Positions 1-33,799 of a stretch of 33,799 nt of DNA are shown piece by piece. This DNA is from a bacterium (GTDB lineage: Bacteria > Patescibacteriota > Saccharimonadia > Saccharimonadales > SZUA-47): NCBI GenBank assembly GCA_030427445.1, contig JAUIBQ010000011.1, positions 1-33,799 of the forward strand, read 5' to 3'. A program made the translations under genes and the position numbers. Below the pieces are notes generated by a model. The model did no database searches and was not told the origin of the DNA. It saw only the letters and a list, made by a program, of their open reading frames with translations. How positions within the stretch are numbered: the first letter of the stretch is position 1; the number at the start of each line of letters is the position of its first letter.

Positions 1-181
1 TACCGAGACCAACGTTTACTGAAATCTTTCGAAGCTTAGGGACTTCGTTAACGTTAAGACCAAGTTCTTTCGCTAGCTCTGCACGAACTGTGTCGTTATA
101 AAGCTTTCGCAAACGTGGTACGTATACATCTGATTTTGCAGTTGCCTTTTTAGGTGCTGCTTTTTTCGTCGTTTCAGCCAT
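1..181 (-). CDS. rplE: Ribosomal protein uL5, N-terminal part (runs off the window)
   Basis: This is the first 60 codons of large-subunit protein L5, which binds 5S rRNA and the central protuberance. After an Ala/Lys-rich N-terminal extension of about 18 residues comes the L5 start pattern 'VPRLRKLYND', followed by 'VPRLRKISVNVGLG', matching the family's VPRLxKIxxNxGxG block. The ATG overlaps the rplX stop by one base (TAATG), so translation is probably coupled to L24. The gene continues beyond base 1, as expected for the spc part of the cluster (rplN-rplX-rplE). The lysine-rich extension is unusual compared with E. coli L5 but is like the basic tails on other proteins here. Confidence 0.93.
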   Translation of the reverse strand, partial: MAETTKKAAPKKATAKSDVYVPRLRKLYNDTVRAELAKELGLNVNEVPKLRKISVNVGLG

Positions 182-507
182 TACTTGATCTCCTTTCCAG
201 TTGACTTAAATACTCGTGATTTATTGCCATCTTTGTCTTGCTTATAGCCGATGCGTGATGGTTTCTTCTTGTCATCGACGATTGCTACCTTAGAAACCCA
301 AATAGGCTTTGTGATTTCTTCGATACCGCCTTGTGGTCGAACTTGTGTTGGCTTAATGTGTTTTTTAACAACATTAATACCTTCGACAGTCACTTTGTTC
401 TCTTTCGGGTGAATAGCTGTAACTTTTCCAGTTTTTCCTTTGTATTTACCGCTCAAGACAACGACTTCGTCACCTTTTTTCAATCGGATTTTATATACAT
501 CACTCAT
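181..507 (-). CDS. rplX: Ribosomal protein uL24
   Basis: This 108-aa protein is L24, an assembly-initiator protein that binds 23S rRNA near the exit tunnel. Residues 8-40 form a KOW motif ('KKGDEVVVLSGKYKGKTGKV'), the family signature. It is followed by the conserved 'NVVKKHIKPTQ' segment and 'GGIEEITKPIWVSKVAIVD'. Length is normal (E. coli 104 aa). Start and stop overlap neighbours by single bases (TAATG at 507 and 181), the termination-reinitiation arrangement repeated through this operon. I see nothing unusual in the protein. Confidence 0.98.
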   Translation of the reverse strand: MSDVYKIRLKKGDEVVVLSGKYKGKTGKVTAIHPKENKVTVEGINVVKKHIKPTQVRPQGGIEEITKPIWVSKVAIVDDKKKPSRIGYKQDKDGNKSRVFKSTGKEIK

Positions 508-875
508 TACAGTACCTCCGGTGCAAGGCTGATGATCTTTGCGTAGCCTTTTTCACGTAGTTCTCGTGGCACTGGACCAAAGATACGTGTTGCTTTAGGG
601 TTTTTCTCATCGTCGATGATAACTGCTGCATTGTCATCAAACTTGATAGTTGATCCGTCTTTTCGTCGGATTTGCTCTTGTGAGCGTACAACTACAGCTT
701 TTACGACAGCCTTTTTCTTGACGTTTCCATTTGGAGAAGCAAGCTTAACACTAGCTGTGATAATATCACCAACTCGTGCATAACGTCGGCGTGATCCACC
801 GAGAACCTTAATACAAAGGATCTCTTTAGCTCCGCTGTTGTCGCAAACTGCGAGTCGAGATTCTTGTTGTATCAT
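507..875 (-). CDS. rplN: Ribosomal protein uL14
   Basis: This 122-aa protein is L14, an RNA-binding protein at the subunit interface (bridge B8). It begins [18 protein letters not shown], the nearly invariant N-terminus of the family, and contains '[10 protein letters not shown]' and the C-terminal '[13 protein letters not shown]' block. Length equals the usual 122-123 aa. It follows rpsQ by one base and overlaps rplX by one base. Its two cysteines ('AVCDNSG', 'ILCIKV') are retained, while cysteine is scarce in several other proteins of this cluster. Confidence 0.98.
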
Positions 876-876
876 A

Positions 877-1248
877 TTACTTTTCCTCTCCAGACTCTGC
901 TTCTTCAGCTTTTTTCGCTTCAGCTTCTGCTAGTTTCTCTTCCTGAATCTTAGCTTCTGAGCCTTCATCAGTTGCAGTGATAGCTTCTACAGTCTTGTCA
1001 GCTGTAATATCAGCTTTCTCGATGATTTTCGTAAGAGTCAATGTCTTACGTGCTGAGATCGGACGTGTTTCAGTCACTTCAACTAGATCACCAATCTTTG
1101 CTTCGTTCTTTTCATCGTGTGCGATAAATTTCTTCGTACGTGTGTACTGCTTTTTATACAGTGGGTGTGTGTTGCGAACCGTTGTCTGAAGCACGATTGT
1201 CTTATCGGCTTTGTCAGAAACTACGGTACCAGTAATTGTTCGTGCCAT
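877..1248 (-). CDS. rpsQ: Ribosomal protein uS17 with acidic/Lys C-terminal extension
   Basis: S17 is a primary 16S rRNA-binding protein of the small subunit. Residues 1-80 carry the family core: '[16 protein letters not shown]', '[19 protein letters not shown]' and '[20 protein letters not shown]'. The family is normally 80-90 aa. Here about 40 extra residues form a low-complexity Glu/Ala/Lys tail ('[21 protein letters not shown]'-type), probably disordered and solvent-exposed. It lies between rpmC and rplN, the standard position. The tail is the only odd part; similar tails occur on L23 and L22 in this window. Confidence 0.97.
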
Positions 1249-1249
1249 G

Positions 1250-1459
1250 TTATGCTCGCTCCTTCATTAATTGTTCACTTAAAACAGTCAGCATTCTTGC
1301 TAGCTCACGTCGCTTTACTCTGATAGCACGTACATTCTGAGTTTCACCCATATGAATGCGTCGCTTCATTTCTGCGATGTCAGCTTTAAGCTCTTGTGAC
1401 TTCTTCATCAGTTCATCTGTTTTCATTTTGCGGATGTCTTCCATAGATACTTTTGCCAT
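1250..1459 (-). CDS. rpmC: Ribosomal protein uL29
   Basis: L29 is a small helical-hairpin protein near the exit tunnel and part of the docking site for trigger factor and SRP. From the ATG at 1459 the protein is 69 aa: MAKVSMEDIRKMKTDELMKK, then the conserved 'ELKADIAEMKRRIHMGETQNVRAIR' region and a helical C-terminus with 'KRRELARMLTVL'. I rejected the longer in-frame start at 1567 because it would overlap most of the rplP 3' end and lacks homology-like sequence; the 1459 start lies just after the rplP stop. Trigger factor, whose docking partner includes this region, is also encoded in the window. Confidence 0.96.
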   Translation of the reverse strand: MAKVSMEDIRKMKTDELMKKSQELKADIAEMKRRIHMGETQNVRAIRVKRRELARMLTVLSEQLMKERA

Positions 1460-1463
1460 AATC

Positions 1464-1877
1464 TTAGGCTCCTTCCCGCTTAACAAAACGTGTTTTAACA
1501 GGTAGTTTGTGTGCTGCAAGTCGCATCGCTTCACGCGCAGCTTCTTCAGATACACCAGCGATTTCAAACATCACTGTTCCTGTTTTTACTTTCGCTGCGA
1601 AGTACTCAGGGTTACCTTTTCCGCTACCCATCTTTACATCCTGTGGTTTTTTAGTCACAGGTGTGTGAGGGAAAATTCGGATCCAGATCTGACCACCACG
1701 CTTGATATAACGTGTCATCGCCTGACGAGCTGACTCGATTTGACGAGAAGTTACTCGCTCGTTACTCAATGACTGTAGGCCGTATTCGCCGTGTGCTACA
1801 TAGTTACAGCTCGTTGCTGTGCCTTTGTTGCGTCCTTTACGGACTTTACGGAATTTAGTTCGGTTTGGTACTAACAT
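1464..1877 (-). CDS. rplP: Ribosomal protein uL16
   Basis: L16 helps shape the A-site tRNA corridor of the large subunit. The 137-aa protein starts [19 protein letters not shown] (family: MLxPKRTKyRKxqKGR) and contains 'FGEYGLQSL'-type sequence (here HGEYGLQSL), '[24 protein letters not shown]' split over the central motif, and '[29 protein letters not shown]' at the C-terminus. Length is the usual 136-138 aa. It directly abuts rpsC and is followed after four bases by rpmC, the canonical rpsC-rplP-rpmC order. Confidence 0.98.
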
Positions 1878-2507
1878 CTATCGTGCCTCCCCTTTGTAAA
1901 TCCATACTTTTACACCAATGATACCGTCTTGTGTCTTAGCACCGACGTGTGCAAAATCAACATCTGCTCGGATAGTGTGAAGTGGGACAGAGCCTTGAAC
2001 TTCTTTTTCACGTCGGCTCATGTCATTACCGTTTAGTCGACCAGCGACTTCGATACGAACACCTTTTGCACCAGAACGCATAGTTGCTGCGCTTGCTTGC
2101 TTGATAGCTCGTCGAAATGCAATACGTCGTTCTAACTGATTTGCGATGTTTTCAGCAACTAACTTCGCATAAAGTTCAGGACGCTTGATTTCTTCGATGT
2201 TGATACGTACTGGCGTGTTGTAGATCTTCTCTGCTTCTGCTTTGAGTTCGTTAACACCAGCACCGCCTCGTCCGATAACTACACCAGCTTTTCCAGTCTG
2301 GATAGTGATCGTGATTTGGTTAGGAGATCGTTCGATCTCGACCTTATTAATAGCAGCACGCGAACCCGTCTTCTTCTCAATCATTTCGCGTACTTTGAGG
2401 TCTTCTGTTAGCTTTTCTGCGAAGTTTCGCTTGCTAGCAAACCATTTAGAACGCCAATTCTTATTGACTTGGAGACGCATGCTGATAGGGTTTACTTTTT
2501 GACCCAT
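1878..2507 (-). CDS. rpsC: Ribosomal protein uS3
   Basis: S3 lines the mRNA entry channel of the 30S head. The 209-aa protein has the start MGQKVNPISMRL, a type-II KH domain with the GxxG loop 'VIGRGGAGV' around residues 77-85, and the C-terminal domain with 'GRLNGNDMSRREKEVQGSVPLHTIRADVDF' features split across the family's 'GRL.G.eiAR.E...G.vPLhTLRA' block. It is about 24 residues shorter than E. coli S3 at the C-terminus, within the range of other bacteria. Its start overlaps the rplV stop by one base. Confidence 0.98.
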   Translation of the reverse strand: MGQKVNPISMRLQVNKNWRSKWFASKRNFAEKLTEDLKVREMIEKKTGSRAAINKVEIERSPNQITITIQTGKAGVVIGRGGAGVNELKAEAEKIYNTPVRINIEEIKRPELYAKLVAENIANQLERRIAFRRAIKQASAATMRSGAKGVRIEVAGRLNGNDMSRREKEVQGSVPLHTIRADVDFAHVGAKTQDGIIGVKVWIYKGEAR

Positions 2508-2911
2508 TATTTAGTCTCCTTTTCTGCAGTTTTTGCTGCAGCTTTTTTATTTACACGCTTCTGACCAGTTACCGCGACGCGGATGTGGCTTGTTTTTCGT
2601 TGGAATGGTAGTGCACGACCGTGTGCAGCAGGGCGGTATCGCTTGATCCGAGGACCAGCAGTAACAGTGATTTCGTGGATACGTAGTGTATCAGGTTTCA
2701 AGTTGTCATTATGCTCAGCATTTGCAGCAGCAGATGCAACTGCTTTGTACACTACTTGTGCAGCGCGACGTGGTGTGTGTTCTAAAATAACAAGCGCATC
2801 AGCAACTGTACGTCCACGTACAAGTGCGGCTACCTCGCTACACTTACGAGGGCTGTGGCTTACGCCTTTAGCGATAGCAACTGTTAGGTTAGGTGTTGAT
2901 TGCTTAGCCAT
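2507..2911 (-). CDS. rplV: Ribosomal protein uL22
   Basis: L22 extends a beta-hairpin into the exit tunnel (macrolide region). The 134-aa protein has the core 'GVSHSPRKCSEVAALVRGRTVADALVIL', 'RRAAQVVYKAVASAAANAEHN' and the hairpin region 'AGPRIKRYRPAAHGRALPFQRKTSHIRVAV', matching the family's GPxxKRxxPRArGrAxxIxKrtSHItV. The C-terminus adds about 20 Ala/Lys/Thr-rich residues. It lies between rpsS and rpsC, as usual. No hairpin-tip deletion of the macrolide-resistance type is apparent to me, but I did not align it formally. Confidence 0.97.
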   Translation of the reverse strand: MAKQSTPNLTVAIAKGVSHSPRKCSEVAALVRGRTVADALVILEHTPRRAAQVVYKAVASAAANAEHNDNLKPDTLRIHEITVTAGPRIKRYRPAAHGRALPFQRKTSHIRVAVTGQKRVNKKAAAKTAEKETK

Positions 2912-2914
2912 ATA

Positions 2915-3181
2915 CTAACCTGCCAACTTTCCACCGTGACGACGGAACTTACGAGTTGGTGCAAACTCACCGAGCTTGTGACCGACCATGTTTTCCGTAA
3001 CGAAAACAGGTACGTGAACTTTGCCGTTATGTACAGCAATAGTTCGACCCACAAATTCTGGTGCGATAGTACTTGCACGAGACCATGTCTTAATGACAGT
3101 TCGATCTTCTTTACCAAGCGCATCAACTTTTTTAACTAGTTTAGGATCGATAAACGGTCCTTTTTTAAGTGATCTAGACAT
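2915..3181 (-). CDS. rpsS: Ribosomal protein uS19
   Basis: S19 is a 30S head protein contacting S13 and the A-site finger. The 88-aa protein starts [19 protein letters not shown] and contains '[24 protein letters not shown]' and '[24 protein letters not shown]', which are diagnostic. Its first eight bases overlap the end of the upstream 89-aa unknown ORF. Its Shine-Dalgarno sequence (GAGAGGAAG, about 3192-3200) lies inside that ORF. In a standard S10 operon rplB would precede rpsS directly, so the 89-aa ORF is an insertion that now supplies the S19 ribosome-binding site. Confidence 0.98.
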
Positions 3182-3443
3182 TCTGTGCTTCCTCTCTTTC
3201 TACTACTTCGCTCATAGCATGTGCTACACCACGCTGATATTCAGATAAATTATTACCTGTAATTGGTGGTTCTGTATCAGCTAATCTGTACGCTAGACTT
3301 TCAACTGTTGAACTCTCAATTCCTAAATCAATAAAGTCTTTAACTATTTCACGACCCATTTCTGAATATCCTATTGCACCAGCCGCATGTTCAAAATGTT
3401 CACTACGAGAAACTTCGGTAAATCTTGTCAGTCGGTGACCCAT
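3174..3443 (-). CDS. Unknown 89-aa protein inserted between rplB and rpsS
   Basis: I do not recognise this gene. It is preceded by a strong Shine-Dalgarno sequence (AGAGGAAG, 7-8 nt before the ATG), begins two bases after the rplB stop and overlaps rpsS by 8 nt, so it is fully embedded in the operon and should be co-translated at ribosomal-protein levels. The 89-aa product is soluble, His- and Glu-rich and probably helical, beginning [20 protein letters not shown], with no membrane segment, signal peptide or cysteine. The sequences around its start and around the rpsS start look alike (GAAAGAGGAAG versus GAAAGAGAGGAAG), consistent with insertion next to, or duplication of, the ribosome-binding site. 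I assign no function. Confidence 0.75.
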
Positions 3444-3445
3444 GA

Positions 3446-4300
3446 TTACTTCCTCTTTCCTTCGTGGCGTGAGCGCACAATAAACTTAGAACTCTTACGT
3501 CGACTTCGTGTCTTGTATCCAATAGTCTTCTGTCCCCAAGGTGTACGTGGCGCAGCACCGTGGTTTACAGAACCACCAACACCGTGTCGTCCACCATCAC
3601 CACCACCGTGAGGGTGATCTACAGCGTTCATCACAACACCACGAACAGTTGGGCGAATACCCATCTTACGCTTACGTCCAGCTTTACCGTACTTCACGTT
3701 AGAGTGTTGCTCATTACCAATAGCACCGATGCTAGCTGAACAGTTCTTATTGATCTTTCGCACTTCACTACTAGGTAATTTAACTTGCACGTAGTCGCCT
3801 TCTTTTGCAGTCAACTGCGCGCTGTTTCCAGCTGAGCGAACCAATGCAGCACCTTTACCGAGAGTCATTTCAACTCCATGAATAACTGTACCAACAGGGA
3901 TTGAGCCAAGTGGAAGTCGGTTTCCAGGCTTAATAGGTGAATCTGCACCAGAAGATACATTGTCACCAACTTTTAGTTTGCCTGGAGCGACGATGTAATG
4001 ATACTGACCGTCTTGGTCTTTAATACGTGCGATGTTTGCACTACGACCTGGATCATACTCGATATGCTCAACTTCAGCTTTTGTGCCAGGAGCTAGGTTG
4101 AAGTTAACCTTGCGGATGTGTCGTTTAACGCCTGCACCTTTGTGTCGAGTTGTGATACGACCTTTGTTGTTGCGTCCTGCTTTCTCTTTTGTAGAGATGA
4201 GTAGGCTTTTTACTGGCTTATCAGTAGTGATTGCTGAGAAGTCGCGAGTTGTCATGCCTCTCTGGCCAGGAGTATTTGGCTTTAGTTTTCTAACTGCCAT
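3446..4300 (-). CDS. rplB: Ribosomal protein uL2
   Basis: L2 supports the peptidyl-transferase centre and bridge B7b. The 284-aa protein shows 'NNKGRITTRHKGAGVKRHIRKVNF' family features split over the N-terminal RNA-binding domain, the beta-barrel 'GSIPVGTVIHGVEMTLGKGAALVRSAG', and the C-terminal 'VRGVVMNAVDHPHGGGDGG' loop with the conserved histidine region, then 'TPWGQKTIGYKTRSRRKSSKFIV'. Between HGGG and TPWG it has several more residues (GGSVNHGAAPR) than the E. coli protein. It is translated after rplW (TAATG overlap at 4300) and followed by the inserted 89-aa ORF. Confidence 0.98.
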   Translation of the reverse strand: MAVRKLKPNTPGQRGMTTRDFSAITTDKPVKSLLISTKEKAGRNNKGRITTRHKGAGVKRHIRKVNFNLAPGTKAEVEHIEYDPGRSANIARIKDQDGQYHYIVAPGKLKVGDNVSSGADSPIKPGNRLPLGSIPVGTVIHGVEMTLGKGAALVRSAGNSAQLTAKEGDYVQVKLPSSEVRKINKNCSASIGAIGNEQHSNVKYGKAGRKRKMGIRPTVRGVVMNAVDHPHGGGDGGRHGVGGSVNHGAAPRTPWGQKTIGYKTRSRRKSSKFIVRSRHEGKRK

Positions 4301-4662
4301 TATTTCTTCTCCTCTTTCTTAGCTTTTTTCTCAGCCTTCTTTTCAGATTTCTCTGCTTCAGCTTCAGCCTCTTCGATCGCTGCGAATACAGGGATAGAAT
4401 CACCTTTCTTAAGCTGTACATATGCTTTCTTCACGTCACTGCGAACACCATTTTCGAATCGTCGGTTACGGTACAGGCGCTTTGCTTTACCTTTTAACGT
4501 AACAGTTCGAACATTCTCTACAGTGACTTCAAAAGCTTTTTCTACTGCGTCAGCAATTTGGTGCTTGTTAGCTTCAGTTGGTACATCGAGGACGTATACA
4601 CCAGAAGTACTCTGAGCATATGTCTTTTCGCTCATTCGAGGCTTAATAATCATGTCGCTCAT
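4300..4662 (-). CDS. rplW: Ribosomal protein uL23 with Lys/Glu C-terminal tail
   Basis: L23 sits at the exit-tunnel rim and is the main trigger-factor and SRP dock. The 120-aa protein starts with 'IIKPRMSEKTYAQS' (family: IikPviTEKs) and contains 'YVLDVPTEANKHQIADAVEKAFEVTVENVRTV' and 'GKAKRLYRNR'. The core ends near residue 97. The rest is a charged tail of alternating acidic and lysine stretches (EEAEAEAEKSEKKAEKKAK), longer than in typical L23 (about 95-100 aa). It overlaps rplD and rplB by single bases (TAATG). The tail emerges at the tunnel exit, which may matter for chaperone docking; that is inference. Confidence 0.97.
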   Translation of the reverse strand: MSDMIIKPRMSEKTYAQSTSGVYVLDVPTEANKHQIADAVEKAFEVTVENVRTVTLKGKAKRLYRNRRFENGVRSDVKKAYVQLKKGDSIPVFAAIEEAEAEAEKSEKKAEKKAKKEEKK

Positions 4663-5309
4663 TACTTAGTCTCCTTTTCAGTCGCTTTACCAAGCCACTC
4701 AGATACTTGATCCAAAGCTTTTTTCGTAATCACGATGCTTCCTGCATTCATAACGTCATACACATTTAGGTATGAGCTTTGCACGAGTTTTACACCTTCA
4801 AGGTTACGAGTCGCTTTTACGACTGCATCATTTTTAGTGTCAACTACTAAGAGTGTAGAGTGATTTGCATTTACTTTTTTCAACACTGCAGCAACTTCAG
4901 AAGTCTTACCGTTCTTAGCTTCGAGAGCTTCGATAACGATAATGTTGTCTTTGTTAAGCGTTAATGCCTGGCGGATAGCTGTTCGCTTCGCTTTCACATT
5001 AAGCTTCTTAGAATAGTTTTCTTTGCCGAGTGGGCCGAAAGTGATACCACCACCGCGCCAGATTGGCACACGGATAGAACCGAAACGAGCACGTCCTGTA
5101 CCCTTTTGCTTCCAAGGCTTTTTACCACCACCGCGCACTTCACCGCGCTTTAATGTTTTTGCGAGGTTCTCACGACCATTTGCTTGGTAAGCGATGTATG
5201 CCTGCTTTACAAGCTCGTGGTTCTTTACATCTGTATCAAAAACAAAAGAGTCAAGCTTTGCCGCTGTTGTAGCCTTTGTTCCAGATTTTGTATAAGTTGC
5301 TACTGGCAT
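4662..5309 (-). CDS. rplD: Ribosomal protein uL4
   Basis: L4 is a tunnel-constriction protein. The 215-aa sequence has the family's extended loop: 'YQANGRENLAKTLKRGEVRGGGKKPWKQKGTGRARFGSIRVPIWRGGG' features (family: rGGGrKPWrQKGTGrAR.GS.rsP.WrGGG), then 'NVKAKRTAIRQALT' and a Rossmann-like C-terminal half ('HSTLLVVDTKNDAVVKATRNLEGVKLV'). Length is normal (E. coli 201). In Gammaproteobacteria L4 represses its own operon through the S10 leader; the structured leader ahead of rplC (5936-6150) would be the place to look for a counterpart here. Confidence 0.98.
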   Translation of the reverse strand: MPVATYTKSGTKATTAAKLDSFVFDTDVKNHELVKQAYIAYQANGRENLAKTLKRGEVRGGGKKPWKQKGTGRARFGSIRVPIWRGGGITFGPLGKENYSKKLNVKAKRTAIRQALTLNKDNIIVIEALEAKNGKTSEVAAVLKKVNANHSTLLVVDTKNDAVVKATRNLEGVKLVQSSYLNVYDVMNAGSIVITKKALDQVSEWLGKATEKETK

Positions 5310-5935
5310 TACTTCACTCCTTTCACGATAACAATCGTCTTGTTAGGTCCCGGTACGTTTCCTGAAACTGCTAGGATACCTTTTTCGGCATCTACGAGAG
5401 TCACTTTCAGGTTCTTTACAGTCGTCTTAGCGTTTCCTGAACGTCCGGCCATCTTCTTACCCTTGAAAATCTTCTGCGGGTACATTGAACCGATTGAACC
5501 AGGCTGACGAGTATTTCCCTTACCACCATGAGTTTTGCGCTGACGGTGGAAGTTGTGACGCTTAATTGTAGAGGTGAAACCTTTACCCTTAGAAGTAGAA
5601 GTGACGCTTACAACGTCCCCAACTTCAAAAAGATCGGCTTTGAGTTCATCGCCGATCTTCATGTCTTCTGGTAGTTCTACACCCTCAGTGCGGAATTCGC
5701 GCACAATCTTAGGGCTTGTCTTTGCCTTAGCAAAATGACCCTTTTGTGCCTTAGTAGTATTAGCTTCCTTAGCCTCTTCAAAACCAACTTGGATAGCTTC
5801 ATAGCCATCTGTGTCTTGAGTTTTGATCTGCGTGATTACGCATGGACTAGCGGAAAGCAATGTAATTGGCTGAGCTGTACCATCTTCAGAGATAGCACTT
5901 GTCATACCAAGTTTACGTGTGATTAATGCCTTCAT
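5309..5935 (-). CDS. rplC: Ribosomal protein uL3
   Basis: L3 organises the peptidyl-transferase region. The 208-aa protein starts MKALITRKLGMTSAISEDG and contains 'VITQIKTQDTDGYEAIQVGF', 'VGDVVSVTSTSKGKGFTSTIKRHNFHRQRKTHG' features and 'RQPGSIGSMYPQKIFKGKKMAGRSGN' (family: rqPGSIG....P.rVfkGkkMaGr.G), with the glutamine-loop region intact. It is the first gene of the rplC-rplD-rplW-rplB run. It is not directly preceded by rpsJ, which lies 2.4 kb upstream beyond an accessory block. It has its own near-consensus promoter at 6157-6185 and a leader of about 210 nt. Confidence 0.98.
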   Translation of the reverse strand: MKALITRKLGMTSAISEDGTAQPITLLSASPCVITQIKTQDTDGYEAIQVGFEEAKEANTTKAQKGHFAKAKTSPKIVREFRTEGVELPEDMKIGDELKADLFEVGDVVSVTSTSKGKGFTSTIKRHNFHRQRKTHGGKGNTRQPGSIGSMYPQKIFKGKKMAGRSGNAKTTVKNLKVTLVDAEKGILAVSGNVPGPNKTIVIVKGVK

Positions 5936-6150
5936 AGCGATTACTTCTTTTGTTTAGTTCTGCCTAAACTAGAGAAGCTCCTCCCGTATTGTTATTTGAT
6001 AATTTTTCCGCACCGTTCTCTTATTTAACAGAGGTGGATTTCACGCCATTTTTAGGCGTAAAAAATTTTGGTGGATTGGAGTTTCCTAAAATGCTGTGGA
6101 TTTACACGCGCATTTTGGACTTTCAAACACACCAAAATCTTGCGAATTCA
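5936..6150 (-). promoter_or_regulatory. Structured 5' leader of the rplC (S10-type) operon
   Basis: About 210 nt separate the predicted transcription start (near 6150) from the rplC ATG, with no good ORF. Visible inverted repeats are ATTTTGG (6112-6118) with CCAAAAT (6132-6138), an ACGCC/GGCGT hairpin around 6042-6059, and GTTTAG/CTAAAC just before the gene (about 5954-5971). Ribosomal operons are often feedback-regulated by a ribosomal protein binding such a leader; that this one does so is inference. I see no similarity to the E. coli S10 leader. Confidence 0.45.
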
Positions 6151-6156
6151 AGATAC

Positions 6157-6185
6157 ATCATATCAAGATTTCTAACAGGTGTCAA
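6157..6185 (-). promoter_or_regulatory. Strong sigma-70-type promoter for the rplC operon
   Basis: On the minus strand there is a perfect -35 TTGACA (6180-6185), a 17-bp spacer and a -10 TATGAT (6157-6162). It is the best consensus promoter I found in the window. It fires downstream of the accessory ORFs, so the rplC operon does not depend on read-through from rpsJ. The -35 lies just past the stop codon of the 64-aa ORF. Confidence 0.8.
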
Positions 6186-6198
6186 TATGTTGCAAAAA

Positions 6199-6393
6199 CT
6201 ACATTATAGTAGGGTCTGGCACAAATGGTCCGTTATAATCCGGTCTGTCGGCATCCTTGCGAGCAGGCATCTCACGATCAGCCTCTCCTAAATCAATTGC
6301 ATTCAGTGCATCAATAGCTCTTTGCCGTTTTTCTTCAGAATAAGAGCGACCTCCCGAGCCACCGTGAAACTCAACTCTTGCTATCTCTCCCAT
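6199..6393 (-). CDS. Unknown 64-aa protein, accessory block between rpsJ and rplC
   Basis: This small ORF runs from an ATG at 6393. The product is hydrophilic and charged, beginning MGEIARVEFHGGSGGRSYSEEK, with a Gly/Ser-rich turn, an Arg/Ala helix-like middle and a Pro/Asp-rich C-terminus. There is no membrane segment and no cysteine. A -10-like TAAAAT lies 9 nt upstream of the ATG and there is no Shine-Dalgarno sequence, so a nearly leaderless transcript is possible. It is the last gene of the accessory block and its stop codon sits just upstream of the rplC promoter. I do not recognise it and it may not be a real gene. Confidence 0.45.
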   Translation of the reverse strand: MGEIARVEFHGGSGGRSYSEEKRQRAIDALNAIDLGEADREMPARKDADRPDYNGPFVPDPTIM

Positions 6394-6402
6394 ATGTAAT
6401 GG

Positions 6403-6408
6403 ATTTTA
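6403..6408 (-). promoter_or_regulatory. -10 box (TAAAAT) of the 64-aa ORF
   Basis: TAAAAT lies 9 nt before the ATG, with a weak -35 candidate TTGGTT (6426-6431) at 17-bp spacing. It sits in the 3' end of the broken membrane-gene copy. Confidence 0.35.
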
Positions 6409-6413
6409 GCAGA

Positions 6414-6530
6414 TTAAATAGCTATAACCAATCCGATTGGGAGCCAGAAGCCAACAAATGTGGCTAAAAGCAAAACAACATACTCAATTTTACGGTCTAT
6501 CTGAAAATGGTCATGGGATGCAAAGACTAC
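6414..6530 (-). pseudogene. Truncated second copy of the 92-aa membrane protein gene (C-terminal third)
   Basis: Translated in the right frame, this stretch reads SHDHFQIDRKIEYVVLLLA, then TFVGFWLPIGLVIAI and a TAA stop (6414-6416). That is residue-for-residue almost the C-terminal 35 residues of the intact 92-aa protein at 7148-7426. The nucleotide match is clearly imperfect and most differences are synonymous third-position changes, so the two copies diverged as genes under protein-level selection before this one was cut. Similarity stops near 6527-6530, immediately before the stop codon of the 198-aa gene (6532-6534). No start codon remains, so the copy is probably not expressed. Confidence 0.8.
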
Positions 6531-6531
6531 A

Positions 6532-7128
6532 CTAAACTTGATCCTGATCTGGACGAACCTTTGCATGCCTTAGACGCATGAAGTGTTCTAATGAGTAACC
6601 CAATGGCCAGCCGTCTTCTAATGCTGAACGAGTAGCTCTCAGTTCGTCACGGTCAAGTGATGTATTAGCATATTTAGATGTATTAGCATATTTAGCGTAT
6701 ATATCAGCAGGTAACCGAGGATAGGCTGCGTTCGATACAGAAAGTATTTGTCTAGTGATATGTTTATGCCCTTGTTCAACCGTTTCTCTTTGTACCTTGT
6801 CAAGTTGCTCTCTTGTTGACACGTAAGGGACTGGCTCTATTGAAGGGTAAAGGGATGTAACATCGTCTCCAATGACTATGGCGCCCACAGGAAAACCATA
6901 CTTTCTATAATCTAACGCAGAATCCATAAGAAACTTAGAAGCGTCAAGTATTAAAAGTTTGATACGTTCTGGGCTAGTATCTGGCGATATTTCAACTAAA
7001 CTTGTATTAAGCTCTAATGTTCTCTCAATGGTTTCTCTTGCTTCAGTATTTACAATATCGTCTAGCGAGGGATATACGTGTGGTTGATCAAATAAATCTA
7101 CGAAACCCTCAAAATCTACATTCGCCAT
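6532..7128 (-). CDS. Unknown 198-aa protein flanked by two copies of a membrane gene
   Basis: I do not recognise this soluble protein. It starts MANVDFEGFVDLFDQPHVYP and is acidic, helix-rich and without membrane segments or cysteines; the C-terminus is more basic ('RLRHAKVRPDQDQV'). An exact 18-bp tandem duplication at 6659-6694 gives a repeated KYANTS hexapeptide near residue 150, a sign of recent slippage. An extended -10 (TGATATAGT) ends 6 nt before the ATG, so the message is probably leaderless. It lies between the intact 92-aa membrane gene and that gene's truncated copy, so it looks like the cargo of an insertion or recombination event. Confidence 0.65.
   Translation of the reverse strand: MANVDFEGFVDLFDQPHVYPSLDDIVNTEARETIERTLELNTSLVEISPDTSPERIKLLILDASKFLMDSALDYRKYGFPVGAIVIGDDVTSLYPSIEPVPYVSTREQLDKVQRETVEQGHKHITRQILSVSNAAYPRLPADIYAKYANTSKYANTSLDRDELRATRSALEDGWPLGYSLEHFMRLRHAKVRPDQDQV
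6659..6694. repeat. 18-bp perfect tandem duplication inside the 198-aa gene
   Basis: The unit GATGTATTAGCATATTTA (plus strand) occurs twice back to back (6659-6676 and 6677-6694). It is in frame and encodes a duplicated six-residue segment. Exact identity suggests a recent replication-slippage event and a candidate phase- or strain-variable site. Confidence 0.95.
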
Positions 7129-7134
7129 AAGTAA

Positions 7135-7140
7135 ACTATA
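7135..7140 (-). promoter_or_regulatory. Extended -10 box (TGA-TATAGT) of the 198-aa gene
   Basis: TATAGT is preceded by TGA (TGn extended -10) and ends 6 nt before the ATG, placing transcription start at or beside the start codon. The gene has no Shine-Dalgarno sequence. Confidence 0.5.
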
Positions 7141-7147
7141 TCATTCG

Positions 7148-7426
7148 CTACAAACTTATTACTAGACCTATCGGTAGCCAGAAGCCAACGAATGTGGCTA
7201 GTAGTAACACTACATATTCAATTTTACGGTCGATTTGAAAATGATCGTGTGACGCGAAAACCAATCCAATAATTAAGCCGATCGGAATTGGGATACTCCA
7301 GTCAGGAAAACTTTCAACACGTAACCACTGAGCTCCGAGGATGAGAAATACGACTAGCTTTAAAAAATACTGAGAATCGGTTTCGGTGTTTTTACTCTGT
7401 TTTTTAGCGATTTTCTTTTTAGCCAT
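7148..7426 (-). CDS. Unknown 92-aa membrane protein with three predicted TM segments
   Basis: The protein opens with a lysine-rich cytoplasmic head (MAKKKIAKKQSKN). Hydrophobic segments follow at about residues 20-36, 46-58 and 70-91, and the conserved loop SHDHFQIDRK lies between the second and third. The nearly exact retention of that loop and the last helix in the truncated copy at 6414-6530 shows the C-terminal third is under constraint. The -10 TACAAT ends 7 nt before the ATG and no Shine-Dalgarno sequence is visible. I do not recognise the family. The position between rpsJ and rplC is not canonical. Confidence 0.7.
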   Translation of the reverse strand: MAKKKIAKKQSKNTETDSQYFLKLVVFLILGAQWLRVESFPDWSIPIPIGLIIGLVFASHDHFQIDRKIEYVVLLLATFVGFWLPIGLVISL

Positions 7427-7433
7427 TAGCGCT

Positions 7434-7439
7434 ATTGTA
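7434..7439 (-). promoter_or_regulatory. -10 box (TACAAT) of the 92-aa membrane gene
   Basis: TACAAT ends 7 nt before the ATG; the -35 is weak (TTTAAT at 17-bp spacing). The spacing predicts a leaderless transcript. The 133-nt gap 7427-7559 also holds a bulged CACT-GATG/CATC-AGTG inverted repeat without a clear T-tract, which may help end the rpsJ transcript. Confidence 0.45.
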
Positions 7440-7559
7440 GCATTAATATGACTTCTATTAAATCACACTGATGATTTTCACATCGAAGTGCTCCAACCCT
7501 ACTTATGCCTGTTCATGAATAAATTCAACATTAAAATACGATGCCATGCACAAGAGAAC

Positions 7560-8276
7560 TTAATTTCTTGGCCCATCTAGAAATGGATCATATTCCGTAT
7601 CACAACCATGTGCTAAAAGTGTTTGAGCAGTGATAGTATCGTGCGGCTTAAATGCACCTGTTTCAGCGCGCTCAAATCGTAACTCACTGCCTAAACCTGA
7701 AGCTGGGCTCACAGTCAATATGTCACCAGTTTCGTCTGAGCTTACGACGGCAACTGCGTTTATATCACCGCCACCGAATAACGTGCGTATTTCGCTCGGA
7801 GTAGTGTCGTAACCAGTGCCCTCTAAGCACGATTGAGAAAAATTATATGACACGTTTGGCTTAGAGCTACCATTATTGCGGGATGCTAATCCTGCTAAGC
7901 CGCTCCCTCCAATGTTTGCCAAAACTTTAAAATCTGTTATACCTACTAAATGTCCGCTTTCGTCTATATAAGTTAGTGGCGATCCTGAATAAAGATGGGA
8001 TAACTTATTCACATCACTGTTATTAGCATACAGTTCAGCATGTCTTGTTGCCGCTTCACTCATCATATCTTCATCGGATCTCTCTTCAGAAGAATGACCG
8101 AGTACAGCAGGGGCTACAAAGGATAACGACACCGCTCCTACCAATCCTAAAACACATCTAACACCAATACGCCTATGGACATCGCTTTTTTGCTCGTCGC
8201 TTAAATCTCTGTACTCAATTTTTTCTGAACCGCGGTAGTCGCCATAGCTTGAATACTTATTAAACTTCCATTTCAT
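7560..8276 (-). CDS. Unknown 238-aa single-pass exported or membrane-anchored protein downstream of rpsJ
   Basis: The protein has a hydrophilic N-terminus of about 36 residues ending in a positive patch (HRRIGVR), one hydrophobic segment (about 37-60, [20 protein letters not shown]) and an external domain of about 175 residues rich in Ser, Gly and Asp. This is a type-II anchor or uncleaved-signal layout. Two cysteines in the outer domain (C150, C225) could form a disulfide. The start lies 39 nt after the rpsJ stop, with AAGGA about 12 nt before the ATG, so it is probably co-transcribed with S10. I do not recognise the outer domain. For an epibiont-like CPR cell a surface role is plausible but unproven. 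Confidence 0.65.
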
Positions 8277-8315
8277 CGATAGTGCATTTCCTTGCCCACC
8301 GCAATTATTATTTAT

Positions 8316-8669
8316 CTACATTTTGATTTCAGCGTCACAGCCAGCAGGTAGACTAAGATTCATGAGTGAATCGATAGTCTTTGGAGTTGGCTCAAGCACG
8401 TCGATAAGACGCTTGTGTACGCGCATTTCGAACTGTTCACGTCCTTTTTTGTATACGTGAGGGCTTTTCACAACTGTATATGTGCTCTTACGAGTAGGTA
8501 GTGGAATTGGTCCTGCAACTTTTGAACCGTTACGAGTCACTGTGTCTACGATTTGCTTCGCTGACTGATCGATGATTTTGTGATCATACGCTTTTAGACG
8601 AATACGGATTCGTGCTGCACCTGCAGGTGTTGCTGTTGATTTTTTAGCTGGTTTTTTGGCGTCTGCCAT
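8316..8669 (-). CDS. rpsJ: Ribosomal protein uS10
   Basis: S10 (NusE) is a 30S head protein that also joins antitermination complexes. After a 20-residue Ala/Lys-rich extension ([20 protein letters not shown]) the core reads '[23 protein letters not shown]', '[23 protein letters not shown]' and '[16 protein letters not shown]', diagnostic of the family. The Shine-Dalgarno sequence GAGGAG is clear. Unlike the usual rpsJ-rplC adjacency, 2.4 kb of unrelated ORFs follow. It has its own promoter at 8770-8798 and a leader of about 90 nt. Confidence 0.98.
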
Positions 8670-8769
8670 AGAATAAATCTCCTCTTATCCTAGTGATGTA
8701 ACATCTCCTTGGTCTTTAAATAGTAGTTTCCAAGACGACTTTTAGTCACCACAATTAGTTAGTAGATAT

Positions 8770-8798
8770 ATTCTACAATACACATTGGAATGAGTAAA
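8770..8798 (-). promoter_or_regulatory. Promoter of rpsJ
   Basis: The -35 TTTACT (8793-8798), a 17-bp spacer and the -10 TAGAAT (8770-8775) lie about 100 nt upstream of the rpsJ ATG. The leader contains a CTTGG...CCAAG inverted repeat (about 8708-8733) before the Shine-Dalgarno sequence. Confidence 0.55.
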
Positions 8799-8822
8799 GT
8801 AATCTTTTTAGTGTTACTTTAA

Positions 8823-9023
8823 TTATTCTGATGTATGTACTCTTTTAACGTCACTAAGAAGAGCAACTGAAAACCATTCATTAGGGCCTATTTCTGAGCC
8901 TGGAGTCCTTCTTGTTACTACTTGCACAGCATCTCCTATGACACCTAATATATAGTGTCCAAGCATGTCTAGCTCACGAAATTCTGATGCTTTAGGCCTA
9001 GGGACTATTTTTTCTATTTCCAT
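8823..9023 (-). CDS. Unknown 66-aa protein between tuf and rpsJ
   Basis: I chose the ATG at 9023 over the longer in-frame start at 9056 because the first 11 residues of the longer form would be encoded by the tuf terminator hairpin and the promoter. The product begins MEIEKIVPRPKASEFRELDM, is soluble with a mixed alpha/beta appearance, and ends 'WFSVALLSDVKRVHTSE'. A perfect TATAAT ends 7 nt before the ATG with no Shine-Dalgarno sequence, predicting a leaderless mRNA starting right after the tuf terminator. I do not recognise the family. Confidence 0.6.
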   Translation of the reverse strand: MEIEKIVPRPKASEFRELDMLGHYILGVIGDAVQVVTRRTPGSEIGPNEWFSVALLSDVKRVHTSE

Positions 9024-9030
9024 ATAAGAA

Positions 9031-9036
9031 ATTATA
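9031..9036 (-). promoter_or_regulatory. -10 box (TATAAT) of the 66-aa ORF
   Basis: This consensus TATAAT ends 7 nt before the ATG and abuts the T-tract of the tuf terminator. The -35 region falls inside the terminator stem and is poor. Confidence 0.5.
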
Positions 9037-9042
9037 ACAAAT

Positions 9043-9067
9043 AAAAAGAGCCTCAAATAAGAGGCTC
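9043..9067 (-). terminator. Rho-independent terminator of tuf
   Basis: A 7-bp stem (GAGCCTC/GAGGCTC, 9048-9067) with a 6-nt loop is followed on the minus strand by TTTTT. It lies about 22 nt after the tuf stop. Confidence 0.88.
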
Positions 9068-9089
9068 ATTTTATCTAGTTGTTATTTAA

Positions 9090-10274
9090 TTACTTAGTAA
9101 TCTTTGTAACAACACCAGCACCTACTGTTCGGCCACCTTCACGGATAGCAAAACGTAGACCTTGGTCCATAGCGATTGGTGACTGTAGCTTCACTTTGAA
9201 AGTTACAGTGTCACCAGGCATGACCATTTCTTTGTCAGCTGGAAGTTCAACTTCTCCCGTAACATCTGTTGTTCGGAAGTAGAACTGAGGCTTGTAGCCC
9301 TTGAAGAATGGAGTGTGACGTCCGCCTTCTTCTTTTGTAAGGACGTATACTTCAGCGTCGAATTCTGTGTGAGGTGTGATAGTCCCTGGCTTAGCCAAAA
9401 CTTGTCCACGCTCGATGTCATCACGCTCGATACCTCGGAGGAGGATACCTGCGTTGTCACCTGCTTGACCTTGGTCAAGAGATTTTTTGAAAGCTTCGAT
9501 ACCAGTAACAACTGACTTAGTTGTCGCTTTGATACCAACGATTTCTACTTCGTCGTTGACTTTCACGATACCCTGCTCGATACGACCAGTTGCTACAGTT
9601 CCACGACCCTTGATTGAGAACACGTCCTCAATAGGCATAATGAAGTCTTTGTCTAGATCTCGCTTTGGCTCTTCGATGTAGTCATCCATAGCCTTAACAA
9701 GTTCCATGATAGAGTCTTCGTACTTAGCGTCACCTTCAAGTGCTTTAAGAGCAGAACCCTTAATGATTGGGGCGTTGTCGCCATCGAATTCGTACTTGCT
9801 TAGAAGTTCACGAACATCCATTTCAACAAGCTCTACAAGCTCTTCGTCCGCCATGTCCATTTTGTTTAGGTACACAACGATCTTAGGAACACCAACTTGC
9901 TTCGCAAGAAGTACGTGCTCACGTGTCTGAGGCATAGGACCGTCAGCAGCTGATACAACAAGTACAGCTCCGTCAACCTGTGCAGCACCTGTGATCATGT
10001 TCTTCACATAGTCGGCGTGACCTGGCATGTCAACGTGTGCGTAGTGTCGTGTTTCTGATTCGTATTCTTGGTGAGAAGTAGCGATCGTGATACCACGAGC
10101 TTTCTCTTCTGGTGCCTTGTCGATCATGTCGTAGGCGATTGGTTTGTTTACTTCGCTTGGAAGCTTCTTAGCCAAGACAGCTGTGATAGCTGCTGTAAGC
10201 GTAGTCTTACCGTGGTCAACGTGACCCATAGTACCTACGTTTACGTGAGGCTTGCTTCGGTCAAAATCTGCCAT
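9090..10274 (-). CDS. tuf: Elongation factor Tu
   Basis: EF-Tu is the GTPase that delivers aminoacyl-tRNA to the ribosome. The 394-aa protein has G1 GHVDHGKT (18-25), the switch-I RGITI, G3 DMPGH, G4 NKMD and G5 GSALKAL, followed by beta-barrel domains 2 and 3 ('[13 protein letters not shown]', '[19 protein letters not shown]'). I see no cysteine in the protein: the family's usual DCPGH and NKCDM are DMPGH and NKMDM. It forms its own transcription unit, with a promoter at 10385-10414, Shine-Dalgarno AAGGAG and a terminator at 9043-9067, although it sits in the classical rpsL-rpsG-fusA-tuf order. Confidence 0.99.
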
Positions 10275-10384
10275 AAATGCAAATTCTCCTTTTATTAGTA
10301 ATATTATTCGTTTCGCGATCCATATTGCTACTAGGCTGAAAATCTCCAGCGCATTAGAGCAAAGCCCTCACGCGAGTTGGATTA

Positions 10385-10414
10385 ATTGTAACAGATTGAA
10401 ACAGCTATTATCAA
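10385..10414 (-). promoter_or_regulatory. Promoter of tuf
   Basis: The -35 TTGATA (10409-10414), 18-bp spacer and -10 TACAAT (10385-10390) lie just after the fusA stop. The transcript would have a leader of about 100 nt before the AAGGAG ribosome-binding site, allowing tuf to be expressed above fusA. Confidence 0.7.
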
Positions 10415-10423
10415 GACTAAATA

Positions 10424-12511
10424 CTATTTAGCGTTACTTTCGATGATGTCCTTAGCAACGTTGCCTGGAACATCTTCGTAGTGGTCGAGCTCCATTGAAG
10501 AGCTTGCGCGACCAGCTGTCATAGATCGGAGGTTAGTCGTGTAGCCAAACATTTCACCTAGAGGTACAAACGCTGTGATTTCTTTCACGCCGTTTGCCAT
10601 GTCTTCCATCGTTTCAACTCTTCCACGCTTCGCGTTCAAATCACCGATTACGTCACCCATGTATTCTTCAGGAGTTACAACAACAACTTTCATGATTGGC
10701 TCGAGGATGACTGGAGCTGCAGCTTTAACACCTTCTTTAAGCGCCATAGATCCTGCAATCTTAAAGGCTGCTTCTGAAGAGTCAACATCGTGGTAGCTTC
10801 CATCATATAGCTCAGCTTTGATGTCTACGACAGGATATCCTGCGAGAACACCATTTGCCATCGCTTCTTCAATACCTTGCTGTACTGGCTTGATGTATTC
10901 GTTCGGGACAACTCCACCTTTGATAGAGTTGATGAACTCAAATCCTTCACCGGTTTCATTCTGAGAAAGTCGAAGCCATACGTCGCCGTACTGACCTCGT
11001 CCACCTGACTGACGGATGAACTTACCTTGGATTTCAACGCCGTCTTTACGGATTGTTTCACGGTACGCAACCTGAGGTGCACCAATAGCAGCTTCAACAT
11101 TGAATTCTCGCTTCATTCGGTCGACGAGGATTTCAAGGTGAAGCTCACCCATACCACTGATTACTGTTTGACCAGTTTCATCATCTACTTTCACACGGAA
11201 AGTTGGGTCTTCTGAAGCAAGTCGTTGCAATGCAAGACTCATCTTTTCTTGGTCTGACTTGGTCTTTGGTTCAATAGCGATAGACACTGGAGGCTCTGGG
11301 AAATCGATTGACTCGAGGATGACAGGCTTAGTTGGCTCACAAAGCGTGTGACCAGTAGTTGTGTCTTTAAGACCTACGATAGCAGCGATATCTCCAGCTT
11401 GAACTTCTGAAACTTCTTCTCGCTTGTCAGCCTGCATACGGACGATACGTCCGATACGCTCTTTGTTTCCAGTCGAACTGTTAAGCACGTAGCTACCAGC
11501 TTTTAGCGTACCTGAGTACACACGGTAGTAAGCCAGCTGACCAACAAATGGGTCAGTTGTAATCTTAAATGCAAGTCCAGCTAGTGGCTCTGACTCACTT
11601 GGCTTTCGCTCTAGCTCATCACCACTCTTAGGGTCTGTACCCCATGTAGAACCACGATCTTCAGGACTTGGGAGCAGGTCATTCATAAGATCGAGAACTT
11701 TTTCTACGATAACACCACGGCCATCTCCACCAGTCACCGGGAAGAATGCACCGGAAAGTGTCGCTGCACGAATAGCGTGTCGAATCTCATCTTCTGAAAG
11801 ACCCTCTTCGCCTACCTCAAGATATTTCTCAAGGTATTCTTCATCTTCAGCAACGGCATTTTCGATTAGGAGGCTTCGGTATCGCTGAGCTTTTTCCTTC
11901 ATGTCTTCAGGGATATCACCCACGATGAGTTCCTTATCAGCAAACTCGTTGTACGTGTACGACTTCATTGTTACGAGGTCGACAACACCATTAATCTGCT
12001 GTTCAAAACCGATAGGAAGGTGGATTGGGAATGCAGCCTTACTCAAACGTGCGTGAATCGTATCAAGTGACTTGTAGAAATCACCACCAGTTTGGTTGAT
12101 TTTGTTGATAAAACAGATACGAGGAACACGGTATTTATCAGCTTGGCGCCATACAGTCTCAGATTGTGACTCTACACCCATCTTACCGTCGAATACAACG
12201 ACTGCACCGTCGAGCACACGTAGTGATCGTTCTACCTCAACGGTAAAGTCGATGTGACCTGGTGTATCGATGATGTTGATTTGGTGATCTTTCCAGTAAC
12301 ATGTCACAGCAGCTGAAACGATAGTAATACCTCGCTCACGCTCTTGCTCCATCCAGTCAGTTGTTGTTTCACCATCGTGAACTGCACCGATTTTGTGACT
12401 AATTCCTGTTCGGTACAAAATACCTTCTGTTGTAGTAGTTTTACCAGCGTCAATATGCGCGATGATACCTACGTTTCTAATTTTTCCTAGTGGTGTTTTC
12501 TTTGCTGCCAT
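10424..12511 (-). CDS. fusA: Elongation factor G with unusual G4 motif
   Basis: EF-G is the translocation and ribosome-recycling GTPase. The 695-aa protein has normal family length and domains I-V: G1 AHIDAGKTT (18-26), RGITI (60-64), G3 DTPGH (82-86), domain II '[20 protein letters not shown]', domain IV '[20 protein letters not shown]' features and domain V '[18 protein letters not shown]'. The G4 motif, normally NKxD, reads N136-K-I-N139-Q. The Asp that recognises guanine is replaced by Asn (codon AAC, 12095-12097). The start overlaps the region of the upstream 115-aa ORF stop, and GGGGAAG serves as its ribosome-binding site. Confidence 0.98.
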
Positions 12512-12512
12512 T

Positions 12513-12860
12513 TTAGAATCTTCCCCATTCTTCTTTGAATTTTGCTGTAGAGCTAACGTTACCTAATCGCTCTAATATATATTTTGTTAAATCATGAACC
12601 TTTTCTAACGTCAGAGTTTGTGCTTCTGAGCCAGCTGGCTGGTAAAAACTGTAAGTTGTGGCTCTCGAATCCGATACTGAGCTCTTTAAGGTGAGACCCT
12701 CGTCATGTATTTCTTCCAACAATTGTTCGCCCAAGCTCACAGGCGGTTCTATGCGTATCTCACCATATATGTTATCATCGCCGTCTACTTTAGGGTCGTA
12801 ACCTATAATTGCGCTGTACGGTCCATATTCGTATGAGTTAGGTATCTCGACGTAAGCCAC
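12513..12860 (-). CDS. Unknown 115-aa protein between rpsG and fusA
   Basis: The start is GTG at 12860, 5 nt after a good Shine-Dalgarno sequence (GAGGA), and 9 nt after the rpsG stop; the ORF ends one base before fusA. It is therefore tightly embedded in the str operon and carries the fusA ribosome-binding site in its 3' end. The product begins [20 protein letters not shown] and is acidic, soluble, rich in Tyr and Glu, and without cysteines or membrane segments. The final helix-like part ends 'KFKEEWGRF'. The standard str operon has no gene here. I assign no function. Confidence 0.75.
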
Positions 12861-12869
12861 AGAAATCCT

Positions 12870-13346
12870 CTATCTCGCGAAGTGAGCGAATGCTCGGTTA
12901 GATTCTGCCATCTTGTGTGTGTCTTCTTTCTTCTTGAAAGCGACACCTGTTTGGTTGTAAGCATCAACAAGTTCTGTTGCGATTCGCTTACTCATCGGCA
13001 TACCTTTTTTGCTTCGGCATGCCGCAACAAACCACATGATAGTCAAGTGTTTTTGACGCTGACCTTTTACTTCAAAAGGGATCTGGTAGTTTGCACCACC
13101 GACACGTCGAGAACGAGTTTCCATGTAAGGCATCACGTTCTTGATAGCTTGGTCAAACACTTCGATTGGGTTATCACTTTTCACCATGCGAGCTGCTTCT
13201 TCGATTGCATCATATACTATTCGCTCAGCAAGCTGTTTTTTACCGTGAAGCATCACTCGGTTAATGAGTCGCTGCACCATCTCAGAGTTGTATTTGCGGT
13301 CTGGAAGCTTAGGTCGTACTAATGCTTTTGTAGTTTTACGTGGCAT
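12870..13346 (-). CDS. rpsG: Ribosomal protein uS7
   Basis: S7 nucleates assembly of the 30S head and contacts E-site tRNA. The 158-aa protein contains 'LPDRKYNSEMVQRLINRVMLHGKK', 'PIEVFDQAIKNVMPYMETRSRRVGGANYQIPFEV' features (family: ...P.levrsRRvGGatYQvPvEV), 'RIATELVDAYNQTGVAFKKKEDTHKMAESNRAFAHFAR' sequence typical of the C-terminus. It is three bases from rpsL. The 146-aa open frame on the opposite strand is a shadow of this gene. Confidence 0.98.
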   Translation of the reverse strand: MPRKTTKALVRPKLPDRKYNSEMVQRLINRVMLHGKKQLAERIVYDAIEEAARMVKSDNPIEVFDQAIKNVMPYMETRSRRVGGANYQIPFEVKGQRQKHLTIMWFVAACRSKKGMPMSKRIATELVDAYNQTGVAFKKKEDTHKMAESNRAFAHFAR

Positions 13347-13348
13347 CT

Positions 13349-13762
13349 TTATTTACCTGCTTTCTTCGTACCGTACTTAGAACGGCCGCGCTTACGGTCA
13401 TCTACACCTTGAAGGTCGAGTGCACCACGAACAATGTGGTATCGCACACCCGGAAGGTCTTTTACGCGTCCACCACGGATAAGCACAACTGCGTGCTCTT
13501 GAAGGTTGTGGCCTTCTCCGCCGATGTATGCCCATACTTCATAGCCATTGTTCAAACGAACACGAGCTACTTTACGAAGCGCAGAGTTTGGTTTCTTAGG
13601 TGTTTTAGTCGTCACCTTCACGCAGACACCACGTTTTGATGGTGCTGGCTTTTCATAGTTTGTAGTATTTAGGTTATTCACCACACGATGAAGTGCAGGA
13701 GATTTTGACTTCTCCTTTTTGCTCTTACGTGGCTTTCTAACCAATTGGTTAATTGTTGGCAT
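13349..13762 (-). CDS. rpsL: Ribosomal protein uS12
   Basis: S12 is part of the decoding centre. The 137-aa protein begins [13 protein letters not shown] and contains '[20 protein letters not shown]' with the lysine equivalent to E. coli K43, and '[20 protein letters not shown]' with the K88 equivalent and the aspartate that is methylthiolated in many bacteria. Both classical streptomycin-resistance lysines are unchanged. Cysteines found here in many species (KVCRVRL, ALDCSGV) are replaced by Ala and Leu. An AAGGAG ribosome-binding site and promoter lie upstream, making rpsL the first gene of the str operon. Confidence 0.98.
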
Positions 13763-13830
13763 TTATACTCCTTGATCTCCCGCTGCAGCTCATTGCCATA
13801 AAGCCGGCTCGGATCTTATTTGATTTGCTT

Positions 13831-13859
13831 ATTTTAACAGTTTTTGCTCTCTCGAGCAA
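13831..13859 (-). promoter_or_regulatory. Promoter of the rpsL (str) operon
   Basis: The -35 TTGCTC (13854-13859), 17-bp spacer and -10 TAAAAT (13831-13836) lie just after the rpoC stop. The -35 is within a TTGCTC/GAGCAA inverted repeat with a short A-rich tail that has no T-tract, so I do not call it a terminator; rpoC read-through into rpsL is likely. Confidence 0.5.
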
Positions 13860-13864
13860 GATGC

Positions 13865-16800
13865 TTACTCTTCTGAGTCTTCGCCTTCTTCCTCATCTTC
13901 AGCTTCAGCACCAGTTCCTACTGGGATGAGTCGTCCGAGGATCACGTTTTCCTTTAGACCAAACAGGCTGTCCACCTTACCGCTCGTTGCAGCATTGATC
14001 AACACACGTGTCGTATCCTGGAATGAAGCAGCTGAGAGGAACGACTCAGTAGAAAGACTTGATTTTGTGATACCAAGAAGTAGCTGGTTGTACTTAATGA
14101 GCTCCTTACCTTCGTGGGCAAGCTTTTCGTTAAGTTCAAGAACAGTTTGTTTACTTGAGATATCACCAGTTACTAGTTCACTGTCACCTGGATCTTCGAT
14201 TTGCACACGGCTAAACATCTGTCGCACGACGATCTCAAGGTGCTTATCAGAAATGTTCTGACCCTGGCTCGCGAAGATACGAAGTACTTCACGCATGATG
14301 TAACGCTGTGTTGCCTCAACACCTTTGAGCTTCATGAGCTCTTGAAGGTTGATAGAGCCATTTGTTAATCGATCACCCATGACTACTTCATCACCGTCTT
14401 TAACAGTTAGCTGCTTGAAGCCTGGGATTTCGTATTTCACACTTGAGCGGTTAGCTGGGACGATGCGGATCACTTTATCAGTGAGTTCAACAACACCAGC
14501 TACTGGAGCAGTGAGAGGGTCATCGTTCTTGTCAGAATTTGCCACCAACTCGCCTACTGCTACGTCGCTACCATCAGCCACGACAACTGTACGTCCGTCG
14601 ATATCAAGCTCTGCAATCTCTTGGTCAATCGGTGTGATTTGCACCATGTGGTTCACGCCTTCTTGCCAAACACTTACCGTACCAGTGATACCTGCTAGGT
14701 AGGCTTGTCCTTTAGGGTTTCGTGCTTCGAAAAGCTCTTCAACACGAGGCAAACCTTGTGTGATGTCTTCAGCAGCAGCTGAACCACCACCGTGGTATGA
14801 ACGTAGTGTCAGCTGTGTACCTGGCTCACCAATAGACTGAGCAGCGATAACACCTACTGGGTGGTGAAGCTTCACAAGCTCACCTGTCGCAGGGTCTGTA
14901 CCGTAGCTCTTAAGTGGGATTCCGCGCACTGAAGGCACAGAAAGCACACTCATAATCTTAACTGCTGTAATCTTCTCGTTTTTATCGATTTCATCAGCAA
15001 TCTCACCAGTGATGAGCTCACCTTTCTTCACATACCCATCGACATCTGCCGCTGCATATCGACCAGCAAGTCGATCAGCAAGTGATGTGCCGATAAATTC
15101 AGCATCTTCACGATAGATTGTGAATCCTGGGTCTTCGATGTTTTCATCAGTTGTAAACACATCTTGAGAAACATCAACAAGACGTCGGGTCAAGTAACCA
15201 GAGTCAGCTGTCTTAAGGGCTGTGTCAATCATCGTCTTACGTGTACCACGTGTTGATGTAAAGTACTCTAGCGGAGTAAGACCGGTCTTATAACCGTTCT
15301 TAATCGGAAGCTCAATCGCACGTCCAGTTGTATCCATGGTTACACCAAGGATACCGACGGCAGTCTTTACCTGACCAATGTTACCTCGAGCACCAGAGAC
15401 AACAGCTGTTGACATTGAACTATCTTCGTTTGCGAACTGCTCACTCAATGTTTCCTGAACTTTCGCATCAACTGCTAGCCAGTTCTCGACAATCAATCGG
15501 TAACGCTCATCGTTAGTGATGAATCCTTGATCGAACTGCTCACTAATCTCGGCGGCTTTCTTCTCACCATCTGCAAGGATATCTTCAAGACCTTTAAGCA
15601 TTGTGAAGTCATCCATACCGAGTGAAAGTCCAGACTTAGTTGCGTATTCGAAGCTGAGGTCCTTCATCGCGTCAGCGACACGAGCCGTTTCCTCTTGACC
15701 GTACATGTCAAATATCTGGGAAAGCACGGCATTAAGTTTCTTCTTTGTCATCGCTTCGTTTTGGAATGAAAAGTCTTCCGGGAAAAGCTCGTTAAACAAG
15801 AAACGTCCAAGTGTAGAAGTGATCTCTTCACCTCTGAACTCTAGGCTCACTGGTGTCTGAAGTTTTATGACGCCATTGTCATATGCCATGATAGCTTCGT
15901 TAATATCACTGAAAGCCTCTGCCTTCTCTTGAGCTTGGTCACGTCGATCATATGTCATGTAGTAACAACCAAGAACGATATCCTGCTCAACGTGAAGAAT
16001 CGGTGAACCGTCAGCTGGCTTAAGTAAGTTTTTGTTACTTGCCATGATGTCACGTGCTTCAGCTTGAGCTCGTTCGCTCAATGGAAGGTGAACAGCCATC
16101 TGGTCACCATCAAAGTCAGCATTGAAACCTTTACATACGAGCGGGTGAAGCTGGATAGCCTTACCTTCGATAAGCTTCGGTTTGAAAGCTTGGATTGAAA
16201 GTCGGTGAAGTGACGGTGCACGGTTTAGGAGCACGTACTTACCTTTGATAACTTCGTCCAAAGCGTCCCATACAACTGTCTCACCAAGCTCGATCATACG
16301 AGTTGCTGAACGGATGTTGTGAGCGTATTCTTGGTCGATAAGGTAGCCGATAACAAATGGTTTGAACAGTTCAAGTGCCATCATCTTTGGTAGACCACAC
16401 TCATCGATGCTTAGCTCAGGACCTGCAACGATTACAGAACGACCTGAGTAGTCCACACGTTTACCAAGCAAGTTCTGTCGGAATCGACCTTGCTTACCTT
16501 TAAGCATGTCACTTAAGCTCTTGAGCTTACGTCGTTGTCCACCTGATGCAACAGCTCGACCTGAGCGTGATGAGTTGTTGTCGATCAATGCATCAACAGC
16601 TTCTTGGAGCATTCGTTGCTCGTTTCGCTGGATAACTTCTGGTGCATTTAGGTTGATCAGCTTCTTAAGTCGGTTGTTTCGGTTGATGACGCGTCGGTAC
16701 AAGTCATTAAGGTCGCTTGTCGCGAATCGTCCACCTGTTAACTGCACCATTGGTCGCAAGTCCGGAGGGATCACAGGAAGCACAGTCAAGCACATACTCT

Positions 16801-17671
16801 CTGGCTTGATGCCAGCGCGGTGCATCGACTCGATAAGTCGCAAACGCTTCATCAATTTCTTGTGCCGCTGACCTTTAGCTTCTTCAGCTTCGTCTTGCAA
16901 CTTCTCGATAAGTTCTTCAATATCTACCTGCTGAAGTAGTTCATAGACTGCTTTTGCACCCATACCTACTTCAATGATGTCTTGCATTTCCTCTGTTAAA
17001 GCGCGGTATTCAGTTTCACGAATAAGTGCTTTTTTCTCGAGTGATGCAAGCTGCTCTTTAAAGAGCGTGAAGTCTACTTCAAGCTCTTCCATTTCTTTGG
17101 TTTGAGCTTCTGCGATAGCTTTCACATTTGCATTCTCGTCTTGAGCATCTTTCTCGTACCGAGCTTTGATAGCTTCTTTTGCTGCTGCAAATTCAGCTTC
17201 TTTATCTGCAAGCATTTTATCTTTTGCTTCTTCGTCAACTGACTTGATTGCATATGCTGCGAAGTACACTACTTTTTCAAGATTCTTCACTGTCATGCCA
17301 AGTAGTAGACCGATTGCAGATGGTGTTCCTCGTAGGAACCAGATATGCGCAACAGGTGCTGCTAGCTGGATGTGACCCATACGCTCACGTCGTACGATAC
17401 TTTTCGTGACAAGTTCACCCTTTTTATCTACTGCAGCCTCACGAGAGCGAACTCCCTTGAATTTAGCATCGTGTGGGTTGATGTCTTTTACTGGACCGAA
17501 AATCTTTTCACAAAATAGACCGTCGCGTTCTGGTTTTTGTGTTCGATAGTTAATCGTTTCTGGTTTCGTGACTTCACCGTGACTCCAGTCAAGGATCTCT
17601 TCTGCTGAAGCAATCGCAAGTCGGACGCCGTCGAAGTCTTCGATGTTGATTGAGTTTGAATATCTTCTCAT
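13865..17671 (-). CDS. rpoC: RNA polymerase beta-prime subunit lacking both zinc-binding Cys clusters
   Basis: This is the 1268-aa beta-prime subunit. The active-site motif NADFDGDQM places the Mg-binding aspartates at D519, D521 and D523. The bridge helix ('VGVIAAQSIGEPGTQL') and trigger loop region follow normally. The N-terminal zinc ribbon is present in length but not in chemistry: positions of E. coli C70, C72, C85 and C88 are P66, D68, V81 and K84 in a gapless alignment between VKD and VRRER. In the second zinc site the SVLTCESRHGVCAKCYG-like block reads SVLSVPSVRGIPLKSYG, so its cysteines are Val, Pro and Ser, and the upstream Cys is also missing. A Lys/Glu-rich coiled-coil insertion (about 145-215) and an acidic C-terminal tail are further additions. 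The start ATG has an AGGAG site. Confidence 0.98.
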   Translation of the reverse strand: MRRYSNSINIEDFDGVRLAIASAEEILDWSHGEVTKPETINYRTQKPERDGLFCEKIFGPVKDINPHDAKFKGVRSREAAVDKKGELVTKSIVRRERMGHIQLAAPVAHIWFLRGTPSAIGLLLGMTVKNLEKVVYFAAYAIKSVDEEAKDKMLADKEAEFAAAKEAIKARYEKDAQDENANVKAIAEAQTKEMEELEVDFTLFKEQLASLEKKALIRETEYRALTEEMQDIIEVGMGAKAVYELLQQVDIEELIEKLQDEAEEAKGQRHKKLMKRLRLIESMHRAGIKPESMCLTVLPVIPPDLRPMVQLTGGRFATSDLNDLYRRVINRNNRLKKLINLNAPEVIQRNEQRMLQEAVDALIDNNSSRSGRAVASGGQRRKLKSLSDMLKGKQGRFRQNLLGKRVDYSGRSVIVAGPELSIDECGLPKMMALELFKPFVIGYLIDQEYAHNIRSATRMIELGETVVWDALDEVIKGKYVLLNRAPSLHRLSIQAFKPKLIEGKAIQLHPLVCKGFNADFDGDQMAVHLPLSERAQAEARDIMASNKNLLKPADGSPILHVEQDIVLGCYYMTYDRRDQAQEKAEAFSDINEAIMAYDNGVIKLQTPVSLEFRGEEITSTLGRFLFNELFPEDFSFQNEAMTKKKLNAVLSQIFDMYGQEETARVADAMKDLSFEYATKSGLSLGMDDFTMLKGLEDILADGEKKAAEISEQFDQGFITNDERYRLIVENWLAVDAKVQETLSEQFANEDSSMSTAVVSGARGNIGQVKTAVGILGVTMDTTGRAIELPIKNGYKTGLTPLEYFTSTRGTRKTMIDTALKTADSGYLTRRLVDVSQDVFTTDENIEDPGFTIYREDAEFIGTSLADRLAGRYAAADVDGYVKKGELITGEIADEIDKNEKITAVKIMSVLSVPSVRGIPLKSYGTDPATGELVKLHHPVGVIAAQSIGEPGTQLTLRSYHGGGSAAAEDITQGLPRVEELFEARNPKGQAYLAGITGTVSVWQEGVNHMVQITPIDQEIAELDIDGRTVVVADGSDVAVGELVANSDKNDDPLTAPVAGVVELTDKVIRIVPANRSSVKYEIPGFKQLTVKDGDEVVMGDRLTNGSINLQELMKLKGVEATQRYIMREVLRIFASQGQNISDKHLEIVVRQMFSRVQIEDPGDSELVTGDISSKQTVLELNEKLAHEGKELIKYNQLLLGITKSSLSTESFLSAASFQDTTRVLINAATSGKVDSLFGLKENVILGRLIPVGTGAEAEDEEEGEDSEE

Positions 17672-17700
17672 AATTTCTCCTGCTAAATCTTTCTAAAGAC

Positions 17701-20700
17701 TTATGCATCCTCCTTTTCTAGTTCAGCTTCGTCCATGTCTTGAGACTCTGCGATAATTTCGTTGTCTACGACATTTCCGTCATCATCAGTATTCACTACA
17801 CCGAAGTCACCTTGCTCGTCTGCATCTTCCGTGACATCTACATCTGAGATTTCACTTTCTGGAACATCTACATCACTTTGAGCGTTTGCTTCGTCGTTGA
17901 CATTTTCACCGAGTACTTCCTCAGCATCTAAAATAGCGTCGCTTTGTGTAAGATCTACCTTAAGGCCGAGACCTTGGAGTTCTTTCACGAGCACGTTGAA
18001 GCTTTCCGGAACCTTTGGACCCATGATAGTTGTACGCTTAATGATAGACTCGTATGCTTTAGATCGGCCGAATACGTCGTCAGACTTGATAGTAAGCATT
18101 TCCTGCAAGGTGTTTGCAGCGCCATATGCTTCAAGTGCCCACACTTCCATCTCACCGAATCGCTGACCACCGTTTTGCGCCTTACCACCGAGTGGTTGTT
18201 GCGTCACCATCGTGTATGGTCCGGTTGATCGTGCATGAATCTTGTCAACAATCATGTGGTTGAGCTTAATCATGTACATAGAACCAACTGTTGTATGTTC
18301 TGAGAATGGCTCACCGGTTCGTCCATCAAAGAGCTGTTGCTTACCATCACGTGGTAGACCAGCCTCTTCGAGAAGGTCTTTGATCTTATCAGTTGGCACA
18401 CCGTTAAATGACGGGCTCGCTACGTTATAGCCAAGAGCTCGTACAGCCATACCAAGGTGAGCTTCGAACAGCTGTCCGATGTTCATACGACTTGGCACAC
18501 CTAGTGGGTTCAGCACGACGTCGATTGGTGTTCCGTCAGCTGTAAATGGCATATCTTCTTCAGGTAGTACACGTGCGATAACACCTTTGTTACCGTGGCG
18601 ACCACCGAGCTTATCACCAACTGAAATCTTTCGCATTTGAGCGACAAACACTTGGATCTGCATGATCACACCAGCTTTTAGCTCGTGACCGTTTGCTCGT
18701 GAGAATACTTTTACTCCCACAACTTTTCCGTGCTTACCGTTACTCATTCGCTGTGACGTATCACGGACTTCTTTCGCCTTTTCACCGAAGATAGCGCGCA
18801 ATAGTCGTTCCTCGCTTGAAAGCTCCTGTTCACCTTTAGGAGTAATCTTACCTACCAAGATGTCACCAGGATGTACTTCAGCACCGATTCGGACGATACC
18901 GTCCTCGTCGAGGTGACGAAGTGCATCTTCTGAAACATTCGGGATATCCCGTGTGACGATCTCAGGACCGAGCTTCGTTTCGCGAACTTCTGTCATGTAG
19001 TCAACAATGTGAACTGATGTTAGTGTGTCATCTTCAACAAGCCGTCGAGATACAACCATCGCGTCTTCAAAGTTGTAGCCATCCCAAGGCATAAATGCGA
19101 CGAGAAGGTTCTTTCCAAGCGCTAGCTCACCGTGATCGATAGACATACCTTCAATTAAGATATCGCCTTCTTTGACTTTGTCGCCACGATTAACAATCAC
19201 TTTTTGGTTGATGCTAGTACCATCATTACTTCGTACGAAGTGCATTGGACGGTAGGTAGCTTTTCGCTTTTTGTAACCCACTACAACTGCTGTTGCACTT
19301 GCTTCAAGGACTTCACCAGCTTCCTCAGCGACGATAACTTGTCCTGAGTTACGAGCTGCTTGTCCTTCAAGCCCTGTTCCCACAAGTGGAGCTTCAGGTG
19401 TGATTAGCGGTACAGCTTGACGTTGCTGGTTAGAGCCCATCAATGACCGGTACACGAAGTTTTTCTCGATAAAAGGAATCAATCCTGCACTTACACCGAT
19501 AATTTGGCGATTTGTTGCGTCCACATGGGTCACTTCATTGTTGTCTACTTCTGTAGAAACGAGGTGTCGACGTGCACTTACACGCTGTTCTACGAAGTTT
19601 CCATTTTCATCGATCTCTTCACCAGCACCTACAATTGTTGATTCTGCTTCTTGGGCAGCGTCTAGGTAAACAATCTCATCTGTGACGACAGCTTTAACTG
19701 GCCATGTTTTACGGTGAGTAGCTTTTGCGAGCTTGTCTGCATCAGCTTTCGTGATCTTTGCACCTTCTTTAACGATAACTTTTCCGTCTTCGTCTTCAAG
19801 GTTGTATGCAGCAGTGTGACCTGGAGCATCTTTTGGAGTGACATCGTTGATGACTTTCCGATATGGAGTTTCAAGGAAACCATATTCGTTAACGCGAGTG
19901 TACATCGCCATGTTCAGTACAAGGCCAATGTTTGCACCTTCAGGTGTTTCTACTGGACAGATGCGTCCATAGTGAGTTGCGTGTGCATCACGAACCTCAA
20001 ATCCTGCGCGCTCTCTTGAAAGACCACCAGGACCCATTGAGCTCAATCGTCGCTTCATAGCTAACTCTGATAGTGGGTTGATCTGATCCATGAATTGTGA
20101 CAACTGAGAGCTTGCGAAGAACTCACGTACTGCTGCGACTACAGGTCGTGCGTTGATAAGCTGTCCTGGAGTGACGTTTTCAATATCACTAATACTCATG
20201 CGGTCTTTCGCATTTCGCTCCATTCGAAGAAGACCGATGCGGAATTGGCGTTGTACAAGTTCACCGACCAATTTAATACGTCGGTTTGCAAGACTGTCGA
20301 TATCATCACCGTCTTCTTGAGTGACGTTCAATCTTATGAGCTCTGCAACGATTGCAGTAAGATCTTCTAGTCGCATTACACGGTTTTCAGCTGTGTTAGC
20401 GACATCAAGGTCTAGTCGTTTGTTGATCTTATACCGTCCAACACGAGAGAAGTCGAATCTCTTGTAGTTGAAGAACATGTTTTCAATCAAACTTCGAGCG
20501 TTGTCTACAGTAGCGAGATCACCTGGGCGAAGTCGTCGATATACTTCAATTAGCGACTCATTAACACCATTAGCAGTGTCTTTTTCAAGTGTTGCAGCAA
20601 GGAATCCGTTCTTGTCTGCATCTACATGCTTGAATGCTTCACGCATCTTTGAGTCACTTAAGCCAAGTGCTCGGAGTAGAGTTGTCACAGGGATTTTACG

Positions 20701-21279
20701 CTTACGGTCGATTTTTACATATAGTGCTCGGTTTGCAGCTGTTTCAAACTCCAACCATGCACCGCGGCCAGGAATAACTTTCGCTGAGTAGCGGTTGTAT
20801 CCACTTGATCCGTCTGCTGTATAGAACACACCAGGTGAGCGGATAAGCTGACTCACGACAACTCGCTCAGCACCGTTAACGATAAAGGTACCTCGAGTAG
20901 TCATCCACGGGAACTCACCTAGGTAAATCTCTTGTTCCTTAACTTCTCCAGTAACTTTGTTAGTTAACTCAACATTAGCCTTGAGAGATGCTTCGTAGGT
21001 CGTGTTGTTTTCACGAGCCTCTACTTCAGTCATTTCAGGGTCTTCAAAATGATAATCTTTGAACTTAATGCTCAATTTTTCCCCTGTGTAGTCGTCGATT
21101 GAACCGATTTCGCTTAAGATATCCCCTAAGCCTTCTTCGACAAACCATGCAAATGATTTATTTTGGTGATCTACTAAGTTTGGTAGATTAATAACTTCTT
21201 TCTTTTTGGTGAAAAACTGTCTGTTTTCAGCGCCTTTTTTAGGCTCGACAACAACAGACGTTCGATCTTTTTTCGCCAC
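17701..21279 (-). CDS. rpoB: RNA polymerase beta subunit, altered rifampicin pocket
   Basis: This is the 1192-aa beta subunit, with a GTG start. Conserved blocks include 'QLIRSPGVFY', 'SSMGPGGLSRERAGFEVRD' and 'THYGRICPVETPEGANIGL', and the C-terminal 'GGKAQNGGQRFGEMEVWALEAYGAA' block. In the rifampicin cluster E. coli N518 is I400 and H526 is M408, while D516, S531 and R529 equivalents are kept. An acidic, low-complexity tail of about 75 residues follows the core. The upstream GGAAG is 16 nt or more from the GTG, so the ribosome-binding site is weak. The promoter is at 21507-21536 with a leader of about 220 nt. rpoC follows after 29 nt. Confidence 0.98.
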   Translation of the reverse strand: MAKKDRTSVVVEPKKGAENRQFFTKKKEVINLPNLVDHQNKSFAWFVEEGLGDILSEIGSIDDYTGEKLSIKFKDYHFEDPEMTEVEARENNTTYEASLKANVELTNKVTGEVKEQEIYLGEFPWMTTRGTFIVNGAERVVVSQLIRSPGVFYTADGSSGYNRYSAKVIPGRGAWLEFETAANRALYVKIDRKRKIPVTTLLRALGLSDSKMREAFKHVDADKNGFLAATLEKDTANGVNESLIEVYRRLRPGDLATVDNARSLIENMFFNYKRFDFSRVGRYKINKRLDLDVANTAENRVMRLEDLTAIVAELIRLNVTQEDGDDIDSLANRRIKLVGELVQRQFRIGLLRMERNAKDRMSISDIENVTPGQLINARPVVAAVREFFASSQLSQFMDQINPLSELAMKRRLSSMGPGGLSRERAGFEVRDAHATHYGRICPVETPEGANIGLVLNMAMYTRVNEYGFLETPYRKVINDVTPKDAPGHTAAYNLEDEDGKVIVKEGAKITKADADKLAKATHRKTWPVKAVVTDEIVYLDAAQEAESTIVGAGEEIDENGNFVEQRVSARRHLVSTEVDNNEVTHVDATNRQIIGVSAGLIPFIEKNFVYRSLMGSNQQRQAVPLITPEAPLVGTGLEGQAARNSGQVIVAEEAGEVLEASATAVVVGYKKRKATYRPMHFVRSNDGTSINQKVIVNRGDKVKEGDILIEGMSIDHGELALGKNLLVAFMPWDGYNFEDAMVVSRRLVEDDTLTSVHIVDYMTEVRETKLGPEIVTRDIPNVSEDALRHLDEDGIVRIGAEVHPGDILVGKITPKGEQELSSEERLLRAIFGEKAKEVRDTSQRMSNGKHGKVVGVKVFSRANGHELKAGVIMQIQVFVAQMRKISVGDKLGGRHGNKGVIARVLPEEDMPFTADGTPIDVVLNPLGVPSRMNIGQLFEAHLGMAVRALGYNVASPSFNGVPTDKIKDLLEEAGLPRDGKQQLFDGRTGEPFSEHTTVGSMYMIKLNHMIVDKIHARSTGPYTMVTQQPLGGKAQNGGQRFGEMEVWALEAYGAANTLQEMLTIKSDDVFGRSKAYESIIKRTTIMGPKVPESFNVLVKELQGLGLKVDLTQSDAILDAEEVLGENVNDEANAQSDVDVPESEISDVDVTEDADEQGDFGVVNTDDDGNVVDNEIIAESQDMDEAELEKEDA

Positions 21280-21536
21280 GCGTAATGTTACTACACTTCC
21301 TTAAACAACTTAAAAATTAAGTTCGTTTACTTATATGCCACTTCTGCGAGACAAACTGTGGTGCTCACACACAGAAACATCAAACATGATTGGCAATTAT
21401 TACTTTTCGAGTTTTTCTCGAAGCTTCCCTAAGTCTTTCAACGGATCCCGCTGTTGTTCGAGCGAACAAACAGCATTGAAAGCACTTCACTACTTCTATG
21501 AAAGATAGTTTACACTATTGCAGTCTAGGAAATCAA
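21280..21536 (-). promoter_or_regulatory. Promoter and long leader of rpoBC
   Basis: The promoter has -35 TTGATT (21531-21536), an 18-bp spacer and -10 TAAACT (21507-21512). The following leader of about 220 nt has no convincing ORF but includes an inverted repeat TTGTTC-GCTC-GAACAA (about 21454-21469). rplJ-rplL do not precede rpoB here, so any L10-type control of this unit is not visible in the window. Confidence 0.5.
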
Positions 21537-21541
21537 CCACT

Positions 21542-22192
21542 TTAACCGATTCGTTCTCGATAATCACTGAGTGGTTCAAGTAAGCCGAAGGCTTTATTCG
21601 TAGTCACCGCTTCCTGACCATGCAAGTATGCAGTTATATTAGCTCCAATAGGGTCCACTTGCGCTTCTAACGTTTCGACTTTTCTTGAAAACGGATTACG
21701 AATTCTACGATTCACAATGTCAGGCTTTTTCGGAGTAAAGTGCAGTACTGCTTCAGGGTTGATGTCAAACTCCTCAATGGCTTGGTCGACTACAGTAGCT
21801 GCTACATTTGCGAATAGTCCATGATGGGTCGTTTCCATGATTGCATGCGTAGAAATTTCTTCATCAGAACCTATTTTTAGTTCTGCAGATCCAAGCATAA
21901 CGTAACCTATTGTCTGAGGTCGTTCTGTCTGTACAAAAGATATTCTGATTCCATGATCTCGTGCGTATTCTCTCAAATCTACTTTAGACCCTTTAGGCGG
22001 CAGTAAGAGTGAACTGCCCTGGCCTTCAAATGTGCTCGATACTGATTCTTCGCATAAATCAATATATTCGGTATTTATTTGTCTCTGTTTTGCTACCGAG
22101 AGTGGCATTACTCTACCTTCAAAAAACACTAGATTTTGGGCAGAAGGCACGAGTGTTTCGAACTGTTCAATAGTTGGATTTGCTTTTTTCAC
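21542..22192 (-). CDS. Unknown 216-aa soluble protein upstream of rpoB
   Basis: The start is GTG at 22192, only 8 nt after a consensus TATAAT (22201-22206), which itself follows a TTGATT -35 at 17 bp; there is no Shine-Dalgarno sequence, so this is a strong leaderless candidate. The 216-aa product begins MKKANPTIEQFETLVPSAQN and is soluble, with a His pair ('METTHHGLFANVAATVVDQAIEEF') in a helix-like centre and a C-terminus including 'RRIRNPFSRKVETLEAQVD'. There are no membrane segments and a single cysteine. I do not recognise it. The gene lies between clpP and rpoBC. Confidence 0.7.
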   Translation of the reverse strand: MKKANPTIEQFETLVPSAQNLVFFEGRVMPLSVAKQRQINTEYIDLCEESVSSTFEGQGSSLLLPPKGSKVDLREYARDHGIRISFVQTERPQTIGYVMLGSAELKIGSDEEISTHAIMETTHHGLFANVAATVVDQAIEEFDINPEAVLHFTPKKPDIVNRRIRNPFSRKVETLEAQVDPIGANITAYLHGQEAVTTNKAFGLLEPLSDYRERIG

Positions 22193-22200
22193 GAAGACTA

Positions 22201-22229
22201 ATTATACGTCTACGAGTGTTTAAAATCAA
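22201..22229 (-). promoter_or_regulatory. Promoter of the 216-aa gene (leaderless arrangement)
   Basis: The -35 TTGATT (22224-22229), a 17-bp spacer and a perfect -10 TATAAT (22201-22206) are followed by 8 nt and a GTG start. This is the clearest leaderless promoter in the window because both hexamers are good. Confidence 0.7.
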
Positions 22230-22304
22230 CTTGTTTGTTGTTTAATCAATACAAAATGCGGTGAAATCTAGAAGAGTAAAAATCGTAAATGGCGTGAAAT
22301 TGAG

Positions 22305-22904
22305 CTATTTTATGACTTTGTCTGCAATGCCGTATTTGACAGCTTCTTCAGCTGTCATCCAAAAGTCACGATCAACGTCTTTTTCAATCTTCGCTAATTT
22401 TTGACCAGTATTACTAGCTAAGATTTCATTTAGTTCTTTACGAAGTGCGAGGGACTGCTTAAGATCTATCTCCATATCAGTGACTTTGCCACGTGTGCCA
22501 GCAGATGGTTGGTGGATCATCACTCGTGCATGCGGCAATATAAACCGTTTACCTTTAGTTCCTGAACTTAATAGGAACGCTCCCATACTTGCTTGTAGAC
22601 CGATTCCAACAGTTGAGACATCGTTTTTAATGTGTTGGATGGTGTCATAAATTGCCATGCCATCATACACACTACCTCCAGGACTGTTGATGTAGAGCAT
22701 AATGTCTGCTTTAGGGTCTTCATTTTGCAAGTGAAGTAACTGTGCGACAACTAAGTTTGCAGTATGTGAATTAACATCTGTGCCAAGAAATATTATCCGC
22801 TCTTTTAAAAGCCTGCTATAGATATCGAAAGCACGCTCCATACGTCCGTCCTGCTCGATAACTGTTGGTACTAATACTGAGTTTGTAGGTGTATCTTGTT
22901 TCAT
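22305..22904 (-). CDS. clpP: ATP-dependent Clp protease proteolytic subunit
   Basis: ClpP is the serine peptidase barrel of the Clp protease. The 199-aa protein has the oxyanion region '[10 protein letters not shown]' (73-82), the nucleophile S106 in '[10 protein letters not shown]', H131 in 'VMIHQPSAG' and D180 in 'DRDFWMT': a complete catalytic triad. The usual GQAASMGA is GLQASMGA. No long propeptide is present. The Shine-Dalgarno sequence AGGAGG lies 11 nt before the ATG. Upstream are a 17-codon ORF, a promoter and a perfect CIRCE element, so heat- or stress-regulated expression by HrcA is expected; no hrcA gene is in the window. Confidence 0.98.
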
Positions 22905-22929
22905 CTTGTTACTAACCTCCTGCGGTTAA

Positions 22930-22983
22930 TCATTCTTTTCTTGTTATCTTTCCGTACGTCATAAACTGTAAGTAGGAATTCAT
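22930..22983 (-). CDS. Predicted 17-aa leaderless upstream ORF in the clpP leader
   Basis: An ATG at 22983 lies 7 nt after the -10 TACACT and opens a 17-codon frame (MNSYLQFMTYGKITRKE) ending in TGA at 22930-22932, 25 nt before the clpP start and just before its AGGAGG. The -10-to-ATG spacing equals that of the predicted leaderless genes in this window. Whether it is translated is untested. It could be a regulatory leader peptide or chance. Confidence 0.4.
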   Translation of the reverse strand: MNSYLQFMTYGKITRKE

Positions 22984-22990
22984 ACTAATA

Positions 22991-23020
22991 AGTGTACAAC
23001 ACTAAATTAGCACTCGTCAA
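22991..23020 (-). promoter_or_regulatory. Promoter of clpP
   Basis: The -35 TTGACG (23015-23020) lies inside the CIRCE spacer and right arm, followed by an 18-bp spacer and the -10 TACACT (22991-22996). Binding of HrcA to CIRCE would block the -35 directly. Confidence 0.65.
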
Positions 23021-23033
23021 TACAGAGTGCTAA
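23007..23033 (-). promoter_or_regulatory. Perfect CIRCE operator (HrcA binding site)
   Basis: The minus strand reads TTAGCACTC, nine bases (TGTATTGAC), then GAGTGCTAA, which is the CIRCE consensus with no mismatch. HrcA represses groE and dnaK operons through this site in many bacteria; here it controls clpP. Its left arm overlaps the stop codon of the upstream 166-aa gene. Confidence 0.95.
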
Positions 23034-23530
23034 TAGTTCTTCGGAGTTCTTAACAGTACAACTCTTGTTGATTGAGTGTGCGTTGATGTTTCCAGTACCG
23101 CCTCATTGTGAGGGCGCACTAAGATTGCATCGGACGGAGTCGCTATTTTTATACCTCTTGAAGTGGTGGCCAATACATTGCAGTTAATTGGCACAACTGC
23201 CTGTAGGTCTCTTGTGGCCTTAAGTCTAAATACGTGTTCAAACGCCTCAGGATCCATAAGTCGTGCAGTCCAATATTGATCCCTGCTTTCATAGTTCTTT
23301 ACTGTTCTAGGCCTATCAAACTCAATCATCTCTGGGAGCAATAAACCGGCAACTTCTCGAAATTGTTGAACTAAAATGGGGTTTAGATCTGATCTACGTT
23401 CATCATCAGATAAATGATTGAACTCTTTTATTCTGTCAGCTTCAAGAGATCCATCAATACATTCAAGAGTTTCTCTTGGTATCAACTGTTTCACTAAGTG
23501 TGATTGTGGTTTTATGCCTGGAAGTTTCAT
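23030..23530 (-). CDS. Unknown 166-aa protein between tig and clpP
   Basis: I placed the start at the ATG at 23530 (MKLPGIKPQSHLVKQLIPRE). A TTG five codons upstream at 23545 is also possible, and neither has a good Shine-Dalgarno sequence. The product is soluble, with an acidic helical N-terminal half ('RIKEFNHLSDDERRSDLNPI') and a beta-rich C-terminal half ('RDLQAVVPINCNVLATTSRG'). No membrane segment is visible. It follows tig by 34 nt and its stop codon lies in the CIRCE arm of clpP, so it is probably the last gene of the tig transcript. I do not recognise the family. Confidence 0.6.
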   Translation of the reverse strand: MKLPGIKPQSHLVKQLIPRETLECIDGSLEADRIKEFNHLSDDERRSDLNPILVQQFREVAGLLLPEMIEFDRPRTVKNYESRDQYWTARLMDPEAFEHVFRLKATRDLQAVVPINCNVLATTSRGIKIATPSDAILVRPHNEAVLETSTHTQSTRVVLLRTPKNY

Positions 23531-23564
23531 CAGACTCTTACACAAGAAATCATTAAATTAGTGG

Positions 23565-24842
23565 CTATTTTGTGTTCTTTAAGAACTGCAGAACTTTTTC
23601 TGTACGGATTCTTTGTGCGATTTCGCGGCGTGCGTCCGGATTATCAAGCTGTGCTTGCATTTGCTCGTCTGGATATTGTGATTTTAGGATAAATACTCGT
23701 GCGTCGATTTCGTCATCGTTTACGCTAATGCCTTCGATATCACCAATCTCACTAAGTACTAGACCTGCTTTAATACGCTTCTCAGCTTCAGGAAGAACTT
23801 CTTTCTTAATGAAATCGTCCTCACTCATCTCACGCTGTTTCAAGTAATCTTCGAAGCTCATACCACGTTGTACTGCACTTTGTCGTACTTCTTGCAATAC
23901 AGCCTGTTTCTGCTCTTCTACAAGTGTCTCAGGAACTGACAACTTCGCGCCATCGATAAGCTCGTTAACGATATCGTTTTCGTATTCGCGCTCTGCTCGT
24001 TGCTGCTTTTCACTGAGAACCTGCTTTTCAATATCAGATTTCATTTCATCAACAGTCTTAAACGGCCCCACTTTTGCAGCAAACTCATCATCCACTTTAG
24101 GCTCTTTAACTTCGTTAACTTTGTTTACAGTTACGGTGAAGGTCACTTTAGCATTCTGAAGTGATTTCTGGCCATAGTCTTTAGGAAATGTCACCGTGAA
24201 ATCTTTTGTCTCACCAGGTTTCATGCCAACAACTTCTTCTTCAAAGCCAGGGATGAACGTACCTGAGCCAAGAGCGAGTGGATAATCTTTACCGTCAGCA
24301 CCTTGTACAGGCTTGCCTTTTGTGTCTACACCCTTGAAATCAATCCAAGCTTCGTCGCCGTTCTTAGCAGCACGTTTTACTTCGCTTTTTTCTGCTAAAC
24401 GAGTTTTCAAGTTGTCGATCACACTGTCGATATCTTTTTTCTCAATCTTTTGTTCTTCACGCTTGCTCTTTAGTTTTTTGTAATCACCGAGTTTAATCTC
24501 TCCAACTACCTCAAGCTCAAGTTCAACATCAAGCTGAGTATATGGTACAAATGCCTTCACATTAGCCTGAGGCTGCGAGACAGGACGGATGCGCTCTTCA
24601 CGGAGAGCTTCGATATACATTGTGTTGATAGCTTCGTTAATGAACTCTGACTGTAGCTGGTCCTGAGGAATATTCTTCTCAACAACTTCCATTGGCACTT
24701 TGCCGTCACGGAAACCTGCAACCTTAACGGTAGGGGCTAGTCGCTGTAAAACTTTTTTCTTAACCTGAGCAAGCTCTTCAGGGCTTGCGCTTAAATCGAT
24801 TTTTGCTTTTGTATCTTTCTCTCGTGTAACTTGAATCTTCAT
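23565..24842 (-). CDS. tig: Trigger factor (ribosome-associated chaperone, FKBP-type PPIase)
   Basis: Trigger factor binds L23/L29 at the exit tunnel and folds nascent chains. The 425-aa protein has the ribosome-binding signature G43-F-R-D-G-K-V-P50 in the N-terminal domain, an FKBP-like PPIase domain (about 155-240: 'GDEAWIDFKGVDTKGKPVQGADG', 'SGTFIPGFEEEVVGMKPGE') and a long helical C-terminal chaperone domain. Length is normal (E. coli 432). I see no cysteine. The start ATG is partly inside a 12-bp inverted repeat, and a 20-codon upstream ORF ends 7 nt before it; there is no classical strong Shine-Dalgarno sequence. Translation is therefore probably controlled by the leader. Confidence 0.97.
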   Translation of the reverse strand: MKIQVTREKDTKAKIDLSASPEELAQVKKKVLQRLAPTVKVAGFRDGKVPMEVVEKNIPQDQLQSEFINEAINTMYIEALREERIRPVSQPQANVKAFVPYTQLDVELELEVVGEIKLGDYKKLKSKREEQKIEKKDIDSVIDNLKTRLAEKSEVKRAAKNGDEAWIDFKGVDTKGKPVQGADGKDYPLALGSGTFIPGFEEEVVGMKPGETKDFTVTFPKDYGQKSLQNAKVTFTVTVNKVNEVKEPKVDDEFAAKVGPFKTVDEMKSDIEKQVLSEKQQRAEREYENDIVNELIDGAKLSVPETLVEEQKQAVLQEVRQSAVQRGMSFEDYLKQREMSEDDFIKKEVLPEAEKRIKAGLVLSEIGDIEGISVNDDEIDARVFILKSQYPDEQMQAQLDNPDARREIAQRIRTEKVLQFLKNTK

Positions 24843-24908
24843 CCCGTTATTAATCCCAACTTATTTTACTTATTTCTATCCCCGTTAAATCAAGACTAAT
24901 AACGGGAT
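24841..24908 (-). promoter_or_regulatory. Bistable leader of tig: two mutually exclusive hairpins
   Basis: Segment A (ATCCCGTTATTA on the minus strand, 24897-24908) pairs perfectly over 12 bp with segment C (24841-24852), whose end includes the A and U of the tig start codon. The CCCGUUA inside A can instead pair over 7 bp with segment B (24881-24887) across a 12-nt loop. The A-B hairpin leaves the start codon free; the A-C stem hides it. The two cannot form together. This is the architecture of a translational switch, by temperature, translation or ligand. No known riboswitch class is recognised. Confidence 0.55.
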
Positions 24909-24912
24909 TCAT
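24850..24912 (-). CDS. Predicted 20-aa leaderless upstream ORF in the tig leader
   Basis: The ATG at 24912 lies 9 nt after a -10-like TAATAT. The frame reads MNPVISLDLTGIEISKI and ends Ser-Trp-Asp-stop with TAA at 24850-24852, seven bases before the tig ATG, in a different frame from tig. The ORF spans segments A and B of the hairpin and reaches segment C, so a translating ribosome would melt the start-codon-hiding stem and could reinitiate at tig. It could be chance; the position and the parallel case at clpP argue for function. Confidence 0.4.
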   Translation of the reverse strand: MNPVISLDLTGIEISKISWD

Positions 24913-24921
24913 AAGTATTCT

Positions 24922-24950
24922 ATATTAACAGATTAAATAATAACTGTCGA
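24922..24950 (-). promoter_or_regulatory. Candidate promoter of tig
   Basis: The -35 TCGACA (24945-24950, five of six), 17-bp spacer and -10 TAATAT (24922-24927) would start the transcript near 24915. An overlapping alternative -10 is TAGAAT (24917-24922). Either would give an RNA containing the whole bistable leader. Confidence 0.45.
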
Positions 24951-24973
24951 TTAAATATCAATGAGCGCTATGT

Positions 24974-25417
24974 CTAATGGATAATCGTATTTACACCATT
25001 ACGCTTTAAGCCTGAAAGTATCTCTTCAAAACTATATTCTAAATCTCCACCCAAACAGCGTTTAAGTTTAAGCCCTGTTTTAGGTCCATTCTTAAGCTTT
25101 AACCACATAGCGTAACTATTTGGATAGACATCGATTTTTTCAATATAGTTAAATGGCAAAATACAATTTCCAAAACCGAAGTCTAAATGCAAATAAAAAA
25201 ATAGAAATGTCAGAAAATCACCATCAGTTCCTAGTATCTTTAGGTTTTTACTATTCACTTTTTTATAGTTTTCAGCAAGAATAATTCCTTCATTGTCGAT
25301 AATCTTTGACAAATATGAGGGTATATAAGCGAACCCTTTTGGATGGTTGAAGTAGTACCTAGCACCTCTGGACGATTCATGCTCATGTAAATCTAAGTAT
25401 CTGATATCATTTTTCAT
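24974..25417 (-). CDS. Unknown 147-aa protein downstream of hisS
   Basis: The ATG at 25417 follows the hisS stop by three bases, so the gene is co-transcribed with hisS. The product begins MKNDIRYLDLHEHESSRGAR and is rich in Tyr, Phe, Leu and Lys, with a hydrophobic aromatic stretch ('FLTFLFFYLHLDFGFGNCILPF', about residues 69-90) that is too aromatic and interrupted for a clear TM helix. It has an AT-rich composition compared with hisS, hinting at a recent gain. No Shine-Dalgarno sequence is obvious, so expression may be coupled to hisS termination. I do not recognise it. Confidence 0.6.
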   Translation of the reverse strand: MKNDIRYLDLHEHESSRGARYYFNHPKGFAYIPSYLSKIIDNEGIILAENYKKVNSKNLKILGTDGDFLTFLFFYLHLDFGFGNCILPFNYIEKIDVYPNSYAMWLKLKNGPKTGLKLKRCLGGDLEYSFEEILSGLKRNGVNTIIH

Positions 25418-25420
25418 TAA

Positions 25421-26710
25421 TTACGAAATCTCTTTGCAAACGATACTAGCGATACGTTCTAGTGAGTGCTTGGACTCTTTTCCAGACTTCAAATCCTTAA
25501 CAGTGTATTGGTCTTGATCTTTCTCACTGACGAATAGCACATATTGCACACCTGATTTGTCAGCTTGCTTCATCTGTTTATCAAGTTTTTTGCCTGTGTA
25601 GTCAACTGATACGCGAGCTCCCATTTCACGTAGTTCATTTGCTACCGACATGGCCTGCTCGTTAGCTTCGTTGTTTGTTGTTACGATTCTTACATCTACG
25701 TCCGATTTCATTAGAGGGATAAGATTATTCGACTCCAAGAACAGCTGGAACGTAACATCACCCATACCAAAGCCGACAGTTGGTACCGGTTCCACACCAA
25801 ACATTCCCACAAGACCATCGTATCGTCCTCCTCCAAACATAGCTCGATTATTCTCAGGATGCGTATCTATAACTTCAAACACGATATCCGTATAATAATC
25901 AAAACCTCGCATGAGCGTAATGTCGAAAACTACATTAGTTATGCCAAGCTTACTAGTTCTACTCAATACTGACTCAAGTCTTTTGAAACTATCTGAATTT
26001 TTAATTCCCTCAGGTAGCTCTTCAAGGGATGTGACCTTTAGTAAGCTTAGTATTTTTCGACTTACACCCTCTTTGGCGGTAATTTTGTCTAAGGCTGTTG
26101 CGAACGCACTAGACGGTAGCTTGTCGATTTTGTCTATTAGCCGCACTACTTCAGTTGTTTTTGAGTCGGTGACCCCAGCGTTTTTAAGGAGCTCTGCGAC
26201 AATGACCCGAGAATTAAGCCGAATCGTGTACATAGATCGCTTTGCTTTAAATGCCCTGAACAATCCATCAACTATTTGTAGCATTTCTATTTCGGCGTCT
26301 ACAGACTCGACACCAAATATATCGACATTTAATTGCCAAAACTCACGCAAACGTCCTCGTTGTGCTCGCTCGTATCGCCAGCAGTTTGGTATCGAGTACC
26401 ACCGAGCTGGGTACGAAAGCTCTTGTCGTCTACCAGCCACCATTCGGCTAACCGTCGGTGTCATTTCAGTACGCATCGTGACAGAACGCCCTCCACGGTC
26501 TTCGAACGTATAGGTTTGCTCGTTAATAATTTCGTCTGACCCTTTCATACGGTAGAGGTCTGTCGGCTCTAAGATCGGCGCATCGTATTCTTGATAGCCG
26601 AATTGTTCAGCTACTCGTGACCATTTATCAAACATCCACTTTTGCAGTTTTTTGTCTTCAGGGTAAAAATCCCGTGTGCCTTTGTAAGGCTGTGTATTTA
26701 CTTTCGCCAT
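25421..26710 (-). CDS. hisS: Histidyl-tRNA synthetase (class II)
   Basis: HisRS charges tRNA-His. The 429-aa protein has 'YKGTRDFYPEDKKLQ' (motif-1 region), motif 2 'MRTEMTPTVSRMVA' and 'WRYERAQRGRLREFWQLNVDIFG', the histidine A-type block 'MRGFDYYTDIVFEV' (family RGLDYYTGtvFE) and motif 3 'FGGGRYDGLVGMFG', plus an anticodon-binding domain at the C-terminus. The Leu to Phe and Gly to Asp changes in the histidine block occur beside substrate-contacting residues but leave the core intact. It lies in an operon with the GNAT and AstE/AspA-like genes upstream and the 147-aa gene downstream. AGGA lies 9 nt before the ATG. Confidence 0.97.
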   Translation of the reverse strand: MAKVNTQPYKGTRDFYPEDKKLQKWMFDKWSRVAEQFGYQEYDAPILEPTDLYRMKGSDEIINEQTYTFEDRGGRSVTMRTEMTPTVSRMVAGRRQELSYPARWYSIPNCWRYERAQRGRLREFWQLNVDIFGVESVDAEIEMLQIVDGLFRAFKAKRSMYTIRLNSRVIVAELLKNAGVTDSKTTEVVRLIDKIDKLPSSAFATALDKITAKEGVSRKILSLLKVTSLEELPEGIKNSDSFKRLESVLSRTSKLGITNVVFDITLMRGFDYYTDIVFEVIDTHPENNRAMFGGGRYDGLVGMFGVEPVPTVGFGMGDVTFQLFLESNNLIPLMKSDVDVRIVTTNNEANEQAMSVANELREMGARVSVDYTGKKLDKQMKQADKSGVQYVLFVSEKDQDQYTVKDLKSGKESKHSLERIASIVCKEIS

Positions 26711-26723
26711 TACTTATATCCTA

Positions 26724-27440
26724 TCATTTCTTAGTTATTTTCTGCACTAATCCACCATAGTTGTACGGTGTGTAGGCATCATTAATAAAAATAGGTGCCA
26801 CTTCATCGTCCATACCAAGCTTTACCGACAATTTTTTATCTATCGTCTTAAATGCACTTAAATTTTCTTCTTTAAGATCATATTTTATTTTGTCATCCAA
26901 AGTTAATCTATAGATAAACCTGTAATACTCAAGATTTTCCGTTTTAGGGTAGCTGTCTAATGTTGCTAGTTCTTTTACTTTTCTGTACCACAGTTCAGTA
27001 TCATTTTGTGTGCTATGTAAACTTATTTCTACAGATAAACAGTTATTTACATATTTGTTGATACAATCGTAGTCAGCTACAACTAACCTGCGTAACCCCA
27101 GGTACTCGGCAACTCCTGCAATACCCTCTCTTGCTGAATTTCCAATGAACCCACAGTCATTGTCAGGACAGTGTGTGTTGTGAAAGTCCAATACGATATC
27201 GAACTCATTAGCGACTTTGAGAATCTCTGCAGGTCGTTTTAGCTCATATACTTGAGAATTTATATCGCCTGGAAATGATCGATTTAAATCTTCTTCTAGA
27301 AATCTAACATTATTTTCTAAGGCATTTTTGTTTGCAATCAGAGTCTCTACATTTGCTAGAGGACTATCCCGTATCTTTTTGACTAAGTCTATTCCCAGTG
27401 GCTCATTTCCGTGCATTCCACCTATAACAAGTACTTTCAT
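26724..27440 (-). CDS. Succinylglutamate desuccinylase/aspartoacylase-family zinc hydrolase
   Basis: This 238-aa protein belongs to the M14-like AstE/AspA family, which removes acyl groups from N-acyl amino acids. It has the zinc motif H10-x-x-E13 in 'GGMHGNEPLG', the 'IANKNALENNVRFLEEDLNR' block (DLNR at 51-54, substrate arginine) and the third zinc ligand H87 in 'VLDFHNTHC'. A 'CLSVEISLH' segment is placed where the catalytic Glu lies in the family. The substrate is unknown. The ATG overlaps the stop of the upstream GNAT gene (ATGA), so the two are translationally coupled, and hisS follows after 13 nt. An acyl-removing partner for the acetyltransferase is an attractive inference. Confidence 0.75.
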   Translation of the reverse strand: MKVLVIGGMHGNEPLGIDLVKKIRDSPLANVETLIANKNALENNVRFLEEDLNRSFPGDINSQVYELKRPAEILKVANEFDIVLDFHNTHCPDNDCGFIGNSAREGIAGVAEYLGLRRLVVADYDCINKYVNNCLSVEISLHSTQNDTELWYRKVKELATLDSYPKTENLEYYRFIYRLTLDDKIKYDLKEENLSAFKTIDKKLSVKLGMDDEVAPIFINDAYTPYNYGGLVQKITKK

Positions 27441-28096
27441 AATGATAGCCCTTTCATGTCTAGAGTCACAAAGCTACGGTTATCCGGTACTTCATTTCGC
27501 TCGGGCGAATACACACGTGCACGTTTACCGAATGACCTTATTGGAGCTGCAATCATTTGAGCCGTGATTGTACGATAAGCCACGGAATCACCTTCTAAGC
27601 TATCTGCCATGCTCTGAGTCATTTCAGAAAATTTCACAAGGTTTCCTTGGCTTTTTACTCTTTTGTCAGCGAATACCTCATCCAGCCATATGAAATCGTT
27701 AGTTCCAAGTGTAGATCTCAGCCAAACACTCATGTCGGGGCTATCTGGATATTTCTCAGCAGCAATCACGTCTGCAGATGCAACCCAAGCCAATGCAGCA
27801 AGAGATATCTGACCATCCGTCCTTTCCACCCACCATGTAGACCTTTTGGTCTCGTTTAATTCTTCAAATTTCTCTACGAGCTCATCAATTCTATATGCCG
27901 GCTGCGCAGGACAGCTGCTACATGTGCTGCACAGGCTGCCTATTTCTTGAGCTGACATGGCATTGTTGCATCTCTGGGGTGACTGTCTATCAACACATTT
28001 TGATAGCTCATACCATGGGCTACCCCTGAAAGCCTCTATGTACTTTTCGGCCAAGATCGGTAGGTATGGTATTATTTCATTTTTTGTATATAACAT
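27437..28096 (-). CDS. GNAT-like N-acetyltransferase with a cysteine cluster
   Basis: The 219-aa protein opens with 'LAEKYIEAFRGSPWYEL', the typical N-terminal helix of many GNAT proteins, and has the beta4/motif-A-like stretch 'FIWLDEVFADKRVKSQGNLVKF' (family: W.dEvFVdp.yRgkGiG..Ll), although the second G of the CoA-binding RxxGxG/A is not obvious. Between them lie six cysteines (C34, C43, then LC-ST-C-SS-C near residues 56-62), suggesting a zinc-binding insertion. The Shine-Dalgarno sequence AAGGA is present. It is first in an operon with the AstE/AspA-like hydrolase and hisS, following a terminator at 28129-28153. Family membership is moderately sure and the substrate is unknown. Confidence 0.55.
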   Translation of the reverse strand: MLYTKNEIIPYLPILAEKYIEAFRGSPWYELSKCVDRQSPQRCNNAMSAQEIGSLCSTCSSCPAQPAYRIDELVEKFEELNETKRSTWWVERTDGQISLAALAWVASADVIAAEKYPDSPDMSVWLRSTLGTNDFIWLDEVFADKRVKSQGNLVKFSEMTQSMADSLEGDSVAYRTITAQMIAAPIRSFGKRARVYSPERNEVPDNRSFVTLDMKGLSL

Positions 28097-28128
28097 TTCT
28101 AATTCCTTATCATTACATCTTTACAATT

Positions 28129-28153
28129 AAAAAAGCCGGAGAAGTTCTCCGGC
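28129..28153 (-). terminator. Rho-independent terminator after the OMPDC-like gene
   Basis: A near-perfect GCCGGAGAA/TTCTCCGGC palindrome (28135-28153) is followed on the minus strand by TTTTTT. It ends the transcript of the 249-aa gene about 100 nt after its stop. The intervening bases hold no gene. No convincing separate promoter for the GNAT operon is visible between this terminator and the GNAT start. Confidence 0.88.
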
Positions 28154-28251
28154 CTTAAAGATTTACGTCAATAAGAAATTTACCGAAGAACTCGCTCCGG
28201 CTGTATATGTGATTTAGCATAATACATTTTCATAACAAATATACTATATCA

Positions 28252-29001
28252 TCAATTCGCTATTAAGTCTTGTCGTATACTTAACGCTTTATTAATGTCG
28301 CTATCGTTAAATATCGTACTACCAAAACCAAACACATCTACATACTGCTTAGTGTCTTGTATCAGTGCAGGTCTCATATGATTAGAAGTGGTCATTTCTG
28401 CCTCGTCTATACATCCACCGAAAGCTACAATCTCAGTTTCAGGTGAAGCGTTTTTAGCTGTTTCTGCGTCTATGGCACCTATCATTAATGTTGCACCTAA
28501 TTCAGCACACAATTGAGCTGCTCGCTCAACAGCTTTATCTACATCTCCTGTTATTCTCTCTAAATCTCCTTGTGTGTACCGTGATGTAGGGAAGTTGATC
28601 ATAGGTGTAATGTCTTCTTCCCTCATCCTCATCACGAACATTTCTAAAGCAGCACGAGGTATAGTATATTGAGCAGTCATAAATGCAGGTTTAATGAATC
28701 TTGTAGGCGCTAATGATGCCGCAGCATCTTCAGCAAGAATCGTATTGATAGAGTCTTTCATTTCTACAGATTTGTCATCAGATAACTTAGTATCCAGAAC
28801 TACTCGTCCAACACCTTTTGCGCGCATAACTGAACATGCACGCACATGGTCGTAGGTTCCTGTTTTGGTTTTACTAAATGGGATGGTCCTGTACCTCTCA
28901 TTCATGAGGATTTTTGCTCCCCATAATTCGTTCATCTTTATTTCAGCTCTATGAGCTAATGAGATGTCGCCAGGTCCCAAAGCTAAAAGAATATTAGACA
29001 T
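28252..29001 (-). CDS. OMP-decarboxylase-superfamily-like TIM-barrel protein
   Basis: The 249-aa protein contains D70-T-K-L-S-D75 within 'VVLDTKLSDDKSVEM', matching the DxKxxD active-site motif of the OMP decarboxylase superfamily. Near the C-terminus 'VDVFGFGSTIFNDSDINKAL' lines up with the phosphate-binding 'yivvGRpIt.a.dP..A' segment, but the Arg of that motif is absent. Length and the pattern of alternating strands and helices fit a single TIM barrel. It could be a divergent decarboxylase or a non-orotidine member; I do not give a symbol. A -10 TATATT ends 7 nt before the ATG, so it is probably leaderless and monocistronic, with a terminator at 28129-28153. Confidence 0.5.
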   Translation of the reverse strand: MSNILLALGPGDISLAHRAEIKMNELWGAKILMNERYRTIPFSKTKTGTYDHVRACSVMRAKGVGRVVLDTKLSDDKSVEMKDSINTILAEDAAASLAPTRFIKPAFMTAQYTIPRAALEMFVMRMREEDITPMINFPTSRYTQGDLERITGDVDKAVERAAQLCAELGATLMIGAIDAETAKNASPETEIVAFGGCIDEAEMTTSNHMRPALIQDTKQYVDVFGFGSTIFNDSDINKALSIRQDLIAN

Positions 29002-29008
29002 TACATAA

Positions 29009-29014
29009 AATATA
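29009..29014 (-). promoter_or_regulatory. -10 box (TATATT) of the OMPDC-like gene
   Basis: TATATT ends 7 nt before the ATG, with no Shine-Dalgarno sequence and no clear -35. The spacing predicts a leaderless transcript. Confidence 0.4.
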
Positions 29015-29094
29015 ACATCTAGGCATACATATTTTATAAAAAATAATGGCTACTAGGTCATTGTTTATATAGAGGGACTAAAAACACGATTTTT

Positions 29095-29145
29095 TCGCAA
29101 AACTAGTTGCGAGTGAATTCGCTACTCTCAGTGCCACTGGCACTG
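29095..29145. repeat. Double-hairpin repeat element, copy A
   Basis: Hairpin 1 is TCGCAA-AACTAG-TTGCGA (29095-29112). After 16 nt comes hairpin 2, CAGTGCC-ACT-GGCACTG (29129-29145), followed by CTCCCC and, further on, TTCGGTTCAAG. The same plan is found in copy B at 29264-29316. Stem bases differ between copies but pairing is kept. It lies in the gene-free stretch 29002-29383. Confidence 0.75.
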
Positions 29146-29194
29146 CTCCCCGTTCACGCCTCTGGGTTCGGTTCAAGCCTCGCACGAGACAAGC

Positions 29195-29230
29195 AAATCA
29201 AAAAGCCCCAACAATGGGGCTTTTTGATTT
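29195..29230. terminator. Bidirectional 16-bp-stem terminator
   Basis: A perfect 16-bp inverted repeat (AAATCAAAAAGCCCCA / TGGGGCTTTTTGATTT) with loop ACAA gives a T-tract on either strand. It abuts the extra copy of the tRNA-Leu 3' end, the same relation the true tRNA has to its own terminator at 29345-29373. Confidence 0.85.
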
Positions 29231-29250
29231 GGTGCGGATGAAAGGACTTG
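29228..29250 (-). repeat. 23-bp direct repeat of the tRNA-Leu 3' end (second copy at 29382-29404)
   Basis: The plus-strand sequence TTTGGTGCGGATGAAAGGAC plus TTG is identical at 29228-29250 and 29382-29404. The second copy is the real 3' end of tRNA-Leu (T-loop half, acceptor stem, CCA). The first copy has no tRNA body and is followed by its own terminator, so it is an att-like or tRNA-remnant repeat. The copies are 154 bp apart and no integrase is nearby. Confidence 0.85.
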
Positions 29251-29263
29251 GTATCGTCGCTTG

Positions 29264-29316
29264 CTTGCAAACCAGTTTGCAAGTGACACTCCTACTCAGA
29301 ATGCCACTGGCATTCT
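29264..29316. repeat. Double-hairpin repeat element, copy B
   Basis: Hairpin 1 is CTTGCAAA-CCAG-TTTGCAAG (29264-29283). After 14 nt comes hairpin 2, AGAATGCC-ACT-GGCATTCT (29298-29316), then TTCCCC and TTCGGTTCAAG. Compared with copy A both stems carry paired (compensatory) substitutions while loop ACT and the flanks are conserved. It lies between the two 23-bp tRNA-end repeats. Confidence 0.78.
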
Positions 29317-29344
29317 TCCCCTTCGGTTCAAGTCGTTTTTCCTC

Positions 29345-29373
29345 AAAAACAACAAACCGACCAAAATGGTCGG
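29345..29373 (-). terminator. Terminator of tRNA-Leu
   Basis: The stem CCGACCA-AAA-TGGTCGG (29357-29373) is followed on the minus strand by TTTGTTGTTTTT. It starts about 10 nt after the encoded CCA. Confidence 0.8.
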
Positions 29374-29383
29374 TAGGTTGTTT

Positions 29384-29468
29384 TGGTGCGGATGAAAGGA
29401 CTTGAACCTTCACGCCTTGCGGCACCAGTTCCTAAGACTGGCGTGTCTACCAATTCCACCACATCCGC
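29384..29468 (-). tRNA. tRNA-Leu, anticodon UAG, CCA encoded
   Basis: The acceptor stem is GCGGATG paired with CATCCGC, with discriminator A and an encoded CCA. The anticodon stem CCAGT/ACTGG holds loop CTTAGGA, giving anticodon UAG. A long variable arm (TGCCGCAAGGCGT), typical of class II tRNA-Leu, is followed by a T-arm with loop TTCAAGT. The total is 85 nt including CCA. A TATAAT at 29492-29497 is its likely promoter and a terminator follows. Confidence 0.95.
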
Positions 29469-29491
29469 GCAGATTGGTTAATCGAGGATAA

Positions 29492-29497
29492 ATTATA
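29492..29497 (-). promoter_or_regulatory. -10 box (TATAAT) of tRNA-Leu
   Basis: This consensus TATAAT lies in the 3 bases-plus gap just after the rsmD stop, 24 nt upstream of the mature tRNA 5' end. The -35 is weak (TTTATA at 16 bp). Confidence 0.55.
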
Positions 29498-29499
29498 GC

Positions 29500-30030
29500 T
29501 TATTTACTCTTTTTATAAAAGACTATCTTTGCACGAGCGTAGCGTTTTTCGTCGATTTTCGTAAAATCGTCAAATTCAATATGCTCGGCATTCGGCACTG
29601 AGAGTATCAGCAGCCCTCCAGGGTTTACTGCATCCGCACATGCATCAAGTGCTTTCATCCCAACTGCATCATATGGAGGGTCGGCAATGATAATATCGAA
29701 CATTTTTTCCGTTGTTTTAAGCCACGAAGAAACATTTGCTCGGTGAACTTCCAAACGTTCTTCATCTGTTATTAGGTCTCTATTTTCCTTTAAGCGCTCA
29801 AATGCGTCGGTATTTATCTCTACCGCATGCACGGGTTCGTCGGCACCTCTACTTAACGCTTCGATAGCGACTGCGCCGGTACCTGCAAATGCATCAAGCA
29901 CGGACTTTCCGTCTAAATCTCCGAGTGAGTTAAATATCGCTCCACGAATCTTTTCACCCATTGGATGCGTGCGACCTGTGGCTGCATCTTTGATGATTCG
30001 ACTTTTAAATTCGCCTGCTATTATTCTCAT
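29500..30030 (-). CDS. rsmD: 16S rRNA (guanine966-N2)-methyltransferase
   Basis: RsmD methylates G966 of 16S rRNA in the 30S head using SAM. The 176-aa protein begins MRIIAGEFKSRII, the family's usual start, with 'HPMGEKIRGAIFNSLGD' (family: RPT.drvREalFNiL), the SAM motif 'VLDAFAGTGAVAIEALSRGA' (44-63) and the catalytic DPPY (117-120). I chose the ATG at 30030, not 30051, because it overlaps the upstream stop as ATGA and matches the family N-terminus. It is third in the recG operon and is followed by tRNA-Leu. Confidence 0.94.
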   Translation of the reverse strand: MRIIAGEFKSRIIKDAATGRTHPMGEKIRGAIFNSLGDLDGKSVLDAFAGTGAVAIEALSRGADEPVHAVEINTDAFERLKENRDLITDEERLEVHRANVSSWLKTTEKMFDIIIADPPYDAVGMKALDACADAVNPGGLLILSVPNAEHIEFDDFTKIDEKRYARAKIVFYKKSK

Positions 30031-30833
30031 TTTTTGCTTTCTTGATAGCAATAATACCAGATAGCGCTTACTGTACGCACCATAGCTGGACCAAGCTCAT
30101 TCCTCACTTCACGTACCAACTTATGCGACCATCCTTTTTCATAGAAGCGTTCATACATTTCCAATATAGCAATTTGCTTCATGGCTCGTAAAAAGTAATG
30201 TTCAACACCTAAATCCATTACTTTATCGAGGTCAGTCTTTGACGGGATACTTGTTTTCATTTTTAACGGAGCTAGCATGAAAGTCACTCCTGTCTCAAAT
30301 ACCTGATGACGAGACAGCAGACCGTAGGTGCCCCACATATCCCAGTTATTTTTAAGCTTTTTGCTTATCGTTTCTCCGGGCATTATGAGCTTTTTTGAGT
30401 ACGTTGTCCTATCTTCTATACCGCTTCCTGTCAATCGCTCTAACTCTTCTTCGTATGGAAAATGATGAGCAGGTGTCAGACCATCAACGATTGCATGTGC
30501 TAACCATGCAGCATGAAATGCAGCTGATATCTCATCGCCTTTTTTTAGTGCATGAGTAAGCGACGTAGAGTGAGAAAGAATGATGTCTAGTAACTGTCGA
30601 TCTTCTGGATTAAAAGGATCAATATAGTGCCACGGTTCATTCTGAGCTGGACTCTTGGTCTTTATACCGTCAGGGCCATTTCGTCCTTCAAATCGTAGTA
30701 TCAGCTGCTTACTTGGAAACGAATCTAATGATACTCCTAGTTCAAGTAAGTTATCTCGAGCAACTTTATCGACTTTCTGGTGCGTGCCGATAAGATTACC
30801 GGAATGGTTTGTAAGTTGAGTTCCCGAAAACAT
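30027..30833 (-). CDS. Unknown 268-aa protein resembling zinc phospholipase C / P1 nuclease
   Basis: The all-helical 268-aa protein contains 'AAWLAHAIVDGLTPAHH' (109-124), giving H113-x3-D117-x5/6-H123/H124, the zinc-ligand spacing of bacterial phospholipase C and P1 nuclease. 'EPWHYIDPF' (66-74) and an early 'NHSGNLIGTHQKVDKVAR' (9-26) supply further histidines in family-like order. There is no signal peptide, whereas most members of that superfamily are secreted, so the match may only be structural. It begins one base after the recG stop and its own stop overlaps rsmD (ATGA), so it is translated with DNA-repair and rRNA-modification enzymes. Function unknown. Confidence 0.55.
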   Translation of the reverse strand: MFSGTQLTNHSGNLIGTHQKVDKVARDNLLELGVSLDSFPSKQLILRFEGRNGPDGIKTKSPAQNEPWHYIDPFNPEDRQLLDIILSHSTSLTHALKKGDEISAAFHAAWLAHAIVDGLTPAHHFPYEEELERLTGSGIEDRTTYSKKLIMPGETISKKLKNNWDMWGTYGLLSRHQVFETGVTFMLAPLKMKTSIPSKTDLDKVMDLGVEHYFLRAMKQIAILEMYERFYEKGWSHKLVREVRNELGPAMVRTVSAIWYYCYQESKK

Positions 30834-30834
30834 G

Positions 30835-32883
30835 TTAGTTTAAATTTGTGATAGCACGTATCGACGATACACGCTCATCCAATACAGGATATTTTAGCAG
30901 TTCTTCTTGTGTTTCGATGAATTGTTTAGCCATGTCTCGAGTAGTTTCGATCAACTTTGTATCAGAGATCTTTGCGATTCGTAAATCCAGCGCACCATGC
31001 TGCATAGACCCGTATATTGCACCTGGCCCACGAAGCTCGAGGTCGTATTCTGACAGCTTAAATCCACTCGTTTCACTCTCTAGTGCTTTGAGTCGCTGGT
31101 TGGCCTCCTTGGAAGTGGATAGTAATACGCAATATCCTTGTTTTTCTCCACGGCCAACTCTTCCACGGAGTTGATGCAGCTGAGCTAAACCAAAGCTATC
31201 TGCATTTTCAATAACCATCATCGTCGCATTTGGTATGTCTATCCCAACTTCAATTACAGTTGTAGCGACCAAGATATCAACCTTGCCTTGTTTCATCTCA
31301 AGCATAATTTTGTCTTTTTCTTCCTGACTCATCTTTCCGTGGATCACCTTGCAATTCGCATTAGGAGCCCATCTGCCTAGTTCTGCCGACACTTTTTCGA
31401 CACTGTACTTGGAATCTGATTTTTCACTATCGCTTATCAGCGGAGCAACGATAAACACTTGCTCGCCTTTCTCAACTATTTCAACAAGCTTATTTGAGTA
31501 GAACTCTCTACGATGATCTGAACTAACAATTGTAGTCTTCACTGGAAGACGATTTGAGGGCTTGCTACCTATAGTTACGACATCAAGCTCTCCATAAAGC
31601 GTTAGAGCGATACTCCTCGGAATCGGGGTAGCTGACATGTGCAACACATGAGGCATTCTGTCAGCTTTGTTCTGTAGTGCTTTTCGTTGCTCAACGCCAA
31701 ATCTATGTTGCTCATCAACGATAGCAAGCTCTAGAGAAGTAAATGTCACAGAATCTTGCACAAGAGCGTGAGTACCTATAACGAAAGCCACATCGCCTTT
31801 CTTAATACGTTCTTGATAACTCTTTTTATCTTTGGGCGACAATGAACCAGTTAGCAAAATTGTTTTGCTCATAATACTAGCGGGCAACAACTTCTTACAT
31901 GTTTCGAAGTGCTGTGAAGCGAGTAATTCTGTCGGAGCCATCAAAGCAGCTTGTGCTCCATTTTCTACACAATTGTAAGCGCACATCAATGCTACCACTG
32001 TTTTCCCTGAACCAACATCTCCTTGCAATAAGCTGTTCATTGGGACATCTTGTGTAGTCATATTTAGGAGCTTCCAAGCTGCTATTTTTTGATCAGCAGT
32101 TAACGTAAATGGTAGCGATTCAGTAAACTCCTTTAGCTTTTGCTCTTTAATCTTATGTCTGTATGAGTTTTGTGCAGCAAAATCTTTGCGATTTAATTCA
32201 CTCGCGAGCATGATGACAAAAAGCTCCTCAAAAGCTAGTCGTTCCTTCGCAGACTCAAACATATGTACATCATCTGGAAAATGAACTGCTTTAAGAGCCT
32301 CCCCTCGAGGCATGAGCGAAAGCTTTTCTATTATCCAGTCTGGCAATGTTTCTTGGATAACTGTGCGTTCAAGAGCAGTAGCAATAATTTTACGCAGGAC
32401 AGCTGCGCTTAAACCTTTCGTCAAACGATAATTAGGGACGAGCCGTGCCGTATGTTTAGGAAATGATGAGACCAGCTCTATCTTCGGATTAACAATAGAG
32501 AAATATTTATAATTTTTCGCAAACTCGCCAGAGATATAATAGTCGCTGTCAGGTTTGATGGTGTTTTTTATATAAGGCTGACTAAACCATGTTAGGTGCA
32601 GTTGTCCTGTGCCGTCTCTTGCGATTGCTTCAACTATCGGTAGTCCGTTTTTAGAATACCGAGATGATACGTTATGAATTTTTGCTTTCAGCGTAACTTT
32701 GCCTGGGCGTACTTTAGAGATGTCGACAAGTCGTGAATAATCATCAAATGACCTAGGAATATTCTCAACAAGATCTTGCACTGTTTTTATGCCTAGTTTA
32801 TGAAGTTTTTGCTCGACACTTGGACCAACACCTCGCAGAGTAGATACAGGAGAGTTGTTAGCTATGTCGTGTGTATCAGCCAT
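30835..32883 (-). CDS. recG: ATP-dependent DNA helicase RecG
   Basis: RecG regresses stalled forks and processes recombination branches. The 682-aa protein has an N-terminal wedge/OB region ('GVGPSVEQKLHKLGIKTVQDL', then 'VTLKAKIHNVSSRY'), Walker A GDVGSGKT (about 290), DEQHRFG (about 390), 'SATPIPRSIALTLYGELDV', 'VIEVGIDIPNATMMVIENAD' and the RecG-specific 'FGLAQLHQLRGRVGRG'. Length is normal. A TATAGT -10 ends 6 nt before the ATG and there is no Shine-Dalgarno sequence, making recG the one widely conserved gene in the window with a leaderless arrangement. Confidence 0.98.
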   Translation of the reverse strand: MADTHDIANNSPVSTLRGVGPSVEQKLHKLGIKTVQDLVENIPRSFDDYSRLVDISKVRPGKVTLKAKIHNVSSRYSKNGLPIVEAIARDGTGQLHLTWFSQPYIKNTIKPDSDYYISGEFAKNYKYFSIVNPKIELVSSFPKHTARLVPNYRLTKGLSAAVLRKIIATALERTVIQETLPDWIIEKLSLMPRGEALKAVHFPDDVHMFESAKERLAFEELFVIMLASELNRKDFAAQNSYRHKIKEQKLKEFTESLPFTLTADQKIAAWKLLNMTTQDVPMNSLLQGDVGSGKTVVALMCAYNCVENGAQAALMAPTELLASQHFETCKKLLPASIMSKTILLTGSLSPKDKKSYQERIKKGDVAFVIGTHALVQDSVTFTSLELAIVDEQHRFGVEQRKALQNKADRMPHVLHMSATPIPRSIALTLYGELDVVTIGSKPSNRLPVKTTIVSSDHRREFYSNKLVEIVEKGEQVFIVAPLISDSEKSDSKYSVEKVSAELGRWAPNANCKVIHGKMSQEEKDKIMLEMKQGKVDILVATTVIEVGIDIPNATMMVIENADSFGLAQLHQLRGRVGRGEKQGYCVLLSTSKEANQRLKALESETSGFKLSEYDLELRGPGAIYGSMQHGALDLRIAKISDTKLIETTRDMAKQFIETQEELLKYPVLDERVSSIRAITNLN

Positions 32884-32889
32884 ATAGTA

Positions 32890-32895
32890 ACTATA
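32890..32895 (-). promoter_or_regulatory. -10 box (TATAGT) of the recG operon
   Basis: TATAGT is followed by TACTAT and then the recG ATG, so transcription would start at the start codon. No good -35 is visible. Confidence 0.45.
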
Positions 32896-32914
32896 CTAGC
32901 AATACTGGAATACT

Positions 32915-33712
32915 TTATTTTGCTACTTTACGAAGCAGATATACAGTGCTTGGGCCAAAATGTGTTTTAGCTAGAGGTCGTTGCAATGCTTTCTCCATCT
33001 TTACCAACACATTTTTAGGTACATATTTTTTCAATGTCGCAGATCGGAAATTAGAAACAGAAAGCTGATCTTCGACTTTAAATCCTATTTCCATCAATTG
33101 TCGTTTTACGGTTGCTGGGTTGTGGTTCACGAATGGAATATCATTTTTACCACTTCGTTCTTTACCTGTTCGGATATCGACTGGATCTACAGGCATTTTC
33201 TTGCCCTTTAGTGTGTGCTTTACTCTGTTTTTGAAGTTCGCATAGTTCGCAAACTCAATCATGAACAAGCCGTTATCTTCTAGCACACGGTAAATCTCTT
33301 CAAACGCAGGCACTGGGTTTGGTAAGTGATGAATAACACGCACGACCATCGCCAAATCAACTTCGCCATCTTTAAACGGGAGCTTCTCAGCCTGAGCAAG
33401 CTTTGCTTCAACTTTCGGCTTGTCTTTTAAAAAATCTTTCGCGATATCAAGCTGTTGCTGTGACGGTTCTGCAAGTGTGACTTTGTCAGCATACTTGCGC
33501 AAGACAACAGATAGACGACCATAGCCTCCACCTACATCAACTGCGTGCTTAAATTTTCGGCCATGGAGCATGTGATGCAGCATAATTTCCTCAGCTGCTT
33601 GCTCGTAATCTCGACCATCCCAGTAGTGGAGATAGTTGTGGGATGGATCATTGTATTGAGCTGCTTTATTGAGTGATCCTTTTTTAGGAGTTGATTTCTT
33701 TGTAGTTGGCAT
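32915..33712 (-). CDS. Class I SAM-dependent methyltransferase
   Basis: The 265-aa protein has a Lys/Ser-rich N-terminus, then a UbiE/Methyltransf_11-type Rossmann domain: motif I 'AVDVGGGYGRLSVVLRKYAD', acidic loop 'VTLAEPSQQQL', motif 'LPFKDGEVDLAMVVRVIHHLPN' and 'EEIYRVLEDNGLFMIEFAN'. The C-terminal third is specific and does not tell the substrate. AAGGA lies 6 nt before the ATG. It follows a gene tail after 8 nt and precedes recG by 31 nt. Family assignment is firm; substrate (small molecule, lipid or protein) is unknown. Confidence 0.85.
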   Translation of the reverse strand: MPTTKKSTPKKGSLNKAAQYNDPSHNYLHYWDGRDYEQAAEEIMLHHMLHGRKFKHAVDVGGGYGRLSVVLRKYADKVTLAEPSQQQLDIAKDFLKDKPKVEAKLAQAEKLPFKDGEVDLAMVVRVIHHLPNPVPAFEEIYRVLEDNGLFMIEFANYANFKNRVKHTLKGKKMPVDPVDIRTGKERSGKNDIPFVNHNPATVKRQLMEIGFKVEDQLSVSNFRSATLKKYVPKNVLVKMEKALQRPLAKTHFGPSTVYLLRKVAK

Positions 33713-33720
33713 ATTTTCCT

Positions 33721-33799
33721 TTATATAATTTTAACTAATGCATTTGCGTTTTTACCACGGCGAAGCACGATGTATGAATGTATCACATCTTGCTCAGAT
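33721..33799 (-). CDS. C-terminal end of an upstream gene, possibly tyrosyl-tRNA synthetase
   Basis: The last 25 codons of an open frame entering from the window edge read SEQDVIHSYIVLRRGKNANA and end LVKII-stop (TAA at 33721-33723). The 'VLRRGKxN..LVK' ending resembles the S4-like C-terminal tail of bacterial TyrRS ('YLVLRRGKKNYHLV'). The piece is too short for a firm name. It lies 8 nt upstream of the methyltransferase, so the two are probably in one operon. Confidence 0.4.
   Translation of the reverse strand, partial: SEQDVIHSYIVLRRGKNANALVKII

Follow-up and report, generated by a model that had tools for sequence, protein, structure and literature searches.

A MITE-like palindromic element at start codons of CPR bacteria probably accounts for the hairpin over the trigger-factor start in a Saccharimonadales genome

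In translational attenuators of the erm/cat type, an upstream open reading frame (uORF) is combined with a stem over the next start codon and an alternative partner for one arm of that stem, and the position of the ribosome decides the outcome. Integron attC sites are imperfect palindromes with GTTA/TAAC boxes, and MITEs, among them Correia elements, RUP and REPINs, possess terminal inverted repeats, flanking direct repeats and many copies, and carry no transposase. Rickettsia palindromic elements (RPE; Ogata et al. 2000) are short palindromes of ~150 bp (PMC10969869). RPE and MITEs are the closest described things to the element that we report here (review PMC10969869). In the open-licence literature on CPR bacteria, palindromic elements and leader peptides we found no published description of this element, and a search of its leader at tig against Rfam gave no match above the gathering score, the best matches lying far below it.

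The window analyzed here (33,799 nucleotides; contig JAUIBQ010000011.1 of assembly GCA_030427445.1, order Saccharimonadales) contains a tig gene whose leader is predicted to fold over the start codon (Table 1). We consider it probable that this structure is a copy of a small palindromic element, MITE-like in character and found in CPR bacteria, whose insertion site is the start codon and which is tolerated through coupling to a uORF. Like RPE, the element is dispersed at unrelated genes of small-genome bacteria, carries a reading frame and is sometimes fused in frame to host proteins. It differs from RPE, here compared by description only, in its start-codon site, its 4-bp duplication of TGNA type, its nearly invariant 8-bp end and its CPR hosts, and in that its uORF is usually distinct from the host gene's reading frame instead of being inserted into it. 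Insertion in frame within coding sequences, as is characteristic of RPE, was not found, the copies lying at start codons. Four of 59 copies (L130, L129, L150 and L152) are read in frame into the gene, as MNPVR...SNGM- or similar, generating N-terminal extensions of TsaD and other proteins that annotation may take as real.

Table 1. Coordinates of features at the tig locus, given as positions in the window
Feature	Position	Strand	Remarks
tig, trigger factor, 425 aa	23565..24842	-	Trigger_N, FKBP_C and Trigger_C domains; AUG 7 nt past the uORF stop
Predicted promoter, TCGACA - 17 nt - TAATAT, extended -10 (TGt)	24922..24950	-	By consensus only: 9/12, spacing 17, TG before -10
Left direct repeat TGAA	24908..24911	-	Inside ATGAA 24912-24908, the presumed original tig start
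uORF, 20 codons, MNPVISLDLTGIEISKISWD	24850..24912	-	Predicted ORF; starts where relatives begin tig (near-leaderless); stop UAA 24852-24850
Palindromic element, 66 bp, TCCCGTTATTAG...TTAATAACGGGA	24842..24907	-	One of ten such elements in this genome (G000)
Left arm of 13-bp terminal stem, includes segment A	24895..24907	-	
Segment B, UAACGGG	24881..24887	-	Alternative partner for A; predicted to pair once C is occupied
Right arm, includes segment C	24842..24854	-	Ends in the A that opens the tig AUG
Right direct repeat TGAA	24838..24841	-	Bases 2-5 of tig

An earlier, sequence-only reading of this leader had proposed a translational switch in which segment A pairs either with B or with C. 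Both pairings are present as that reading described them: UAACGGG (24887-24881) can pair with CCCGUUA (24906-24900) over 7 bp, and AUCCCGUUAUUA (24908-24897, minus strand) is the exact reverse complement of UAAUAACGGGAU (24852-24841), yielding a perfect 12-bp stem that reaches the AU of the tig AUG and that G-U pairs extend to ~23 bp. The region 24820-24930 has a predicted minimum free energy of -27.7 kcal/mol (z = -4.3), and none of 200 shuffles folded equally well. The two hairpins are not balanced alternatives, because A:B alone is predicted at -9.4 kcal/mol and the A:C structure at -26.0 kcal/mol, making the latter more stable by ~17 kcal/mol. A:B is predicted only with C occupied or not yet made, and blocking the uORF stop region in the folding model freed the tig AUG and let A pair with B. 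What survives of the proposed switch is the stem over the tig start, which shows compensatory changes across copies and has an upstream start just outside its left arm, so that translation must interact with it; a tig-specific regulator and a pair of evenly matched exclusive hairpins are not supported, given the imbalance in stability, the lack of arms at the tig genes of relatives and the presence of the arms at unrelated genes. Internal CGGG motifs resembling segment B occur in 16 of 59 elements, many of the 16 being related by descent, against 3.5 expected. A real three-segment switch is possible; a true switch answering to a signal is not supported. The unpaired probability of the start codon across copies showed no separation from control genes (medians 0.33 and 0.42), since the stem does not include the G of the AUG and its flank takes up other folds; this comparison was not counted as evidence.

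The genome is that of a Saccharibacterium; the tig homologues belong to the same order, and tig starts were read in ~30 relatives. In most of these the tig AUG directly follows the promoter (...TCTGTTAGACT-8 nt-ATG), making the gene leaderless, and no other tig examined carries the element. Conservation of the arms among related tig leaders, on which the sequence-only reading had staked its switch, was thus not found, and the relatives offered no homologous leader in which covariation could be sought. This result misses the point, however: it is at genes other than tig that relatives of this leader are located. The promoter-to-AUG geometry at 24922..24950 (minus strand) recurs before tig in relatives; in the window, consensus places the predicted transcription start at ~24915-24912, and the AUG in the ancestral position lies at 24912, with the tig AUG 70 nt further on. 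Genome-wide, 162 promoter-like sites (score >=9) have an ATG 6-10 nt downstream, and 98 of the 162 open frames of at least 80 codons, which makes a near-leaderless uORF at tig a reasonable prediction. Leaderless genes are common in this genome, for instance at window positions 29001, 7426 and 7128 (minus strand). Independent tig leaders of 40-70 nt, often with SD, are found in family relatives (L005, L007, L049 and L004, in G006, G009, G005 and G007), and leadered and leaderless tig genes occur even inside one genus (G001 and G009), indicating that tig leaders turn over quickly. DNA searches with the 66-bp insert in its own genome and the order returned the window copy alone, plus chance matches (E ~0.001-0.004), and the phage records searched contained none.

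A scan of the genome for leaderless uORFs revealed two further genes with a tig-like design, and direct searches of the nearly whole genome identified ten copies, each ending on the start of a protein gene and all in the same orientation. A scan without the start-codon requirement returned the identical ten and no others of this core. The ten genes comprise tig, three response regulators, an RsmE-like methyltransferase, a B3/4-tRNA_bind protein, an exonuclease III-like enzyme, an FAD oxidase, a SLOG-family protein and a DUF1801 protein. Copies follow the layout (A/G)TG-(A/G)-A-TCCCG..A ... T..CGGGA-TG(A/G)A with small variations, one of them having no left start codon, and the AUG of the gene borrows its A from the last base of the element. 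The element runs from TCCCGTTA... to ...TAACGGGA, forming a 13-bp stem with a sharp end that matches the terminal inverted repeats of MITEs. Loops are unrelated among these ten copies, which share only their ends, and recent transposition is therefore not visible in this genome.

Beyond this genome, the exact pattern was detected in 15 of 393 genomes of the order and in 15 of 333 genomes of the phylum sample, and the reversed-pattern control gave no matches in the order and phylum sets (~700 genomes). The distribution is patchy: in one genus some species present up to eight exact matches, and most species none. Named by their first residues, the genes at these copies include secG, rplO, tyrS, tsaD, atpC, pyrH, murB and rpiB, and element length ranges across copies from 53 to 106 nt. 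Start-free scans found copies ending on a start codon in 10/10 cases in G000, 7/8 in G107 (393 kb) and ~12/16 in G542 (365 kb). The element either targets starts or survives only at starts; targeting or positive selection appears likely, given how few copies occupy free intergenic space in the Saccharibacteria examined. A version of ~270 bp in G542 (C7, ~83527-83802, in L176) has matching TCCCGTTAGAGCC ends and is longer than all others, and in G107 (C7, 348833-348846 and 387483-387496) the arms of two elements stand back to back (TAACGGG-ATAGA-CCCCGTTAGA), meaning that elements can sit beside or inside one another. A similar inverted repeat on a viral contig (L094) looked like an unrelated hairpin, and a Cas9-like repeat that had been suspected at L095:14738 could not be confirmed.

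Insertion is indicated by the flanks and by empty sites. Among 59 copies taken from many genomes, 48 are preceded and followed by an identical 4-mer (permutations gave a mean of 28 and a maximum of 39), as expected from the target-site duplications of MITEs, although the duplication is not uniform at every locus: 11 of the 59 flank pairs differ at one base or more, and one locus has a 5-bp repeat (TCATA). Matching pairs are TGAA, TGGA, TGTA and TGAG, with TGCA at one locus; flanks are sometimes alike even at loci whose left copy has ceased to be a start (ATAAA/ATGAA), and a left GTG or TTG combined with a right ATG fits a 4-bp duplication with the A supplied by the element. At the atpD-atpC junction the empty site in G307 reads GGACAAAAAGGACTAATTAA-ATGAATTTTAAACTCG, and the filled site in its sister G378, whose AtpC is 96% identical, reads GGACAAAAAGGACTAAGG-ATGAA-element-ATGAATTTTAAACTCG. 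For the DUF1801 gene, G000 and G001 have filled sites, whereas in G007 and G005 the sites are empty and adjoin what appears to be the same upstream gene. Multiple dispersed similar copies, a further MITE trait, are found as near-identical 105-nt copies at unrelated places in G107 and at 70-75% identity in G378, in contrast to the copies of G000. The element departs from MITEs in that no parent element was found, in that its ends are not of fixed sequence throughout but covary, and in its near confinement to start codons. No mobilizing enzyme was found in a search that covered Y1 transposases: these are not associated with the element, do not carry its ends and are absent from some element-bearing genomes, G000 included, and a Y1 transposase was consequently rejected as the mover. 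The close sisters G378 (five exact matches) and G307 (none) constitute a good pair for finding the mobilizing factor. The element also resembles an attC site in being an imperfect palindrome with GTTA/TAAC boxes, but as read from the sequence these boxes are the wrong way round (5'-GTT...AAC-3' instead of 5'-AAC...GTT-3'), and this assignment was likewise rejected.

Across copies, pairs 1-8 of the stem (TCCCGTTA/TAACGGGA) are nearly invariant. Pairs 9-13 adopt many forms and covary, remaining paired in 283 of 295 cells, versus 87-182 after a shift of one arm by 1-3; for pairs 14-18 the figure is 113 of 295 cells, which is at background, and pairing stops at 13. Some copies in G542 have C-G as their outermost pair where others have T-A, and among these are copies whose gene begins with GTG. 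In the orthologous DUF1801 leaders of two genera the stem is kept with changed pairs and unrelated loops. The covarying pairs and this retention indicate a stem that, as judged from sequence comparison, is maintained either as RNA over the start codon or as DNA for mobility.

Among Saccharimonadales copies from genomes other than G000, 16 of 20 uORFs run to the gene start with no intervening stop, where shuffled loops would give 3.7; within G000, 5 of 8 do so, versus 1.5 expected. Such uORFs often end UAA-CGGG-AUG or overlap the gene start as AUGA. In the G542 group and in other members of the phylum, 4 of 21 uORFs are open, versus 3.3 expected, and because uORFs are not kept open there, coupling via the uORF stop cannot be general. 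A conserved leader peptide proved a weak candidate: in the only class with enough copies, loop changes were mostly non-synonymous (87, versus 23 synonymous), and no peptide is conserved beyond M(N/D)PV(R), itself encoded by the arm. The pattern would fit selection for ribosome passage rather than for a peptide, and translational coupling of tig to a near-leaderless uORF is the most likely effect that we infer. With its predicted uORF, a stem over the downstream start and an alternative partner for one arm, tig resembles the erm/cat attenuators; it differs from them in having no strongly conserved stalling peptide and in using an element common to unrelated genes, and we know of no inducer for the tig leader.

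These observations bear differently on other explanations of the structure. A perfect inverted repeat of at least 12 bp is not in itself rare in this genome, nearly all of which was covered by a listing of 22 such stems with loops of 15-130 nt, five of them from the element family, and a chance hairpin in an AT-rich leader has to be considered. Chance is exceeded, however, through the family of ten copies of one core, all at gene starts and none elsewhere in the genome, and through reversed-pattern controls that were empty in ~700 genomes, and we give this explanation practically no credence. An RNA thermometer would suit a chaperone gene with a stem over its start, and some copies contain an A.A mismatch within the stem. 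Yet folding at several temperatures, which the sequence-only reading had put forward as a check, predicted no opening of the tig stem, which stays closed from 15 to 60 C (unpaired probability at most 0.10 for the A of the AUG and at most 0.28 for the U), and unrelated housekeeping genes carry the stem as well; with no melting predicted up to 60 C, a thermometer was rejected as scarcely credible.

The near-invariance of the 8-bp core invites two further interpretations. Were the repeats transcription-factor sites in DNA, rather than an RNA stem, palindromic arms just downstream of a promoter would be in place, but a single factor would be expected to have half-sites of common sequence, and pairs 9-13 instead vary in concert so that pairing is kept; the spacing varies widely, the elements being 53-106 nt long, and the right arm is locked to the start codon, not to the promoter. 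Such an operator is very improbable. Alternatively, the element could be a dedicated regulatory leader, a host RNA switch of a regulon in which a factor recognizes the invariant UAACGGGAUG core and releases or locks the start. Consistent with this are the covariation of pairs 9-13 next to that core, the position of all ten G000 copies on gene starts, their sharing by three response regulators, and a DUF1801 stem kept in two genera despite complete loop turnover. The target genes are nonetheless unrelated both within and between genomes (by start sequence, secG, rplO, tyrS, tsaD, atpC and pyrH), a few copies lie off starts, and insertion is what the flanking duplications, the empty sites and the near-identical copies at dispersed places suggest. 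We therefore regard a regulon of this kind as unlikely.

Returning to insertion of a palindromic element at a start codon, from the observed stem, family, flanking repeats, empty sites at other loci and covariation we infer for tig itself a transposition, a translated uORF, coupling and perhaps regulation. Before insertion, the promoter of tig would have been followed directly by a single ATGAAGATTCAAG start. The element would have entered the start codon of this leaderless gene with a 4-bp duplication, TGAA, converting the old tig AUG into the start of the uORF, and its last base together with the duplicated TG would have rebuilt the tig AUG. The terminal repeats would then form a 13-bp RNA stem (~23 bp at tig) over the new start, and the original promoter and initiation signal of the gene would now load ribosomes on the uORF. 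A ribosome reaching the uORF stop, 7 nt before the tig AUG, would displace C from the stem, and tig would be initiated by coupling or re-initiation, while A may rest with B. What would make the element tolerable is that ribosomes translating the uORF, which is now driven by the initiation signal of the gene itself, open the stem again.

It is an evenly balanced proposition that, across the phylum, palindromic elements targeting start codons place genes under uORF-dependent translation, a selfish element thereby becoming a portable translational control module. If this is the case, each insertion would turn an old start into a leader peptide and re-create the gene start inside a hairpin, and so strict a preference for starts would call for a new mechanism of targeting, perhaps via DNA that is single-stranded or paired with RNA where transcription begins. 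A gene entered by a mobile element is usually disrupted; the element described here appears at the most sensitive spot, including that of genes with core functions, and its anatomy suggests how a gene with an insertion in its start codon survives. Leader peptides and start-hiding stems could in this way arise in one step. In the annotation of CPR genomes, misplaced starts, N-terminal extensions that are not real and spurious small proteins could be traced to this element as a concrete cause.
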